A stretch of DNA of 64,000 nucleotides. It comes from Microcoleus sp. bin38.metabat.b11b12b14.051. GTDB lineage: Bacteria; Cyanobacteriota; Cyanobacteriia; Cyanobacteriales; Microcoleaceae. The position numbers and the translations under genes were made by a program. Positions within the stretch are counted from its first letter, which is position 1, and each line of letters opens with the position of its first letter. The notes below the pieces were generated by a model. It ran no database searches and was not told where the DNA came from. It saw only the letters and a program-made list of their open reading frames with translations. Location: contig NZ_JAAFKD010000001.1 in the NCBI RefSeq assembly GCF_013299165.1, positions 434,001-498,000 on the forward strand, written 5' to 3'. This document shows, piece by piece, positions 1-64,000 of this stretch.

Positions 1-16
1 AGCTAGGAGATACAGC

Positions 17-865
17 ATGAAAAGAGTTATTGTACTTGTCGGTTTACCTGCGTCGGGAAAATCTCAGTTTGCTAGGGAATTGCTGTTGTCTGAACCTGCA
101 AGATGGGTGCGTAGTAATAAAGATTTACTCAGAGAAATGGCTCACGCTTCCCATTGGTCGCCTGCGAATGAAAAGTTTATTGTACAGTTGAGAGATACGA
201 TTATTTTGATGGCGTTGGAAAGCGGCAAACACGTCATTGTTGATGATACTAATTTTGGGCCGCATATCGAACATATTAAACAGTTAGTCAAAGGTCAAGC
301 TGTTGTCGAAGTTAATGATTCTTTCCTGCAAGTTTCGGTGGAAGAATGTATTAAACGCGATTTGAAAAGACCTAATTCTGTGGGCAAAGATGTGATAATG
401 AAGATGTACAATCAGTACGTGCGGGTTCAGGTTGCGCCGCCGGAATATAACCCGGATTTGCCGGATGCAATTCTTGTCGATATGGACGGTACGCTGGCAC
501 TTCTTAATGGTAGAAATCCTTTTGATGCTTCAAAGTGCGATCGCGATTTACCGAATCAGCCTGTGTTAGATACCATCCGCAAGTGGCAGTCTAGCGTTAA
601 TATTATCGTAGTATCGGGTAGAACCGATGACTGTAAACCTCAGACTGAACAATGGTTGCGGCAATACGAGGTCAATTATGCAGGCCTCTATATGCGGAAA
701 ACTGGGGATATGAGGAAGGATGCGATTATGAAGGAGGAAATCTATCAGCAGCAGATTGCAGGACAATATAATGTTAAGTTTGTATTGGACGATCGCCAGC
801 AAGTCGTTGATATGTGGCGATCGTTGGGATTGACTGTTTTTCAAGTAGATGAAGGGGATTTTTAA
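17..865 (+). CDS. Polynucleotide kinase/phosphatase (T4 Pnkp-like), AAA kinase + HAD phosphatase
   Basis: A 282-residue two-domain protein. The N-terminal kinase half carries a Walker A loop, GLPASGKS, at residues 9-16 and the motif DDTNFG near residues 76-81. The C-terminal half opens with the HAD phosphatase signature DMDGT (D155 and D157). This order matches phage T4 polynucleotide kinase, which phosphorylates 5'-OH ends and removes 3'-phosphates in RNA or DNA repair. An AGGAG ribosome site lies eight bases before the ATG. No ligase gene is adjacent, so the repair partner would be elsewhere. The family assignment is firm. Whether RNA or DNA ends are the natural substrate cannot be read from the sequence. 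Confidence 0.85.
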   Translation: MKRVIVLVGLPASGKSQFARELLLSEPARWVRSNKDLLREMAHASHWSPANEKFIVQLRDTIILMALESGKHVIVDDTNFGPHIEHIKQLVKGQAVVEVNDSFLQVSVEECIKRDLKRPNSVGKDVIMKMYNQYVRVQVAPPEYNPDLPDAILVDMDGTLALLNGRNPFDASKCDRDLPNQPVLDTIRKWQSSVNIIVVSGRTDDCKPQTEQWLRQYEVNYAGLYMRKTGDMRKDAIMKEEIYQQQIAGQYNVKFVLDDRQQVVDMWRSLGLTVFQVDEGDF

Positions 866-942
866 CGTCGGATCGATTTGGGCGATTTATCGCCCTGCTC
901 GCGATGCTATAATCCAAGTAACAGTGAATCAAAATTTTTACT

Positions 943-1527
943 ATGATAGCTATTCCCCAAGCCCCCCAAAAAATGACCTTCGAGGAATATCTCGAATGGG
1001 AAGCCCAACAAGACATTCGCTACGAATATGTCAACGGCGAAGTCTTTGGTATGACTGGTGGTACAATTCCCCATAACGATCTTGCACTTAACTTTTATAC
1101 TGCTGTGCGCCCTCATTTGCGATCGAGAGGTTGTCGGGCTAATGTGTCAGATGTGAAATTGCAAGTTAGTCCTCGCAGCCGTTACTATTACCCGGATGTG
1201 ATAGTCAGTTGCGATCCTGAAGATATGAATGCGCGCAAGTTTATTCAACATCCGAAACTAATTGTGGAAGTTCTATCGCCCGGTACAAGTAGTAAGGATC
1301 GAGATGAAAAATTTACTGCTTACCTGAAAATTCCGACTTTACAAGAGTACATCTTGATTGATTCTGAAAAAATCTCCGTTGAACGTTACTGTCGGGGAGA
1401 GGGTAGAATGTGGCTTTACTATTCTTATAGTGCTGGAGAGATTGTAACTTTGTCAAGTATTGAATTTGAGTTGCCGATCGCACTTTTGTATGAAGGTGTT
1501 ACTTTTGAGATAGAAACCGAAACATAA
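943..1527 (+). CDS. Uma2 family (DUF820) restriction-endonuclease-like protein
   Basis: A 194-residue member of the Uma2 family, which is massively expanded in cyanobacteria and has a PD-(D/E)XK nuclease fold. The core is visible as PDV (P84, D85), followed about 24 residues later by IVEVLSPGTSSKDR with E109 and a downstream lysine in DEKF. The N-terminus has the usual MTFEEYLEWE stretch. The gene stands alone. Families of this kind often occur in dozens of copies per genome and have no settled function. Fold-level assignment is confident; nuclease activity is inferred. Confidence 0.88.
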   Translation: MIAIPQAPQKMTFEEYLEWEAQQDIRYEYVNGEVFGMTGGTIPHNDLALNFYTAVRPHLRSRGCRANVSDVKLQVSPRSRYYYPDVIVSCDPEDMNARKFIQHPKLIVEVLSPGTSSKDRDEKFTAYLKIPTLQEYILIDSEKISVERYCRGEGRMWLYYSYSAGEIVTLSSIEFELPIALLYEGVTFEIETET

Positions 1528-1921
1528 ATCAACACGGTTCAGTTGATAATTTATTTTTATAGCCCGGAGATCCCCCTAAATCCCCCTTAAGAAGCAGGGT
1601 GGTTTCATTGTCGGGAGAGGAAATCTCAAACTACCAAAAGTATCGCTTAAACGTCGGATAGTGCGATCGGCGAAGGTACGTAGTTGGGCTTCAGCCCTCT
1701 TTATATATATGTCTAAAGAGGGCTGAAGCCCAACTACGTACCTATTTCTATGATGACAATAAAACCACCCTGCTAAATCCCCCTTAAGAAGGGGACTTTG
1801 AAGAATTTCTTGTTCCCCCCTTTTTTCAAGGGGGGCTAGGGGGGATCGGCTTTATGGGACAGGCTAGAAGCCCATCCCACAAGAGTAGATAGAATTTGTA
1901 CGTAGATTCTGATGGCATTTT
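1528..1921. repeat. Repeat-filled intergenic region with a nested inverted-repeat element
   Basis: No gene is visible. An element at 1595-1772 has 18-bp terminal inverted repeats (17 of 18 match) and is flanked by identical 19-bp direct copies at 1576-1594 and 1773-1791. Inside it, a perfect 29-bp inverted repeat (1675-1703 and 1714-1742, 10-base loop) can form a long hairpin. Downstream, 1815-1855 contains C-rich and G-rich arms that can pair. The flanking sequence belongs to a repeat family seen again at about 33500-33571. Confidence 0.8.
1595..1772. mobile_element. MITE-like element with 18-bp TIRs and 19-bp flanking direct repeats
   Basis: The ends CAGGGTGGTTTCATTGTC and GACAATAAAACCACCCTG are inverted copies with one mismatch. 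Both outer flanks carry the identical 19-mer CTAAATCCCCCTTAAGAAG. The same 19-mer occurs once, uninterrupted and with similar neighbours, on the opposite strand at 33545-33563, which looks like an unoccupied target. The element has no coding capacity, so a transposase acting in trans would be needed. A 19-bp target duplication is unusually long, so recombination between repeat copies is an alternative origin. Confidence 0.6.
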
Positions 1922-3457
1922 CTACCGTGTCCAAGCTAGCCATTTATTAAACAAATCTTTCACAAACGGAGTCAAGCGAGTGCGATTGTAAGCATCTGCC
2001 GCTTTCCGAATTGCTTCGGCTTGCGTCGGATACGGATGAATGACGCTGGCAATTTTCCCCAAACCAATATTGTTAACCATTGCTAATGTAATCTCGCCGA
2101 TCATATCGCCAGCGTGTCGTGCTACAATAGTTCCACCTAATATTTTATCGCTGCCTTTTTTAACGTGGATTTTGACAAATCCTTCTTCTTCGCCGTCAAG
2201 GATTGCCCGATCGACTTTATTGAAAGGAATTAAAAATGTATCGACATCAATTCCTTGGGCTTGCAATTCGCGATCGCCCATTCCGACGTGCGCTACCTCT
2301 GGATCGGTGTAGGTACACCAAGGTATCGTCAAGGCGCTGAGCTTTTTGCGCCCGAAAAACAGGGTGTTTTGAATCACCATCCTCGCGGCAAAATCCGCAG
2401 CGTGGGTAAATTTGTGACTCATGCAAATGTCGCCGGCTGCATAAATGCGGGGGTTAGTAGTTTGTAAGTTGTCGTTGACAAATACGCCTTTTTCTGTATC
2501 GTATTCTACGCCTACTGTTTCTAGATTCAATCCTTCCACGTTTGGCGATCGCCCTACGCTGACAATAATCTCATCTACCGTTACCGATGCTGCCTTACCT
2601 TGAGATTGATAATAAACTACTTTGCCTGCATTTGTTTGTTCAACGCGGTCTATTTTTGATTCTAGGATTAATTGAATATCTTCTCTGACAAAAGCCTGCT
2701 GCACAATTGTGGCTGCATCAACATCTTCCTTGTCTAAAATATGAGCATTTTTGTGTAACAATATAACTTCAGAACCCAAGCGCCGCATGATTTGAGCCAA
2801 TTCGCAACCGATCGCCCCACCGCCAATTACGGCTAAACGTTGAGGTCTTTCTGTGAGGCTAAAAACTGTTTCGTTAGTCAGATATCCAGCTTCTTGTAAA
2901 CCGGAAATTTGTGGTTTTCTGGCCCTTCCACCTGTGGCAATTACTGCTTTTTTAAATTTAAGAGTTTTGCCTGCAACTTCTATGGTATTATTGCTAGTAA
3001 ACGAGCCGTAACCTAAGAAGACATCGACTCCTAATGTGTGTTGGTAGCGATCGACTGAATCGACATCACTGATACCCGCCCTAATCCGGCGCATCCGTTC
3101 CATGACTGCGGCAAAATCTACTTCGGGACTCTCAGAAACCTTAACACCAAATTTACTCGCATTCCAGATATCGCCGACAGCGCGGGCCGATCGAATCATG
3201 GCTTTTGAGGGCACACAACCGACATTTAAACAGTCGCCGCCCATCAAATGTTTTTCAATTAAAGCAACTTTTGCACCCAAACCAGCGGCACCTGCGGCCA
3301 CAATTAATCCAGCGGGGCCTGCACCAATGACTACTAAGTTGTAACTGCTAGCCGGCTGGGGATTTACCCAATCGGGCGGCCCCAAATAAGAGACTAATTT
3401 TTGGTTATATTCGTCCATCGGATGAACTATTATGCGATCGACTTTTGACTGCGACAT
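1922..3457 (-). CDS. Mercuric reductase-like FAD/NAD(P) disulfide oxidoreductase
   Basis: A 511-residue class I flavin disulfide reductase. It shows an FAD dinucleotide motif GAGPAG near residue 45, the redox-active disulfide in GGDCLNVGCVPSK (C76 and C81), an NAD(P) site GGGAIGCELA near residue 213, a second FAD contact AAGDI, and the C-terminal HPYPTQAE motif supplying the catalytic His-Glu pair. It has no N-terminal HMA domain, and no vicinal C-terminal cysteines are seen, so mercury reduction is doubtful. The ORF starts 16 bases after the stop of the TVP38 gene on the same strand, a pairing common in cyanobacteria. Its true disulfide substrate is unknown. Confidence 0.88.
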   Translation of the reverse strand: MSQSKVDRIIVHPMDEYNQKLVSYLGPPDWVNPQPASSYNLVVIGAGPAGLIVAAGAAGLGAKVALIEKHLMGGDCLNVGCVPSKAMIRSARAVGDIWNASKFGVKVSESPEVDFAAVMERMRRIRAGISDVDSVDRYQHTLGVDVFLGYGSFTSNNTIEVAGKTLKFKKAVIATGGRARKPQISGLQEAGYLTNETVFSLTERPQRLAVIGGGAIGCELAQIMRRLGSEVILLHKNAHILDKEDVDAATIVQQAFVREDIQLILESKIDRVEQTNAGKVVYYQSQGKAASVTVDEIIVSVGRSPNVEGLNLETVGVEYDTEKGVFVNDNLQTTNPRIYAAGDICMSHKFTHAADFAARMVIQNTLFFGRKKLSALTIPWCTYTDPEVAHVGMGDRELQAQGIDVDTFLIPFNKVDRAILDGEEEGFVKIHVKKGSDKILGGTIVARHAGDMIGEITLAMVNNIGLGKIASVIHPYPTQAEAIRKAADAYNRTRLTPFVKDLFNKWLAWTR

Positions 3458-3473
3458 TAGCCAATTCTCCTAA

Positions 3474-4205
3474 TTAAACAGTTTCATCCAAAGCCTTGCG
3501 AGCAATCCGAGAAAGAAAGAAAGTAACGCCAACAGCAGCCGTAAAACTGATGATATTAATCAACCATTTGACTGTTTCGGCTTGGGGATTTGTCGAGGCT
3601 GTTGCTGATCCAATAGTCGCAATATCTCCTACCAAGGAACCAGAATAAACATACATCACAGTCCCAGGAATCATCCCGAAGGAACCTAAAATGTAATCTT
3701 TCAAAGAAACTTGGGTAATTCCCAAGGCGTAATTTAATAAATTGAATGGAAGTAAAGGGCACAGACGAGTCAAAAAAACTATTTTTAATCCTTCTTTAGA
3801 AACGGCGCGATCGAGTGCTTTGAACTTGGGGTGAGCCTCCATATATTTTACCACGCGATCGCGCGACAGGTATCGCCCGATCAGAAAAGCAAAGGTCGCC
3901 CCTAAGGTGGCGGCGATTAACACGTAAACCGAACCCCACCACAGCCCAAACAGCACTCCGCCTCCCAAGGTCAGCACGGAACCGGGTATAAATAGTATGG
4001 TGGCGAAGTTGTAGGTTGCGATAAATGCGATCGGGCCCCAGACACCTAAATGCTCGATTTGGATTAAAACAGCTCTTAACAGTCCTTGAACGTAGGCCGA
4101 TCTAGTTGCTACAATTAACAGAGGGAGCAAAAGGGCGATCGACAAAAACAACAATCTGCCTTTAAAAACATCCCTAGTAGAAAGTTGATTAGGTGGTTGT
4201 GCCAT
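3474..4205 (-). CDS. TVP38/TMEM64 family (DedA-like) inner-membrane protein
   Basis: A 243-residue polytopic membrane protein. Hydrophobic segments lie near residues 18-35, 55-80, 85-110, 150-185 and 215-235. The glycine-rich middle stretch (GSVLTLGGGVLFG) and the motif FLTRLCPLLPFNLLNYALG are hallmarks of the SNARE-associated/VTT domain. It is the first gene of a two-gene unit with the downstream reductase. VTT proteins are implicated in lipid scrambling and membrane homeostasis. The specific role here is not known. Confidence 0.88.
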   Translation of the reverse strand: MAQPPNQLSTRDVFKGRLLFLSIALLLPLLIVATRSAYVQGLLRAVLIQIEHLGVWGPIAFIATYNFATILFIPGSVLTLGGGVLFGLWWGSVYVLIAATLGATFAFLIGRYLSRDRVVKYMEAHPKFKALDRAVSKEGLKIVFLTRLCPLLPFNLLNYALGITQVSLKDYILGSFGMIPGTVMYVYSGSLVGDIATIGSATASTNPQAETVKWLINIISFTAAVGVTFFLSRIARKALDETV

Positions 4206-4308
4206 AATTCATCGGTAAACAGAGAACAACAGTATATAACAGTCTTCCACAAACTGATGTCAGTTCTAGTCAGCATTTAGCGATCGATTACCAATTATCA
4301 TATCCAGC

Positions 4309-5355
4309 ATGACAGCAAAAATGCAACTCCCAATCCCTGAGCATTTCGACGCCACAAAAATCAGCAAAGTCTGGCGAGTGCCCTATCAACAACTGGCCGC
4401 TGAAGCAAAAAACTGGGCAAAGCAACACAGCATTAAGCCTGCATCTAGCGACAAAAAACAGATTTGTTTGCTAATAATCGATGCTCAAAATACATTTTGT
4501 ATTCCAGAATTTGAACTGTTTGTTGGCGGGCGTTCCGGTAGCGGCGCTGTTGATGATAATCTCCGGCTGTGCGAATTTATCTACCGCAACTTAAACGTAA
4601 TTACCACCATTGCGCCGACAATGGATACGCACACCGCAATGCAAATTTTTCATCCAATTTTTTGGATCAATGATGCAGGCGAACATCCAGTACCGGCTGC
4701 GACATTAATTACTTTAGAAGATGTACAACAAGGAATCTGGAAAGTCAACCCAGCCGTCGCTGACAATATAGCTAAAGGCGAGTATTTAGCACTGCAAAGA
4801 CAATGCCTCCACTACGTACAGAAACTTAGCGATAACGGGAAATTTCCCCTAACCATTTGGCCCTATCACTCGATGCTGGGCGGCATTGGACACGCCTTAG
4901 TTTCCGCTGTGGAAGAAGCGATATTTTTTCATAATATGGTGCGGAATAGTCAAGCACTTTTTGAGATTAAAGGTAGCAATCCTTTAACTGAAAACTATTC
5001 GGTTTTGCAGCCAGAAGTCTTAGACAGCCCAGACGGGTTTGCTATTGATAAAAAGAATGCTGAGTTGATTGATAAGTTGCTCAACTTTGATGCGGTGATT
5101 ATTGCGGGACAAGCGAAGAGTCACTGCGTTGCTTGGACGATTGATGATTTGCTAACGGAAATTTTGGCGCGAGATCCGCAGTTGGCTAGGAAGGTTTATT
5201 TGTTGGAAGATTGCACTTCGCCGGTGGTTGTTCCGGGTGTTGTTGATTTTACGGAACAAGCAGATGTGGCTTTTCAAAGATTCGCGCAGGCGGGTATGAA
5301 TTTGGTTAAATCTACTCAGGAAATGGATAGTTGGGTAATAGGAGTCGGCGGTTGA
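4309..5355 (+). CDS. Isochorismatase-fold cysteine hydrolase (nicotinamidase-related, long form)
   Basis: A 348-residue cysteine hydrolase. The catalytic triad is visible: Asp58 in LLIIDAQNTF, a lysine in FEIKGSNPLTENYS, and Cys273 in GQAKSHCVAW. An Asp-x-His pair in TMDTHTAMQIFH resembles the nicotinamidase metal site. It is well over the roughly 200 residues usual for this fold because of an N-terminal extension and internal insertions. The deamidase or hydrolase substrate cannot be inferred. It stands alone between the reductase unit and the toxin-antitoxin island. Confidence 0.82.
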   Translation: MTAKMQLPIPEHFDATKISKVWRVPYQQLAAEAKNWAKQHSIKPASSDKKQICLLIIDAQNTFCIPEFELFVGGRSGSGAVDDNLRLCEFIYRNLNVITTIAPTMDTHTAMQIFHPIFWINDAGEHPVPAATLITLEDVQQGIWKVNPAVADNIAKGEYLALQRQCLHYVQKLSDNGKFPLTIWPYHSMLGGIGHALVSAVEEAIFFHNMVRNSQALFEIKGSNPLTENYSVLQPEVLDSPDGFAIDKKNAELIDKLLNFDAVIIAGQAKSHCVAWTIDDLLTEILARDPQLARKVYLLEDCTSPVVVPGVVDFTEQADVAFQRFAQAGMNLVKSTQEMDSWVIGVGG

Positions 5356-5467
5356 AACCGATCCTACACAAACGAAATCCGATCTCAGAGGGACTCAAGA
5401 ATAAGATGGGTTACAATTTAACCAAATTCGCAAGCTACGTTTAACTCAGAAGTAATCGGTTAACTCT

Positions 5468-5692
5468 ATGAATACTCTCGATCAAGTGCTAGAAACTGCT
5501 TTGAAGCTAACCTACGAACAGCAGGAAATGTTGATCAAAATTCTCCAAAACCGTCAGCGTGAAAATCGCCGTGCAGAAATAGCTGAGGATGCCCAAAAAA
5601 CCTTGGCTGATTTCCGTTTAGGCAAATTTCAACAGCAGTCAGCCGAGGATGTCATTGCAGATTTGCGCCAGTCATTAAACGAGTCAGAATAA
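5468..5692 (+). CDS. Antitoxin of a YafQ/RelE-type module
   Basis: A small 74-residue charged, helical protein. Its stop codon overlaps the start of the following toxin gene by one base (TAATG), the usual arrangement in type II toxin-antitoxin operons. The sequence is rich in Glu, Gln and Arg, with no obvious ribbon-helix-helix motif. It is assigned as antitoxin from position, size and coupling rather than from a recognised domain. Confidence 0.72.
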   Translation: MNTLDQVLETALKLTYEQQEMLIKILQNRQRENRRAEIAEDAQKTLADFRLGKFQQQSAEDVIADLRQSLNESE

Positions 5693-5976
5693 TGAGACGA
5701 CTGCTTTTAACACCTAAATTCAAACGGGAATTCCGAAAATTTGTGAGGAGAAATGCTGACCTCCAGCAGCGTATTGAAGAGATTATTCAACAAATGGAAG
5801 TAGACGTATTTTTCCCAGCCTTGGGTACTCACAAACTCAGTGGTAAACTTGACGGTTTTCAGTCTTGTTCTTGTGGCTATGATTGTCGTATTGTCTTCTC
5901 TATCGAACAAGATATTGAAACCGACAGTGAGGTCATTATTTTGCTAGACATCGGAACACATGATGAAGTTTATTAG
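5692..5976 (+). CDS. RelE/YafQ-family mRNA interferase toxin
   Basis: A 94-residue protein with the RelE/ParE fold pattern: a basic N-terminal helix pair (TPKFKREFRKFVRRN), then HKLSGKLDGF, and a final strand with YDCRIVFSI containing the Arg typical of ribosome-dependent RNases of the YafQ type. It probably cleaves mRNA in the ribosomal A site and is held inactive by the product of the preceding overlapping gene. Family membership is confident; the cleavage target is inference. Confidence 0.82.
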   Translation: MRRLLLTPKFKREFRKFVRRNADLQQRIEEIIQQMEVDVFFPALGTHKLSGKLDGFQSCSCGYDCRIVFSIEQDIETDSEVIILLDIGTHDEVY

Positions 5977-6093
5977 CGTTAAAATCTGTCTTCTCTGATT
6001 TTTATGCAGCCTCGCATTCCTCACTACGAACGATCGCGCAATTCTAGATGAAAAATTTAAGCACTATAAAGTTTTAGTTTCAATCTGTCGATT

Positions 6094-6249
6094 TTAGTTT
6101 CCGGATGCCTTTGCTTGGTTGATCGCATCCTGAATCAGAAGGTAGACTCTCGTTGGATATCGATCGCACGGTTCGAGATTGCACAACTTTTCTAGCTCTT
6201 CTTTCGCCTGTGTGGGCAAAACCACTGAAATCCGCTCGCTGTCACTCAT
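6094..6249 (-). CDS. Small ribbon-helix-helix (CopG/Arc-like) protein, orphan
   Basis: A 51-residue reading frame too short for ordinary ORF calling. It begins MSDSERISVVLP, giving an N-terminal beta strand (RISVVLP), followed by a helix QAKEELEKLC, a turn, and a second helix TRVYLLIQDAINQAKA. This is the ribbon-helix-helix pattern of CopG-type repressors and antitoxins. No toxin lies downstream on the same strand; the next gene there is on the opposite strand. It may be an orphan antitoxin left from a broken pair. Confidence 0.6.
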   Translation of the reverse strand: MSDSERISVVLPTQAKEELEKLCNLEPCDRYPTRVYLLIQDAINQAKASGN

Positions 6250-6395
6250 GCCTTGCCGTGCCACCTCGTCCGTACAGCTTGCAATGGGCGCACTTTTGGC
6301 ATGAAAGGTCGATCGATTTTAATTAGAAGTAGAGTATAAAATATGGTAGAGTAGACAAAAGTAATATTTTCAGGAACCTGCGAGGTGTGAACCTG

Positions 6396-6767
6396 ATGGA
6401 AAGAACCTACAATATTTCTGGGCTAAATGCTACTTTCTCCTATCCCATTTGGGAAACAGCAGAGATAGAACTAACTTTTTTAGAGCTGGCAGAACAATGG
6501 CGGCGCGAAACAGGTATGATGTCTTTAGTAAGTAAAATGTCAATTCACCCAGCATACCAAAGAATTATCGGTATGGGTCAAGCTGTTGTTCCCCTGATTC
6601 TGCGAGAATTAGAGCAAGAACCGGATCATTGGTTTTGGGCATTGCAAGCGATTACAGGTGCCAATCCTGTTAGATCGGAACAGCGCGGCAGGCTCAAACA
6701 AATGGCAGAGGCGTGGATACAGTGGGGCAGAGAAAATGGCTACAGATGGCAAACTGGAACAGTATAA
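6396..6767 (+). CDS. Conserved cyanobacterial hypothetical, partner of DUF7689 protein
   Basis: A 123-residue soluble protein with no domain I can name. The central part HPAYQRIIGMGQAVVPLILR followed by EPDHWFWALQAITGANPV is a distinctive conserved block. A GAGGTG ribosome site at 6382-6387 fits the ATG at 6396 better than the upstream GTG at 6387, which lies inside the site. It overlaps the start of the next gene by 32 bases, so the two are translated as a unit. The function is unknown, although such pairs turn up in toxin-antitoxin-rich regions. Confidence 0.7.
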   Translation: MERTYNISGLNATFSYPIWETAEIELTFLELAEQWRRETGMMSLVSKMSIHPAYQRIIGMGQAVVPLILRELEQEPDHWFWALQAITGANPVRSEQRGRLKQMAEAWIQWGRENGYRWQTGTV

Positions 6768-7188
6768 AGAAGATGAATTTCCTTACCTAGCCGTTACTGG
6801 GTATCGCATCACTAGCCGAGCAACACGCGCTTATAATTGTTTTGCTTGGGCTGCTGGTGAAGATGACCGTTGGTGGAATCCTCTAGAACCAAACAGTCCC
6901 TATTATTGGCCTGATGGTGTGCCAGCAGAACTAACCATCGCTGCTTTTATTCAAGCATATCAAACGCTGGGCTACGAACCTTGTGAAAGTTCTGACTTTG
7001 AATTAGGCTTTGAGAAAATAGCAATATATGCTACTCCTGACGGGGAACCAACGCACGCGGCCAGACAATTACCTAATGGCAAGTGGACGAGTAAATTGGG
7101 ACGTTGGGAAGATATTGAGCATGAACTGGACGGGTTGACAAGTGAGATGTATGGTTCTGTGAAGCAAATTTTAAAGCGATCTATTTGA
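6736..7188 (+). CDS. DUF7689-like protein
   Basis: A 150-residue protein beginning MATDGKLEQYK. The block AYNCFAWAAGEDDRWWNP, followed by YYWPDGVP, is typical of a family with an invariant NC-[FI]-AWA core and tryptophans, which I recall as DUF7689. The cysteine and a later H in THAARQL could form an NlpC/CHAP-like catalytic pair, but that is speculation. The start overlaps the preceding gene, which argues for co-expression. Upstream in-frame starts would extend it into the neighbouring gene and are less likely. Confidence 0.65.
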   Translation: MATDGKLEQYKEDEFPYLAVTGYRITSRATRAYNCFAWAAGEDDRWWNPLEPNSPYYWPDGVPAELTIAAFIQAYQTLGYEPCESSDFELGFEKIAIYATPDGEPTHAARQLPNGKWTSKLGRWEDIEHELDGLTSEMYGSVKQILKRSI

Positions 7189-7277
7189 GCCAGTAGTTTG
7201 ATTGTTTGTGTTGCTAAAATAAGGGCGATCCTCTTCGTTGGCGTAGCCCCCGTAGGGGCGGGCTTCGCTAACGCACT

Positions 7278-7835
7278 TTATGACGAGATAGCCGAAGCAG
7301 GCGCAATATTGCGGAGTGGCATCAGGAATTCTTGCTTTTCTTCAGGAGTGATGTAGCCGCCATTGACGGCCATTTGCATGAGTTGTTCTACAAATTCTTT
7401 TAACTCTGTGATAACTTGAGTTTTATGCAGTTGAAAGTGTTGATTTTTTGATTTGAGGGTAAACTCATTTGGAGATAGATATCCAAATTTTTTGAAATTA
7501 CAGCTAATGCGATCGTTCGCTAATGGCTGTAATTCCAGAGTTAGGCAAACACTTTCAATAAATTCTATGTTGATGGGTTTACCTTGTGATAATTCACTCA
7601 TTTTTTGGGGAAGTTCATCTTCTAGCATCATGCAGATATCGGGGTCTAAAAAAACCTTAACTTTTTCTTGACCGATTTCTATTGATACTAAACCATCGCA
7701 TTCAAAACAAAATAGTTTCAGACCTAGTTCAAAATGCGAAAGTTCTCCTAATGAGTCATCTGGTGGATCGGCATATTTTTCGCAATTAGGTTCTTCTAGG
7801 TGGATTGTAAAATTGCTATATTTATTCATCTTCAT
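7278..7835 (-). CDS. Hypothetical protein, possible immunity protein
   Basis: A 185-residue acidic soluble protein that I do not recognise. It follows and overlaps by 14 bases the 157-residue gene upstream. That order, size and acidity fit an immunity gene downstream of a polymorphic-toxin C-terminal domain. A cysteine-containing core (FELGLKLFCFECDGLVSIEIG) and helical C-terminus are visible. There is no signal peptide. The function is inferred only from arrangement. Confidence 0.55.
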   Translation of the reverse strand: MKMNKYSNFTIHLEEPNCEKYADPPDDSLGELSHFELGLKLFCFECDGLVSIEIGQEKVKVFLDPDICMMLEDELPQKMSELSQGKPINIEFIESVCLTLELQPLANDRISCNFKKFGYLSPNEFTLKSKNQHFQLHKTQVITELKEFVEQLMQMAVNGGYITPEEKQEFLMPLRNIAPASAISS

Positions 7836-8295
7836 CGCTCTTATTTAATGAGGACAGCGTAGCATTATTGAGGACGGGATAAGCAGATTTGAATGTTCCA
7901 TCTGGTTTCCTTCTAATAAAAGCATGGGTAACATTTTCAATAATTGTTCCATCGGGATAGTGAACTTTACCAATAGAACGCTTAAAATTTATAATATAAC
8001 AACCGGGATATTTCGGTGTCACTTGTTCAGCTTTTACCCAGTCTTGAGCATTTAGCCACTGGCCTTGAGGCTGATTTTTGGATGCTGCTCTGCCTCTAAA
8101 ATTAAGGGGTTTCAGTTTTGGGCCGTGATGGCGATCGATATGATCGTAGGCTTTGATGGATTTTGGATTATCCCACTGGGGTTCTATTCCGCTGCCTGTC
8201 CAGTTACAACCACTTCCTACTTCTATCGTTTGGTCTATTATATCCTGTTCTATAACTTCTGGGGTGTCTTCAGAAGTATCTCTGCCATTATTCAA
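7822..8295 (-). CDS. Polymorphic-toxin-like C-terminal domain protein (putative)
   Basis: A 157-residue protein with YDHIDRHHGPKLKP near residue 50 and the stretch PDGTIIENVTHAFIRRKPDGT near the C-terminus. His-Arg-His-rich blocks of this kind are common in secreted RNase-type toxin domains, which normally sit at the end of a much larger delivery protein. No such N-terminal region exists upstream, so it is either an orphan toxin cassette or a free-standing intracellular toxin. The neighbouring overlapping gene would be its immunity partner. This is a hypothesis from motif style and layout. Confidence 0.5.
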   Translation of the reverse strand: MNNGRDTSEDTPEVIEQDIIDQTIEVGSGCNWTGSGIEPQWDNPKSIKAYDHIDRHHGPKLKPLNFRGRAASKNQPQGQWLNAQDWVKAEQVTPKYPGCYIINFKRSIGKVHYPDGTIIENVTHAFIRRKPDGTFKSAYPVLNNATLSSLNKSDEDE

Positions 8296-8468
8296 AATAA
8301 TTGGTTTACTGCTAAATGGTATTTGATTTAGGATTGTACCATTAACTCATTTTAGGATAGTGATTTTTTTTTAGTAGATATGGGCGATCGCACTTTTGGA
8401 CATTAAGGGCGATCGCTCTTCCATTGAAGGGCATAGGTAAAATGGCAACCCATACTCAGAAAGGTTAA

Positions 8469-8900
8469 TCAAAAAAACCATTCATGGTCTGGAGCGTTAA
8501 GTGCAGCTTTTACTGATGCTAAGTTTGCAAGCTCTTTGAAAGGACTCGACTTAGCTATTTCTGTAATCGAATGTAAGGCTAATGCTAACTGTTCATTATT
8601 GCCGCTAGCTATTGCCGAATCCACTACGCTAAAAAGAGCGCAAAAATTTTCTGCACGCTCATCAAATGAACGATCTAGGTACTCTATCAGAAAATCGCGC
8701 TGGGCTTGAATATGAGCGATACTTGTTTTCTCCCATGCCTCAATTTCACGCCGTTTAGTGTGTTCCTCCTCTGCCACTTTCTTGTACTCGGTGTAAGCTG
8801 AGACAATTTGCTGTAAGCATTCAGCAGGACTGGTGAATGCTGAGATGCCTCGCGCAACAACATCTACAGGATTTTTTACTACCATGCCAACTTGCCTCAA
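8469..8900 (-). CDS. Hypothetical helical protein coupled to a glycine-rich membrane protein
   Basis: A 143-residue, mostly helical protein. The middle (residues 40-75) is a strongly charged coiled-coil-like helix (EYKKVAEEEHTKRREIEAW), followed by FDERAENFCALFSVVDSAIA. Its start codon overlaps the stop of the upstream 323-residue gene by four bases (ATGA), so translation is coupled. I do not recognise the family. The pairing with a protein that can insert in membranes suggests a regulator or partner subunit. Confidence 0.6.
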   Translation of the reverse strand: MRQVGMVVKNPVDVVARGISAFTSPAECLQQIVSAYTEYKKVAEEEHTKRREIEAWEKTSIAHIQAQRDFLIEYLDRSFDERAENFCALFSVVDSAIASGNNEQLALALHSITEIAKSSPFKELANLASVKAALNAPDHEWFF

Positions 8901-9868
8901 ATAGTACCGTATTTCGCTTTAATTTTAGCTGTCGCAGGGTTGAGATTTCCTTCGCTATCCAAGACAGGGGTCTTCATAATGTCTGCAAGCGATTTTACCA
9001 GAAGCGCTACTTTTTGAAACTTACGCACATCTGCATCTCGATTACGATCGAATGGCTGAGATTCCAGTTGGTTAAGCCCCTGAACAGCACGAGCGTTCAA
9101 GTTATTCACCACGCCGCGAAGTTCATTGATCTGCCGCTGGACTCTTTCCAAAAAGTCTTTAGAAGCATCAATCTTAGTGATTTCTATATTGACTTTTGCA
9201 TCATATTCTCGTGCTTTTGTCAAAGCTTTTTCACCTTCACCAGCAAGCATGAAGCCACCGACTGCTAAAGCAGGGCCAACCATAATACCTCCGAGTACAA
9301 GAGTACCGACTGCCATGCCACCACCACCAGCAGCCAGAGAACCACCCCCCAGCCATGCAAGAGTCGCATTCCAAGCTGCTGCACCACTGAGTCCAGCGAT
9401 CGCAGTGCCGGTACTTGCCGTCCCAAACAGTCCGATCATGCCAAGTGCACCTTGACCGGCTGCTACTGCTGCCCCAGCAGCTTTGAAACCGCCTTTGACA
9501 AATTGTTCTGCTTCTAATGCCGCAGCTTTGTACTCGTTGATCTGCTGAATAGAAATGCCTTCTAATCCCCCCAAAAACTGCTTGTCGTGAGAACCACGCT
9601 GACCAATACGCTCAAGAAAATTGACCAATCTCCCAATGGTACGAATTTTGATATCTAGTTGCAGTTGACCGTACTCTTCTGCGAGAGCTTGAGTGCATTC
9701 CCATTCGTTTTTCAAACGATTGCAAGCACGTTCATGGCGTTCTTGAGCGCTCTCGCCAATTTTCTTTGCATCGTTCATGTCTGAAACACCTGTAATACCA
9801 GCTCCTATGCCAAGAGCGGAAGCCGCTATAGCAGCAGCCCCTAAGATAATCGGTATGATGAAAATCAT
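8897..9868 (-). CDS. Glycine/alanine-rich membrane protein with flanking coiled coils (unknown)
   Basis: A 323-residue protein. It starts with a hydrophobic segment (residues 1-28), then a charged helical region, then a long Gly/Ala-rich hydrophobic centre (about residues 125-215) with repeated small-residue patterns such as SLAAGGGGMAVGTLVLGG that would form one or two helical hairpins. A helical region containing FLERVQRQINELRGVVNNLN follows. This layout resembles pore- or membrane-remodelling proteins. I cannot assign a family. The overlapping downstream gene is probably its functional partner. Confidence 0.6.
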   Translation of the reverse strand: MIFIIPIILGAAAIAASALGIGAGITGVSDMNDAKKIGESAQERHERACNRLKNEWECTQALAEEYGQLQLDIKIRTIGRLVNFLERIGQRGSHDKQFLGGLEGISIQQINEYKAAALEAEQFVKGGFKAAGAAVAAGQGALGMIGLFGTASTGTAIAGLSGAAAWNATLAWLGGGSLAAGGGGMAVGTLVLGGIMVGPALAVGGFMLAGEGEKALTKAREYDAKVNIEITKIDASKDFLERVQRQINELRGVVNNLNARAVQGLNQLESQPFDRNRDADVRKFQKVALLVKSLADIMKTPVLDSEGNLNPATAKIKAKYGTI

Positions 9869-10031
9869 AAAATTCTTCTCAAAACTAATGATTCAGGAAT
9901 GCTCAATGAGTATATTCATTAAAGACTTCAAGCTAGCTGCCTCGTCATTTTGACTCATGGCAGCTAGATCGGCTCTTCCACTTATCATAAGTTAACCAAT
10001 CTTAGCTTTTGTCTAGCATTCATCAGGAATT

Positions 10032-10556
10032 ATGTTAGGATTCCATCAGGAATTTTTGCCCCCTCAACCTATGACACCCACAGAGCAATTCAGCCAAGCC
10101 GCCCAGCATTGGGACTTGGAAACTCTCTACACAGACTTGGCCTCGGCTAAGGGAAAACGACTCACCCCTGTTGAGAAGCTACACTTGCGGGGGTTACTTT
10201 GTGGCTACAGTCCCGGTGAAATGGCCGAAAAGCTGGGGAAGGATGCTAAAGGCGTTGAAAGTGACCTCTGCGCTAGTGTCTATAAGTATGTTAAAGGTCT
10301 GATTGGTAAATGTAATGAAAAGATTGGTAACTGGAGAAATATTGCTGAATGGCTTGAGGAAGCTGGATATAAAACTAAGTCACCTGCTAAATTCCCTATT
10401 CCAGACGGTTTATCTGAAGATAGTAAAGTTAATGTAAGCAATATAAAGTTTGAGAATAATCAGATAACAATTGATGTTTTCCTACAAATAACTGTACCGC
10501 TACCTTCAGATATTTTAATACAAAATCTAGACATCAACGATAACAACGCTAACTAA
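10032..10556 (+). CDS. Stand-alone VMAP-type N-terminal HTH protein
   Basis: A 174-residue protein whose first two thirds contain LTPVEKLHLRGLLCGYSPGE and NWRNIAEWLEEAGY. These are the hallmarks of the winged-HTH domain that cyanobacteria place at the N-terminus of large STAND/NACHT, CHAT or WD40 conflict proteins (vWA-MoxR-associated type). Here no NTPase or effector follows; the last 60 residues are a short hydrophilic-to-beta tail. An AGGAA site precedes the ATG at 10032, while the alternative ATG at 10071 has none. It may be a truncated remnant or an adaptor for a STAND protein elsewhere. Confidence 0.65.
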   Translation: MLGFHQEFLPPQPMTPTEQFSQAAQHWDLETLYTDLASAKGKRLTPVEKLHLRGLLCGYSPGEMAEKLGKDAKGVESDLCASVYKYVKGLIGKCNEKIGNWRNIAEWLEEAGYKTKSPAKFPIPDGLSEDSKVNVSNIKFENNQITIDVFLQITVPLPSDILIQNLDINDNNAN

Positions 10557-10680
10557 AATTTAGCCAAAATTCAACTGATTGGTAGGGTGAAGCCACTAAA
10601 ATCAGGAAGTACGATCGCGCTTTTACCCGATCGCGCTGGGCGATCGCAAATTGCGTTTCTCCAATAAGGGCGATCGCGCT

Positions 10681-10745
10681 TCTATTGTGCTACGATTCAA
10701 TCAGAGTGTCAGTAAGTAAAAAAAATAGCAACAATATCCTCTTGA
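10681..10745 (+). pseudogene. Relic of a duplicated leader and start region (copy of 11501-11565)
   Basis: About 60 bases here are nearly identical to those at 11501-11560, which contain the leader and first codons of the 127-residue gene at 11545. In this copy the start ATG reads ATA and the frame stops after a few codons. It is therefore the decayed 5' end of a former paralogue, now sitting just upstream of the DUF433 antitoxin gene, where it may still act as its promoter or leader. Confidence 0.65.
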
Positions 10746-10762
10746 GATTTTGGCGATCGATT

Positions 10763-11074
10763 ATGACCATCAAAGAACAACTTCTCCAAACCATTGAAAC
10801 ACTGCCTGATGACTTGCTCGCAGCAACCCTGAAATTCGTCCAAACCCTTCAGCATCCCATTCAAAAAACTCCAGGAATTTGTGGCTGTGCAGCGCGAATT
10901 CGCGATACCCGCATTCCCGTCTGGACGATTGTTGCTTATCAACTACAGGGCGCAAATGAATCCGAACTTCTCTACAATTATCCAGGACTCACCCTTCAAG
11001 ATTTGCAAGCGGTGACGAACTATTACGAAAGCAATCGAGAAGAAATCGAGCTGTGGCTTGCTGAAAATAAGTAA
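10763..11074 (+). CDS. DUF433 antitoxin
   Basis: A 103-residue protein starting MTIKEQLLQTIETLPDD. The C-terminal part has the DUF433 signature: CGCAARIRDTRIPVWTIV, then ELLYNYPGLTLQDLQAVTNY, an HTH-like fold. DUF433 proteins are antitoxins of VapBC-like modules paired with DUF5615 PIN-like toxins, and a DUF5615 gene follows only six bases after the stop. An upstream in-frame ATG at 10685 would add residues encoded by the decayed leader, so the ATG at 10763 is preferred. Confidence 0.85.
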   Translation: MTIKEQLLQTIETLPDDLLAATLKFVQTLQHPIQKTPGICGCAARIRDTRIPVWTIVAYQLQGANESELLYNYPGLTLQDLQAVTNYYESNREEIELWLAENK

Positions 11075-11080
11075 TTAAAA

Positions 11081-11473
11081 ATGCTAAAGTTTTACTCAAA
11101 TGAAAACTTCCCGATCGCAATGGTTGATTTACTGCGATCGCATGGTTATGATGTCTTGAGATCCTATCAAACCGGACAAGCTAATCAAAAAATTCCAGAT
11201 GATGAAGTCTTGATGTACGCAATAAATGCAGGGCGTGTAGTCATTACAGAAAATCGTCAAGATTTCATTAATCTCCACTCTACAGCCTCAAATCACGCAG
11301 GAATTATAATTTGTAAAGCCGATCGAGATTATGCAGGTAAAGTGCAGGTACTCCACGACTTTTTCACTCAAGATACACAGCCGATGGAGAATCGTCTGCT
11401 TCGGGTGATGAAACAAAATCTTAAAGGTAGCCAACAGACATTTATACTTCAGGAATACCCAAAATCTTCTTAA
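11081..11473 (+). CDS. DUF5615 PIN-like (Mut7-C type) toxin
   Basis: A 130-residue PIN-fold protein. The N-terminal acidic site appears in LKFYSNENFPIAMVDLLRSHG, where the usual DEN is SNEN, then PDDEVLMYAINAGRVVITEN and a distal Asp in RQDF. It is expected to be an RNase kept in check by the upstream DUF433 protein. Replacement of the first aspartate (usually D-E-N-L) by serine may weaken metal binding, so activity is not certain. The module is transcribed with its antitoxin. Confidence 0.82.
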   Translation: MLKFYSNENFPIAMVDLLRSHGYDVLRSYQTGQANQKIPDDEVLMYAINAGRVVITENRQDFINLHSTASNHAGIIICKADRDYAGKVQVLHDFFTQDTQPMENRLLRVMKQNLKGSQQTFILQEYPKSS

Positions 11474-11544
11474 TAATCATTATAATTCTAATTCCCGTCG
11501 TCTATTGTGCTAGGATTCAATCAGAGCGTCAGTGATTAAAAAAA

Positions 11545-11928
11545 ATGGCAACAATTACTCTTCAAATTCCCGACGAATTGGCTCAACGTCTAGAACCTTT
11601 GCAAAATCGCTTACCCGAACTGCTTTGGCAACTTCTAGAAGTCACTAAACAGCCAACAACTATCCAACCCGAATCCAAAACTAATACCGCCGATATTCCC
11701 GCAGTTTATCGAGAAGTTCTGGACTTTTTAATCGAGACTCCAACTCCCCAAGACATTGTTAGTTTTAAGGTTTCACAAAATGCTCAGACACGCCTGCAAA
11801 ATTTGCTTGACAAAAACCGCGAAGCGACACTAACTCCAATGGAGATAGCAGAGTTAGATGTTTACGAGCAGTTGGAACATCTGATGATTTTACTTAAAGC
11901 AAGAGCCCATTCAGCAATTCAATGCTAA
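11545..11928 (+). CDS. Hypothetical cyanobacterial protein (antitoxin-like)
   Basis: A 127-residue protein starting MATITLQIPDELAQRLEPL, a beginning common to cyanobacterial RHH-like and antitoxin-like proteins. The second half, from VSFKVSQNAQTRLQNLLDKN to EQLEHLMILLKARAH, is a conserved helical segment often encoded next to HNH nuclease or PIN genes. It ends one base before the convergent DUF5615 gene. A toxin partner directly downstream on the same strand is missing. Its leader is duplicated at 10681. Confidence 0.7.
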   Translation: MATITLQIPDELAQRLEPLQNRLPELLWQLLEVTKQPTTIQPESKTNTADIPAVYREVLDFLIETPTPQDIVSFKVSQNAQTRLQNLLDKNREATLTPMEIAELDVYEQLEHLMILLKARAHSAIQC

Positions 11929-11929
11929 T

Positions 11930-12289
11930 TCAAGGAATTGGCAAGTGAATAATTTGGTCTTGATATTCCCCATCAAAAGAACCTCCAGCAATCACAATCA
12001 ACTCGTCCAGTGTCTCCCCAATACCCATATCGGGGTTGAAGATAAAAATACCGGGTATGTGGCAACCTTGAGCAATGTGATCCGCCAAGTGTACCGGCAT
12101 TGACTTGCGGTTATTAGTCAGCAGCACAAAGTTATGCACTTCACACCATATTAGGATTTCTGGATCTAACGTACCTTTGCCAGGAGTATCGGGTTCTCCC
12201 ACAGCCCGAATTATCAAATCTGATTCCCGCCGCCGCAGTTGGTTAATATAAACGGGATTAACGTTTTCATCCATGAGATATTTGAGCAT
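11930..12289 (-). CDS. DUF5615 PIN-like toxin, second module
   Basis: A 119-residue PIN-like protein. It shows the acidic N-terminal motif LKYLMDENVNPVYINQLRRR, then PDTPGKGTLDPEILIWCEVHNFVLLTNN and an acidic C-terminal region. The DEN motif is intact, unlike the copy at 11081. Its start overlaps the end of the upstream DUF433 antitoxin by 23 bases. It is a typical VapC-like RNase candidate and faces the first module in convergent orientation. Confidence 0.83.
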   Translation of the reverse strand: MLKYLMDENVNPVYINQLRRRESDLIIRAVGEPDTPGKGTLDPEILIWCEVHNFVLLTNNRKSMPVHLADHIAQGCHIPGIFIFNPDMGIGETLDELIVIAGGSFDGEYQDQIIHLPIP

Positions 12290-12611
12290 CTTTCGCCTTC
12301 TTACTTTCTGCCTTTAACTGCATCAGTTTCCGCACCGCAGGCGACGGGTTTCGCTGCTGTTCCTCTCGCATTCTGCGTCCCCATTCCAACCAGTCAGCGA
12401 TGTAATTGCTAACAGCTTCTTTGTGGTGAAGATAATACAGAATGGTGGCATAAACTTGTTCGAGACTCAGTGAAGTGTAAATATTGGCAATTTCCTCTGG
12501 GGTTCGAGCACGATAAATGTACTCGTACAGGATAGTTTCAATTCCAATTCGCGAATCTTTCAAGCGAATGTCATCAGGTGCTAGAAAGTTGAAGTATTCT
12601 TCTAGTTGCAC
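12267..12611 (-). CDS. DUF433 antitoxin, second module
   Basis: A 114-residue DUF433-type protein. The key block is DDIRLKDSRIGIETILYEYI, followed by EEIANIYTSLSLEQVYATILYYL, the HTH-like antitoxin core. A basic C-terminal tail (MREEQQRNPSPAVRKLMQLK) could contact the toxin or DNA. The stop overlaps the following DUF5615 toxin start by 23 bases. It differs strongly in sequence from the DUF433 protein at 10763, so the two modules were probably acquired separately rather than duplicated locally. Confidence 0.83.
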   Translation of the reverse strand: MQLEEYFNFLAPDDIRLKDSRIGIETILYEYIYRARTPEEIANIYTSLSLEQVYATILYYLHHKEAVSNYIADWLEWGRRMREEQQRNPSPAVRKLMQLKAESKKAKDAQISHG

Positions 12612-12831
12612 AGCTTAATCCTTCCTTTTTAGCCGATCGTACTACTAACTATAATTCAATACGGTTCAGTTAAGAAGCTAACTTCTCTGTGCGCGCATCA
12701 GTTAATCGAGAACTGTCATAGTCTCTGCGATTGCTTCGCTCGATCGCTCGCAATGACACAAAAGCGTTAACCCAAGCGTATTGAACTATAATTTTACTAT
12801 AATTCCACGCGATTAAGGTTCCGATCGCCCG

Positions 12832-13050
12832 TCAATAAGCAAAAACATCCACTTCGACAGGTTTGCTATCTCCATTTACCATTTTGCGGACTCTTTCGGC
12901 CCTCTCCATACTAAAAGTTACTTCACCGCAGCGCGAACAAACCGTAGCTGGAATTTTCTCGACAACAAACAGTTTACCATTAACTCGAAACACTTCATCA
13001 ACCAGATTTTCTTGTGCCTCTGTGGAACTGCAAACATGACACTGAAACAT
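12832..13050 (-). CDS. YgiT-type zinc-finger antitoxin, orphan
   Basis: A 72-residue protein with two CxxC pairs (CHVC near the start and CSRC at mid-length) that bind zinc, and FSMERAERVRKMV. This is the MqsA/YgiT N-terminal domain. A strong site, GGAGGTG, sits just before the ATG at 13050; the GTG six bases upstream lies inside that site and is rejected as a start. The usual DUF4258 toxin gene that precedes such antitoxins is absent. Instead an HNH-like remnant runs the other way. Confidence 0.82.
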   Translation of the reverse strand: MFQCHVCSSTEAQENLVDEVFRVNGKLFVVEKIPATVCSRCGEVTFSMERAERVRKMVNGDSKPVEVDVFAY

Positions 13051-13084
13051 TTTCACCTCCGCTGCGAATAGTTAACCCACTGGT

Positions 13085-13217
13085 TTCGATCGGACATAAT
13101 ATTACTCAAAGAGCTTTTGAACGCTGTGAATATTGCCAATCTACAGCCGTATTGTTTGATTTGTTTATTCAGTCCGCAATGGTTGAGGTGCGTCGCTCTC
13201 TCGATTGTCGATTTTGA
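13085..13217 (+). pseudogene. Remnant of an HNH endonuclease N-terminus
   Basis: In one frame the sequence reads GHNITQRAFERCEYCQSTA, closely resembling the start of small cyanobacterial HNH endonucleases (a helix followed by RCEYCQS). The expected FDPF..DHIIP continuation is replaced by unrelated residues and the frame ends soon after, in a repeat. No credible start codon precedes it. I regard it as a short decayed fragment. Confidence 0.35.
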
Positions 13218-13336
13218 TTGGGAGATTGTCGAGGGCGACGCACCCTACGGCTAACTGTAATGGTTGAGGTGCGTCGCTAGGAGATTGTCGATTTTGATTT
13301 GGAGATTGTCGAGGGCGACGCACCCTACGGCTAACT
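13178..13336. repeat. Two tandem copies of an ~80-bp hairpin repeat
   Basis: Two near-identical units each run from ATGGTTGAGGTGCGTCGC to GGGCGACGCACCCTACGG. Each contains inverted arms (GGTGCGTCG and CGACGCACC) and could fold as a hairpin. The arms belong to a family (TAGGGTGCGTC/GACGCACCCTA) also present near 33362, 38048 and 53351. The second unit ends at the stop codon of the C39-like gene. Confidence 0.75.
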
Positions 13337-14357
13337 ATTTGCCATCCAATCTCGGCACGCCCTCCAAAAATTGACCGCTCAACATTAATTCAGTCATTCG
13401 ATCTAACTTGCCGCTAACTTTCATTTTTTTATCAGCTTGAAAGCGCTCGATATCTGCTTTTAAATCGCCACTTTTATATCCTAATTTACTCAAATAATCG
13501 ATCGCCTGTTTGTCACTCAACAAGATATCTGTCGATCGAAAAATCGGCAAGTATTCCTCCCGCCACATCTTCGCAAAAGTTGGCCTGTCTAAATAAAAAA
13601 TCCTCCCCCACGCCGGGTCTCCAATAACAGCTACACTGTCATTCATCGCCAGCAAAGCCACCGCGTGGGGCAGCTTTCTCCCCCCACCAAGCAGCAAAAC
13701 CGCCAATATTCCGGGGCGATTGATTTGCTGGATTTGTTCCCAAGTCGGCCGCACTTCCACCGCACTGACACCCAAAGCCCTCGCTGCTACAATCAATTGT
13801 GGCATCGAAGTACCCAAACGACTCGTACCCGCCAAACGCGCCACACTCGATTCCGTCGCATCCATTCCCCAACGCCTCAATACAGTTGCTAGCGCCGCCG
13901 GCGCACAACTACTGCTAGAACTTTGCCGAAACACACGGTTTGGTTGCAAATTATCGATTAAATCAGCGTAAATTGGCGCTAGAAAATAGGCTTCAGCGCC
14001 CGTAAATCCGCCCAATCCCAGCAAGCAAATTAAGATTACTGCGATTACTTGCGATCGCGCCGTCAGCCAACTTATGCTAAACCCAATCCCGCAGACTCCC
14101 ATCAGCATCACCCGCAGCAGAGTCCAAGTAACTCGCATCCCGTGCACGCGCCACTCGATCGGCAAAACAGGCATTTGAGGCAGATTTAACGCCAGCAGCA
14201 GCAACCCAAAGTAGAAACCCAAAAACAGCAGCGCGATCGAATTTCGGCCCTTAAACAGATCCTTAGCCGTCACACCCGATCGCACTAACGCCCTTCCCAA
14301 CCGCATTCCCCAGATAAACAGCGCCGAACCCAGCAGCAGCGTTACCACTATTTCCAT
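13335..14357 (-). CDS. Membrane-bound C39-like peptidase with peptidoglycan-binding-like tail
   Basis: A 340-residue protein. Several hydrophobic segments fill residues 1-130. The cysteine-peptidase domain then begins at Cys151 in SSSSCAPAALATVL, with His231 in KLPHAVALL and Asp247 in IGDPAWG completing a C39-type triad. The end (IDYLSKLGYKSGDLKADIERFQ onward) looks like a peptidoglycan-binding repeat. Bacteriocin-processing C39 peptidases are normally fused to ABC transporters; none is here, so a protease acting on an unknown membrane or periplasmic target is likelier. It reads away from the downstream ATPase gene. Confidence 0.8.
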   Translation of the reverse strand: MEIVVTLLLGSALFIWGMRLGRALVRSGVTAKDLFKGRNSIALLFLGFYFGLLLLALNLPQMPVLPIEWRVHGMRVTWTLLRVMLMGVCGIGFSISWLTARSQVIAVILICLLGLGGFTGAEAYFLAPIYADLIDNLQPNRVFRQSSSSSCAPAALATVLRRWGMDATESSVARLAGTSRLGTSMPQLIVAARALGVSAVEVRPTWEQIQQINRPGILAVLLLGGGRKLPHAVALLAMNDSVAVIGDPAWGRIFYLDRPTFAKMWREEYLPIFRSTDILLSDKQAIDYLSKLGYKSGDLKADIERFQADKKMKVSGKLDRMTELMLSGQFLEGVPRLDGK

Positions 14358-14964
14358 GAGCTCAAAATTTTGTTGTTTAACCTAGGTTTTAACACGCGCG
14401 CGATCGACTGCGGGAAAGTCCCAGAGTTGGAAAATAGCACAGCAGGAAACTGCAAAATAAACAAGACAAGCAAGAGATATTTAAATTATATTTTAGCATC
14501 CCCGTTCACATCCATGTCGTGTTCCTGGGTGTTTAAGCAACCTAAGATTTACCAAATGTCAAGAAGTCAAGTATCTTTTTTTACCTCTTATCGAAACTTT
14601 CAAAAAAATAATATTTAGTACCGAAAAAAGCCCAAAAATAGCAACAAACAGAAAAATATGTTGTAAGATATATCTAAAGCACAGCCCGTTAAAGCCCTGG
14701 GCTATTTCATTCTTTGTAGGGGCAATCCCCCCGTGGTTGCCCCGATCCCTGAAATGACCGATAACTCTTCGGTGGGGGGGTAGGCACGGGGGCACTACCC
14801 CTACAAAACCCTCGTTTTTTCGACAATGAAATAGCCCTGCGTTAAAGCCATTAACCAACCTCCAAGTCTTTCAAAAAATTCACGCTCAAACGAGCGATGA
14901 ATAGTCTTGAACGCGCCGATCAAAGCTCGATCAAATCTCACCACAGCAAAAAATAGGAAAAATC
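14358..14964. other. 607-bp intergenic region with dispersed repeat
   Basis: No convincing gene is visible. Bases 14685-14845 form a repeat with GCTATTTCATT on the left and AATGAAATAGC on the right, enclosing a G/C-rich stretch (GTAGGGGCAATCCCCC and later GGCACTACCCCTAC) that can fold internally. This looks like a non-coding interspersed element. A TAGGAAAA ribosome site for the ATPase lies at the far end. The divergent promoters of the two flanking genes must lie here but are not obvious. Confidence 0.5.
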
Positions 14965-17733
14965 ATGCCAGCAAAAGCCGCCAACGATGTAGACGTAGCA
15001 GAGCAATATTGGCACTACCTAGAAAGATCCAAAGTTGCAACTACGTTAGAAACCAATCTGGAAAACGGTTTAGATCCAGCAGAAGCAGCCAGCCGCCAAC
15101 AGCAATTTGGGTCAAACGAACTAACAGTCAAAGCCGGAAAACCAGCTTGGTTAAAATTCATCCTGCAATTCAACCAACCTTTGCTAATTATCTTGCTGAG
15201 TGCAGGTTTAATCAAAGCAGTAATCGGAGAATGGCTCAACGCCAGCGTCATTTGGGGAGTCACAACCACCAACGCTACTATTAGTTTCATCCAAGAAGCA
15301 GGCGCTGAGAAAAAAATTGAAGCCCTAGCCCAAGCAGTCACCACCGAAGCTACAGTCATTCGAGGTGGCAAAAAATTAAGAGTTCCCTCAAAAGAACTTG
15401 TTGTCGGCGACTTAGTAACTCTAACTTCCGGCGACAAAGTGCCCGCCGATTTGCGCTTAGTGAAAGTGCGCGACTTACAAATTGATGAATCGGGACTTAC
15501 AGGCGAATCCGTTGCTGTCGAAAAAGAACTCGGACAGGCGGGAGACTTAGTTTTGCCGCAAGAAACTCCCCTCGCAGAACGCGATAACATGGCCTATGCC
15601 GGTAGTTTTGTCACCTTCGGCCAAGGTAGCGGTATCGTAATTGCGATCGCCAACAACACCGAAACCGGCAAAATCTCCCAACTATTAGACCGCCACATCG
15701 ACCTCACCACACCCCTCACCCGCAAATTTAACCAATTCAGTCAAAATTGGCTCTTATTCGTCCTAGCAATGGCAACACTGACCTTTGCAGTGCGCTTGGG
15801 AAAACCAGTTCCAGCCGGAGTTTCAGCCTTTAAAGAAGCCGTCGAACCCGCCGTCGCCCTCATCGTCGGCGCAATTCCCGAAGGACTTCCCGCCGTCATC
15901 ACCGTCACCCTAGCCGTCGGCGTTTCCCGAATGGCCGCCAAACACGCGATCGTCCGCAAACTCCCCGCCGTAGAAACCCTAGGTGGCGCCACAGTCATCT
16001 GTTCCGACAAAACCGGAACTTTGACAGAAAACCAGATGACAGTCCAAGAAATCTATTCTGGTGGCAAATCCTACTCAGTTACAGGTACGGGATACAGCCC
16101 CGAAGGCGAAATTCAACTCAACCAACTACCAATTACAGTTAGTCAAGCCCCTACTTTGCAAGAATGTTTGCAAGCCGGACTAATTTGCAACGACTCTCAC
16201 CTCGAATTCAAAGATAATGATTGGATAGTCGTCGGCGATCCGACAGAAGGAGCTTTAATTGCAGCAGGTAAAAAAGCAGAACTCACCCAGCAAGTCTTAG
16301 AAAAATCCATGCCGCGGATCGATTCAATTCCCTTTGAATCTCAGTTTCAATACATGGCGACGCTGCACAAAACCCCGACAAGCAACAAAATTTTGTATGT
16401 CAAAGGTTCCGTCGAATCTATTCTGACTCGCTGCGGTTCCAGTCTCGATACTCAAGGAAATTCGACAGAAGTCGATCGCGAACAAATTCATCACCAAGTC
16501 GATACAATGGCCGGTCAAGGCTTGCGCGTCCTAGCTTTGGCTAAAAAAGTCGTTCCCGATGAACAGAACTCTGTTGCTCACTCCGATGTAGAATCAGGGC
16601 TAATTTTCTTGGGACTCCAAGGAATGATCGATCCGCCGCGCGCCTCTGCGATCGCCGCCGTCCAAGCCTGTCAAACCGCCGGCATCCAAGTTAAAATGAT
16701 TACCGGCGATCACATCGCTACCGCCACTGCGATCGCCCGCCGGATGGGATTCCGCAAAACCAAACACCACAGAGAACTTGTAGCCTACACCGGCGCCCAA
16801 CTCGCCGAAATGGACAAAAACACCCTCGCCGAAGCCGTAGAAGCCGGCTCAGTTTTTGCCCGAGTCGCCCCAGAACAAAAACTCCGCCTCGTAGAAGCCC
16901 TACAGCAAAAAGGCGAAATAGTAGCAATGACAGGAGACGGCGTTAACGACGCCCCCGCCCTCAAACAAGCGGATATCGGCATCGCGATGGGTAGCGGTAC
17001 AGAGGTTTCTAAGGAAGCCGCCGACATGATTTTGACCGATGATAACTTTGCGTCGATCGAGGCTGCGGTAGAAGAAGGGCGATCTGTTTACAAAAACCTA
17101 CTCAAATCCATCAGCTTCATTCTCCCAGTCAACGGCGGAGAATCAATGACAATTTTGCTCAGCACCCTTCTCGGGCGAGAATTACCAATTTTGTCCCTAC
17201 AAATCCTCTGGTTGAATATGCTCAACTCAATCACCATGACAGTGCCGCTCGCTTTCGAGCCCAAGTCTCCGGGGGTGATGCAACAGCAGCCGCGACCGGT
17301 TAACGAACCTTTCCTGACTGAAAGTCGGATCAAACGGATCTTGGCAATTTCTCTGTACAACTGGACAATAATTTTCGGAATGTTTGAATGGGTGCGCCAA
17401 TCGGATTGGGGAACTTTGCCACTAGCCCGGACAATGGCAATTCAAGCTTTGGTAATGGGAAGAATTTTTTACCTATTGAGTCTCAGCCAGTTGTTGCCTT
17501 CTTTGATGGCTAAATTTAGCGGCTCAAAGCAAGAAGTTAGCGGAGCTCCCGCCCTCGGTGTCGGCATTGTCATCGCGATGCTGTTGCAGGTAATATTTAC
17601 TAATTCTCCGTTTATCAATCGTATCTTCGAGACGGCTCCGATGAACCTAGATCAGTGGCTGATTTGCTTTGGCGTCGCGCTACCGATGATCGGTGTTGCC
17701 CTTTCTGTCAACCGTTTCGATCCGCCCAACTAA
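14965..17733 (+). CDS. P2-type cation-transporting ATPase
   Basis: A 922-residue P-type ATPase with all catalytic landmarks: actuator TGES (residues 179-182), M4 motif PEGLP (305-309), phosphorylation site DKTGT with Asp348, and hinge TGDGVNDAP near residue 656. About ten membrane segments are present. The layout matches SERCA/PacL-type pumps. The M5 motif VNGGES retains the Asn and Glu of SERCA, but in M6 the sequence LWLNMLNS has serine where Ca2+ pumps have the essential aspartate. The ion may therefore be Na+ or another cation rather than Ca2+. A TAGGAAAA site precedes the ATG. Confidence 0.88.
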
Positions 17734-18143
17734 TCTGATTCGGCATTAATAAAAGGTTCGTAGAGAGGACTTTAGTCCTTCTTCATGCGGACTAAAGTTC
17801 TCACTACGAACGAATCTGATTCGGCATTAATAAAAGGTTCGTAGTGAGGACTTTAGTCCTTCTTTATGCGGACATTCCAGGTTCGTAGAGAGGACTTTAG
17901 TCCTTCTTCATGCGGACTAAAGTTCTCACTACGAACGAATCTGATTCGGCATTAATAAAAGGTTCGTAGTGAGGACTTTAGTCCTTCTTTATGCGGACAT
18001 TCCAGGTTCGTAGTGAGGACTTTAGTCCTTCTTCATGCGGACTAAAGTTCTCACTACGAACGAATCTGATTCGGCATTAATAAAAGGTTCGTAGTGAGGA
18101 CTTTAGTCCTTCTTTATGCGGACTAAAGTCCTCACTACAAACC
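17734..18143. repeat. Tandem array of hairpin repeats downstream of the ATPase gene
   Basis: Units of about 60-120 bp are repeated several times. Each contains GAATCTGATTCGGCATTAAT, then GGTTCGTAGTGAGGACTTTA, then GTCCTTCTTTATGCGGAC, and often the inverse arm TAAAGTTCTCACTACGAAC. Each pair of arms can fold into a stable stem. The same GTAGTGAGGACT/AGTCCTCACTAC family recurs at 62200-62600, and relatives with other bases at 21357 and 42905. The array begins about ten bases after the ATPase stop codon. Confidence 0.85.
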
Positions 18144-18906
18144 AATCTGATTATGGTCGTTCTTCCTTCTTGCTTCTTCTTAACATCCGTTACATCCGCT
18201 ACAACATCCGCTGCCGAACTGCCTTCTTCTTAACATCCGTTACATCCGCTACTTTCATCCGCTTTTGAATTTTTTGCAGGGAGTCTGTCTCTCAGCTTTA
18301 TACTCAAAACTTCATTTTTTGTCTCATTTTTTTCTCATATAAGCGCGCCACCTCCACGGGCGATCGCTCGCTCGGCAGATACTCAACTGGGCTTATAACA
18401 TTTCTTGAAAACATAGTCAATACACCAAAAGTATGAGATGCGGAAAATCATTGACAACAATGAGAATGCACGCAGCAGCAAACTGCCTAAAAGCTTACAC
18501 TGCAAGCTTTTGGGTAAATACGGTCTGCCGGGTGACACCATCCGGCAACACCAAGGACTACTTAATAAAACGCAACATCCTACAACATATACTTATCATT
18601 TAAATTTAATATTTGTTTTATAATTACACCAAGAGTACGGTAAACTGAATAATCAAGTCAAGAAAATGTGGTACTCGCTTTGGGCGAGTTAACATAACTT
18701 GGCCGATCGCAATATTGAGTTAATCAAAAGAGTCAAATCAGCAGGGATATCATAAAAGCTTATGGTAACAATAAGTTTTTTGCTCCCTCCTGCTAACCTG
18801 CGCTTAAAAGAGTTCCCTAAGCCCAATTAGCGAACAGCAAAAAAGTGCTTTGATAAACTTCAGTGATGTCGTTACAGAAGATTATGTATTGGAGCGAGGC
18901 TAGGCT
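18144..18906. other. 763-bp region upstream of nrtA
   Basis: It starts with two direct copies of a 30-mer beginning CTTCTTCTTAACATCCG (18173-18202 and 18223-18252). The rest is AT-rich and contains no gene I can support; an open frame at 18438-18623 has no coding character. A short hairpin ACTCGC/GCGAGT lies near 18673. I searched for the NtcA consensus GTA-N8-TAC and saw no perfect match, so nitrogen control of the downstream operon is not demonstrated by sequence. Confidence 0.5.
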
Positions 18907-20304
18907 ATGACAAAATTTTCAGAAAATTTTTCCCGGCGCAAATTTATCGTTACAGCAGGTGCATCTGCCGTCAGTTCCATACTACTCAAAGGTTGTTTGG
19001 GCAATCCCCCCGAACCCGGTGGAACTGCTGATGGTGGCGCAGGTGCTGGCGGAGGAGCGCCTGTTGCCACATCAGCAGTTGCTGTGGCTAATGAGAAAAG
19101 AGTAGAAGGGATCGAAAGTACAAAGATTACATTGGGATATATCCCGATCGTCGAATCAGCACCATTAATTATTGCCCAAGAAAAAGGCTTCTTTGCCAAA
19201 TACGGCATGGTAGATGTCAAAGTCGCCAAACAAGCCAACTGGGGCTCAGCCCGAGACAACGTAGAAATCGGTTCCGCAGGCGGCGGTATTGACGGCGGCC
19301 AGTGGCAAATGCCGATGCCCTACTTGATTAGCAAAGGCCTGATCACCAAAAACAGCGTCCAAATCCCGATGTACGTGCTGTTACAGCTAAACACTCAGGG
19401 AAATGGAATTGCGATCGCCTCCAAACACGAAGGTAAAGGGCTCGGACTCAAACTAGAAAAATCCGCCCAAGATTACATTCTGGGACTGAAGAAAGCAAAC
19501 ACGCCCTTCAAAGCAGCCTACACCTTTCCCAAAGCCAACCAAGATTTATGGATTCGCTACTGGCTAGCAGCTAACGGCATCAATCCCGACGTAGATGTTG
19601 AGTTGCTGACAGTACCGGCGGCTCAAACTGTGGCCAACATGAAAACCGGCAGCATGGACGCTTTCAGTACAGGCGACCCTTGGCCCCTGCGAATTGTCAA
19701 AGAAAAAATCGGTTTTTTGTCGGCTTTAACTGCCGAAATCTGGAAAGGACATCCAGAAGAATACCTAGCAATTCGCGGCGACTGGGTAGACAAACATCCG
19801 AAAGCTACCGAAGCCCTGTTAGCAGGAATAATTGAAGCACAGCAGTGGTGCGACAAACCTGAAAATCGGGCCGAATTGGTATCGATTGTATCTGGTAAAA
19901 ACTTCTTTGACGTAAAGCAGGAAGTTTTGCTTCCTCCTTACCAAGGCAAGTATCTGATGGGCGACGGGAAACCAGACATCAATGATTTCAAAATGAGTAC
20001 GCTCTACTGGAATGATGGAGTAGGTAATGTTTCCTATCCTTACAAGAGCCATGATTTGTGGTTCTTAACCGAAAGCGTCCGCTGGGGTTTCTTGCCCACA
20101 AAAACCTTGGCAGATTCTAAGGCAATCATCGAGAAAGTCAACCGAGGAGATTTGTGGAAAGCAGCGGCTAAATTAGCCGGAGTTCCTGATGCTGATATTC
20201 CGGCGAAATCGACTCGCGGTGTTGAGAAGTTCTTTGATGGTAAAGAGTTTAACCCCGACAAACCAGAAGATTACCTCAAGAGCTTGGCAATCAAAAAAGC
20301 GTGA
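18907..20304 (+). CDS. nrtA: Nitrate/nitrite ABC transporter substrate-binding lipoprotein NrtA
   Basis: A 465-residue periplasmic binding protein. The N-terminus has a twin-arginine-like start ([13 protein letters not shown]) and a lipobox ending in Cys at SSILLKGC, followed by a Gly/Ala/Pro linker. The mature part begins with [20 protein letters not shown] and contains [17 protein letters not shown] and STGDPWP. The versions here (VESAPLI, KQANWG) match nitrate-binding NrtA more than bicarbonate-binding CmpA, which has FEAAPLI-type residues. It captures nitrate or nitrite and delivers it to NrtB. It is the first gene of nrtABCD. Confidence 0.88.
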
Positions 20305-20368
20305 TGGGTAAAAGCTTCCCATAACTTAGTCTAGGAAAAAACAGCAGAAACATTAGGAGATTAGCAAG

Positions 20369-21214
20369 ATGGCTGTCAGCACAAATCGGAGAGGCGGAGT
20401 CGATATCCAAGGAGTATTTGGGGAGTTTTGGAAGAAGAATTCCTCAAATATATTGCCACCAATTTTAGGACTGTTGGGGTTTCTGTTCATTTGGCAATTC
20501 CTGTCGGGTACTGGAATCATCAAGTTGCCACCTCCCACTAGCGTTTGGACGGATGAACGGACAAGGATTTTGTTGCTGTATCCTTTCATGAACTCCAAAA
20601 CCTACGGAGTCGGCTTGTTTTGGCAAACTTTGGCGAGTTTGGAACGGGTGGCTAAGGGCTACACTATGGCGGCGGCTGTGGGTATTAGCGTGGGGGTTCT
20701 GGTAGGTACGAATCCGTTCTTGAACAAGGCTTTAGACCCGATTTTTCAGTTTTTGCGGATGGTGGCGCCTCTGGCTTGGGTACCTATTGCCTTGGCTGCA
20801 TTGCAACAAAACGAACCTGCTGCTTTGTTCGTGATTTTTGTGACTTCAGTTTGGCCGATTTTGATCAACACGGCTGAAGGTGTCCGTCAAATTCCTGACG
20901 ATTACAATAACGTAGCGAAAGTGCTGCAACTGACTCAGAAGGAATATTACATCAATATCTTGTTTCCTTCGGCGCTTCCTTATATCTTTACTGGATTGAG
21001 AATTGCGATCGGTTTGGCTTGGCTGGCGATTATTGCAGCGGAAATTGTGATGTCGGGGATTACTGGTATTGGCTTCTTTATTTGGAATGCTTACCAACAA
21101 AACTACATCAGTGAAATTCTCTTAGCGGTGTTCTACATTGGGGCTGTTGGTTTGATGCTCGATCGCCTGATGGCGTGGTTGCAGCAAAAAATTGCTCCAT
21201 CTCAAGGCAAATAA
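20369..21214 (+). CDS. nrtB: Nitrate ABC transporter permease NrtB
   Basis: A 281-residue inner-membrane permease of the NrtB/TauC class, with about six hydrophobic segments. The cytoplasmic EAA-type loop is visible in the region NTAEGVRQIPDDYNNVAKVL followed by QKEYYINILFPSALPYIFTGLR. A good AGGAGATTAG site precedes the ATG. The gene starts 65 bases after nrtA. It forms the channel for NrtA-delivered substrate, driven by NrtC and NrtD. Confidence 0.9.
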   Translation: MAVSTNRRGGVDIQGVFGEFWKKNSSNILPPILGLLGFLFIWQFLSGTGIIKLPPPTSVWTDERTRILLLYPFMNSKTYGVGLFWQTLASLERVAKGYTMAAAVGISVGVLVGTNPFLNKALDPIFQFLRMVAPLAWVPIALAALQQNEPAALFVIFVTSVWPILINTAEGVRQIPDDYNNVAKVLQLTQKEYYINILFPSALPYIFTGLRIAIGLAWLAIIAAEIVMSGITGIGFFIWNAYQQNYISEILLAVFYIGAVGLMLDRLMAWLQQKIAPSQGK

Positions 21215-21649
21215 CTAACAGTTGACAGGAAAGCAGTTGACAGTTGACAGGAAAGCAGTTGGCAGTTGACAGTTGACAGGAAAGCAGTTGACCGTTGACC
21301 GTTGTTAGTTGACCGTTGAAAGCCAAGATAGAGTTTGGTAGAATAACTGCGATGTGTTTCGATCGTTCGGACTTCAGTCTTCAGTATTTTAAGAGGACTG
21401 AAGTCCGAACGATCGAACCAATATTGTTATTGTAGTTGGGCGATCGGCATAATATAACAGCTAACAGCTAACAGCTAACAGCTAACAGCTAACAGCTAAC
21501 AGCTAACAGCTAACAGCTAACAGCTAACAGCTAACAGCTAACAGCTAACAGCTAACAGCTAACAGCTAACAGCTAACAGTCAACAGTCAACAGTCAACAA
21601 GCACTAATCAAAAAATCAAGGACAAACATACAAAAAAGGCAAGAAAACC
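21215..21649. repeat. Repeat-filled gap inside the nrt operon, including a 17-fold heptamer array
   Basis: Directly after the nrtB stop comes a run of TTGACAG-like heptamers with interruptions (21217-21310). An inverted repeat follows at 21357-21418 (GTTCGGACTTCAGTC and GACTGAAGTCCGAAC). From 21455 to 21573 there are 17 perfect copies of TAACAGC, then one TAACAGT and a few CAACAGT units. No gene is present. Such arrays are unstable by slippage, and this one separates nrtB from nrtC in what should be one transcript. Confidence 0.92.
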
Positions 21650-23650
21650 ATGTCAGTTTTGATTGCGGTAGAACAAGTCGGGAAAACATTTAATTTATCA
21701 GGCGGCGGCACCTACGTAGCCCTCAAAGGTATCGATTTAGAAATTAAAAAAGGAGAGTTTATCTCCTTAGTCGGACACTCCGGCTGCGGTAAATCTACTC
21801 TACTCAATATGGTGGCAGGTTTGGATCTGCCTACAGCAGGATTGGTGACGATCGACGGACAGAGAATTACTCAGCCCGGGCCCGATCGCATGGTAGTATT
21901 CCAAAACTATTCGCTGCTACCTTGGCGGACAGTCAGAGAAAACATTACCCTCGCCGTAGACTCAGTAATGAGCGGCTTAGCCAAAGCCGAACGCCTCGAC
22001 ATCATCCAAAAACACATCGACATGGTGGGCTTGGGGCCCCACTCCGAGAAGCAACCCGCACTCCTCTCTGGCGGACAAAAACAGCGTGTGGCGATCGCCC
22101 GTGCCCTAGCCCTGCGTCCCAAACTCTTACTCTTAGACGAACCATTCGGCGCCCTAGATGCTTTGACTCGCGGCAACTTGCAAGAAAAGTTGATGGAAAT
22201 TTGCCAAGAGTACGAAATTAGCGCCCTGATGGTAACGCACGACGTAGACGAAGCAGTGCTGCTGAGCGATCGCATCGTCATGCTCACCAACGGCCCAGAA
22301 TCGAATATTGGCGGCATCCTCGAAGTAGACATCCCCCGCCCCCGGGTACGGATGGAAGTAGTCTCGCACCCCAGCTACTATGCCCTGCGAAGCGAAATGA
22401 TTTACTTCCTCAACCAGCAGAAACGGGTGAAAAAACTGCGGGCGCGGAAAGTACCTGCGATCGCCCGCCACGGCCTAGAAAAAGTCAACCTGGAACTCGG
22501 CTTTATCCCCCTGGCCGCCTGTGCTCCCCTCGCGATCGCCAAAGAAAAAGGCTTATTTGCCAAACACGGACTCGATGAAGTCCACCTCGTGCGCGAAACA
22601 AGCTGGCGCGGCATCGTAGACGGCATCGCAGCAGGATACTTAGACGCAGCGCAAATGCCCTCTGGGATGGCAGCGTGGTTGAGCTTGGGAGGCCACAAAG
22701 AGAAGCCCATACCAACCGTTACAGCCCTCACCATGAGCCGCAACGGCAACGGAATTACCCTGGCTCGTCGCTTTTACGACCAAGGGATTTACACTCTGGC
22801 AGATTTCAAAGAAATGCTGCGTAGAACCCCCGCGCAAACTCACCGCATGGGAATCGTTCACCCTTCATCGATGCACAACCTGCTGCTGCGCTACTGGCTG
22901 GCTTCCGGCGGAATTGACCCCGATCACGATGTGTTGCTCAAAAACATCCCTCCAGCCCAGATGATTGTAGACTTGCAAGGTGGGACGATTGACGGTTTCT
23001 GCGTCGGCGAACCTTGGAACTTGCGCGCGGCGATGGAAGGAGTCGGCTTTACCGTGGCTACGGATTTGGAACTATGGCCAGGACACCCGGCAAAAATTCT
23101 GGGAGTTCGAGAAGACTGGGCGAATGCTTACCCCAACACTCACATTGCTCTGGTGAAAGCTTTGCTGGAAGCTTGCCACTATTGCAGCGATCCGGCCCAC
23201 GCCGAAGAAGTTTCCGAAATTGTGGCGGGACGCGAGTACGTCGCTACTGACAAGAGTTTCATCCAAATTGGCGATCCGAAATCTACTGCTTGCAATCTGG
23301 ATACTCCGATGCGCGAATACGCCCACCACTTGTTCGCCGGAGATGGGGTGAACCGCCCAAGCCGTACCGAACAGTTATGGCACATGGTGCAGATGGCGCG
23401 CTGGGGCGATACTGTCTTCCCTCGCAACTGGGTAGAAATTCTCGAACGGGTAGTGCGAGTCGGCCCCTTCAGTACGGCGGCGCGCGAGCTCGGAATGTCT
23501 GATATTACTTACACTCGGGGTTCTCTCCGTTTGTTTGATGGCTCGGTGTTTAATGCTGAAGATCCGATCGGCTATCTCAACAATCTAGCGATTAAACGCG
23601 ATTACACGATGGCTGAAGTGATACTTGATTCTGGCCGTAGAGCTGCTTAG
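21650..23650 (+). CDS. nrtC: Nitrate ABC transporter ATPase/solute-binding fusion NrtC
   Basis: A 666-residue fusion. Residues 1 to about 255 are an ABC ATPase with Walker A GHSGCGKST, signature LLSGGQKQR, and Walker B LLLLDEPFG. From about residue 280 an NrtA-like domain follows (LELGFIPLAACAPLAIAKEK, then IDGFCVGEPWN). This architecture is specific to cyanobacterial NrtC/CmpC, where the C-terminal domain mediates inhibition of transport, for example by ammonium in the nitrate system. It pairs with NrtD as the second ATPase. Confidence 0.92.
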   Translation: MSVLIAVEQVGKTFNLSGGGTYVALKGIDLEIKKGEFISLVGHSGCGKSTLLNMVAGLDLPTAGLVTIDGQRITQPGPDRMVVFQNYSLLPWRTVRENITLAVDSVMSGLAKAERLDIIQKHIDMVGLGPHSEKQPALLSGGQKQRVAIARALALRPKLLLLDEPFGALDALTRGNLQEKLMEICQEYEISALMVTHDVDEAVLLSDRIVMLTNGPESNIGGILEVDIPRPRVRMEVVSHPSYYALRSEMIYFLNQQKRVKKLRARKVPAIARHGLEKVNLELGFIPLAACAPLAIAKEKGLFAKHGLDEVHLVRETSWRGIVDGIAAGYLDAAQMPSGMAAWLSLGGHKEKPIPTVTALTMSRNGNGITLARRFYDQGIYTLADFKEMLRRTPAQTHRMGIVHPSSMHNLLLRYWLASGGIDPDHDVLLKNIPPAQMIVDLQGGTIDGFCVGEPWNLRAAMEGVGFTVATDLELWPGHPAKILGVREDWANAYPNTHIALVKALLEACHYCSDPAHAEEVSEIVAGREYVATDKSFIQIGDPKSTACNLDTPMREYAHHLFAGDGVNRPSRTEQLWHMVQMARWGDTVFPRNWVEILERVVRVGPFSTAARELGMSDITYTRGSLRLFDGSVFNAEDPIGYLNNLAIKRDYTMAEVILDSGRRAA

Positions 23651-24004
23651 GATCTGTTTTTGTCCGGCCAGCCGGTGGAATTTTTTCCACCGGCGATGAT
23701 GTGTAATGGTGATCTGCGAGTTTTGAAGTATCGACAGGTGAAAAAATTGCTGAATTCTCGATCGCTCGCGTCTGAAACTTATCAACTTCAGAACTCAGAC
23801 AAGAAAAATCAGAAATCAAAGCGATTGATTGCATAGTTGAACCCGAAGCGGCACAATTATATAACTGATGCACAGGTCTTGCAATTTAAACTCAATACTC
23901 AAAATATACAGGGAACTCGCAAATCTACAGTCTCAACTCGCAGCTCACGATTCAAAACTCGATTATTTGCTATCGCTAATCACCTACTAACGGCTTCTGA
24001 AACC

Positions 24005-24850
24005 ATGATTAATACTGCTGTCAACCAGACGAACACCAAAACCCAGATCCAGCAACCGCAGGATCGCCGGCAGCCTTTTTTGGTGATGGACAATGTTTAT
24101 AAAGTATATCCAAACGGTTACAGAGCATTAGAAAACGTTAACTTAACCGTAGCTGAGGGAGAATTTATTACTCTGATCGGACACTCCGGCTGTGGTAAGT
24201 CAACACTGTTAAATATGGTATCGGGTTTTAGCCATCCCAGCGAGGGTACTGTCTCGATTAACGGGAAGCGGATCGAGAAGCCGGGCCCCGATCGCATGGT
24301 AGTGTTTCAAGGTTATGCTTTACTTCCTTGGCGCACAGTGTTTGAGAATGTGTACATTGCCGTTAACGCTGTATTTCCAGAGAAGTCGAAGGTCGAAAAA
24401 AATGCGATCGTCAACGAGCATTTGGCGATGGTGGGATTGACTGAAGCTGCTGATAAAAGACCACCACAAATTTCCGGCGGTATGAAGCAACGGGTGTCCA
24501 TCGCCCGCGCCTTAGCAATTCGCCCGCAAGTGCTGATTTTGGACGAACCTTTCGGTGCTCTTGACGCAATTACCAAGGAAGAATTGCAGGAAGAGTTGCT
24601 GAAAATCTGGAACGATCACCGCTGTACAGTGTTGATGATTACTCACGATATTGACGAAGCGCTGTTTTTAGCCGATCGACTCGTGATGATGACCAACGGC
24701 CCGTCAGCGACAATTGGCGAGGTTTTAGAGATTCCTTTCCCCCGTCCGCGCGATCGGGTACAAATGATGGAAGATCCCGAATATTACAACTTGCGGAACT
24801 ACGCCCTAGACTTCCTCTTCCGCCGCTTTGCTCACGATCACGACGCTTAA
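24005..24850 (+). CDS. nrtD: Nitrate ABC transporter ATPase NrtD
   Basis: A 281-residue ABC ATPase starting MINTAVNQTNTKTQ. It has Walker A GHSGCGKST, signature ISGGMKQRVS, Walker B VLILDEPFG and the H-loop MITHDIDEA. It lacks the extra C-terminal domain of NrtC, as expected for NrtD. An upstream in-frame start at 23837 would add a basic tail with no conservation, so the ATG at 24005 is preferred. The gene closes the nrtABCD cluster; nirA and narB, frequent neighbours elsewhere, are not in this window. Confidence 0.9.
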   Translation: MINTAVNQTNTKTQIQQPQDRRQPFLVMDNVYKVYPNGYRALENVNLTVAEGEFITLIGHSGCGKSTLLNMVSGFSHPSEGTVSINGKRIEKPGPDRMVVFQGYALLPWRTVFENVYIAVNAVFPEKSKVEKNAIVNEHLAMVGLTEAADKRPPQISGGMKQRVSIARALAIRPQVLILDEPFGALDAITKEELQEELLKIWNDHRCTVLMITHDIDEALFLADRLVMMTNGPSATIGEVLEIPFPRPRDRVQMMEDPEYYNLRNYALDFLFRRFAHDHDA

Positions 24851-25321
24851 ACCCTTTGAGATTGGGGATTGCTGGCCAAAATAAAGCCCCAGTATTTCCC
24901 CAAATTCAGGACAACCTCACTGCGGGCGAGATGTCGCTGGTGCGATCGGGTAAACTGGAGCTTAATTGTTGGGAATAAGTTTTTCCGGAAAATTCGGATC
25001 TTTTTTTCAACTTTTACGTCAATCGGCTAAGAGACCCGATTGCCTAGCTGTCGGTAAGCTGGCATGAATTTAGCCCACCTTTGACTGAAGGTGGGCTTCT
25101 TTCTTATGTTATTAACAGTTTTTGCTAAATTGATGGTTTGGGCATTCCACCATTTTAACTGGCACAGGGCGAATGTTGATTAGAGTTTTATGGATTAAGA
25201 TTTTTGCCAAGATAGCAGTTTCTGTAGGGAAACGGCACTGCCGTGTCCGGCGCGAGGTTCGGCTTTTAACAATTGGCCTAAGATTGATGATGGTAGCAAT
25301 ACGTTTTTAAATTAGAATTAC
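24851..25321. other. Intergenic region after nrtD with terminator
   Basis: A 471-bp region without a gene. The clearest element is the terminator hairpin at 25072-25105. Bases 24851-25060 and 25106-25321 show nothing I can name. Confidence 0.5.
25072..25105 (+). terminator. Rho-independent terminator downstream of nrtABCD
   Basis: Perfect 10-bp arms AGCCCACCTT and AAGGTGGGCT (25072-25081 and 25088-25097) with a six-base loop, followed by TCTTTCTT. It lies about 220 bases after the nrtD stop and on the same strand. Confidence 0.75.
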
Positions 25322-26354
25322 TCAAGTTTGCACGGAAAACTCGTCTGCGTCAATGTCCCAGTTTACCCAGCGAATTGCCTCGCGGGCGGATGTCATATTA
25401 GGAGGCACTCGCAGGGCATGAATGAATCCCGTGCTCGGACAAGTCATTTTTAACAGATAAATTGGCTCAACATCCGCATTATCGATTTGTAGTAGAGTGT
25501 ATTCTTGCCAAGAATCTAATTCTGCTGCTTGCAATTCGCAGCAAATTTTATCATAACCAATTCCCTGAATTAATACTCGTCTTAATTCAGCATTCTTTTC
25601 CTCTAAAATCCAGGTAGATTCCCACCTATCCGGGTGAATTTGTCCGTATTTTTCGGGTAATGTTACGCCATGATAGGAATAGATTTTGTAACCATCGGCA
25701 AATTCCAGTGCAGCTTCCCCTTCTGCGTGGAGGCGGTATTCGCTGTCTAGGCGAAGCGCAGAAGGGCGATCGCACACAATGCAGATATCATCCAAGGGAA
25801 AAATCCAGCCGCATTTTGCTACAATTTGTTTCAGACATTCAAAAAGTTTCTGTGCCTCTGGAGCGATCGGAATGCTAAAGGCAGAAACCCATAATTCAGC
25901 AAGAGGGAGATCCATAACAATGTATCTTGGACTTAAGTATGTCCTGTAATAGTCAGAAATTTCTACAATCAATTGTGCTTCTAACTGTGACTCCCATCTA
26001 ATTAACTCGCTAGATCCCCTCTGCCATCCTGTCAGTAAGGACAAGGGGTGCAGCGCATCTTGTACCAGTTTTTTAAGTCGATAGATCAACTTAGTTTCAT
26101 TCGCCCTCTTCAGCATTGCTAATTCTGCTAATGCTTTCTTAGGACTACTGTAAAAAGTTATTTCAGGGGCTTCTAAACCAAGGCATAAATAGGCGACTTC
26201 AACTGCCACTGTGGCTTGATGACGATTTATTGATTCGGTAGAGTTGCCGAGAGTTTCCCACGAATAATGATGATACGCTTCTTCGATGACAGCCATCTGT
26301 TCAGGTGTAAGGTTTAGATCCAGAACATTCAAATTAGTTAGAGATTGCAGGGGT
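25322..26354 (-). pseudogene. 3' part of a split LRR-DUF6745 gene
   Basis: An open frame of about 340 codons encoding the DUF6745 region: LTPEQMAVIEEAYHHYSW near the start and ALEFADGYKIYSYHGVTLPE with WILEEKNAELRRVLIQGIGY later. Read upstream through 26354 it continues as KPLQSLTNLNVLDLN, one leucine-rich repeat, with no start codon of its own (a TTG at 26332 is inside the repeat). The remaining LRR repeats lie beyond the TnpB insertion at 27798-28135. The gene was therefore cut in two. The 3' half may still be translated from an internal start, but the full protein is lost. Confidence 0.75.
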
Positions 26355-27642
26355 TTGACATCTCCCCAGCCCGAGTCATAGACGGGGATTCATAAGACCA
26401 TAATTTGAGTCTTACAGGTGCTGACAAATCACCTCTACCAACTCCACTTAGATCCAATCCAAGTATTGTTGCTACTTTTCGACCAATATTTGCACACCCA
26501 TTGCAGTCTGCATTAATTAGCCATCCTTTCGCAGTCCGATATAATCCACGCTTAATTCTGCTTCCAGAAGCTTTCCACCCTTCGGGTTTTTCGCCGAATG
26601 TAGGCAGTTCATCGCCATCTAGAAAAGAACTTTTTGAGGTATAGGATTCTTCAGTATCGACGAATTTTATTCCGTACTGTTTGCACAGTTGAGCAATTCT
26701 CTCTTTTAACCGACCCGTGGGAATTTGCACAAATTTTTGATTCGTCTTTGTACCGAGATTTATCGAATATTTCTGATTTTTGTTCCAGCCAAATATGACT
26801 GTACCAATCTTGGAGGATACACAATGATTGATGACTTTACGAGCAGCTTTATTAACTGCGTCCCGCATTGTTCTATTTCTGCTTTCGGTTAGCCGTTCCA
26901 GTCTTTTAGACCAGAATCCGTTGTCTTTTCCAGACATCAAGGCTGCAACTCGCTTATTATAGCCTTGGTTGATAGACTTGAGATGCTTTCCGTCTACGAT
27001 GAATGAAGTTCCAGTATTGCTAACGCAAGTTATCCAGTTGTCCATCCCATGATCGATCATCAACACAGAGTCAACATTTACCTCAGATTGGATAGTTGCT
27101 TTTCGGCAAACTAATTCTAGATAAAAACACCCGTTTTTCGGCAATATCCTGTATTCCCGAATAGCAGAATGCTCTAAGTTAGATGGCATCGGCAAACAGA
27201 ACGAATCAATTCCAAACCAAGCTTTGACCTTGTTTCCTAATGGAAATCGTAACATTCCATTTTTTAATTTAACCGATCTACCTGTAAATGTAACCAAGGC
27301 TAATCCGCCTTGTCTGTATCCAGGAAGTCTTGGGCATTGCGCCACTGTCCCTTCTTTGAATCCAGTCAGCAAGCCTAAATAGGAGTTGAAAGACTCAGCG
27401 ACGCTCGTCAATATTTGTTGTGCGGTATCCGAATAGAAAGCTTTGTAATGAATGTTTTTATTTTCAGTTCCTAGAACTTTATGTAACTTGCCTCTAGTCG
27501 GTATCCTTCCGGTTTTGAAGAAGAGTTGTCGGGCATAGTAAATCCCACAATTTATTAACTTTGAGGCTTCACTGCACAAAAAATCTAGGACGGCTTTTAA
27601 GTCTTTGTCGGGATTAATTAAATTTTGCTGGCATCCATACAT
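26338..27642 (-). CDS. tnpB: RNA-guided endonuclease TnpB (IS605 OrfB family)
   Basis: A 434-residue TnpB. RuvC-like acidic residues are all visible: Asp in VLMIDHGMDN, Glu in FVDTEESYTSKSS and Asp in INADCNGCANIGRK. The cysteine-pair zinc ribbon usual between the last two motifs is absent; the linker GSRIKRGLYRTAKGW is that of the zinc-less cyanobacterial subgroup. TnpB uses an RNA made from the right end of its element to cut DNA beside a short motif. The last six codons and stop come from the target gene, because the frame runs through the right-end hairpin. The nuclease looks intact. Confidence 0.88.
   Translation of the reverse strand: MYGCQQNLINPDKDLKAVLDFLCSEASKLINCGIYYARQLFFKTGRIPTRGKLHKVLGTENKNIHYKAFYSDTAQQILTSVAESFNSYLGLLTGFKEGTVAQCPRLPGYRQGGLALVTFTGRSVKLKNGMLRFPLGNKVKAWFGIDSFCLPMPSNLEHSAIREYRILPKNGCFYLELVCRKATIQSEVNVDSVLMIDHGMDNWITCVSNTGTSFIVDGKHLKSINQGYNKRVAALMSGKDNGFWSKRLERLTESRNRTMRDAVNKAARKVINHCVSSKIGTVIFGWNKNQKYSINLGTKTNQKFVQIPTGRLKERIAQLCKQYGIKFVDTEESYTSKSSFLDGDELPTFGEKPEGWKASGSRIKRGLYRTAKGWLINADCNGCANIGRKVATILGLDLSGVGRGDLSAPVRLKLWSYESPSMTRAGEMSNPCNL
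26355..26400 (-). ncRNA. Probable 3' end of the TnpB guide RNA (element right end)
   Basis: In TnpB elements the guide RNA covers the 3' end of tnpB and the right end, with the guide read from the flank. Here the right-end hairpin lies about 26362-26392 (arms CCCG and CGGG), and the next bases, starting ACCCCTGCAATC on the minus strand, would be the guide. The RNA boundaries are inferred from the family; only the hairpin and junction are seen. Confidence 0.5.
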
Positions 27643-27797
27643 TCTGTTTTACTCCTTGATTTATGGTAGCATATTGTGGTTGATTTAAGATTAAAATATG
27701 CTGACCCAAAACCAATCCCAGAAATCAAGAAGGCGGTTGAAACCGCAGCCGCGTTCCTCCCCTTGTCGTTAGCCCGGGGCTTCCCGCTCGTTTTTCG
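26355..27797 (-). mobile_element. IS605-family TnpB-only insertion element
   Basis: About 1443 bp inserted in the LRR-DUF6745 gene. Comparing the flanks with the intact repeat units GACATCACACCTTTGCAATC places the junctions near GACATCAC at the left end and ACCCCTGCAATC at the right end. The right end contains a hairpin (CCCG and CGGG arms around TCTATGACT) and finishes with GATGTCAA. The left end contains GCCCCGGGC. There are no terminal inverted repeats or target duplication, as expected for IS200/IS605 elements. No TnpA is encoded, so movement would need help in trans. Confidence 0.75.
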
Positions 27798-28135
27798 GTG
27801 ATGTCTGATATTTTATTGCCGCTCAGATACAGATCAGTCAAATGAGTCAAAGATTGCAGGCGTGTGATGTCTGATATTTTATTATTGTACAGATTCAGAG
27901 AAGTCAAATGAGTCAGAGATTGCAAAGGTGTGATGTCTGATATTTGATTTTCGCTCAGATTCAGATAATTCCTACTTGACAGTATCTGGTTCGCTTCATA
28001 AATGTCAGAAATGCCAGCTTTATTTAACAGCACCTCAAGTGTATTTCTTGCTGCTTCACAAAGGCTGTCTTTGTGCAAGCACCAGTCGGCAAAGCTGCTG
28101 AAAGTTATCGATGGTTTTGGTTGTTGTTCTGACAT
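27798..28135 (-). pseudogene. 5' part of the split LRR-DUF6745 gene
   Basis: The frame starts MSEQQPKPSITFSSFADWCL and runs through leucine-rich repeats of the form NLSENQISDITPLQSLTHL, LNLYNNKISDITRLQSLTHL and LYLSGNKISDIT. It then enters the TnpB element and ends after about 25 foreign residues at 27725. The intact protein would have continued into one more repeat and the DUF6745 domain. Truncated LRR protein could still be made. The LRR repeats suggest a protein-binding role. Confidence 0.75.
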
Positions 28136-28265
28136 AAAATTGTTGTAAATTAGGAGGAGATGATACTACTTTATGACTCGCACGGGTGAACGAAGGGAAT
28201 TTGGAGTCGGAAAATTGCGGTTAATTATCCCGGATTTGCGCTGTAATTTTATTTGTTGGGTGGCA

Positions 28266-28341
28266 AGAAACCGGGTTTCTCTGCAAATTTGGGTTCAGTA
28301 CGAGACATTTTGGAAGAAACCCGGTTTCTGGGATTTGGGTA
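28266..28341. repeat. GAAACCGGGTTTCT hairpin repeat
   Basis: Two inverted copies, AGAAACCGGGTTTCT and AGAAACCCGGTTTCT, are separated by about 45 bases; each is itself nearly palindromic. Other members occur at 28941-29003 and 57590-57755. No coding role. Confidence 0.75.
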
Positions 28342-28362
28342 GGATTCCCTACAACTGAATAA

Positions 28363-28606
28363 CGGGGATAAATCACCCTGATTTCGTATAATTCAGTGGC
28401 TGCTAATTCTTGACAAAGGCGATCGCCCAAAATGACATCCAATGCTGCGATCGCCGATCGCACAATAACCCACTTTAATCATTTCCTCCGCGTGCGATCG
28501 CACGCGGAGGGCCAGTGGAAAGCGCGAACACTCTCCACTTTTCGCGATAAACCCGAATCTGAGCTTCTTGTGCTGGCGTGAGTTTTTTAACCTTAGTCTG
28601 AGACAT
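28363..28606 (-). pseudogene. Frameshifted remnant of a second DUF6745 gene
   Basis: The ATG at 28606 begins MSQTKVKKLTPAQEAQIRVY, then REKWRVFALSTG, which is the typical start of DUF6745 proteins. The reading continues as HAEEMIKVGYCAIGD in a second frame and LDVILGDRLCQELAATELYE in a third, so at least two frameshifts have occurred. One lies beside a duplicated CGCGTGCGATCGCACGCGG palindrome, which may have caused it. A dispersed hairpin repeat follows. Confidence 0.6.
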
Positions 28607-28886
28607 ACCGCCAACCTTGGGGCTCGTATTCCCGCTGAATTCGCACCATCCAATTACCTTCAGGAATGGCGATCGCGTGGTGCTCTTCGTGACTCAATAA
28701 AGCTGTCGGCGAAAGCACCCGCAAGTACAGAGTACCGTCTTTTTCGTACAGTTCGGCTTGTCCCTCAACAATCCGGTGAGAATGTCCCGTGACTTCACCT
28801 TCGGCGAGGGTGAGGTGAGATTTTTTTTCTCCTGCGATTTGCGGTACGGGGGTGAGAATTACGTCGCCTTGTCGGATGGGTTGCAT
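28593..28886 (-). CDS. Conserved hypothetical protein associated with DUF6745 genes
   Basis: A 97-residue small, beta-rich protein beginning MQPIRQGDVILTPVPQIAG, with EVTGHSHRIVEGQAELYE and HEEHHAIAIPEGNWMVRIQ. The His-rich central strand pair suggests a small barrel or cupin-like fold, but I cannot name it. Its end overlaps the start of the DUF6745 remnant by 14 bases, the usual close pairing of this family with DUF6745 genes in cyanobacteria. The function is unknown. Confidence 0.7.
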   Translation of the reverse strand: MQPIRQGDVILTPVPQIAGEKKSHLTLAEGEVTGHSHRIVEGQAELYEKDGTLYLRVLSPTALLSHEEHHAIAIPEGNWMVRIQREYEPQGWRYVSD

Positions 28887-29272
28887 AGGTTTTTTCTAAT
28901 TTTTATTTGCTGATTAGTCTTGAACGCACGGGTAGTCAGAAACCGGGTTTTTTACGAAAATACTCGATGACAGCCTTTGATATCGATAAAAACCCGGTTT
29001 CTAGGCCTGTTGATGCGTTTGGGACTGGTAGTGTCGAGCGAGCTTTTCTATCACAACCTTATACTACATTTGTTGCGAAAATGAGAAGTTTTTGTCAAAC
29101 TGCGATCGTATCGTTTCTGCTTGCATGGGAATAATATTTTTCGCCCTGGCCGATCGCGAATCCTCATCGTAATTGCCGATCGCGATCGAGACCCTCGCAC
29201 TACAATATAATTGCGATTGACAAATGACTATTGACAAATGACTATTGACAAATGACTATTGACAAATGACTA
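28887..29272. repeat. Intergenic repeats with a 4 x 14-bp array
   Basis: A GAAACCGGGTTT/AAACCCGGTTTC pair at 28941-29003 is followed by AT-rich sequence with several CGATCG motifs. At 29216-29271 the unit ATTGACAAATGACT is repeated exactly four times and ends one base before the stop codon of the large sensor kinase gene on the minus strand. No gene is supported. Confidence 0.85.
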
Positions 29273-32101
29273 TTATCCTTCAAATGCTGCAACCGAAACC
29301 CGATCGCGCCCAGCCTCTTTCGCCCGATAAAGCGACTCATCGGCGATCGCAATTAACGTCCCCGGCTGCGACATCGGCGCCGGAATGCAGCAAGCGACAC
29401 CCAAACTCAGCGTCACGTATTCGCTGACACCAGACTTGGCGTGAAGTATCCGCAAATCCCGCACCTGTTGCGCGATTTTATCGGCCACGCAAGCCGCACC
29501 CTGAATATCCGTATTGGGCAAAACTATGGCAAATTCTTCTCCACCGTAACGCGCTACTAAATCAGCCGATCGCTTTACCGATTTCTGGAGAACCTGCGCC
29601 ACTTGCCGCAAACACTCATCACCCGCTTGGTGGCCGTAAGTGTCGTTATAAAGTTTGAAATAATCGATATCGCACATAATCAAAGATAGCGGTGCTTCTT
29701 CCCTCGCCAAACGCCGCCATTCCGTATCGAGATATTCATTAAAACAGCGGCGGTTTCTCACCTCAGTCAAACTGTCGTAAGTTGCCAAATACTGCAAGGC
29801 TCGATTCACCGTTTCCAACTGCCGTTTTTGCTGCTGCAACTGGCGGTTGAGCGCCGTCAACTGCTGTTCGGCTGCGTGGGTTCTGAGCAAATTTCTCACC
29901 CTCGCTAGCAGTTCCCTCTCGTCAAAAGGCTTGGCAATATAATCGTCAGCACCAGCATCCAAACTTTCGATCCGAGCTTCCATTCCCGATCGCCCTGTCA
30001 AAAAGATTACCGGAGTCGAACTCAATTCTGGCGTGTTCCGAATCTCCTTGAGCAAATCCAGCCCGTTTTGTCGGGGCATGATTTGGTCGCTCAAAATCAA
30101 ATTCGGCTGCAAACTTTTGGCTTTTTCTAAACCTTCAATCCCGTCCCTTGCCACGGCAACTCGATAGTATGGACTCAATAAGGTTTTGAGGTAATCCAGC
30201 AGAAAATTGTTGTCTTCAACTACCAGCAATAGTGGTAATTCTCGGCTGTCTGTTGTTGATTCTTCGCCGTTATTTGGACAGTCAAAACTTTGAGACTCCG
30301 ACAGCCCTGGTGCAGGTGCGATCGCCCCAACAGTTCCCGCGTCTTCGCCGCCGAATCCAGTCAGCCCGGCCAATTGGGCGATCGCGTTCACCAACTGATT
30401 CGCGGACACAGGCTTCGACAAATGCCTCTGAAACCCCGCAGACAGCGCCGATGCCGAATCCTCCTCACGGACGCCTCCCGTGAGGGCTACCGCCGGCAGC
30501 AGTTCCCTTTGCTCGGACATTTCCATGGCTCTGACGCGGCCGATCAAATCGCAGCCGTCTGCTTCGGGTACCGCCATATCGCTCACCAACACGTCGGGGC
30601 GCGACTTTTGCAACTCGGCCATCGCTTCGCAAGCGCTACCCACTGCTGTTACCTTGGCTCCGAATGCTTCCAGGCCTGTTTTGAGAAATTCCCGGATCTC
30701 GGGGTTGCTGTCCACTATCAGGACTTGCTTGGACGCTAGGGGTTTGGACACAGATCCGGGTCTGCTTTCGATTTTGCCGATCGCCAAAGCGTGATCGCTC
30801 GTATTGTTGGTGTGGGCGATCGGTAGCTGCACCGCAAAGGTCGCTCCCTGTCCCAGCCCGGGACTCTGGGCCGAAACAGTTCCCCCGTGCAGTTCCACCA
30901 ACTGTCGCACAATTGAGAGCCCTAAACCGAGGCGGTTTTGTTCTTTGGTTTTCCAGCTATCTGCGGGGCGGAAGTAGTCGAAGATGTAAGGCAGAAACTT
31001 GGGTTCGATCCCGCAACCGCTGTCGCCTACGCCGATCGACGCGCCATCCGGGGTAGGCTCGACCCGCACCCTGATTGGCTCTGGTGTTGCTGCTGGGGTG
31101 AATTTGATGGCGTTGGCTATCAGGTTCCAGATTATTTGCCCGAAGCGTTCTGCATCGACCGAAATGTAGTTGATGGCGGGGTCGAAATGTGTTTCTATGC
31201 GGATGTTTTTGGCCCTCGCCGCGGGGCGGAGGGTGTCGATCGCCGATTCTATGACAGACGGCAGGTGAACCGAGCTGATGTTGAGCTGCACTTTCCCTCG
31301 CAACAGCCGCGACAGATCGAGGAGATTGTCTATTTGTCGATTCTGCAATTTGGCGTTGTTTTCGATGATTTCCAAAGCGCGGTTGGTGGTGGCTTCGTTT
31401 AACTTGCGCGATCGAGCTAGTTGTACCCATCCCAAAATCGCGCTGAGGGGCGATCGCAGTTCGTGTCCCGCGATGCCCAAAAATTCGTCTTTGGCGCGGT
31501 TGGCTGCGGCTTGGGCTGTTTCAACGGCTTTGCGATCGGTGATGTCGAATCCGATCGCCAAATACTGACTGGCTTTTCCCTGAAAGTCCAACAGCGGAAC
31601 TACTGCTGCGTGCACCCAATAATCGCTGCCATTCTTAGCTCGATTCTTAATTTCTCCTTGCCAAACTTCATTTTTGGCAACAGTTGACAGCAGATTTTTG
31701 ATTAATTCCGAAGACTTATATTCCGAGTGCAGGATGCTGAAATGGCAGCCGATCAGTTCGGTACACGAATAGTTAGAAATACTACAAACTAGATCGCTGA
31801 CATAGTTGATAATTCCTCGGGCGTCGGTTCTCACCGCCAGTGTCGATCGGTCGATCGCTACTTTAAAATCCAAACATTCTGGCAGCGACGAATCTAGTTC
31901 TTTTGTCGTAGAAATTTGACCGGGGCGATCGGGCGCGTTTGGTGGCTGGCGCTCTGGCCACTCCTTGCTCCGCTGTTGGATTTCCATTGCTTCTATTTTC
32001 CCCTGACGGCTGACAGCTAATCTACTCGCATCCTGATTCATTATCACTGTTTTTTTTACCCACGTTGGCGGGTGCAATATTTTGTATATTTTCATTGGCA
32101 T
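29273..32101 (-). CDS. Hybrid sensor histidine kinase/response regulator with diguanylate cyclase output
   Basis: A 942-residue multidomain signalling protein. In order: PAS (about residues 78-192, ending IGFDITDRK), HisKA with the phospho-His in GIAGHELRSPLSAILG, HATPase with GVGDSGCGIEP and GLGLSIVRQL, a receiver domain (LIVDSNPEIREF, SDMAVP), a second receiver (LVVEDNNFLLDY, SDQIMP), a coiled coil, and GGDEF. The last has an intact active site GGEEF and an RxxD product-inhibition site (RSAD) five residues before it. It should link a sensed input to c-di-GMP synthesis. No membrane segment is present, so it is cytosolic. Confidence 0.9.
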   Translation of the reverse strand: MPMKIYKILHPPTWVKKTVIMNQDASRLAVSRQGKIEAMEIQQRSKEWPERQPPNAPDRPGQISTTKELDSSLPECLDFKVAIDRSTLAVRTDARGIINYVSDLVCSISNYSCTELIGCHFSILHSEYKSSELIKNLLSTVAKNEVWQGEIKNRAKNGSDYWVHAAVVPLLDFQGKASQYLAIGFDITDRKAVETAQAAANRAKDEFLGIAGHELRSPLSAILGWVQLARSRKLNEATTNRALEIIENNAKLQNRQIDNLLDLSRLLRGKVQLNISSVHLPSVIESAIDTLRPAARAKNIRIETHFDPAINYISVDAERFGQIIWNLIANAIKFTPAATPEPIRVRVEPTPDGASIGVGDSGCGIEPKFLPYIFDYFRPADSWKTKEQNRLGLGLSIVRQLVELHGGTVSAQSPGLGQGATFAVQLPIAHTNNTSDHALAIGKIESRPGSVSKPLASKQVLIVDSNPEIREFLKTGLEAFGAKVTAVGSACEAMAELQKSRPDVLVSDMAVPEADGCDLIGRVRAMEMSEQRELLPAVALTGGVREEDSASALSAGFQRHLSKPVSANQLVNAIAQLAGLTGFGGEDAGTVGAIAPAPGLSESQSFDCPNNGEESTTDSRELPLLLVVEDNNFLLDYLKTLLSPYYRVAVARDGIEGLEKAKSLQPNLILSDQIMPRQNGLDLLKEIRNTPELSSTPVIFLTGRSGMEARIESLDAGADDYIAKPFDERELLARVRNLLRTHAAEQQLTALNRQLQQQKRQLETVNRALQYLATYDSLTEVRNRRCFNEYLDTEWRRLAREEAPLSLIMCDIDYFKLYNDTYGHQAGDECLRQVAQVLQKSVKRSADLVARYGGEEFAIVLPNTDIQGAACVADKIAQQVRDLRILHAKSGVSEYVTLSLGVACCIPAPMSQPGTLIAIADESLYRAKEAGRDRVSVAAFEG

Positions 32102-32643
32102 GAAAACTGGGCTGTCGGCACCTCCACTCGGAAGTCATATTATTTGAGATTTCATATCTGAGATTAGGAATGACTGATCGCGATCGGGGTTTGGTTCGCG
32201 GGCAAAGCAGTTGTATTATTTTTATAAAATGTATTCACGTCAGATTTTATAGGGAGTTGAGACTAAATTTTGTCAATCTGAGGGCATATTTTCTCAGATA
32301 TGCCCGCTGTGCCCAGGGGTACGAACACCCAAATTTTTTCTGACGATTACCATCCCACAGCACGTACAAAATCTACTCTGCCGCAGGCTTTCGAGTTTCC
32401 GGCATTCTGTCTCACCTCCAGAAGCCAGATATATGTGCAAGGCTTGACGCTCAAATACTGGGCGGGGAAAGGGCAAACCAAGTCTGTTTTTGCGATCGCC
32501 CGCCACTTCTATTAAATTATTTTTTCCTGCGTCTTGACAGCTCTGTAAATATTTTGTATTATATATTGTATTATACTTAAAACGAGAGAGCAGTCCTACT
32601 GCATTAACGCACTCAAGTATTAACAATTTGAGGAAATTTTTCT
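32102..32643. other. Intergenic region between sensor kinase and methyltransferase
   Basis: A 542-bp region holding no gene I can support. An inverted repeat GGGCATAT/ATATGCCC lies at 32282-32305 without a T-run. A GAGGAAAT ribosome site for the next gene is at about 32630. Confidence 0.5.
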
Positions 32644-33327
32644 GTGAATTTAGACGATGTACGCCAGCAATTTGAACAAAGAGCATTTGATTATGACGGT
32701 TTAATTCCCCGCCTCATTCCGCACTATCGCGAGCAACACCAAATAATCTTGCAATTAATCGATTTTGAAACCAATGCTAACATAAAACTTCTCGATTTAG
32801 GGGCGGGAACTGGCATACTGTCAGCCATGATTTTGCAAGCATTTCCTCAAGCCAATGTCACAGCCTTTGACATGGCAGAAAATATGCTAAAAGTTTGTCA
32901 AACAAACTTGTCCACTTTCGGAGAAAGGCTGACATTGCAGCAGGGAAATTTCGCCGAAGATGATTTCGGCAGCGGTTACGATTTGGTAGTTTCAGGGTTA
33001 GCAATCCACCACCTCGACGGCGAAGGAAAACAAAAGCTATTTCACAAACTTTTTGAGTCAATGAATGCCGGGGGAATCTTGCTAATCCGAGATATTGTCA
33101 CAGGTGCTACCCCAAAGCTGACCGAGCAATACGAACATTTGTGGCGCCAGTACATCAAAGCTAATGGAGAAGACGATGCAGCGTGTTTTAACAGCTACCT
33201 AAAAGAAGATATTCCCTCTTCTGTGGAAGAGCAGACAAGGTGGCTTTCCGAAGCGGGTTTTGCCGACGCAGCTTGTCATTGGCGCTATCTCAATTTTGCT
33301 ATTTTTGGCGGAGTTGTCCCAAAGTAG
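32644..33327 (+). CDS. Class I SAM-dependent methyltransferase
   Basis: A 227-residue Rossmann-fold methyltransferase with the SAM-binding motif LLDLGAGTG near residue 50, an acidic post-I motif in VTAFDMAENML, and YDLVVSGLAIHHLDGEGK marking motif IV. It starts with GTG, preceded by a GAGGAAAT site at suitable distance. It resembles cyanobacterial UbiE/COQ5-like proteins of unknown substrate. It stands alone; the downstream region is repeats. Confidence 0.85.
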   Translation: MNLDDVRQQFEQRAFDYDGLIPRLIPHYREQHQIILQLIDFETNANIKLLDLGAGTGILSAMILQAFPQANVTAFDMAENMLKVCQTNLSTFGERLTLQQGNFAEDDFGSGYDLVVSGLAIHHLDGEGKQKLFHKLFESMNAGGILLIRDIVTGATPKLTEQYEHLWRQYIKANGEDDAACFNSYLKEDIPSSVEEQTRWLSEAGFADAACHWRYLNFAIFGGVVPK

Positions 33328-33708
33328 AAGGGAGAATCTTTGATAACTATCAAAAGCTATTGTAGGGTGCGTCAGGGATGAATATTTTGACTGCCTGCTC
33401 AAGAAAATTCCCCCTGACGCACCCTAGGATTAGTTAGCTCACATTGGGATAAATTTAAGACTAAAATTAATCACAAATATCGCTTCTAGCTTGGTCTCGC
33501 TCCCCCCTTCCCAAGGGGGGAACCGGATCGTTCTCAAAGTCCCCCTTCTTAAGGGGGATTTAGGGGGATCGAGATTCGGCTATAAATGAGAGATACACAG
33601 AATTTCAGAGTTGAGTTTACACGCATTATTCCACTCAATCATTCTCGCAGTCCAAACAGATTAAATAAACCCGATTTTCCCCAAAACAAATCAAAAAAAC
33701 GTCAATAA
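33328..33708. repeat. Two hairpin repeats between methyltransferase and kptA
   Basis: An inverted repeat of the TAGGGTGCGTCAGGG/CCCTGACGCACCCTA type lies at 33363-33426. At 33500-33571 is a C/G-rich repeat, read on the minus strand as GATCCCCCTAAATCCCCCTT then AAGAAGGGGGACTTTGAG. This is the uninterrupted form of the target that carries the MITE-like element at 1595. No gene is present. Confidence 0.8.
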
Positions 33709-34254
33709 ATGAACGAGACAAGATTAGTCAAAATCAGCAGATATCTCAGCAGACACCTGCGCCACGCCCCCTCGCGCATCGGCATTCAACTCGCACCGGG
33801 GGGCTGGGTTCCTGTTAGCGAACTCCTCGATGCTTGCCAAAAAAATAACTTTCCAGTTCAGGTTGCGGAACTTAAAGAAGTAGTCGCACAAAACGACAAA
33901 CAACGCTTTTCGTTCGACTCGACAGGCACTTTGATTCGTGCCAATCAAGGACACAGCGTAGAGATTGACTTGCAGTTAGAACCCGCTGTTCCCCCAGATA
34001 TTTTATATCACGGAACAGGTGCGACTGCCGTCAAATCTATTCAGAGTGAAGGAATTAGGAAAATGTCGCGACATCACGTTCATTTGTCGGCGGATGTTCC
34101 AACAGCCCGTAAAGTAGGTGCCAGACACGGCATTCCGGCTGTGTTGATTGTACGTGCCGCAGCAATGCAACAGGACGGCTATACATTTTACTGCTCGGAT
34201 AACAAAGTTTGGTTGGTAGACTTCGTGCCGCCGACTTATCTCAAACTCAGTTGA
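33709..34254 (+). CDS. kptA: RNA 2'-phosphotransferase KptA/Tpt1
   Basis: A 181-residue protein with the diagnostic N-terminus ISRYLSRHLRHAPSRIGIQL (Arg18 and His19 in the catalytic core) and the later motifs LYHGTGATAVKSIQSEGI and HHVHLSADV. Tpt1/KptA transfers a 2'-phosphate from spliced RNA to NAD+, giving ADP-ribose 1'',2''-cyclic phosphate. Bacterial KptA has no known splicing substrate. It could complement the end-healing enzyme at 17-865, but the two genes are 33 kb apart. Confidence 0.92.
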   Translation: MNETRLVKISRYLSRHLRHAPSRIGIQLAPGGWVPVSELLDACQKNNFPVQVAELKEVVAQNDKQRFSFDSTGTLIRANQGHSVEIDLQLEPAVPPDILYHGTGATAVKSIQSEGIRKMSRHHVHLSADVPTARKVGARHGIPAVLIVRAAAMQQDGYTFYCSDNKVWLVDFVPPTYLKLS

Positions 34255-34325
34255 GAAAATCCTGTTGGGTTGTAGAAAATATGCCGCAAATATTTTACAA
34301 TAGTAGTAACTAGGATTTACGGAAA

Positions 34326-35534
34326 ATGAGTTCGGAAAATATGGGTGATAGCGATCGCAATTTCAATCAAAATAATCCTCAAAATCGAGGGCTGCTCGGC
34401 TCGGGCTGGCGACCGCTATACCGTCAATTTGATTGGGAACACCTGCTGCACCTAGTCTCTAGCGACCCTGTAGAACTCGCTCAAAAAAGTTTAGATGCAG
34501 CTAGCGACATTGCCGATGCCATGGGACGACACCAGTATACCTGGTGGGCGAATATCTTAAATGTATTCTCGGAAAATACTCGCTACGAAATTGACGAGTT
34601 TTGGGATTACATTACTCCGCAGCCTGTTTACCCTGATTATCGTTACAAAGATGTTTTAGTTACCGAAACCCCCGTGGTGCAATTGGTGAGCCGCGCTAGC
34701 ATTCCCATCGACTACGTTCTCAACAAACTCCAAGAGATTACTATTTTTAAAGTTCTGGATTTGTTGGGAAAACCGGATGCGATTACCCAGTGTTTTATGG
34801 AACGGCATTTTTCTTATCCGCCGGAGCGATTTGTGAGCTGGGAACGCTTGGAGGTTTTGGGTACTGTTTATGCTTATTGGGGTCGATGCGGCTGTTGGCT
34901 GCAAATTGACAGCTACGACAGGGGAAGACGCTGCTACACTCTGATTTGCCAGGATATTGCGCCGCTGGTGAGCAAGGCTACTTACAATTTAGCGGTGATT
35001 CTCAGCGGGTATAAAAGCCGTGTCGGACAGGTTAACAGTCAGTTCCCGATTCGGAGTTTTTCTGCGGATGTTCAAAGTTTTACCGATATTGTTGAGCAGG
35101 CAATTTTGGAGCGAAATCAGTTGGCGGTTTTGGTTAGCGGTGAACCTGGGACTGGCAAAACTGCTTGGACGCAGGCGGTAGCAAAAGAGATTTTAGTGCC
35201 GCTGGGTTATGTGATCTTTATCTTAGACCACGATGCTGTAGAAAATTTTGTGCCGCCGAGTTATTTGCAGCGGATTTGCATCATTATCAACGAGGCTGAT
35301 AATTTGGCTCAGGATCGATCGACTCCCCAGGCCCAACGCACTAACAAAACTGAACACATTTTGAGTTTACTCGATGGCACTCTCTATCAAAGCGTCATGG
35401 ACGAAAACGGCATTCAATTTCAGCAAAAACTCGTAGTGTTGATGACTTGCAACACGACTGAAAGATTCGATCCTGCAATGCTGCGGAAAGGGCGAGTCGA
35501 TTTTACCAGTGAATTTACACACAAATTTGTTTGA
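34326..35534 (+). CDS. AAA-family ATPase of unknown function
   Basis: A 402-residue protein. The C-terminal part is an AAA module: Walker A GEPGTGKTAW near residue 277, Walker B region IIINEADN, sensor 1 in VLMTCNTTERFD, and AMLRKGRVD. In Walker B the usual Asp is Asn but the catalytic Glu is kept. The N-terminal 240 residues are helical with no named domain, and start SGWRPLYRQFDWEHLLHLVS. It resembles cyanobacterial ATPases of the BCS1/Ycf46 neighbourhood only in the AAA part. The function cannot be inferred. Confidence 0.78.
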   Translation: MSSENMGDSDRNFNQNNPQNRGLLGSGWRPLYRQFDWEHLLHLVSSDPVELAQKSLDAASDIADAMGRHQYTWWANILNVFSENTRYEIDEFWDYITPQPVYPDYRYKDVLVTETPVVQLVSRASIPIDYVLNKLQEITIFKVLDLLGKPDAITQCFMERHFSYPPERFVSWERLEVLGTVYAYWGRCGCWLQIDSYDRGRRCYTLICQDIAPLVSKATYNLAVILSGYKSRVGQVNSQFPIRSFSADVQSFTDIVEQAILERNQLAVLVSGEPGTGKTAWTQAVAKEILVPLGYVIFILDHDAVENFVPPSYLQRICIIINEADNLAQDRSTPQAQRTNKTEHILSLLDGTLYQSVMDENGIQFQQKLVVLMTCNTTERFDPAMLRKGRVDFTSEFTHKFV

Positions 35535-35688
35535 TCGCACACGCAAATTTTCAAACCAATTAAGTAATTACACTGCTTTTGCTGCCTCAATTATTGAATA
35601 ATTATGAGGAAATCTTCTGAATTTCAAGGTTGAGCGAATAATTTCTTTAGTACCTATGGACACATCCCATCAAAAATGATATTACTGA

Positions 35689-35717
35689 TGGGTGATACCC
35701 TCTAAGGGTGTCACCCA
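35689..35717. repeat. Hairpin after the AAA ATPase gene
   Basis: Arms TGGGTGATACCC and GGGTGTCACCCA pair with one mismatch around TCTAA. It is about 155 bases after the stop. No T-run follows, so it may not be a terminator. Confidence 0.6.
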
Positions 35718-35797
35718 TAACAGGAAATCAGGGGAAGAGTGCTTTTGGTCTAAAACAGATTTTTTTAACTTGACAGCTATGGAGGATATCCCAAATC

Positions 35798-37984
35798 GTG
35801 CAAACTAAGCCAGTGAAGCAAAAAATTCGACTGGGAATGTATGCCGGCCCGATCGCCCACCAACAACCCGCAGAGGCAGCCGTGTCTGAAAGTCAAGAGG
35901 GATTTCGGCGGTTTGTGGAGCGCTCCGCCGACGCCGTAGCAATGGTAGATTGTGAAATGCGCTATATCTGCGTTTCTCGTCGCTGGCAAACAGATTGGGG
36001 TGTCTGCCCAAGCGAGGCGCGAGGCCGAACTCATGGGGAATTTTTCCCGAATATCCCGGAATATTGGCAGCAAAACGCCCGCGCTTGTTTGGCTGGAGTT
36101 TTGGAATATAGCGAATTTGTGGCAGCGAGTTCGCCCCCATCTGTAACAGAAAAAACGGAAGAATCCGTCGGTGCGCCAGTCAAATGGGCATTTTGGCCGT
36201 GGAAAAATAGCTCGGGTGCGATCGGCGGTTTAATCTTGTTTGCTGAAAAAATAGCTGACAGAACTTGTCACAATACATGGACGCCAAATTACCAAAACAG
36301 GCAGTTAGAAACAAAATTACAACTAACTCAAACTGCTCTAGACAATGCTGCTGATACAGTTTTTTTGAGTACATCAGACGGTAAAATTTGCTACGCCAAT
36401 AAAGCCGCTTGCGATCGGGGAGGCTACTTGGAATCAGAACTGCTAAACCTGAGGATGAGCGACATCGATTCGCAGTTATCAGCATCGGATTGGCAAGCAC
36501 ACTGGGATCAACTCAAGCAGCAAAGCAACCTAACTTTTGAAACCACTTACCAAACCAAAGACGGCGCCAGTTTTTCCGTCGAAGTCCAAGTCAATTATTT
36601 AGCATACGGCGGCTGCGAATACTGCTGCGCGATCGCTCGCGACATTTCTGCTCGCCTCGCAGCACAATCAGCTCTTGTAGACGCAAAAGAGCAACTTCAA
36701 GCCGTCTTGGACGCCGTACCCGGATTAGTTTCTTGGGTAAGTTCTGATTTCCGCTACTTGGGAGTAAACCGACATTTAGCTAATGCTTACCAAATGCCTG
36801 GGCAAGTATTTGTCGGTCAAAAAATAGGTTTTATACAGAACAGCCAAAAATTTAACGATTTAGTATACGAGTTTTTTGCCACATCAAAAAAGCAGATGTC
36901 TCAAGAAATAACAGTCAGCGTCAGAGGAGAAAACAAAAATTATTTAATAGTTGCTCAAAAATATCAAAGAAGTACGGCTGCGGTATTTGTGGGATTGGAT
37001 ATCACAGAAAGTAAACAATCTCTTTGGGCTTTGCAACAATCAGAAGAACGCCTGCGGCTGCAAGCGGCAAAAATTGAGAATACGCTGTTAGTTCTCCAGA
37101 AAACTCAAACTCAATTAATTCAAATAGAAAAAATGTCTTCTCTGGGGCAGTTAGTAGCAGGAATTGCTCACGAAATTAACAATCCAGTTAGTTTTATTTC
37201 CGGCAACGTCAGCCACGCCACCGGTTACATTCAAGAACTGCTGCGCTCGATCGATCTTTACCAAAAGCATTATCCCCATCCGGTGGCAGAAATTCAAAAT
37301 TTCATGGAAGAATTAGACTTAGAATTTATTAAAAAAGACTTGCCAAAACTGCTAAATTCCATGAAAGTCGGCTCGCAAAGGATTCGGGATGTAGTGCGAT
37401 CGCTCCGCTTGTTCTCGCGCACCGACGAAGCCGAAATGAAAACCGCAGATATCCACGAAGGTTTGGACAGTACAGTGCTGATCTTGCAAAATCGGCTGCA
37501 AGCTAAAGGGGGACGCCCGGGAATTTCTCTGATTAAGGAATACGGAAATTTGCCGCGAGTCCGCTGCTATGCGGGAGAGTTAAATCAAGTTTTCATGCAC
37601 TTGTTGACAAATGCGATCGACGCTTTGGAAGAAGGGGGCAGAAATCCAGAAAAGTATAGTACAATGCAAAGTGAGTCTTTGTTGTCTGCGGGCGGTTCGG
37701 GATCTGAAATATTCAATCCTGAAATTCGGATTCGCACGGAAGTGATTGGGGAGAGCGAAGTAGCGATCGCCATTAGCGATAACGGCCCAGGGATGACCCA
37801 AGAAGTTCTAGGCTGCATTTTTGACCCTTTATTTACCACTAAATGTCCGACAACAAGCACAGGTTTGGGATTGGCAATATCCCAGCATTTGGTAGTAGAA
37901 AAGCACGGCGGTGAGTTGCAGTGTATTTCTCGGCTGGGAGAAGGTACTGAGTTGATCGTTAAACTTGCGATCGGTAATGATTAA
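35798..37984 (+). CDS. PAS-containing sensor histidine kinase
   Basis: A 728-residue kinase. PAS-like domains occupy about residues 35-140 (degenerate), 165-285 (ending AIARDISARL) and 295-405 (ending GLDITESK). A coiled coil follows, then HisKA with LAGIAHEINNPVSFISGN near residue 460, and HATPase with DNGPG, FTTK and TGLGLAIS. The long insertion after the H-box is typical of the cyanobacterial NtrB-like/Atoc class. GTG at 35798 is the start, with GGAGGATA at 35781. The partner regulator is not adjacent. The signal is unknown. Confidence 0.87.
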   Translation: MQTKPVKQKIRLGMYAGPIAHQQPAEAAVSESQEGFRRFVERSADAVAMVDCEMRYICVSRRWQTDWGVCPSEARGRTHGEFFPNIPEYWQQNARACLAGVLEYSEFVAASSPPSVTEKTEESVGAPVKWAFWPWKNSSGAIGGLILFAEKIADRTCHNTWTPNYQNRQLETKLQLTQTALDNAADTVFLSTSDGKICYANKAACDRGGYLESELLNLRMSDIDSQLSASDWQAHWDQLKQQSNLTFETTYQTKDGASFSVEVQVNYLAYGGCEYCCAIARDISARLAAQSALVDAKEQLQAVLDAVPGLVSWVSSDFRYLGVNRHLANAYQMPGQVFVGQKIGFIQNSQKFNDLVYEFFATSKKQMSQEITVSVRGENKNYLIVAQKYQRSTAAVFVGLDITESKQSLWALQQSEERLRLQAAKIENTLLVLQKTQTQLIQIEKMSSLGQLVAGIAHEINNPVSFISGNVSHATGYIQELLRSIDLYQKHYPHPVAEIQNFMEELDLEFIKKDLPKLLNSMKVGSQRIRDVVRSLRLFSRTDEAEMKTADIHEGLDSTVLILQNRLQAKGGRPGISLIKEYGNLPRVRCYAGELNQVFMHLLTNAIDALEEGGRNPEKYSTMQSESLLSAGGSGSEIFNPEIRIRTEVIGESEVAIAISDNGPGMTQEVLGCIFDPLFTTKCPTTSTGLGLAISQHLVVEKHGGELQCISRLGEGTELIVKLAIGND

Positions 37985-38144
37985 TTGATGTGATGGTGCT
38001 TTTACTATCAGAATGTGGCGACTACGAACTAATGTTTTATTCACGAAGTTTTGTAGGTTCGTCAGGAATGAATATGAGACGACATACCAATCATTTTTTA
38101 CCTGACGCACCCTACAAAATCTCAAATCTACAATCTAAAAGAAT

Positions 38145-38438
38145 ATGGTAATTGAGTGGCTGAGATTTAAAGTACCTCCCGAAAAATGGGAAGAGTTTAT
38201 TCTGCGAGATGAAGAAGTTTGGACTGCGGGACTAAGAAGTTTTTCCGGTTATTTGGGCAAAGAAGTTTGGGTGGATGCGGTGGAAAATGAGGTGGTGATG
38301 TTGATTCGCTGGAAAACTAGGGAACAGTGGAAGTCGGTGCCGCAAAGCACAATCGATGAGTTGGATGCCAAAATGGGCGATTTACAAATGCCGATCGCCG
38401 AAAGCCGCGAATATCAAGTTCGCAAGTTTTTGCATTAG
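38145..38438 (+). CDS. TIGR03792 family protein
   Basis: A 97-residue member of a small cyanobacterial family with a dimeric alpha/beta barrel (ABM-like) look. The start MVIEWLRFKVPPEKWEEFIL, then VWTAGLRSFSGYLGKEVW, is diagnostic. The function is unknown; related folds act as monooxygenases. The preceding region contains a TAGG...CCTA repeat, and heptamer repeats begin 12 bases after the stop. Confidence 0.82.
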   Translation: MVIEWLRFKVPPEKWEEFILRDEEVWTAGLRSFSGYLGKEVWVDAVENEVVMLIRWKTREQWKSVPQSTIDELDAKMGDLQMPIAESREYQVRKFLH

Positions 38439-38851
38439 TTTTTTAAGAAGTCATTGGTCATTGGTCATTGGTCATTGGTCATCTCGCCCGAAGAGCGAAG
38501 TCGAAGGGTGGTCATTGGTCATCTCGCCGAAGAGCGAAGCCGAAGGGTGGTCATTTGTCATTGGTCATTGGTCATCTCGCCCGAAGAGCGAAGCCGAAGG
38601 GTGGTCATTTGTCATTGGTCATTGGTCATCTCGCCGAAGAGCGAAGCCGAAGGGTGGTCATTTGTCATTTGTCATCTCGCCCTGAGCGAAGTCGAAGGGT
38701 GGTCATTTGTCATTTGTCATTTGTCATTTGTCATCAGGAATCAGGAAGAGGGACGAAGGAAGTTCGGCAACGAGCCATGTGCGGGATTTAACGAATGGAA
38801 TAATTACCAATTACTAATTACCAATTACCAATTACCAATTTCTGAGTTTTT
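38439..38851. repeat. Compound repeat region: TCATTGG heptamers, AAGAGCGAAGCCGAAGGG units, AATTACC heptamers
   Basis: Bases 38451-38478 hold four TCATTGG units. Then a composite unit, heptamers plus CATCTCGCC..GAAGAGCGAAGCCGAAGGGTGG, is repeated five times to about 38702, followed by TCATTTG heptamers to about 38732. At 38802-38836 there are five AATTACC-type heptamers. Open frames across here are simple translations of the repeats and not genes. Confidence 0.9.
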
Positions 38852-38986
38852 TTAAGCAAATCTTGCATATAGAGCTGAAATAAAATTGACTGTTAAAAAG
38901 CCTACTGCTAGGACAAGAATGATAAAAATTGTGATACTAAACATAGACTTTAGCCGATCGCCAATTCCGATTTTTTCTGAGTTCAT
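38852..38986 (-). CDS. Small single-pass membrane protein (44 aa)
   Basis: A frame too short for ordinary calling encodes 44 residues: a charged start MNSEKIGIGDRLKSMF, one hydrophobic segment (SITIFIILVLAVGFLTVNFI) and a short basic end. It looks like the small membrane subunits common in cyanobacterial photosynthetic or NDH complexes, but I do not recognise it as any of them. The upstream ribosome site is weak. It lies alone between repeats. Confidence 0.5.
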   Translation of the reverse strand: MNSEKIGIGDRLKSMFSITIFIILVLAVGFLTVNFISALYARFA

Positions 38987-39406
38987 TGGTTAATTTTTAC
39001 TGTAAATTTTTGACTGACAATTGAGAACGAGTGCATTATACCAATGCGCGCCAAAAAATGCAACTTGCTAGCTAGCTCAAAACTCCTATTTCCGTCAAAA
39101 AATCACATTTTTTTTAATTTTTGATTTTTCAGGTAAAATATCAATCTAAAATCTCAAATCCGATGAGGGATTGTTTGGTTGGCGGTAGTGGCGATTGTCG
39201 ATCGCTCGGGGGCGATCGCGCCCGCGTCATGTAAAATAGAGGGCGGCTTGGGTGCAGCATTTAACAGCCCCAATAGAGGGCGACAGCAAGACAGCTCCCA
39301 AATACATAATAATATGCCTGTCATCCTTAACCTACTGAATAAGGTAAAAATAGAAGAGCGCCCCGAAATAATCTAAAACATATAAGTGAAAAAAGGATAG
39401 AAATCG
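38987..39406. other. Intergenic region without recognised gene
   Basis: The first part is AT-rich. The centre (39190-39230) is rich in CGATCG motifs. I see no feature I can name, apart from an AAGGAT site just before the gene at 39407. Confidence 0.4.
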
Positions 39407-40282
39407 ATGCTCCACCCAGTCTCGCAACCTTACCAACAACGAGAAAATAGTATGACCCAAAGAGTAGCACGCAAGCCAAACCCATCTGCTAGAAACCACT
39501 TGAGGCAAACTTTTCCTCAAAGGCACTGGCTGGAGGTGGCAGAGTACGCCTCTCTGGCGGCCTCTGGTTTGGGTTCCTTGGCGGTGGCTGTGTCGGGTCA
39601 AGCTTTTTACGGGGTGGCTCCGCTAACTTTGGCTTTGTCGCTGAGTGTGGCTAACCGATATCGGTTCGAGCAGCAAGCGCGGCTTCATCAGACTTCGGAA
39701 CTCAGTCAAGTCCAAAAATCTGTCAATAAGGTCGAAAAAACGGCGGTGACGGTAATTGTTAAATTGCGGAGGCAGTTGTCTGCGGATATTGCAGCACTGC
39801 GCCAGCAAATGGCTGTAATGCCAAGGGCTGACGGTTTTGAGGAGTCGATCGACATCGAGCGGCAGTTGCTGAGTTTGGGAGAGTCGGTAGCTTCTTTGCA
39901 AGAAATTGTCGCCTCTGCTGTCCTCGATGTCCGCCAGCAGGTGAACGCACAACTGCAAGATTTATCGATCGGCTCGTCGGCAAATCTCCAAGCTGTAGAA
40001 CAGGCGATAGAACAACTGCAAAGGGCGACGAAAGGTTTGACTGAAACTACGATCTCCCGAGACGAATGGGAAGTAGTAAATACTCGATTTTTTGAAATCC
40101 AAAAAGTCATGGCAAATCTGCAAAGCCAACTGCAATCTCCCACCCACCAATCGACTCCGGATTTGTCCGAAGTTCAAGCTCAAATTTACCGTTTGGAACA
40201 CGAGCAACAAGAAGTTGTCAAACCTCACCTCAAGCGTTTAATCACTGTTGTCAAGCAGTTGCAACACACACAAGACAGTTGA
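39407..40282 (+). CDS. Membrane-anchored coiled-coil protein (unknown)
   Basis: A 291-residue protein. Residues 40-80 form two close hydrophobic segments (SLAASGLGSLAVAVSG and GVAPLTLALSLSVAN), followed by a long Gln/Glu/Lys-rich coiled coil to the C-terminus (EKTAVTVIVKLRRQLSADIA, AQIYRLEHEQQEVVKPHLKR). Similar cyanobacterial proteins are conserved but unassigned. The stop codon lies within the first unit of a TTGACAG repeat array. A second ATG at 39452 is possible; the one at 39407 has an AAGGAT site. Confidence 0.72.
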   Translation: MLHPVSQPYQQRENSMTQRVARKPNPSARNHLRQTFPQRHWLEVAEYASLAASGLGSLAVAVSGQAFYGVAPLTLALSLSVANRYRFEQQARLHQTSELSQVQKSVNKVEKTAVTVIVKLRRQLSADIAALRQQMAVMPRADGFEESIDIERQLLSLGESVASLQEIVASAVLDVRQQVNAQLQDLSIGSSANLQAVEQAIEQLQRATKGLTETTISRDEWEVVNTRFFEIQKVMANLQSQLQSPTHQSTPDLSEVQAQIYRLEHEQQEVVKPHLKRLITVVKQLQHTQDS

Positions 40283-40581
40283 CAGTTGACAGTTGACAGT
40301 TGACAGCTTCTGGGTTGAGGGCGTTAATCTGTTGACAGTCAGGAAATTGACGCTTTGCCACTGATGATAGTTGACAGCTTGTCCCCTAGCAGACTGAAGG
40401 GGTGAGAGTTGACAGTTATTATGGGTGATTGGTGATTAGTCATCAGTCATAAGGAAGATTTTCGCACTCTCCCCTCTCTTCCCTCTCCGGGCAGGAGTCC
40501 AATTTTTGGGGCAAATGTGTTACAAATTTAAAAGGTAATCTGTCTAGTTGACCTATTTTCAGGCTGTTACGAGAAAATCAA
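40283..40581. repeat. TTGACAG heptamers and spacer before prlC
   Basis: About four TTGACAG units (40279-40306) begin at the preceding stop codon, with scattered single copies further on (40332, 40370, 40409). The remainder is spacer with no gene. Confidence 0.8.
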
Positions 40582-42684
40582 ATGACTGCAACTCTTACTC
40601 TTGCTGATAACCCGTTACTAACTGGCAAAGGATTGCCACCGTTTGACGCGATCGCACCCTCACACGTAGTCCCTGCCATTACGCAACTGCTAGCAGAACT
40701 AGAAGCCGAGCTGGCTGCCTTAGAAGTCTCTGTAGATCCGACTTGGAGCGGCTTAGTAGAACCCTTGCAGCGGCTCGGAGAGCGTTTAAATTGGAGCTGG
40801 AGTATTGTCGGGCATTTGATGGGGGTGAAAAATAGTCCGGAATTGCGATCGGCTCACGAAACAGTACAGCCGGAAGTAGTAAAATTTTGGAGCAAGCTCA
40901 GTCAGAGCAAACCGCTTTACGAAGCTTTTAAAGCGCTGCGGGCTAGCAAAAATTGGGACAGCTTAGAGTCAGCTCAACAGCGAATTGTAGAAGCTTCCCT
41001 CCGAGATGCCCAACTGTCTGGTGTTGGTTTAGAAGGCGAACAAAAAGAGCGTTTTAATGCCATTCAATTAGAATTAGCAGAAATTACTACCCAATTTTCC
41101 AATCACGTCCTCGACGCTACCAAAGCTTTCAGTATCACCCTCACAAACAAAGACGAAATTGATGGTTTGCCGCCGAGTTTGTTGAGTTTAGCAGCTCAAG
41201 CTGCTCGCAGCGCCGGTGAAGAAAATGCGGATGCCGAAAACGGCCCTTGGCGGATTACTTTAGACTTCCCCAGTTACGGCCCTTTCATGCAGCACAGTAC
41301 CCGCCGGGATTTGCGCGAAAAGTTGTACAAAGCTTTTATGGGCAGAGCCAGCAGCGGAGAATTGAATAACTGGCCTTTGACCGATCGCATTTTAGCACTG
41401 CGCCACGAAAAAGCGGCTTTGCTCGGATTTAGCAGTTATGCCGAATTGAGCTTGGCGAGCAAAATGGCTCCCGATGTTGCAGCAGTGGAAGCTTTGTTAG
41501 AAGAATTGCGCGAGGCTAGCTACAGTGCTGCTGTCAAAGATTTAGAAGAATTGAAAACTTTTGCAGCGAGCAAAGGCGCGCCGGAAGCGGCGGATTTGAA
41601 GCATTGGGATATTGGTTTTTGGTCGGAAAGACAGCGGGAAGAAAAGTTTGCTTTTAGTGCCGAAGAATTGCGTCCTTATTTTGCTTTGCCGCAGGTATTG
41701 GACGGACTATTTGGATTAGTAAAACGGCTGTTCGGCGTGACAGTAACTGCGGCGGATGGTCAATCTCCTGTGTGGAACCCAGATGTTCGCTATTTCAGAA
41801 TAGATGATGAAGCCGGAAATGCGATCGCCAATTTTTATTTAGATCCGTACAGCCGCCCGGAAGAAAAGCGCGGCGGTGCTTGGATGGACGAGTGCGTGGT
41901 GCGCGCTAAATTTGTGGAAGCGGGAAAAACCACAACGCGGTTGCCGGTGGCGTATTTGGTGTGCAACCAAAGCCCTCCTGTTGACGGGAAACCGAGTTTA
42001 ATGACTTTCGTGGAAGTAGAAACTTTGTTTCACGAATTCGGTCACGGTTTGCAGCATATGCTGACAACGGTAGACTATCCCGGGGCTTCTGGCATCAATA
42101 ATGTTGAGTGGGATGCGGTGGAATTGCCCAGTCAATTTATGGAAAATTGGTGTTACGATAGGGCGACTTTGTTCGGGATGGCAAAGCATTACCAAACTGG
42201 GGAAACTTTGCCGGAACACTATTACCAAAAGCTGTTAGCAGCGCGCCACTACATGAGTGGCAGTGCCATGCTCAGGCAAGTCCATTTTAGCAGTGTTGAC
42301 ATCGAATTGCACCACCGCTATCGATCGGGCGGCAGCGAAACTGTGGCAGATGTCCGCAACCGCATCGCTAAAACTACGACTGTTTTACCTCCTCTGGAAG
42401 GAGACGCATTTTTGTGCGCTTTCGGACACATTTTTGCGGGCGGCTACGCGGCAGGCTATTACAGCTATAAATGGGCGGAAGTCCTGAGTGCTGATGCTTT
42501 TGCAGCGTTTGAGGAGGCGGGTTTAGAAGACGAAAGTGCGATCGCCTCTACAGGTAAACGCTTCCGGGATACAGTGTTAGGATTGGGCGGCAGTTTGCAC
42601 CCGATGGAAGTGTTTAAAACTTTCCGGGGACGCGAACCGAGCACTAAAGCTTTGTTGAGACACAGCGGTTTAGCAGCAGCTTAA
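40582..42684 (+). CDS. prlC: M3-family oligopeptidase A-type metallopeptidase
   Basis: A 700-residue thimet/oligopeptidase-A-like enzyme. The zinc site HEFGHGLQH is present near residue 485, followed by the glutamate ligand region NVEWDAVELPSQFMENW. The length and N-terminus (LLTGKGLPPFDAIAPSHVVP) match bacterial OpdA/PrlC, which degrade short peptides, including signal-peptide fragments, in the cytosol. A terminator follows directly. It stands as a single gene. Confidence 0.92.
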   Translation: MTATLTLADNPLLTGKGLPPFDAIAPSHVVPAITQLLAELEAELAALEVSVDPTWSGLVEPLQRLGERLNWSWSIVGHLMGVKNSPELRSAHETVQPEVVKFWSKLSQSKPLYEAFKALRASKNWDSLESAQQRIVEASLRDAQLSGVGLEGEQKERFNAIQLELAEITTQFSNHVLDATKAFSITLTNKDEIDGLPPSLLSLAAQAARSAGEENADAENGPWRITLDFPSYGPFMQHSTRRDLREKLYKAFMGRASSGELNNWPLTDRILALRHEKAALLGFSSYAELSLASKMAPDVAAVEALLEELREASYSAAVKDLEELKTFAASKGAPEAADLKHWDIGFWSERQREEKFAFSAEELRPYFALPQVLDGLFGLVKRLFGVTVTAADGQSPVWNPDVRYFRIDDEAGNAIANFYLDPYSRPEEKRGGAWMDECVVRAKFVEAGKTTTRLPVAYLVCNQSPPVDGKPSLMTFVEVETLFHEFGHGLQHMLTTVDYPGASGINNVEWDAVELPSQFMENWCYDRATLFGMAKHYQTGETLPEHYYQKLLAARHYMSGSAMLRQVHFSSVDIELHHRYRSGGSETVADVRNRIAKTTTVLPPLEGDAFLCAFGHIFAGGYAAGYYSYKWAEVLSADAFAAFEEAGLEDESAIASTGKRFRDTVLGLGGSLHPMEVFKTFRGREPSTKALLRHSGLAAA

Positions 42685-42707
42685 TTAATTAATTAACTGT
42701 GAAAAAA

Positions 42708-42753
42708 CTGGGATGAATGCAGTCAATTTTATCTGCATTCATCCCGGTTTTTT
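42708..42753 (+). terminator. Rho-independent terminator of prlC
   Basis: Arms CTGGGATGAATGCAG and CTGCATTCATCCCGG (42708-42722 and 42733-42747; one wobble pair) enclose a 10-base loop and are followed by TTTTTT. It begins 24 bases after the stop codon. Confidence 0.85.
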
Positions 42754-42871
42754 GCTAAATTCCCTGGTTGGTAGTTGCGAAGGCGACTCCTTTGATTTAT
42801 GCGGACTCGCCTGCGGAACCATCAAATTAATTTGACTCTATAAAATCCAGCAATAAACATCTGTAGTGTAA

Positions 42872-42998
42872 AATCGTGTCCCGTCGATTATTCTAACAAT
42901 AAATGGTTCGTAGTGCGGACTTCAGTCCGCAGCTTTCAAGCGGACTGAAGTCCGCACTACGAACCTTACTTATTGCTGTCAATCGTCGGACACGATAT
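42872..42998. repeat. Nested palindromic element
   Basis: A perfect 25-bp inverted repeat (42905-42929 and 42941-42965) is enclosed by imperfect outer arms ATCGTGTCC..CGATT..CAATAA and its inverse ending GGACACGAT. The core is a variant of the GTAGTGAGGACT hairpin family with GTGCGGAC. Confidence 0.75.
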
Positions 42999-43462
42999 CG
43001 CACACTATTATCTTGAAAATTTAAGATGATGTGCTATCGGCGGATTTTAGCTTAGGTGGAAGGCTCATCGAAGCAGCATCTCTATCGATACTGTCAGTAT
43101 TAAATGCAATCCACGCATATTTGCAGTTATTTATCAGTGATTATACTTAACTTGGCACATACATGAAAATAACTTTATATTTCGCAATACTTAATGTCAT
43201 GTTTGCTGAATACATCTAATGCTTTGATTGGCAACGATATATCTCAAATTTTACCGAATCTTTAATCTAGAGCTGCGAACACGCTACTTTTTTAAAGTTT
43301 TGATAAAGACGGGCGGCTGCGAGTTCAAAGAGCGAAAAAAATGCAAGTAAACATTAGCGAATTTAGTTATGAATAATTTTAAAATTGTTACAAAAAATCC
43401 TTGTGTATATGATAATAAGGAATAATTGATATTTACTTGTTCACCTATAGATTGAGATATTC

Positions 43463-43729
43463 ATGGATATTCAATTAATTAATATCGGTTTTGGTAATAT
43501 TGTGTCGGCTAACCGAGTGATTGCGATTGTCAGTCCCGAGTCAGCGCCAATTAAGCGTATAATTACTGATGCGCGGGAGCGGGGACAACTGGTTGATGCT
43601 ACTTACGGGCGCCGCACGAGAGCGGTAATTATTACAGATTCGAGTCACGTCATTCTGTCGGCGATTCAGCCGGAAACGGTTGCTAATCGTTTTGCGATCG
43701 GCAAAGACGGTCAAGGTCGCGATGATTGA
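43463..43729 (+). CDS. remA: RemA/DUF370 family regulator
   Basis: An 88-residue DUF370 protein ([40 protein letters not shown]). In Bacillus, RemA is a DNA-binding activator of matrix and osmoprotection genes. In cyanobacteria the gene is regularly found just before gmk, as here (78-base gap). Its targets in cyanobacteria are not known. Confidence 0.9.
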
Positions 43730-43807
43730 GGTTTGTCAGTTGCAATTTGAGCACTTACAGTATAGAGTAAGCGAAAACTTGAATTGTGACATGGTTCTCT
43801 TCTAAAA

Positions 43808-44371
43808 ATGAAATCCGGTAAATTAATTGTTCTGACGGGGCCTAGCGGTGTGGGGAAAGGCACCTTAGTGCGATCGCTCCTCAACCGCCATCCCGAATTA
43901 TATCTTTCGGTATCGGTGACAACTCGATCGCCCCGCGAGGGAGAAATTGAGGGACAACACTACTATTTTGCCAGCCGCAGCCGTTTTGAAGAAATGGTTG
44001 AGGCTGGCGAGTTGGCGGAATGGGCTGAGTTTGCCGGCAACCTTTACGGAACTCCTTATTTTGCTCTTCAGGAGCGTATCGGCGAGGGAAAATGGGTATT
44101 ACTGGAAATTGAACTCGAAGGAGCAAGGCAAATTAGAAATAAGTTTCCTGAAGCTTTGCGAATTTTTATTTTACCTCCTTCTTGGGAAGAATTGGAACGC
44201 AGGCTGCGGAGTCGAGGTCAAGATTCCGAAAGTGCGATCGCCCGTCGGTTAATTCGGGCTAAAGACGAGATTGAAGCAGCGCGCGAATTTGATTTTCAAG
44301 TTATCAACGATGATTTGGAAGTTGCTTTGAAAGGACTAGAATCCGTATTGTTTGTTACCGAAATCAAATGA
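43808..44371 (+). CDS. gmk: Guanylate kinase
   Basis: A 187-residue GMP kinase. The P-loop [11 protein letters not shown] is at residues 9-19 and the GMP-binding region [12 protein letters not shown] with HYYF follows. The motif [14 protein letters not shown] completes the family pattern. It phosphorylates GMP to GDP in nucleotide synthesis. Probably co-transcribed with remA. Confidence 0.95.
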
Positions 44372-44478
44372 TAGTATCATAATTTGATATGGTCAAATGT
44401 CAATCACAATAAAGAATTGCTTTAAAGCCGGAACGATTGTAGGGAGCAAATAAAAGAAGACTATTCATTAATCCAATT

Positions 44479-44541
44479 CTGTCAACTGTCAACTGTTAAC
44501 TGTCAACTGTTAACTGTCAACTGTCAACTGTCAACTGTCAA
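44479..44541. repeat. Nine CTGTCAA/CTGTTAA heptamers
   Basis: Nine consecutive 7-bp units, seven CTGTCAA and two CTGTTAA, end at the base directly before the stop codon of the minus-strand gene at 44542. Confidence 0.93.
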
Positions 44542-45270
44542 CTAAATTACCCATTTCTCAGTCCGCGCTAAAACTTGGTTACTTTGTTTGATAGCAACAC
44601 AAACTTTTAAATGCAATTCCAGAGTTTCGGAGGCAGGCGAATATTTCCTGAGCGGTTCGATTTCGCGCGCAGAACAGCCCAACATTTCCATATAAGCTAG
44701 CGTCCAGCCAATAGCTGAAATGTCGCTTACATGACCTTCTCCAGCGCACAGATGACAACTCAATTCGACCTCTGGATAGCACTCTGGGCAAGCCCAATTA
44801 CTCAATTGTGAATTGACCTGAATTGTCCGTGATGCTGAGGCAATTGTTAAGGCTTTAATATGGTTGTGAACTACTTGTTTAAAACCTCGGTTTTGGTCTT
44901 TACGATAATCGGAAGTATTGTGCGATCGCCCGTTAGCCATTCCTGACTGTGGCGGCGAAGCCTCAGATGCTGTTTTGTTGTCAATTTTGACTCCAGATTC
45001 GCCCAGATTAGCCGTTAGCTGAACGCCGTAGTCTTTGGAGTCTGCTCTCTTAGAGCGGTTGAGTGCGCTGTCAGAATCGGATGCTGCGCGATCCTCTTCG
45101 AGGGCTTCGCCAACGGCAAAATCTTGCATCGAGAGGTGATGTTCGATCGCCAAAGACCAAGTTCTTTTATGCCGGAGATCGCCATATTTTCTGGCCTCAA
45201 CGTCGGTAATGCCGATCGCCGCAGCTTCTTGACGCAGCATATTCATCGAAGTCATTGTATCTGATATCAT
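44542..45270 (-). CDS. Hypothetical protein with cysteine motif
   Basis: A 242-residue protein starting MISDTMTSMNMLRQEAAAIG. The middle is low-complexity and charged. Later comes a cysteine cluster, WACPECYPEVELSCHLCAG, with CxxC pairs that may bind zinc, followed by VSDISAIGWTLAYMEMLGC. I do not recognise the family. A longer frame starting at 45444 would run through the GCGGTTGAAACC repeat, so the ATG at 45270 is chosen. A stretch in the middle (GEALEED, EASPPQSG) may also be repeat-derived. Confidence 0.6.
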   Translation of the reverse strand: MISDTMTSMNMLRQEAAAIGITDVEARKYGDLRHKRTWSLAIEHHLSMQDFAVGEALEEDRAASDSDSALNRSKRADSKDYGVQLTANLGESGVKIDNKTASEASPPQSGMANGRSHNTSDYRKDQNRGFKQVVHNHIKALTIASASRTIQVNSQLSNWACPECYPEVELSCHLCAGEGHVSDISAIGWTLAYMEMLGCSAREIEPLRKYSPASETLELHLKVCVAIKQSNQVLARTEKWVI

Positions 45271-45296
45271 TAGTTTGTTTGGCGTTAGATTATACG

Positions 45297-45453
45297 GCGG
45301 TTGAAACCGCGTCAACACAAACGATGTCCGCACTTCGACAAGCTCAGCGACCACCTCCGCGGACTTAAGAAAACAAGGTAATTTTAACCAATCCGTCTTC
45401 AACCCCTCTGAGCTCGGGTTTGATTTGTATAGACGTGGTTTCAACCGCCGGGT
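45297..45453. repeat. GCGGTTGAAACC inverted repeat element
   Basis: Outer arms GGCGGTTGAAACC and GGTTTCAACCGCC enclose CACAAACGATGTCCGC and CTCCGCGGACT blocks. The family also occurs at 27733 and, with ATTGAAATCGCC, at 56243-56436. Within it lies CTTCGACAAGCTCAG, part of another dispersed repeat. Confidence 0.75.
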
Positions 45454-45512
45454 CTTTTTATCCCAAGTGTCTTGAAATATAGTAGCCTAGGTTTCTGGAA
45501 TTAGAAATATCA

Positions 45513-46673
45513 ATGAATGCAATTTTTCCTGATACAACGTTGTCGGTGGGCGGACTAACATCATACCTGAAAGAATTGCTGGAGGGCGATCGCAATTTGC
45601 GATCGGTTTGGCTAATCGGCGAGGTATCAAACGTTTCGCAGCATTCCACTGGCTGTTATTTCACTCTGTGCGACACCGACAAAAGCGCTGCTATTAAGTG
45701 CGTGGTGTGGACTTATCAGCAAAAAAAATTGGTAAAAATGCCTGTAAAAGGTGAGCAATTGCTGGTTTTCGGAAGCATTGATGTTTACAAACCTCGCGGG
45801 GATTACAAGTTGATTGTTTCCCAATCGCTACCGGGTGGGGAAGGATTGGAGGCTTTGCGGTTGCAGCAATTGCGATCGCGCTTGGAAGCCGAGGGTTTCT
45901 TCGATCCTGCGAGAAAGCGCCCGATTCCCGTACACCCGCAGATTGTGGCGGTAGTCACATCGGATACTGGCGCTGCTTGGGGGGATATTCAGCGCACTCT
46001 CGCGCAGAGATATCCGGGTTTGCGGGTGTTGCTGTCGCCGACTTTGGTGCAGGGAGATTTGGCTGCGGCTGCCATTGCTAGGGCGATCGACCTGGTAGAA
46101 TTGGACGGTAGCGCTGATGTGATCATTTTAGGGCGGGGCGGCGGTTCTGCGGAGGATTTGGCTTGTTTTAACGATGAAAGAGTCGTCAGGGCGATCGCGA
46201 ATTGTGCAATTCCAATTATTACAGGCATCGGACACGAAAGAGACGAATCTTTAGCCGATTTAGTAGCAGATAAACGAGCGCATACTCCGACGGCGGCTGC
46301 TACTCAAGCTGTACCAATTTTAGCAGATATTTACTCGGAACACAAGCAAAGAATGCTGAATTTAGCAAGTGTTGTGCGGGCAAGATTTGAGACAGAATCA
46401 GAAAATTTGCAACTGTTAAAAAATCGCTTAAAACAGTTGCCTACGACATCGCGAACTTTGCGACAAGCAACTGGTAAACTGGAGGTATTGCAAGAAAAGT
46501 TAGCAGCCCTAAATCCGGCGGCGGTTTTAGAAAGGGGTTATGCGGCGGTAATCCAAAGTGACGGTACGATTGTCCGCCAAACTGACGGTTTGGAATTGGG
46601 AGAGGAGTTGACGGTGAGGTTGAGTCGGGGCGTGCTGAAGGTTAAGATTGTAGAAGTGTTGGATGCAGAATAA
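45513..46673 (+). CDS. xseA: Exodeoxyribonuclease VII large subunit
   Basis: A 386-residue XseA. The N-terminal OB fold (LWLIGEVSNVSQHSTGCYFT-type, seen as VWLIGEVSNVSQHSTGCY) is followed by the catalytic region VVTSDTGAAWGDIQRTLAQR, the motif GRGGGSAEDL, and GIGHERDESLADLVAD. It degrades single-stranded DNA in repair together with XseB, encoded five bases downstream. Confidence 0.94.
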   Translation: MNAIFPDTTLSVGGLTSYLKELLEGDRNLRSVWLIGEVSNVSQHSTGCYFTLCDTDKSAAIKCVVWTYQQKKLVKMPVKGEQLLVFGSIDVYKPRGDYKLIVSQSLPGGEGLEALRLQQLRSRLEAEGFFDPARKRPIPVHPQIVAVVTSDTGAAWGDIQRTLAQRYPGLRVLLSPTLVQGDLAAAAIARAIDLVELDGSADVIILGRGGGSAEDLACFNDERVVRAIANCAIPIITGIGHERDESLADLVADKRAHTPTAAATQAVPILADIYSEHKQRMLNLASVVRARFETESENLQLLKNRLKQLPTTSRTLRQATGKLEVLQEKLAALNPAAVLERGYAAVIQSDGTIVRQTDGLELGEELTVRLSRGVLKVKIVEVLDAE

Positions 46674-46678
46674 ATGCT

Positions 46679-46906
46679 ATGGCTAAGTCGAAGTTGCGTC
46701 AGTCTGACTGGAATTATGAGCAAACGGTCGATCGCATTGAAGCGATTATCGATCGAGTGGAGTCGGGAGAGTTGCCTCTAGAGGAGGTTTTTGAGCAGTT
46801 TGCGGTGGCTGTCGAGTGTTTGCAGGAGTGCGAAGGTTTTCTGGCGCGGGGGAAGGATGCGATGGAATTGGCGATCGGGCTTTTAGGTGCGGAACCGGGT
46901 TTTTAA
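46679..46906 (+). CDS. xseB: Exodeoxyribonuclease VII small subunit
   Basis: A 75-residue XseB with the family pattern YEQTVDRIEAIIDRVESGEL then PLEEVFEQFAVAVECLQECE. It forms the helical small subunits of exonuclease VII with XseA. The gene follows xseA after five bases, so both are in one operon. Confidence 0.92.
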   Translation: MAKSKLRQSDWNYEQTVDRIEAIIDRVESGELPLEEVFEQFAVAVECLQECEGFLARGKDAMELAIGLLGAEPGF

Positions 46907-46935
46907 GCATACCAAGTTCTGTATGGAATGGCTCG

Positions 46936-47160
46936 TCAATATCTGTGAAACCGATTAAATAATGCGATCGATCGGCCCCATATTCTCCCTACATTTACAT
47001 CAACATCGATTAATTTATCTAAAAATAGTACGCCAGATAGGGCTGCACCGCGAATGATGTTGAGTATTATTAAATTGCGGAGTTCTATTGGTGCGGCTTG
47101 GATTATTAGCTCCAAGCTGCGCCGCAAAGCTTGGAATGTGGTAATTTGGATGGGCTGCAT
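46936..47160 (-). pseudogene. N-terminal fragment of an ABC transporter membrane domain
   Basis: The frame from ATG 47160 reads MQPIQITTFQALRRSLELII then QAAPIELRNLIILNIIRGAA, which looks like the first membrane helix of an ABC exporter of the kind LKLIWQAAPxELxLLI. After about 50 residues (FLDKLIDVDVN) the similarity ends and the rest of the transporter is missing. I read it as a truncated remnant. Expression of a short membrane peptide is possible. Confidence 0.45.
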
Positions 47161-47341
47161 AGTTTGTGGGTAGGTGTCGGGTCTACTCATTGCCTCCCGC
47201 TATATTATAACAGTATTTATTAACTGTTTGCCAAGTACAAACAGGTCACAGTATTAGTCAATATAAGTAGGTGAAATTCAAAAATTATAATTCCGAAATA
47301 CCGATCGATAAAATTCATTCAAACCCAGAATGCAATAAATA

Positions 47342-47866
47342 TTAGGCAGGTAAAACTTTAGCTCGTTGTTTAAAGCTTTTGAAGTCTATTACTCGTGATT
47401 TTTTAGCAGCTTCCCAAATATCATTAACGATATCAATTAATGGAGGTATCACCAGTAAAACGTACTGACCTACCTCTTTATTTTTTTTGCCAGCAACTTT
47501 GACGGTTGTGGGTATTCTATCGCTAAAATCAGACCAGTCTTGCTTCATCCAAAAAACTTCATCTCCAACTACAACTAACTGCTTATCTCTCAGACTGTTG
47601 TCATAACCGCTTTCATCTAAAAATTTGATGATTTTTCTGACTGTTTGTAAAGAAACATCTTTTCTTAAATGTTTAATTGCTCGAATTTCTAGTAACTGCT
47701 CCCAACTAAAAACTACAGTTGGTCTTCCATTATTTCCAAATCTCTCAGGAATAACTAAGCCTACTTTTTCTAAATAAGCCAGTCGGCTAGACGTGCAGCC
47801 CGCCAGATGTATTGTTTCTTGTCGTGTAAAGCCTGACATCTGGTTCATAGTGGTTTGCTTCCCCAT
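47342..47866 (-). CDS. MerR-like HTH transcriptional regulator
   Basis: A 174-residue protein. The N-terminal winged-HTH of MerR type is seen in SGFTRQETIHLAGCTSSRLA, YLEKVGLVIPERFGNNGRPT and FSWEQLLEIRAIKHLR. The C-terminal part, with DEVFWMKQDWSDFSDRIPTT and IVNDIWEAAKKSRVIDF, is a conserved cyanobacterial domain without a name I know. It is divergent from the methylase gene, 198 bases away. A 17-bp palindrome (47947-47963) lies between them in the promoter spacer, which suggests it controls itself and perhaps the cassette. Confidence 0.75.
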   Translation of the reverse strand: MGKQTTMNQMSGFTRQETIHLAGCTSSRLAYLEKVGLVIPERFGNNGRPTVVFSWEQLLEIRAIKHLRKDVSLQTVRKIIKFLDESGYDNSLRDKQLVVVGDEVFWMKQDWSDFSDRIPTTVKVAGKKNKEVGQYVLLVIPPLIDIVNDIWEAAKKSRVIDFKSFKQRAKVLPA

Positions 47867-47940
47867 TGCTTCCTGAAATTGTAGTTTTAACCTGCTGAGG
47901 CTAGAGCTTGTCTGGTATGGATGCTGTGCAACCTTAAAAA

Positions 47941-47969
47941 AGTATAACTTAATCCTATTAAGTCTGGCT
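47941..47969 (-). promoter_or_regulatory. Probable promoter of the MerR-like gene with 17-bp palindromic operator
   Basis: On the minus strand a -10-like TATACT (47941-47946) is preceded by the palindrome ACTTAAT-CCT-ATTAAGT (47947-47963), exactly 17 bp, in the position of the promoter spacer. The -35 hexamer (AGCCAG) is poor. MerR regulators typically bind such spacer palindromes. Binding by this regulator is inferred. Confidence 0.5.
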
Positions 47970-47992
47970 CATTAAAACATTGTTATACAAAT

Positions 47993-48022
47993 TTGACTTT
48001 TTGTAGAACAACGTGTTATTAT
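47993..48022 (+). promoter_or_regulatory. Sigma-70-type promoter of the methylase gene
   Basis: TTGACT (47993-47998) and TATTAT (48017-48022) are separated by 18 bases, 42 bases before the ATG at 48065. The palindrome lies 29 bases upstream of the -35 box. The match is good but was found by eye. Confidence 0.45.
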
Positions 48023-48064
48023 CGATCGTATTTAAAAGACTTTCGTAGTAAACATAACTTTGGT

Positions 48065-50815
48065 ATGGCTGGCTCACCGGGACTTGATTATGTAGTTGAA
48101 ACCGCAGAGGGAGTGTGGAAAATGCAGCCACACCGCAATGTGCGTATCCCGGTAGCCGGCAACGATCCTGTGGCTGTTAATGGTATATGGACAGATTATG
48201 GACTGCGCCCCAGTGCAACTAATCTGGCATTTATGGTTCAAGCTGTTCCGCCACAGGAGATGGATCAGTGGAAGCGGTGGCTGCGCGATTGGCCTTTTCG
48301 TGCGGGGCTGTTAGTCTCCGATGAGATGTATCTGCTTCAGTATTACGAGCCATCCGGCAAGTTAGAGGAACTAGAAATAGAACCTGATTCTCTGGCTGTA
48401 GAGTTGACTGCACCCAGAAGTCGCCTGTTTACACCAAAAGCATTAGCAGAGTTTCGTACTGGTCAGCTTTCACTGGCAGATTTAGAAGAGTCAATTTCGG
48501 AAAATAGCTTCTCCTTTATACTTCGACAACGAGCCGAACTTGATAAAGCATTTCAAGAGGCAATTCGGGGGGCACTTGAAGAGATTGGTGTTCCAAATCA
48601 GCGAACACATCCACAAAGCGTCATCTCCTCTCGCATACAGATAGCAGGTCATGCAATTCGCGTGGCGATCGCATATTTGGCAGCAAGAATTCTAGAGGAT
48701 AAAGGCTCTTTTGGTTCCGATTTGTTAATTCCAACCAACGATCCTCGAATTTTGCTCGATCGCACTGTATCTCGTGCGAATGGTTTTTTTAAGAAGGCGC
48801 TTGAGGAATCAATACCGCATTTAGGCGATCGAGTATTGCAGCATTTAGCTGCTAATTTAGGGAGTCGAGTCAGCTTTGCGCTAGTCGATCATAAGGATGT
48901 TGGCCTGCTATATGAACGAGCTATCAAAGAATTGCCTCGCGATATTGGAGGCACAGATTGGAGCGATTTACAAAGGCATTACACTCCAATCGCGATCGCA
49001 GAACGTATGCTTGAATTGCTTCCGTTGGAAAGGTTAAGACCAGAAGATCGAGTAATCTTCGATCCAGCCGCAGGTTCCGGTAGTCTCCTATTAGCTGCTA
49101 CATCTCGTCTTGCTGGGATGTCTGATATTCCTGAAGATATCAATGAGCGAAACACCTATTTGGCACAGCACGTAGCGGGTAATGATTTAGATCAATATGC
49201 AGACTTGATAACACAACTCCGATACACTTTGGCAAGAGAGTCGCTAGGTGAGGCTGTGACATTTCCATTCCCCTACCACTTTTCTCATCAGGATTACAAC
49301 AAACTAAACAGGGAAAACATGGGCATCAAACCGCGTGTTGTTGTTGCCAATCCTCCTTTTGCTGAAGATGGGAATACTCAACGTGCAGCAAAATTTATAG
49401 AAAGAGCTTTAAGTTGGTTAGAAGAAGAGGCTCAGTTTGCTTTTATCTTACCTCAGTCTTTTTTGACAGGTTCAACTCATGGCATACCAAATACACGTAG
49501 GTTGATAACTGAAAATTGCCAAATTTTTGAAGTATGGCAGTGTCCAGAAAAAGCTATTGGAATTGATGCAGAACAAGCTGTGTGCATTGTCTTAGGACAA
49601 GTAGGCAAACCAAAAATCATAATTCCTAGTGCAGCAAGAGCAGTATTTTCCAGACAAAAAGATACTGTATCTAATATTTGTAATAATGGTTTCCTTGGCA
49701 ATCAATGGATTACCCGATCAAATTCAGACAATTGGGAATTTTTTACGGCACCGCCTGTTTCCATGCAGATTCCTACAATACCTTTAGGAAATCTTTTCTT
49801 TGTTTTTAATGGAGTAACTCCTAGTAAAAACTACAAACCAGTTAGTCAATGTCCACCAAATACTGAATGTAAGCTAAACTGGCGTATGAAGTGGCGGGAT
49901 ACAAATCGGATTTGGGCAGATCCAGACAGAGTTGGAGAAGAGGAACGCTGGATAAGATACGGTAAAGAATTTCTTCATACAGCAGTCCTAAATAATTCAT
50001 ACCTATTCGATTTACCAAAAATTCTTGTAGGTCGTAAAGTGAATCGAGGCTCTTTGTATCCTCTTGCGGCTCAATTAGATACTACAGGTCTTTGTCCTGA
50101 TAATAATATATTTTGTATTTTTCCTGCCAAACAAGCAGGAAAATCTACTAAAGCATTGGGAAGTCAACAATTTTTAAAAGAATGGAACACATTAAGTTAT
50201 CAAGAACAAAGATTATGGCTGTTGGGTATCCTAGCTTCTAAAATAGTCAATGCACTATCTTTAATTGGACGCAAAACACATGAAATAACAAGTGATGAGC
50301 TATGTAAACTTCTCTTACCTCAAAAAATAGACAGGCGAATCATTGATATTACTCGTCAAATCGTTGAACGAGATCAACAACGTCTTGAAATTCCTAAACC
50401 AGATGATCTACGCAGACAATTAGATGAAATTGTCGAAGAATCTTATGGAAACCCTCATTGGATAGAAATTAAACGAACTGGAGAACCCCCAGAATTAGAA
50501 TTATGGAAATCAGAACGAACAAAGCCGACATTTATAGTGCGTGGTCAAGTTTTAGAAGTTTCTCAAGATAATAACCAAATTCATTTATATTTGAGTGGCT
50601 TATTAGATGACAATAGAGCAGACTGGATGCCAATTTTACCAGAAATGCCTGGTTGGGCGCTGGATGGTACAGTTTTTAAAGCTGAACTAAGTCAGGATGT
50701 AGAAACATTTGCAGAACTTGCCAAACGTCCTTGGGCTATTAGGCAATTTCGCCATACTCCTCGTCCTTATTTAACCGACGATGAGCTAAGAGAAGAATTA
50801 GGGATAGAGGAGTAA
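48065..50815 (+). CDS. N6-adenine DNA methylase, large stand-alone (type I/IIG-like)
   Basis: A 916-residue protein starting MAGSPGLDYVVETAEG. An N-terminal region of about 300 residues has no named domain. The methylase core begins with QRHYTPIAIAERML, followed by motif I FDPAAGSGS (Asp333) and motif IV NPPF (Asn429), the signature of HsdM-like gamma-class N6-adenine methylases. The C-terminal 400 residues probably recognise the target sequence. There is no restriction subunit, helicase or PD-(D/E)XK motif I can see. The next gene encodes an MBL-fold hydrolase 10 bases on. An earlier TTG start at 47993 falls in the promoter and is rejected. Confidence 0.85.
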   Translation: MAGSPGLDYVVETAEGVWKMQPHRNVRIPVAGNDPVAVNGIWTDYGLRPSATNLAFMVQAVPPQEMDQWKRWLRDWPFRAGLLVSDEMYLLQYYEPSGKLEELEIEPDSLAVELTAPRSRLFTPKALAEFRTGQLSLADLEESISENSFSFILRQRAELDKAFQEAIRGALEEIGVPNQRTHPQSVISSRIQIAGHAIRVAIAYLAARILEDKGSFGSDLLIPTNDPRILLDRTVSRANGFFKKALEESIPHLGDRVLQHLAANLGSRVSFALVDHKDVGLLYERAIKELPRDIGGTDWSDLQRHYTPIAIAERMLELLPLERLRPEDRVIFDPAAGSGSLLLAATSRLAGMSDIPEDINERNTYLAQHVAGNDLDQYADLITQLRYTLARESLGEAVTFPFPYHFSHQDYNKLNRENMGIKPRVVVANPPFAEDGNTQRAAKFIERALSWLEEEAQFAFILPQSFLTGSTHGIPNTRRLITENCQIFEVWQCPEKAIGIDAEQAVCIVLGQVGKPKIIIPSAARAVFSRQKDTVSNICNNGFLGNQWITRSNSDNWEFFTAPPVSMQIPTIPLGNLFFVFNGVTPSKNYKPVSQCPPNTECKLNWRMKWRDTNRIWADPDRVGEEERWIRYGKEFLHTAVLNNSYLFDLPKILVGRKVNRGSLYPLAAQLDTTGLCPDNNIFCIFPAKQAGKSTKALGSQQFLKEWNTLSYQEQRLWLLGILASKIVNALSLIGRKTHEITSDELCKLLLPQKIDRRIIDITRQIVERDQQRLEIPKPDDLRRQLDEIVEESYGNPHWIEIKRTGEPPELELWKSERTKPTFIVRGQVLEVSQDNNQIHLYLSGLLDDNRADWMPILPEMPGWALDGTVFKAELSQDVETFAELAKRPWAIRQFRHTPRPYLTDDELREELGIEE

Positions 50816-50825
50816 AATAAATTTT

Positions 50826-51860
50826 ATGACTTGTGAATTTGTTTTTTTACCAGTTAGCAATGCTGATAGCATGATTATCTATCCTAATGGCGGTTCAGCC
50901 GTTGTAATTGATCTGCATAAAATACCTACTCTTCTTAAATGGTTTCAAAATAAAAAAGAAACTAATATCAGCAGACTTTATATCACCCACGAACATCGCG
51001 ATCATTTTCCATCGCTTGAAGATTTAGTTACTTTTTTAGACAATTGGTTAAAAAGTGGAAAAGTAGGAAGTATTTGTCTACCTTATCAGGTATATCAACA
51101 AGCTAAGAAAAAAGTTGACTCCGACAGAGCAGCGAATAAACGTCTTGAAGATGCCTTAGATCAACTACGACGCTGGGAAAAAAAGAGCATTATAAATTTT
51201 ATAGAAGTTACTCGCGGCTCAAATCCCTACTCTCAAGATTTCTTAGAAATTCATGTTTTACATCCAGGGCTTTTATATGCTCAGGAGCATCTCGCCAGCA
51301 TTAAAGGTAGAGGTAACGAAATATCTGTAGTGCTGCGCGTTACTTATGGAAATTTTGCAGCAGTGCTACTTGCAGATATCGAAGGGGCTGGACTTAAGGA
51401 TTGTGTGGATATTTGCAAACCTCATGAACTTAACGCTAACCTCTTAAAAATTCCCCATCACGGAGCATGGCCTAACAATGGGGATGATCTCAAGCAATTA
51501 CTCGAAGCTATTGATGCAGAAATAGCAGTTTTATCAGTCGGTAGCACCAATAATTATGGTCATGTAGTTCCCGATCTATTTGATTTGCTATTACATCTAA
51601 AAAATGATACTTCTAAGCGATTGAAAAAATTTGCCTGTACCGAAGTTACTCGAACCTGCGTTAAATCAGCAATCGAAAGGTCTGCGATGAAAAAATCTGG
51701 ATTAGATAAGCAAAAATTCTGTGCTGGAGAAATTACGATTATTGCCGAAACTTCTGGTGAATGGCAGCTTAAAACACAGACTGTTCACGAAGATATAATC
51801 TCATCGCTTCCACGCGCAGCCTGCCAGGGAAAGGCTGACTTGGGCATAATTTCTCCTTAA
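50826..51860 (+). CDS. MBL-fold (ComEC/Rec2-like) metallo-hydrolase
   Basis: A 344-residue metallo-beta-lactamase-fold protein. The metal motif THEHRDH (His55, His57, Asp59, His60) is complete. Later ligands are visible in VLLADIEGAGL and LLKIPHHGAWPNN, and a ComEC-type NNYGHV motif follows. Relatives cleave nucleic acids or phosphoesters. The gene begins 10 bases after the methylase stop and is surely co-expressed with it. A nuclease paired with a methylase suggests a restriction-like system in which the MBL protein is the effector. That pairing is inference. Confidence 0.83.
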   Translation: MTCEFVFLPVSNADSMIIYPNGGSAVVIDLHKIPTLLKWFQNKKETNISRLYITHEHRDHFPSLEDLVTFLDNWLKSGKVGSICLPYQVYQQAKKKVDSDRAANKRLEDALDQLRRWEKKSIINFIEVTRGSNPYSQDFLEIHVLHPGLLYAQEHLASIKGRGNEISVVLRVTYGNFAAVLLADIEGAGLKDCVDICKPHELNANLLKIPHHGAWPNNGDDLKQLLEAIDAEIAVLSVGSTNNYGHVVPDLFDLLLHLKNDTSKRLKKFACTEVTRTCVKSAIERSAMKKSGLDKQKFCAGEITIIAETSGEWQLKTQTVHEDIISSLPRAACQGKADLGIISP

Positions 51861-51924
51861 TCTAAAAAGTTAATCTTAGTAAGTACGAGTTATTCTTTTG
51901 GAATGCAGGCAATATTCAATTCTT

Positions 51925-52165
51925 GTATCCAAATATCAAACGCCGCATCGTATCGTCATCTGTAAATCGCTGTTCCCCAATCCCAACAACTTATACAGTA
52001 ATTTCGCGCTCTAAAATCGCAAACTCTTCCTCGCGCGCGGCAATTTCAACGATGATTTTCCCCCTTCCAAATACACCTAATAATTAGTCGTTGCCCAGGC
52101 ACTGTTTTCATATTCAAAACTGTGTCCGTCGTCTTCATAAAGCGTCCATTCGCCAGTTTATGGTT
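51925..52165 (-). pseudogene. C-terminal relic of a GH31 alpha-glucosidase
   Basis: On the minus strand, one frame reads GEWTLYEDDGHSFEYENSAW then ATTNY and stop. A second frame continues as GKIIVEIAAREEEFAILERE then ITV, stop, VVGIGEQRFTDDD. These fit the C-terminal domain of glycoside hydrolase family 31 (LYEDDGHSxxY). At least one frameshift and two stops mark it as decayed. The catalytic domain is missing. Confidence 0.65.
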
Positions 52166-52204
52166 TTTGTGGCTGTTGAGAGAGTGTCGGTACAGATGCT
52201 CTGG

Positions 52205-52699
52205 TTATGCAGAACTCCGCTCCCCTTGACGCGGCTCAAAGGCATTTGCTAAAATAGTGAGAATAGCTGGATTTTTGTTGGTTTGATGCTGTTGTTGAAT
52301 GGCAACTTTAGCTCGTTCCAATAAAGGAATCAGAGGAGTTCCGGGTTTTTGATTGGTAATCGATCGCACATTCTTCTGACATTCCCCCATCAGCGTCAAA
52401 CTATTGAAGATGGAGACGGGTTGAGTGACGACGGCGCGATCGGCAAAAGGAATGCTAACAGCGGTATCTCCCGGTTTATAATGTTGGCTGCTGAGTTGAC
52501 AGTGGGTTTGACGCTGCAAGTTGTAGCGATCGGCAGAAAGCGAATTATCATCCGCGCGGTAGTGTACGATCGGCTGATTGGCGAATTCCGGGTAAAGAAA
52601 AGCTCCAAAGGCGATCGCGCTCACACCCAAAGCAGCTACGATCGCAGGAGACTTGTACCAAGATTTCTCTGATTCAGTTGTATAATTAATTGTCATCAT
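52205..52699 (-). CDS. Hypothetical protein with N-terminal membrane anchor
   Basis: A 164-residue protein starting MMTINYTTESEKSWYKSPAI, with one hydrophobic segment at about residues 18-38 (AIVAALGVSAIAFGAFLYP) and a soluble, probably periplasmic, remainder. A GGAGG site stands before the ATG at 52699. A longer frame from 52774 would start inside that leader and is rejected. The soluble part has two cysteines (THCQL and GECQK) that could form a disulfide. I do not recognise the family. Confidence 0.65.
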   Translation of the reverse strand: MMTINYTTESEKSWYKSPAIVAALGVSAIAFGAFLYPEFANQPIVHYRADDNSLSADRYNLQRQTHCQLSSQHYKPGDTAVSIPFADRAVVTQPVSIFNSLTLMGECQKNVRSITNQKPGTPLIPLLERAKVAIQQQHQTNKNPAILTILANAFEPRQGERSSA

Positions 52700-52928
52700 G
52701 ACTCCTCCATTGCGCTTCTGAAGAGGTATCGCAGAGTCACCAGGGTTTATGCAAGTTCCAAAGGTCGATCGCACCCAACAACATAATCTATCATTGTTCA
52801 GTGTGCGTCGCCATTCCAGAATACAAACAACAATGTCATTACGAGCTCTTGAAACAATCCCAGAACCCCGGCGATTGCTTCGCTAAGAGCTCGCAATGAC
52901 ATATAATATCTCGCGTAAATTGCAGTTT

Positions 52929-53138
52929 CTACAGTTTGTCGATCGCCTTTTTGGCCTTATCCGTCAGATTTTTCACAGCATCTTTCATATCTTCTGCTGC
53001 GTGGCGGGCGGCGGATTCCGCTTGTTTTGCTTTGCCTTCAGCTTGGTCTTTTTTGTTGCCGGTGATGTTCCCGAAAATTTCCTGAGCTTTGCCTTCTACG
53101 TTTTTGCCGATCGCCTTTGCTCTGTCTTCTGTACTCAT
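52929..53138 (-). CDS. CsbD family stress protein
   Basis: A 69-residue CsbD-like protein: KNVEGKAQEIFGNITGNKKD followed by a Lys/Glu/Ala-rich amphipathic helix. A GGAG site precedes the ATG at 53138. The family is induced by general stress in bacteria, but its molecular role is unknown. It stands alone between repeats. Confidence 0.88.
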   Translation of the reverse strand: MSTEDRAKAIGKNVEGKAQEIFGNITGNKKDQAEGKAKQAESAARHAAEDMKDAVKNLTDKAKKAIDKL

Positions 53139-53418
53139 AATCAGCTCCATTGAGTAGTTGAACGTTGCTACTACCCTAACATTAACTCAACACAAGTTAC
53201 TTGCTAACTTCACATTAATTTATGTTGCTTTTGATTTTGATAAGTTTTTATTAGACCTCTTCCGTAATTTTTTGATTGATAGATCGACCGCAGATGATGG
53301 CAGATAAACACAGATGAACGCAGATAGTTTTAGAATTTTCAAGATGTCTAGTAGGGTGCGTCAGAATGGCTTCATTGTTCCCATTTACTCCGAATCTTAG
53401 CTGGCACACCTACCGTTA

Positions 53419-54255
53419 TTATTTCAAACTTGCCGCCGCAACTTTAATCGGTTCTAGCAATTCTAACGGTATATGCAGCATATTCAACTGGGTACTTTCA
53501 ACACCTTTCCGCTCATTTCTTTCAATGTCTGGGCCGTGATAATCGCTGCCACCTGTCATCAGCAAACCGTAATCAACACACCATTGTTTTAACTTGTCAA
53601 TTTGGCTGGAACTGTGGGTGGGATGGTATACTTCAACTCCCATTAAACCAGCATCTACTAATTCTTTTAAGACTTCTTCAACTGCGCCGCCGCGAAATAA
53701 ATAAGGGTGCGCCCAGACTGGTACTGCGCCGCAACTCTTGAGTAAATCGATGCCTTCTGCGATCGAGAATTTCTCGTAATGCACGTAGGCGGGGCCGTCG
53801 TCTCCCAGCCAGCGATCGAAGGCTTCCCGTGATGATTTGGCGTAACCAGCTTTTACCAGCGCGGTAGCAATATGAGGCCTTCCCGGTGCCATTCCTGGGG
53901 ATGTTATTGGCAGTTCGATCGCGAATCCCAACGCTGCTAATTTATCTACCATTTCCTGCGATCGGCGAAACCTGCCTTCTATGCGATCGTTCAAAGGAAC
54001 TCGCAGTTTATTCGCATCAGGATAAAAACCTAAAATATGCAGCGATCGGCCATTGTGGACTGTACTGAGTTCAAGCCCGGGGACTATTTCGATACCGTGC
54101 AAAGCAGCGGCAGCAAAGGCTTCATCCCAACCAGACATCGTATCGTGATCCGTGATAGCTAAAGCGCGAACACCCGAAGATGCCGCCGCTGCTACAAGTT
54201 CGGCTGGGGTGAGAGTTCCATCGGAATAAGTTGTGTGACAGTGGAGTTCTAGCAT
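53419..54255 (-). CDS. PHP-domain phosphoesterase (RNase AM/YciV-like)
   Basis: A 278-residue PHP-fold protein. The metal-binding HxH motif (LELHCHTTYSDG) is at the start, ITDHDTMSGW follows, then ELSTVHNGRSLHILGFY, and later VPVWAHPYLF and MTGGSDYHGPD supply the other ligands. It resembles YciV/RNase AM, which acts on 3',5'-bisphosphates and 5' ends of RNA. The precise substrate cannot be read from sequence. It lies between stress and hypothetical genes with no obvious operon. Confidence 0.88.
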   Translation of the reverse strand: MLELHCHTTYSDGTLTPAELVAAAASSGVRALAITDHDTMSGWDEAFAAAALHGIEIVPGLELSTVHNGRSLHILGFYPDANKLRVPLNDRIEGRFRRSQEMVDKLAALGFAIELPITSPGMAPGRPHIATALVKAGYAKSSREAFDRWLGDDGPAYVHYEKFSIAEGIDLLKSCGAVPVWAHPYLFRGGAVEEVLKELVDAGLMGVEVYHPTHSSSQIDKLKQWCVDYGLLMTGGSDYHGPDIERNERKGVESTQLNMLHIPLELLEPIKVAAASLK

Positions 54256-54759
54256 TTTGATCTGAGTAACTACTTATTTACTACTTCGCGAACTCTATCA
54301 ATCGCACCTTCTCGCAATTTGGGAAGCACCAGCGATATTTCAATACTTGGAATATTCAGGATTAGTACGATTCAAACTTTTTGTGCTTGACTCTGCTGTC
54401 TGTCTGCAACATCTGTCTTTATAAACTTTATCACAAAAACTGTACTGAAACTCCCGAAGGTACCAAGTATATCATTGGCAGTCGCGCTGTCTGCGCTGCT
54501 CGCCGCCCGATCGCTTTTGCCAGAAATAATATTCGGGCGATCGGGCTTTTTGCTGTGCCACTTCCCAAATTGGCTCAAATCAGCCTCTCCCACGGCTTAA
54601 GCCAAAGCGCCATAAAGCTATACAGGATAAAGACTTGGACGTTTTTGCTCTCAATATTTTTTGATGTAAAAACTGTGGAGGTTCGGATAGTGGCATTGTG
54701 CGATCGCTACCGTTGACGAATTTTTTATAGATTAATAACATCACATTCAGGTACAGCGT
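54256..54759. other. 504-bp intergenic region without a supported gene
   Basis: Open frames on both strands (54381-54716, 54372-54593) lack coding character. The central part holds CGATCG motifs. Nothing else is recognised. Confidence 0.4.
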
Positions 54760-55128
54760 ATGAAATCCACACTTTGCTTTCCCGAAACATCTATTCAGTC
54801 TTTTGTGAAGTCTCAGCGAGTCACTGTTAATCAAAAGGCTACTTACTCTTGTAATGTTAATCAAAAGGCTATTGACTCTTGTATTGCTGCCGCTTGGCTT
54901 GACTTAGTTGGAGGAGACTTTGACAGCTTAGCAGGAGATGATTGGTTAGGTTTGTGTGGCGACATTGATGACGGCGAACTTTACCGGGAATGGTTTTTGT
55001 GGCAAGATAGCGAAGTAACTCAAGAGTGGGAAGCATACGATCCAATTACCAATTATCGAGTTGTGGCATCTACCCGAGAAATGCTAATTGCTAAAATCGA
55101 CCAAATCGAAGATACCAGAAATATTTAG
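54760..55128 (+). CDS. Hypothetical protein with internal duplication
   Basis: A 122-residue acidic protein. Near residues 22-42 it carries a tandem near-duplicate (VNQKATYSC then VNQKAIDSC), seen also in the DNA as two about 27-base copies. The rest (DLVGGDFDSLAGDDWLGLCG, WQDSEVTQEWEAY) is acidic and may be a regulator or inhibitor. I do not recognise a family, and the ORF may be cyanobacterium-specific. Confidence 0.5.
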   Translation: MKSTLCFPETSIQSFVKSQRVTVNQKATYSCNVNQKAIDSCIAAAWLDLVGGDFDSLAGDDWLGLCGDIDDGELYREWFLWQDSEVTQEWEAYDPITNYRVVASTREMLIAKIDQIEDTRNI

Positions 55129-55280
55129 CGAATCGCTATAATGTTAAATCTTGATGTTCAAATTTAATCATGATTCTGTAGATCAACTCGGTTTGTCAGC
55201 ACTACTTTCGATCGCAAAACAGGGTTCTTCAGAGCTAAACAATAGGTTGGGTTTCGTTACCCACGCCCAACCTAATAAAT

Positions 55281-55745
55281 TTATGTCGCTACAGCTTTTT
55301 GTTTTTCTCGTTCCAATTTGCGCTGCTTCAAGGCTGCAAGATTTTGTTTGATCGTATCGATCGCACCGACATTCCCCTGCTGTTGGTATAATTCGCTAGC
55401 ACGGATCAAATCTGCAACCGCTTCGCCGTCCGATCGCAAATTCGCAAAAATTAAACCGCGATTGTGGTAAGCTTCTGCCGTTGAAACCTGTTCTATGGCG
55501 CTAGTAAACTTATCTTGAGCTTGGCGGTAATTTTCCGACTGATAAGCCTCAATCCCTTGTTGGAAATAAACCGCAGCTTTGCTTCCTGCGTCAGTTGTCG
55601 GAAAATCTGGCGAGTTTAAAAATGGTTCTTTAAACAGTACAGAAATGCTGCCCTTGCCCGAGTAAGCCCAAGTCATTGTTCCGATGCCAATCCCCAACGC
55701 AGCCACAACAATCACAGACAAAGCAATAAAATTGGTGAGTTCCAT
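55281..55745 (-). CDS. Membrane-anchored TPR-like protein
   Basis: A 154-residue protein with an N-terminal hydrophobic segment (TNFIALSVIVVAALGIGIGT). It is followed by TPR-like helices: AAVYFQQGIEAYQSENYRQA, DKFTSAIEQVSTAEAYHNRG and IFANLRSDGEAVADLIRASE. The C-terminus is basic. TPR proteins act as protein-binding scaffolds; its partner is unknown. Confidence 0.78.
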   Translation of the reverse strand: MELTNFIALSVIVVAALGIGIGTMTWAYSGKGSISVLFKEPFLNSPDFPTTDAGSKAAVYFQQGIEAYQSENYRQAQDKFTSAIEQVSTAEAYHNRGLIFANLRSDGEAVADLIRASELYQQQGNVGAIDTIKQNLAALKQRKLEREKQKAVAT

Positions 55746-55865
55746 AGAGAAATATTTGTTGTATTACAATATGATAATATAGTTTTGAGTTTTCGGCACG
55801 GGGTTCTATCATCCAACAATGATTTGCCATAATTACCAATTACCAATTACCACTTACCTATCTAT

Positions 55866-56237
55866 ATGAATTTCCAATACAGCGCCGCCCTAATAACTTT
55901 AGCAGACCTTGACAAAGAAGTTCTCGTTAAATTTTACACCAAATTTCTCGACCGAGAACCAAATCCCTATATTCCCAATACCTATGCAGAGTTTCAACTT
56001 CCCGGCTTAAGACTCGGCATATTCAAACCCAAAGATTCCCATAAATCGGAATTTGCAAATCACACAAAGACAGGCATGAGTTTGTGTTTGGAAGTCAGCG
56101 ATATCGAAAATGCGATCGCCCGAATTTGGGCCTTGGGATATCCGCCTGTCGGAGAAATTATTAAAGCCTCTCACGGCTTAGAAATCTATGCCTTCGATCC
56201 CGCCGGAAATCGGATAATTTTGCATCAATCGCATTAG
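55866..56237 (+). CDS. VOC/glyoxalase-family protein
   Basis: A 123-residue vicinal-oxygen-chelate protein. The pattern SAALITLADLDKEVLVKFY at the start and GLEIYAFDPAGNRIILHQSH at the end is characteristic of glyoxalase/dioxygenase folds, with E and H residues as possible metal ligands. The substrate is unknown. AATTACC heptamers lie just upstream, at 55831-55852. Confidence 0.82.
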   Translation: MNFQYSAALITLADLDKEVLVKFYTKFLDREPNPYIPNTYAEFQLPGLRLGIFKPKDSHKSEFANHTKTGMSLCLEVSDIENAIARIWALGYPPVGEIIKASHGLEIYAFDPAGNRIILHQSH

Positions 56238-56537
56238 TAGATCAGAGTTAGCGATTGAAATCGCCGAGTTTACGAGAATACAAACGAAGATCAGAGTTGG
56301 CGATTGAAATCGCCTCTACACAAACGATGTCCGCCTCCGCGGACTAAAAAATTAAATTATACAACAATCCTAAATAATTTCAGAGTTAGCGATTGAAATC
56401 GCCTCTACACAAACGATGTCCGCCTCCGCGGACTAAAAAATTAAATTACACAACAATCTTAAATGATTTGTGAACTCTCTCATCTGCTCTTCTCTCCTTT
56501 TCCTTAGCGTCTTCGCGGTTCGTTCAAAACCCCTCAA
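56238..56537. repeat. Three direct GCGATTGAAATCGCC repeats
   Basis: Units beginning AGAGTTAGCGATTGAAATCG or AGAGTTGGCGATTGAAATCG occur at about 56243, 56291 and 56380. The last two share CTCTACACAAACGATGTCCG followed by CCTCCGCGGACTAAAAAATT. A relative of the GCGGTTGAAACC family. No gene is present. Confidence 0.8.
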
Positions 56538-56828
56538 CTATCGAATCAATTCAGCAAAACTATAAAAACTGATAACTAACAACAACAAAGCAGTGAAATG
56601 AGTCAACTGAAATTGAGGGCGCGGGCCGATATATTCCCGCACCAAAATTGAGAAAGACGAACCAATTATATAACTCAAAGACAGAGTTAAATACTGCCAC
56701 TGCCATGTTACACTCCAGATCCCGAGCAAAATCATCGCCAAAATTAACATCACCAACTCAACAAAGCGAGGCGGATTTTGCTGAGTAGACAGAATCACAG
56801 TGTTCAACCAATATTCCCAAGGTCTCAT
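56538..56828 (-). CDS. Small membrane protein of unknown function
   Basis: A 96-residue protein starting MRPWEYWLNTVILSTQQNPP. Three hydrophobic segments follow (MLILAMILLGIWSVTWQW, LTLSLSYIIGSSFSILV, FTALLLLVISFYSFAELI). I cannot assign a family. It is preceded by the divergent promoter region of the phosphoribosyltransferase gene's neighbourhood but has the same orientation as it. Confidence 0.6.
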   Translation of the reverse strand: MRPWEYWLNTVILSTQQNPPRFVELVMLILAMILLGIWSVTWQWQYLTLSLSYIIGSSFSILVREYIGPRPQFQLTHFTALLLLVISFYSFAELIR

Positions 56829-56870
56829 GTGTTAACGATCGAGCTTTTGGATGTAGCCTTATAGCTTAAC

Positions 56871-57545
56871 CTACGATCGCCATTCAATCTGTCGCAACAA
56901 ACACGCCAAAGCCTCCGCCGTCTCCACCTGCGGAAATTGGCTGTAAAAGCGACTGACGCTGTAAAAAGGGTGGGGAGTCTCCAGAATAATCGATTTATCA
57001 CCCATTTCCGTCAAAAATTCCATCAACTCTGGCGGGGCGACGGGCGCGCAAATCCACAAAGCCGCCGGTTGCTGCGACTGCAAAGCCTGCGCCGCCACAG
57101 CCACCGTCATCCCCGTCGCAATCCCATCGTCCACTAAAATCGCTAAAGACCCCGCCGCGCTGACATTTGGTCGTCCCGGAGCCAAATCGGCTAACAGAGA
57201 TTGAGCGCTATTTTGAGCCTGCTGGAGTGCTGATTTTTGTTGTAAGCGTAAATTTTGCTGATTTTGCTTTTGCCAGAGAACGTGACCGTCAGCAGTTGCA
57301 GCCCCGATCGCCAATTCCAAATTATCTGGGCGAGTAATTTTCTTGGCCACAACCACATCCAAAGCGCAGCCCAAGCGGCGCGCAATGGGCACAGCAACAG
57401 GCAAACCCCCGCGTGGCAAGGCATACACAATCGGTTTAATAGCTTCCTGTGCGGTTAAATTTAACTTGCCGAGCTCGTCTGCAACAGCCTCGGCCAGTTT
57501 TTCGCCTGCATCGGCGCGATCGTCAAAAAACGGGCGAGAGAACAT
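56871..57545 (-). CDS. Phosphoribosyltransferase-domain protein
   Basis: A 224-residue PRTase-fold protein of the erythromycin-esterase-associated type. The N-terminal PFFDDRADAGEKLAEAVADE and ALPRGGLPVAVPIARRLGCA, and the PRPP motif LVDDGIATGMT, are all present. The reaction and base acceptor are unknown; such proteins often lack a proven salvage role. The gene ends 42 bases before the small membrane gene. Confidence 0.85.
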   Translation of the reverse strand: MFSRPFFDDRADAGEKLAEAVADELGKLNLTAQEAIKPIVYALPRGGLPVAVPIARRLGCALDVVVAKKITRPDNLELAIGAATADGHVLWQKQNQQNLRLQQKSALQQAQNSAQSLLADLAPGRPNVSAAGSLAILVDDGIATGMTVAVAAQALQSQQPAALWICAPVAPPELMEFLTEMGDKSIILETPHPFYSVSRFYSQFPQVETAEALACLLRQIEWRS

Positions 57546-57893
57546 ATTTTTGCCTGTACGAGATCAACCAAATAATTGGAGATTTGCGAGTCTGAAAGCC
57601 GGTTTCTTGGCAGAAACTGCACTGTTAAACCAAGATTTCTCGCAGAAACCGGGTTTTTTTGGCGCTAGTCGTGAGTCAGAAACCCGGTTTCTTCGCAGAT
57701 ACTTCGCTGCTAAACCAGGATTTATCGGAGAAACCGGGTTTCTTTGGCGCTAGTCTAGTTAGATTTGCGAGTGTTAATTTGGGATTGTGCGATCGACAGC
57801 AGCGCATAGAAGCATTCAGCCCATCTCAAATCACCCAGCGCCATCTAAACTATAAACTCTCAGCTCAAAAAAATCTCTCCAATCGTAAAATTT
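57546..57893. repeat. GAAACCGGGTTTCT direct repeats before udg
   Basis: Two near-identical units of about 85 bases (57590-57670 and 57675-57757) each end in GAAACCGGGTTT followed by TTGGCGCTAGTC and share TAAACCA.GATTT. The family also appears at 28266 and 28941. No gene is present. Confidence 0.8.
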
Positions 57894-58580
57894 ATGTCCA
57901 GCGACTTGCAACTCAGCCTATTTGACAGCAATCAAAGTGCTGCTTTCCAAAACGACTCAATCCCAACCAATGCCAAAATTCCGATTCCAGCCGGCACATA
58001 TCAAAATATGGAACAAATCGGCGAGCACTGCAACCGCTGTCACCGCTGCGAATTGGGCAATACTCGCACTCACGCCGTCATCGGGCGCGGCAATCCTCAA
58101 GCCTCGATTTTGATTGTGGGAGAAGCGCCGGGACAAAATGAAGATGAAACCGGATTACCCTTCGTAGGGCGATCGGGCAAACTGTTAGATAAGATTTTAG
58201 AATCCGTAGAATTAAGTGCAGAAACCGACGTATTTATTGCCAACGTCATCAAATGTCGCCCGCCCAACAACCGCCCTCCCACAGTCAAAGAAATCGAAGC
58301 TTGCAAACCATACTTGCTCGAACAAATTCGCATTTTAAACCCCAAAATCATCTTATTAACTGGTGCAACAGCCTTAAAAGGTTTGTTAAGCGACAAGCGA
58401 CCAATTAGTAAAATCAGAGGTCAATGGATAGAATGGGAAGGACGTTTATGTATGCCAATTTTTCACCCATCATACTTGTTGCGAAACCCCTCCCGCGAAC
58501 CGGAGACACCAAAATGGTTGATGTGGCAAGATATGCAGGCAGTAAAAGCTAAATTGGATGAATTTAAAACAGTAAGTTAA
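57894..58580 (+). CDS. Type-4 uracil-DNA glycosylase
   Basis: A 228-residue family-4 UDG. The Cys cluster (EHCNRCHRCELGNTRTHAV), active-site motif GEAPGQNEDETGLPFVGRSG and C-terminal MPIFHPSYLLRNPSRE, with the later cysteines for the 4Fe-4S cluster, fit the thermostable/SPO1-related class. It removes uracil from DNA. It is a single gene; the preceding region is repeats. Confidence 0.92.
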   Translation: MSSDLQLSLFDSNQSAAFQNDSIPTNAKIPIPAGTYQNMEQIGEHCNRCHRCELGNTRTHAVIGRGNPQASILIVGEAPGQNEDETGLPFVGRSGKLLDKILESVELSAETDVFIANVIKCRPPNNRPPTVKEIEACKPYLLEQIRILNPKIILLTGATALKGLLSDKRPISKIRGQWIEWEGRLCMPIFHPSYLLRNPSREPETPKWLMWQDMQAVKAKLDEFKTVS

Positions 58581-58928
58581 TCAAAATTTACGCATAAGAT
58601 CATATCCAGTCAACCCCAATACTTGTAGGGGCGGGTTCACCAAAAATCTATGGCTCAAACCAACAAACTCATAAACCCGCCCCACCCACGCGACAGAATT
58701 GTCATTGCTTCCAGAATTGTCATTGCTTCCAGAATTGTCATTGCTTACAAAATTGTCATTGCTTACAAAATTGTCATTGCTTACAAAATTGTCATTGCTT
58801 ACAAAATTGTCATTGCGAGGAACGAAGCAATCGCCAAGACTAAGATTGCTTCGTTCCTCGCAATGACAGACAATATTCCTGAATACGTAAATTATGTTAA
58901 TCTTAACATATTAAAACCCCAAAATTTT
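58581..58928. repeat. 18-bp repeat array leading into a hairpin, upstream of kinase gene
   Basis: At 58697-58804 an 18-base unit AATTGTCATTGCTTNCAN is repeated six times: two with TTCCAG, four with TTACAA. A seventh copy passes into GCGAGGAACGAAGCAATC, which pairs with GATTGCTTCGTTCCTCGC after an 11-base loop. The frame through the array is the simple IVIAYK translation and not part of the kinase. Confidence 0.88.
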
Positions 58929-60812
58929 ATGAGTCAATGCCTTAATCCCGACTGCCAGCATCCCAACCCAGCCATCACAAAATTCTGCCAACGCTGCGGC
59001 AACAAACTGCTACTCGGAGACAGATACCGAGCAGTCAAATACATTTCCGAAGGAGGTTTCGGCCGTACATTCAAAGCCGTAGACGAACACCGACTCGATA
59101 CAATCTGTGTGATCAAACAATTTCTCCCGCAACTACAAGGGAGTGCCGCCATCCAGAAAGCGACGGAGTTATTCAAACAAGAAGCAGTGAGACTGCGAGA
59201 CTTAGGGAAACATCCTCAAATACCTGATTTATTGGCATTTTTTGAACAAGATAAACGATTCTATCTAGTACAAGAATTTATTGACGGTGAGGATTTATCA
59301 AAAGAATTAGAACAGCAGGGAAAGTTTAGCGAAAAACAGATTAAGCAATTATTGAATGAATTGCTACCGATATTAGATTTTGTTCATAAGCAAAAGGTAA
59401 TTCACCGAGATATTAAGCCGGAAAACATCATTAGAAACTCTCACGGTTCTCTAGTGTTGATTGACTTTGGAGTTGCAAAGGAATTGAGCGGTAGTGTTTT
59501 GACTAGAGTAGGAACTGTGACTGGTACTCCTGGTTATGCAGCACCGGAACAAATGCAAGGTCATGTTTTTCCAGCGAGTGACTTGTACAGTCTTGGTGTA
59601 ACTTGCATTAGGTTATTAACTGGGTGTTTGCTGGAAGAAAAAAATGGAATTTTGGTTGACGAACTTTTTGATCCGATGCAAATGGCATGGGTATGGAGAA
59701 ATCAGGCAGTTTCCATCAGCAATGAATTGGGGAAAGTCTTAGATAAAATGCTATTGTTTCCAGTGGGTGCGCGTTATCAATCAGCAGCAGAAGTATTGCA
59801 AGCTCTTAATCATGTCTCAGTATCACCTACTCAAAAATCAGCACCTCCACCGCAATCAAAACCTGTTCAGCCTTTACAAGTAGTACCTACTAAAATATCA
59901 GCGCCACCACAAGCAAAACCTTTTCAGCCTTTACCACCAGTACCACCAACTCAAATATCAGCTAAATCTCAACCAAAGGCTTCTCAGTTGAAATCCTTTA
60001 CTGAAGACTTGGGTAATAGCGTAAATTTGGAAATGATTGCTATTCCCGGTGGAACTTTCATAATGGGTGCGCCGGAAACTGAACCAGAAAGCCAATATAA
60101 CGAAAAACCTCAACATCGGGTTAAAATTCAACCTTTCCTGAGCGGAAAATATGCTATTACACAAGCACAGTGGAAAGCAGTTGCTAAATTGCCAAGAATT
60201 CAATTTGACCTCAACCCAGACCCCTCTTATTTCAAAAAAAATTATTTATTCACAAATATCAAACGACCAGTAGAACAAGTTTCTTGGTATGATGCTGTGG
60301 AATTTTGTGCTAGGTTATCTAAAAAGACCGGACGTAATTATCGCTTACCCAGTGAGGCAGAATGGGAATATGCTTGTCGCGCTGGTACAACTACACGATT
60401 CTATTTTGGTCAAACAATTACTACTAATCAGGTTAACTATCGCGGCAATTATTCTGACGGTAATTCAGCAAAAAGTCAGTATCGAGAACAAACTACAGAT
60501 GTAGGCAGTTTTCCCCCCAATGCCTTTGGTTTGTACGATATGCACGGCAATGTTTGGGAATGGTGCGCTGATCCCTCGCATAATAACTATCACGGAGCAC
60601 CGACTGATGGTAGGGTTTGGGATGAGAATACTAATAATAATCGTTATCAAAATCATATTAATTTATTAATCAAGTCTAAAAATGATCGGCGAACCAGGTT
60701 GCTGCGCGGGGGTGCGTGGCTCAACTATCCCGACTATTGCCGCGCTGCGTTTCGTAACGACTATTCGCCCGACACTCGCAACTTCATAATCGGTTTTCGA
60801 GTTGTCTTATGA
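58929..60812 (+). CDS. Serine/threonine protein kinase fused to FGE-sulfatase domain; possible DGR target
   Basis: A 627-residue fusion beginning MSQCLNPDCQ. Residues 4-23 hold a zinc ribbon (C4, C9, C20, C23). A kinase domain follows: glycine loop SEGGFGRTF, Lys63 in VIKQFLPQ, HRDIKPEN, and DFG. After a Pro/Gln-rich linker, a formylglycine-generating-enzyme-like domain begins about residue 365 (IAIPGGTFIMGAPETEPESQ). The C-terminus, RLLRGGAWLNYPDYCRAAFR and RNFIIGFRVVL, has Asn/Asp/Tyr/Ser-rich positions as in diversified ligand-binding proteins. The ATG at 58929 avoids the upstream repeat. Probably a receptor-like signalling protein. Confidence 0.85.
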   Translation: MSQCLNPDCQHPNPAITKFCQRCGNKLLLGDRYRAVKYISEGGFGRTFKAVDEHRLDTICVIKQFLPQLQGSAAIQKATELFKQEAVRLRDLGKHPQIPDLLAFFEQDKRFYLVQEFIDGEDLSKELEQQGKFSEKQIKQLLNELLPILDFVHKQKVIHRDIKPENIIRNSHGSLVLIDFGVAKELSGSVLTRVGTVTGTPGYAAPEQMQGHVFPASDLYSLGVTCIRLLTGCLLEEKNGILVDELFDPMQMAWVWRNQAVSISNELGKVLDKMLLFPVGARYQSAAEVLQALNHVSVSPTQKSAPPPQSKPVQPLQVVPTKISAPPQAKPFQPLPPVPPTQISAKSQPKASQLKSFTEDLGNSVNLEMIAIPGGTFIMGAPETEPESQYNEKPQHRVKIQPFLSGKYAITQAQWKAVAKLPRIQFDLNPDPSYFKKNYLFTNIKRPVEQVSWYDAVEFCARLSKKTGRNYRLPSEAEWEYACRAGTTTRFYFGQTITTNQVNYRGNYSDGNSAKSQYREQTTDVGSFPPNAFGLYDMHGNVWEWCADPSHNNYHGAPTDGRVWDENTNNNRYQNHINLLIKSKNDRRTRLLRGGAWLNYPDYCRAAFRNDYSPDTRNFIIGFRVVL

Positions 60813-60833
60813 CTGCGTGAACTTCTTAGCCAT

Positions 60834-61424
60834 TTACACTTCTCCTTTTGCACGACAATCTCGCAACCACAAACGAATCGCCTCAGCAATTGCGCTTGTG
60901 TCCCCCTCTGGCGCTAACAACGGGCGAACATCCGCCACTGTACCAAACCGAGAAACAATTTTTACTAATTCCCAGCCCTTCTCGGTTTTAGTTAAAAACA
61001 GCCAGTGATATTGCTGGATATCGACTCGCTTTCCCTCGCGATACTGCCTTTCCAATGTAGTAATAAAAACTTGGCTAGCATTTTCAGGAAGTGCTTCTTC
61101 AAAATTTAAAGGTAGCGGTTCAAATTCCGGGCGGCCTGCTAAAATTATTTGACGCGGCACGTAACCGGGCGGTCTTGAAGTGTTAGGAGAAAAGCCCGAT
61201 CGCACAATTACACGGTTAGCATAACTCGGTAAATCTTGCAACAGGCGATCGACTAAACCCTCCAAATCAGCCGGACAGGGCGATCGCGCTAACCAACCAG
61301 ACAGATTTGCGTTTATACTGCGATCGCCATTTGTGACTACATTCACAGCCAAAGCCGGACTTGCGATCGCAGATATTAGCAGATAAACACAGATAAACGC
61401 GGATGGGATTTTATCTGTGTTCAT
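60834..61424 (-). CDS. Exported or periplasmic protein of unknown function, downstream of pyrF
   Basis: A 196-residue protein. Its first 27 residues (MNTDKIPSAFICVYLLISAI) look like a signal peptide with cleavage near ALA-VNV. That DNA, however, is made of ACACAGATAAACGC-type repeats, so the signal sequence may be recently formed or the true start lies further in. The rest (NANLSGWLARSPCPADLEGL, RLWLRDCRAKGEV) is a conserved cyanobacterial domain with two cysteines. It starts six bases after pyrF ends. I do not recognise its role. Confidence 0.65.
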   Translation of the reverse strand: MNTDKIPSAFICVYLLISAIASPALAVNVVTNGDRSINANLSGWLARSPCPADLEGLVDRLLQDLPSYANRVIVRSGFSPNTSRPPGYVPRQIILAGRPEFEPLPLNFEEALPENASQVFITTLERQYREGKRVDIQQYHWLFLTKTEKGWELVKIVSRFGTVADVRPLLAPEGDTSAIAEAIRLWLRDCRAKGEV

Positions 61425-61430
61425 CTCTGT

Positions 61431-62138
61431 TTATCCAATCTCATCACAAATGCGCGCAAAAGCCGCCACCGGATCGTCGGAAGCCGTAATCGGCCGCCCA
61501 ATCACCAGATAATCCGCACCAGCTTTGAAAGCAGCCTTCGGAGTCATCGATCGTTTTTGATCGCCTCCATCGGCCCATTTTGGACGCACACCCGGACAAA
61601 CTAACAGAAAATCATCCCCGCAACTCATCCGCAATTGTTCCGCTTCTTGCGGAGAACAAACCGCACCAGCTAAACCCGTTTCTTTTGCTAACAATGCCAT
61701 GTGCAAAGCATATTCCGGCAACTCTAAAGGTATTTTTAACTCGAAAGCTAACTGTCGGGAATTCAAACTCGTCAACAGCGTAATTGCAATTAATTTAGGA
61801 CTCGGTTTATCGACAGCAGCCGCCCCTTCTACTAAAGCTGACTGTGCTGCTTTCAAAGCATCTTTACCACAAGTAGAATGGATAGTCAATAAGTCCACAT
61901 TGTACTTAGCCGCCGCCCGACAAGCACCAGCTACTGTATTCGGGATGTCGTGAAATTTTAAATCAAGGAAAATCCGTTTTTGCCTCTCTTTCAAAATCTC
62001 GATAATTGTCGGCCCGCAGCTTACGAATAATTCTAAACCGACTTTCCAGAATGATACATCGGGGAGTTTGTCGATTAGTGCGATCGCACTTTCTTGACTG
62101 GGGACATCTAAAGGAACAATAATTTTATCTGGGTTCAT
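61431..62138 (-). CDS. pyrF: Orotidine 5'-phosphate decarboxylase
   Basis: A 235-residue OMP decarboxylase. It has [10 protein letters not shown] at the start, WKVGLELF, the catalytic [11 protein letters not shown] tetrad region, and PGVRP near the end. It makes UMP in pyrimidine synthesis. It is the first gene of a unit with the exported protein downstream. Confidence 0.95.
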
Positions 62139-62608
62139 AGTACCGTTCGTTGTAGGGAATGCAAGTTTTTTTTATCTAAGTGTATAACTGTTCGTACATT
62201 TCGTAGTGAGGACTTTAGTCCTTTCTTTTTGGCTTTTATATCGTTCGCAATGGAGAATTTAACTTTTTTAACATGGATTTTCAGGACTGAAGTCCTCACT
62301 ACGAACTTTTAAGAAGGACTGAAGTCCTCACTACGAACCTTGGAAGGACTGAAGTCCTCACTACGAACCTTGGAAGGACTGAAGTCCTCACTACGAACTT
62401 TTAAGAAGGACTGAAGTCCTCACTACGAACTTTTAAGAAGGACTGAAGTCCTCATTACGAACTTTTAAGAAGGACTGAAGTCCTCACTACGAACTTTTAA
62501 GAAGGACTGAGGACTGAAGTCCTCATTGCGAACTTTTAAGAAGGACTGAAGTCCTCACTACGAACTTTTAAGAAGGACTGAAGTCCTCACTACGAACCTT
62601 GGATGAAA
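62139..62608. repeat. Array of AAGGACTGAAGTCCTCACTACGAAC hairpin units
   Basis: From about 62200 the region holds GTAGTGAGGACTTTAGTCCT and then at least nine copies of a 32-base unit (GAACTTTTAAGAAGGACTGA, AGTCCTCACTAC) to about 62598, with one short deletion and one internal duplication (GGACTGAGGACTGAAG). Each unit has the short palindrome GGACTGAAGTCC. The array ends about ten bases before the tyrS stop on the minus strand. No gene is present. Confidence 0.9.
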
Positions 62609-63841
62609 TTATACGATTAAGCGGACAAACTTATTTTTGCCTACTTGCAAAACTTTACCGCATAAATCAGCAGGTGATTCAAATGTCTGATTGACATCAG
62701 ATACTTTATCGCCCTCTAACTTTACTCCGCCGCCTTGCATTAACTTCCGCGCGTCGCCGCTGCTTTTACAAAGCCCGCTAGCACTCAGAATATAAAACAA
62801 CTTAGCCGGAAACTGCACGTTTGCCAAGGAAAACTCCGCCACCGCATCAGCTTGTCCTGCTGCACCTTTCACCAGTGCGATCGCATCTTGTTGTGCGCGA
62901 TCGCCCGCTGCTTTCCCAAAATACTGACTTACCACATCCACAGCCAAAAGTTTCTGTTTTTCTCGCGGATTTTCCGGCAGTTCATCAAGGGGCAAATTTG
63001 TCAATAGTTCAAAATACTGGGCGATCGAGCGATCGGCAATTTTCTCCAACTTAGAATACATCGTCAGCGGATCTTCCGACAAACCGACATAATTATTCAA
63101 AGACTTCGACATCTTCTGTACGCCGTCAGTCCCAATCAAAATCGGCATCAGCAAACCAAACTGCGGTTTCATCCCAAAATGTCGCTGCAAATCTCTCCCC
63201 ACGGCAATATTAAACTTTTGGTCAGTTCCGCCCAACTCTACATCCGCCTCCAATGCCACGGAATCGTAACCCTGCATTAGTGGATACAGAAACTCATGCA
63301 GGAAAATCGCATTTTCCTGCTGCATCCTGTTATCAAATCCCTCTTTAGCGAGCATCTGCTGCACCGTCATGGTCTTTAGCAGTTCCAAAACCTTCGCCAA
63401 GTCCAATTTGGGCAACCACTCGGAGTTATAGCGAATTTCCAGGCGTCCGGGCGTGTCAAAATCTAGAATCGGACGCACTTGGTCTAAATAAGTTTTGGCA
63501 TTTTCTGCCACTTGTTCGGCTGTTAACTGGCTTCTTGCCTCCGATTTTCCAGTCGGATCGCCAATTCTTGCGGTAAAATCTCCGATGACCAGTACCGCTG
63601 TGTGACCTGCATCCTGAAACGCCCGCAGCTTGCGGACACAAATGCTGTGCCCCAGGTGAATGTCCGCCCCTGTGGGGTCGATTCCCAGTTTGACTCGCAA
63701 CGGTCGATCGACTTTTGCCAGCAGTTGGGCCAGATTTTCGTCAGGGTTGCTAGAATCAGGTCGATCGGGAAAAATCTCGCTGATGCCACGGTATATCGCT
63801 GAAAGGTTAGGAGAAATCATAGGAGAGCGATCGTCCATCAT
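62609..63841 (-). CDS. tyrS: Tyrosyl-tRNA synthetase
   Basis: A class I aminoacyl-tRNA synthetase of 410 residues from the ATG at 63841. The HIGH-like motif is HLGHS (after GIDPTGADI), the KMSKS motif is intact ([13 protein letters not shown]), and the C-terminal S4-like region ([20 protein letters not shown]) binds tRNA. Other starts (GTG 63898, ATG 63820) are possible; none has a clear ribosome site. It charges tRNA-Tyr. Confidence 0.92.
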
Positions 63842-64000
63842 TATATTTTGCCAAAGTGCAGCAGAATTAGTTAAACTCACTGATTGACACATAAACACAC
63901 AACTATCAAGCTACTATAATTCCAAAGCCGATCGGCTTTGATTAGCAAACCCATCCTGAAATGGATACAAGCCCCCACCCTATCACTGTGGAGAACTCAC

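What the first reader, a model, noticed from the sequence alone, without database searches (positions are those of the whole stretch)
47342..51860. Candidate undescribed defence cassette: MerR-like regulator, stand-alone N6-adenine methylase and MBL-fold hydrolase
The methylase has intact catalytic motifs (FDPAAGSGS, NPPF) and an unassigned 300-residue N-terminal region, but no HsdR, helicase or visible PD-(D/E)XK nuclease. Instead, 10 bases downstream, an MBL-fold protein with complete THEHRDH metal motif and ComEC-like NNYGHV follows, and a divergent HTH regulator lies upstream. The cassette is flanked by gene relics (ABC fragment, GH31 tail), typical of an acquired island. I know of no named system with exactly this composition, but could not search.
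Basis: partly seen in the sequence, partly recalled or inferred. Interest (0 to 1): 0.82.

Follow-up and report, generated by a model that had tools for sequence, protein, structure and literature searches.

The report
Methylase–MBL nuclease restriction-like cassette
A small cyanobacterial gene cassette pairs a DNA-marking enzyme, whose target-reading part has been swapped between relatives, with a protein related to a known DNA-cutting domain, which makes it a likely but untested restriction-type virus defence not named in the catalogues searched.

Summary
The pair is conserved: in two searches of 386 cyanobacterial genomes, the same five hold an intact methylase and an intact MBL protein. 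Of 11 intact methylase loci found by all routes, 10 have an intact MBL gene directly downstream; the eleventh has an internally deleted MBL gene. Methylase residues ~481-780 are exchanged between otherwise similar relatives, as expected of a target-recognition domain. A 32-bp palindrome overlapping a promoter-like site occurs in 3 of 3 loci with divergent MerR and 0 of 5 without MerR. The genomic site is variable and holds a candidate defence pair in three relatives. The best PDB matches of the MBL are ComEC domains. PADLOC and NCBIfam scans did not name the pair; NCBIfam "6A-MBL" is a Cap2/Cap3 system. Best reading: restriction-modification-like, with an MBL-fold nuclease.

The parts
47342..47866 (-). 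MerR-type regulator (174 aa; relatives L033 and L034 start at the ATG of MNQMSG, about 47848)
   Evidence: Pfam MerR_1 3.2e-6; homologues beside the pair in 6 of 11 intact methylase loci counting the window
47980..48011 (.). Putative MerR operator: TTGTTATACAAA-N8-TTTGTAGAACAA
   Evidence: In the 200-500 bp upstream stretches scanned: found in 3 of 3 loci with divergent MerR (window, L034, L033 with one mismatch), 0 of 5 without MerR, 0 of 3 with co-directional MerR; the only site in the window with 4 or fewer mismatches to the consensus
47993..48022 (+). Promoter-like site of the methylase-MBL operon (TTGACT-18-TATTAT, TG before the second hexamer), overlapping the palindrome
   Evidence: Tied for the best match (10 of 12 bases) among 12 sites in 47300-52200; the total is no more than in shuffles (mean 12.2), so only its position speaks for it
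48065..50815 (+). N6-adenine-type DNA methyltransferase, 916 aa, type IIG-like layout
   Evidence: N6_Mtase, Eco57I; 11 intact family members counting the window
48065..48514 (+). N-terminal 150 residues, family-specific; W-T-D...F-x-x-Q-x-V looks by eye like a PD-(D/E)XK core whose E-x-K has become Q-x-V (inference)
   Evidence: Invariant residues in 11 sequences; four members scanned against Pfam gave only one sub-cut-off DUF2800 match in L089 at E 0.071; hhalign to HSDR_N_2 E 0.057, not significant; in 386 genomes the profile found only family members and one match at E 0.03 judged chance
49058..49360 (+). Methylase motif I (FDPAAGSGS, residues 332-340) to motif IV (NPPF, 429-432)
   Evidence: Both kept in 11 of 11 intact members, except A336, which is S in L089
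49505..50404 (+). Target-recognition region (residues about 481-780), exchanged between relatives; 36% G+C against 47% in the 5' part
   Evidence: Identity falls to 52-60% over residues 481-720 in two pairs that are 83-100% alike over residues 1-360; G+C
50826..51860 (+). ComEC-like MBL-fold protein, 344 aa, predicted nuclease or effector; H55-x-H57-x-D59-H60, D184, H211-H212, H246 and four cysteines C271, C278, C299, C333 invariant
   Evidence: PDB ComEC chains, best 3.3e-15; residues kept in 10 of 10 intact MBL proteins; PADLOC LmuA 4.6e-8 and RTasMBL 1.3e-7 for the window's protein, 3.8e-15 and 5.8e-16 for relative L038
46909..52929 (.). Variable site between xseB and a csbD-like gene that holds the cassette
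   Evidence: Of 11 genus relatives fetched, 9 span the site: flanks 205-422 bp apart in L117, L121 and L125; other genes in L118, L120, L122, L124, L126, L127; L119 and L123 show no downstream match

Best explanation
A self-contained restriction-modification-like defence cassette. The 916-aa methylase recognises a DNA sequence through its exchangeable region (about residues 481-780) and methylates adenine there, marking host DNA as self. The MBL-fold partner, a relative of the DNA-cutting domain of ComEC, is the nuclease or toxic effector: when the methylase meets unmodified target sites on incoming DNA, it recruits or licenses the MBL protein to cut that DNA, since the ComEC MBL domain binds DNA very weakly on its own. 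The MerR protein binds the 32-bp palindrome near the methylase promoter and restrains the operon, much as control proteins do in classical R-M systems. Shown: gene pairing, kept catalytic residues, exchange of a specificity-like region, purifying selection on both genes, palindrome co-occurring with divergent MerR, presence at a variable site. Inferred: methylation, cleavage, recruitment, repression and phage defence.
For: Co-occurrence: the same 5 genomes hold intact copies of both in two searches of 386. Adjacency with gaps from -4 to +17 bp in 10 of 11 intact methylase loci. The eleventh (L032) keeps the methylase but has an internally deleted MBL gene, and none of the loci fetched has an intact MBL gene with a broken methylase, the order of loss expected if the methylase is the antidote. 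Exchange of residues about 481-780 in L087/L038 and L094/L036. dN/dS 0.15-0.36 for both genes in six pairs. MBL motif residues kept, 10 of 10. Best PDB matches are ComEC chains; the ComEC beta-lactamase-like domain cuts DNA, and its activity rises when a DNA-binding domain is on the same chain (PMC12455585, abstract and passages). The MBL profile aligns along its length with an MBL that follows a histidine kinase in L031 and scores against MBL parts of DRT, Lamassu and Avs1 systems. The same genomic site holds an NsnB/PDC-M55-like ATPase gene in three relatives (L118, L122, L124).
Against: No functional data. Rare (5 intact in 386 genomes) and, as far as searched, only cyanobacterial. No relatives of the methylase in phage records or viral contigs. 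Surroundings are mixed: of ten proteins, eight were flank genes of three relatives (L036, L033, L038), and only some resemble PADLOC models (an AbiLi/AriA-like ATPase about 5 kb from the L036 pair, for example). The MBL N-terminal half and the methylase tail are exchanged together in L035 while the recognition region stays 80-100% identical, so something other than site specificity also drives variation. ComEC's in vitro activity does not prove that this MBL cuts DNA. That the methylase contacts the MBL is not shown. dS reaches 1.3 in some pairs and recombination is present, so the dN/dS values are rough.
Confidence: 0.52

Rival explanations
1. BREX-like or abortive defence: the methylase marks self, but the MBL protein acts on RNA, nucleotides or a signal molecule after infection is sensed, rather than cutting the unmodified DNA.
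For: MBL proteins of this type score against parts of several other defence systems (LmuA, DRT-associated MBL, Avs1a models), and a homologue lies behind a histidine kinase and a receiver-like gene in L031, with similar clusters by eye in L010 and L014, where no methylase is seen to guide it. BREX systems use a site-specific methylase and none appears to contain a nuclease (PMC9122589, passages).
Against: Best PDB matches are ComEC chains, and that domain cuts DNA (PMC12455585). The conserved unit is only two or three genes; no ATPase or sensor gene travels with it in the loci compared (by eye).
Confidence: 0.22
2. Type IIG-like enzyme whose own N-terminal domain cuts, with the MBL protein an accessory or repair factor.
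For: The N-terminal 150 residues resemble a PD-(D/E)XK core by eye, and hhalign puts part of them in the expected register.
Against: The profile match is not significant (E 0.057, probability 1%), and at the expected E-x-K the family has invariant Q and V.
Confidence: 0.1
3. Not a defence system: an epigenetic or DNA-uptake module that stabilises a mobile element or processes transforming DNA.
For: ComEC-like MBL; one copy on a plasmid and one beside TnsB-like, TniB and TniQ genes; MerR gene in 6 of 11 loci.
Against: Exchange of the specificity-like region, the order of loss and the defence-type occupants of the same site fit defence or selfish restriction better; the MBL is a stand-alone protein without the ComEC channel.
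Confidence: 0.12

Closest known systems
Type IIG / type I restriction-modification (methylase with recognition domain)
   Same: N6-adenine methylase core with motifs I and IV, about 300 residues before it, an exchangeable region after it; PADLOC MTase_I 3.5e-11, MTase_II 3.3e-9, weaker IIG matches
   Different: No recognisable active nuclease or helicase domain by Pfam; an MBL gene instead
BREX PglX and MADS MAD2 methylases
   Same: Weak NCBIfam matches in the methylase core (16.8 of 500 and 24.4 of 720 bits); PADLOC mad2 8.2e-11
   Different: Far below the curated cut-offs; no other BREX or MADS genes recognised by eye beside it, though one L038 neighbour matches part of mad1 at 1.8e-9
NCBIfam 6A-MBL system
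   Same: An MBL protein with 26 bits similarity
   Different: Its partner model NF058523 is 6A-MBL_cap2_3, not an adenine methylase; the window's MBL is far below the 220-bit cut-off
DRT-associated MBL, Lamassu LmuA (MBL), Avs1a, PDC-M48B
   Same: Homologous MBL fold, PADLOC E 4.6e-8 for the window's protein and down to 5.8e-16 for relative L038
   Different: Partners there are a reverse transcriptase, SMC-like or STAND ATPase (recalled) or, in PDC-M48, a 125-position protein (one PDC-M48A model seen), not a methylase
ComEC beta-lactamase-like domain
   Same: Best PDB matches, 3.3e-15 over profile positions 125-253
   Different: Stand-alone 344-aa protein with a four-cysteine C-terminal part; no channel or OB domain; HxHxDH where the Moorella glycerini domain has H-x-D-x-D-H (PMC12455585, passage)
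C-protein-controlled R-M systems
   Same: Small HTH protein with a palindrome by the operon promoter
   Different: MerR-type rather than Xre-type (recalled); no MerR found in the flanks of 5 of 11 loci

Membership tests
Restriction-modification system | DNA methyltransferase with intact catalytic motifs | tested here: met
   FDPAAGSGS and NPPF kept in 11 of 11 intact members apart from A336S in L089; activity itself not tested
Restriction-modification system | Exchangeable target-recognition region | tested here: met
   Identity dip to 52-60% over residues 481-720 in L087/L038 and L094/L036; that it reads DNA is inferred
Restriction-modification system | Cognate restriction endonuclease acting on unmodified sites | not testable with these tools
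   The MBL is a ComEC-like predicted nuclease; no cleavage data
Type IIG enzyme | Nuclease active site on the same chain | tested here: inconclusive
   The E-x-K position reads Q-x-V in all 11; hhalign to HSDR_N_2 E 0.057; structure prediction switched off
BREX | PglX above the curated cut-off, with other BREX genes nearby | tested here: not met
   PglX 16.8 of 500 bits; neighbours judged by eye only
MADS | MAD2 above the curated cut-off | tested here: not met
   24.4 of 720 bits; 24.4 and 22.9 for two distant relatives
6A-MBL (NCBIfam) | MBL above 220 bits with a Cap2/Cap3 protein | tested here: not met
   26.3 bits; the partner model's two sub-cut-off hits in this genome are on other contigs
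PDC-M48 (PADLOC candidate) | PDC-M48A partner | tested here: inconclusive
   One PDC-M48A model gave no hit in the window's genome, but its control rang nowhere; the methylase matched no PDC model at E up to 1

The most novel reading that the evidence does not exclude
A restriction-modification class whose restriction nuclease is an MBL-fold protein, guided in trans by an IIG-like methylase in which the ancestral nuclease domain has died: the cutting job was handed from a PD-(D/E)XK domain to a separate ComEC-like protein that docks on the methylase tail.
Probability: 0.35. Interest if true: 0.82.

Novelty: new variant of a known kind. Interest (0 to 1): 0.66.

Why it matters
If true, it would add the MBL fold to the nuclease folds used for restriction (recalled list: PD-(D/E)XK, HNH, PLD, GIY-YIG, half-pipe) and give a two-gene, methylation-guided system small enough to move between hosts. 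It would also tie a recurring defence-type effector, the ComEC-like MBL with four C-terminal cysteines, related here to MBL proteins of kinase-linked, reverse-transcriptase, Lamassu and Avs systems, to a testable molecular job, because methylation status gives a clean switch to assay.

Tried and rejected
Rejected: the 6A-MBL name as evidence of a known adenine-methylase system. Not supported: a PDC-M48 system (weak test). N-terminal domain as a Pfam family: four members scanned, only DUF2800 in L089 at E 0.071, below cut-off. N-terminal domain against 15 HSDR_N_2 domains by hhalign: register as expected, not significant (E 0.057); control against the MBL profile E 0.43. N-terminal profile over 386 genomes: family members and one match at E 0.03 in a frame that I judged chance (at most ten first-look candidates scored per genome). 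PDB search with the methylase profile: nothing at 0.01; EcoKI M protein at 0.41. MerR against the PDB: best 0.024, to an unrelated protein. Viral contigs: no methylase relative, one weak MBL fragment not followed. Phage records: no methylase, five weak MBL matches. Plasmids: one methylase record; eleven MBL records, of which ten are weak partial matches. NF058524 over 244 phylum genomes: none above cut-off; the weak hits are mostly long frames that look like ComEC. Literature: ten searches of the held library, seven aimed at the pair or its name and three at related subjects; none of the listings showed a methylase-MBL defence pair, but searches listed only 8 of 2,531 and 10 of 74 papers, and the library lacks most subscription papers. 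Distance correlation over 45 pairs: the methylase C-terminus tracks the MBL N-half (0.84, against 0.54-0.62 for the other methylase parts), while the MBL C-half tracks the methylase N-terminus and core (0.87-0.89); the stretches in the first case are neighbours on the DNA, so one recombination tract explains it as well as contact does.

Rows left out before counts: broken copies L037, L090-L093 and L095 were left out of alignments and selection tests; L032 was left out of MBL counts because its MBL gene is deleted internally. L034 and L036 are taken as the same contigs as G262:C191 and G153:C95 (equal contig lengths and positions) and counted once.

Full report
Observation. The window is part of a 7.07-Mb genome in 64 contigs (G000:C1:434001-498000); the named relatives of its methylase are cyanobacteria. 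Frames of relatives and the alignment place the methylase start at ATG 48065, giving 916 residues.

Conservation of the pair. Close relatives of the methylase in the genome collection gave 6 of 6 loci with an MBL gene, or its remains, directly downstream; in L032 the MBL gene has an internal deletion, and in L037 the methylase is broken and only MBL residues 1-94 are matched near the contig end. A Pseudanabaena galeata plasmid carries MerR, methylase and MBL on one strand, the last two overlapping by 4 bp. Searches of whole genomes added L087, L088, L089 and L094. In two searches of 386 phylum genomes drawn the same way, a full-length methylase occurs in G000, G262, G048, G153 and G346, and a full-length MBL in the same five; fragments of the methylase occur in four more genomes (G101, G105, G155, G385) and fragments of the MBL in two of those (G155, G385). 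In 195 genomes of the order, five have the MBL, and all five have the methylase beside it. No locus fetched shows an intact MBL with a broken methylase.

Anatomy of the methylase. Motifs I and IV are kept in 11 of 11 members, with one A336S exception. Identity between L087 and L038 is 91-100% over residues 1-360, 53-60% over 481-720 and 76-89% over 781-900; between L094 and L036 it is 83-98%, 52-58% and 92-93%. Two separate pairs thus show exchange of the same stretch, the pattern expected when a target-recognition domain moves (specificity change through domain movement in methylases is described in PMC3983042, seen only in a search listing). The stretch is also lower in G+C in the window (36% against 47%). 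The first 150 residues reach no Pfam cut-off in four members scanned and were found only in this family in 386 genomes, apart from one match judged chance. By eye they follow the order of a PD-(D/E)XK core with Q-x-V in place of E-x-K; a comparison with 15 HSDR_N_2 domains aligned a 29-column part in the expected register but without significance. I treat a dead nuclease domain as a lead only.

The MBL protein. A family profile finds four chains in the PDB at E 0.01 or better, all ComEC or competence proteins, best 3.3e-15. The ComEC beta-lactamase-like domain is a Mn2+-dependent endonuclease and 5'-3' exonuclease that works better when the DNA-binding OB fold is on the same chain (PMC12455585, abstract and passages). 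Eight motif residues and four C-terminal cysteines are invariant in 10 of 10 intact proteins. The family profile aligns over 304 columns (E 4.5e-13) with the MBL of L031, which follows a histidine kinase and a receiver-like gene; L010 and L014 look alike by eye. PADLOC gives LmuA, RTasMBL and, for distant relatives, Avs1a among the nearest models. The protein therefore looks like a defence-type effector used with several sensors, here with a methylase.

Regulation. A 32-bp inverted repeat lies at 47980-48011 and overlaps a promoter-like site in front of the methylase. In the stretches scanned it is present in the three loci with a divergent MerR gene and absent from the five loci without MerR; the three loci with co-directional MerR lack it and show other repeats that I did not test further. 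MerR control is inferred.

Genomic site. Of 11 genus relatives fetched, 9 span the site between xseB and the csbD-like gene. The flanks are 205-422 bp apart in L117, L121 and L125. Other relatives hold an ATPase of NsnB/PDC-M55 type in all three of L118, L122 and L124 (the ATPase scanned in all three, the partner scanned only in L118, where it matches PDC-M55B at 1.9e-7), a WD40 protein (L120), or genes that in L127 encode CHAT-TPR and DUF1822 proteins, with a similar layout by eye in L126. The site therefore takes up different cargo, some of it of defence type. Around the pair in other genomes the picture is mixed: an AbiLi/AriA-like ATPase lies about 5 kb from the L036 pair, and an L033 neighbour matches PDC-S03, but most flanks were not scanned.

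Selection. dN/dS is 0.15-0.36 in all 12 comparisons made (six pairs, two genes each), so both products appear to be maintained; dS reaches 1.3 and recombination is present, so the values are rough.

Comparison with known systems. The methylase reaches no BREX, MADS or Alw26I cut-off, and the MBL reaches no 6A-MBL, Avs1a or ComEC cut-off. The 6A-MBL partner is a Cap2/Cap3 model. Seven literature searches of the held library aimed at the pair or its name listed no such system. I therefore call it a new variant of the restriction-modification kind, with the decisive nuclease and defence steps untested.

Noticed in passing
L031 19-2484, L010 1432-3789, L014 316-2493: A histidine kinase, a receiver-like gene and an MBL homologous to the window's (tested for L031) form a three-gene cluster in three other genomes, L010 and L014 judged by eye; PADLOC does not recognise the first two genes of L031 at E 0.01. 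It may be another MBL-armed defence operon.
   Followed up: partly
L088 4901-12582: The methylase-MBL pair of G461 lies beside TnsB-like, TniB and TniQ genes, so it may be Tn7-like transposon cargo; no Cas12k was recognised by eye on the contig, and none was searched for by profile.
   Followed up: partly
window 46909-52929; L118, L122, L124: The xseB-csbD interval is a variable-gene site in this genus; three relatives carry an NsnB/PDC-M55-like ATPase and a partner there.
   Followed up: yes
L036 1690-3632: An AbiLi/AriA-like ATPase gene overlapping a second gene that PADLOC does not recognise, about 5 kb upstream of the pair; possibly another defence pair.
   Followed up: partly
L035 10781-11824 against L036 10778-11815: The MBL N-terminal half and the methylase tail are exchanged together while the recognition region stays nearly the same, hinting at a matched contact or one recombination tract.
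   Followed up: partly
L032 10751-10984: MBL gene reduced to a 77-codon stop-to-stop frame by an internal deletion while the methylase stays intact.
   Followed up: yes
window 51861-52210, - strand: A remnant reading GEWTLYEDDGHSFEYENSAWATTNY looks like the tail of a GH31 glycosidase (recalled).
   Followed up: no
window 47081-47237 and 52763-52904: Two short stretches shared at 91-94% identity with relative L120 bracket the cassette and may mark the older layout of the site.
   Followed up: no
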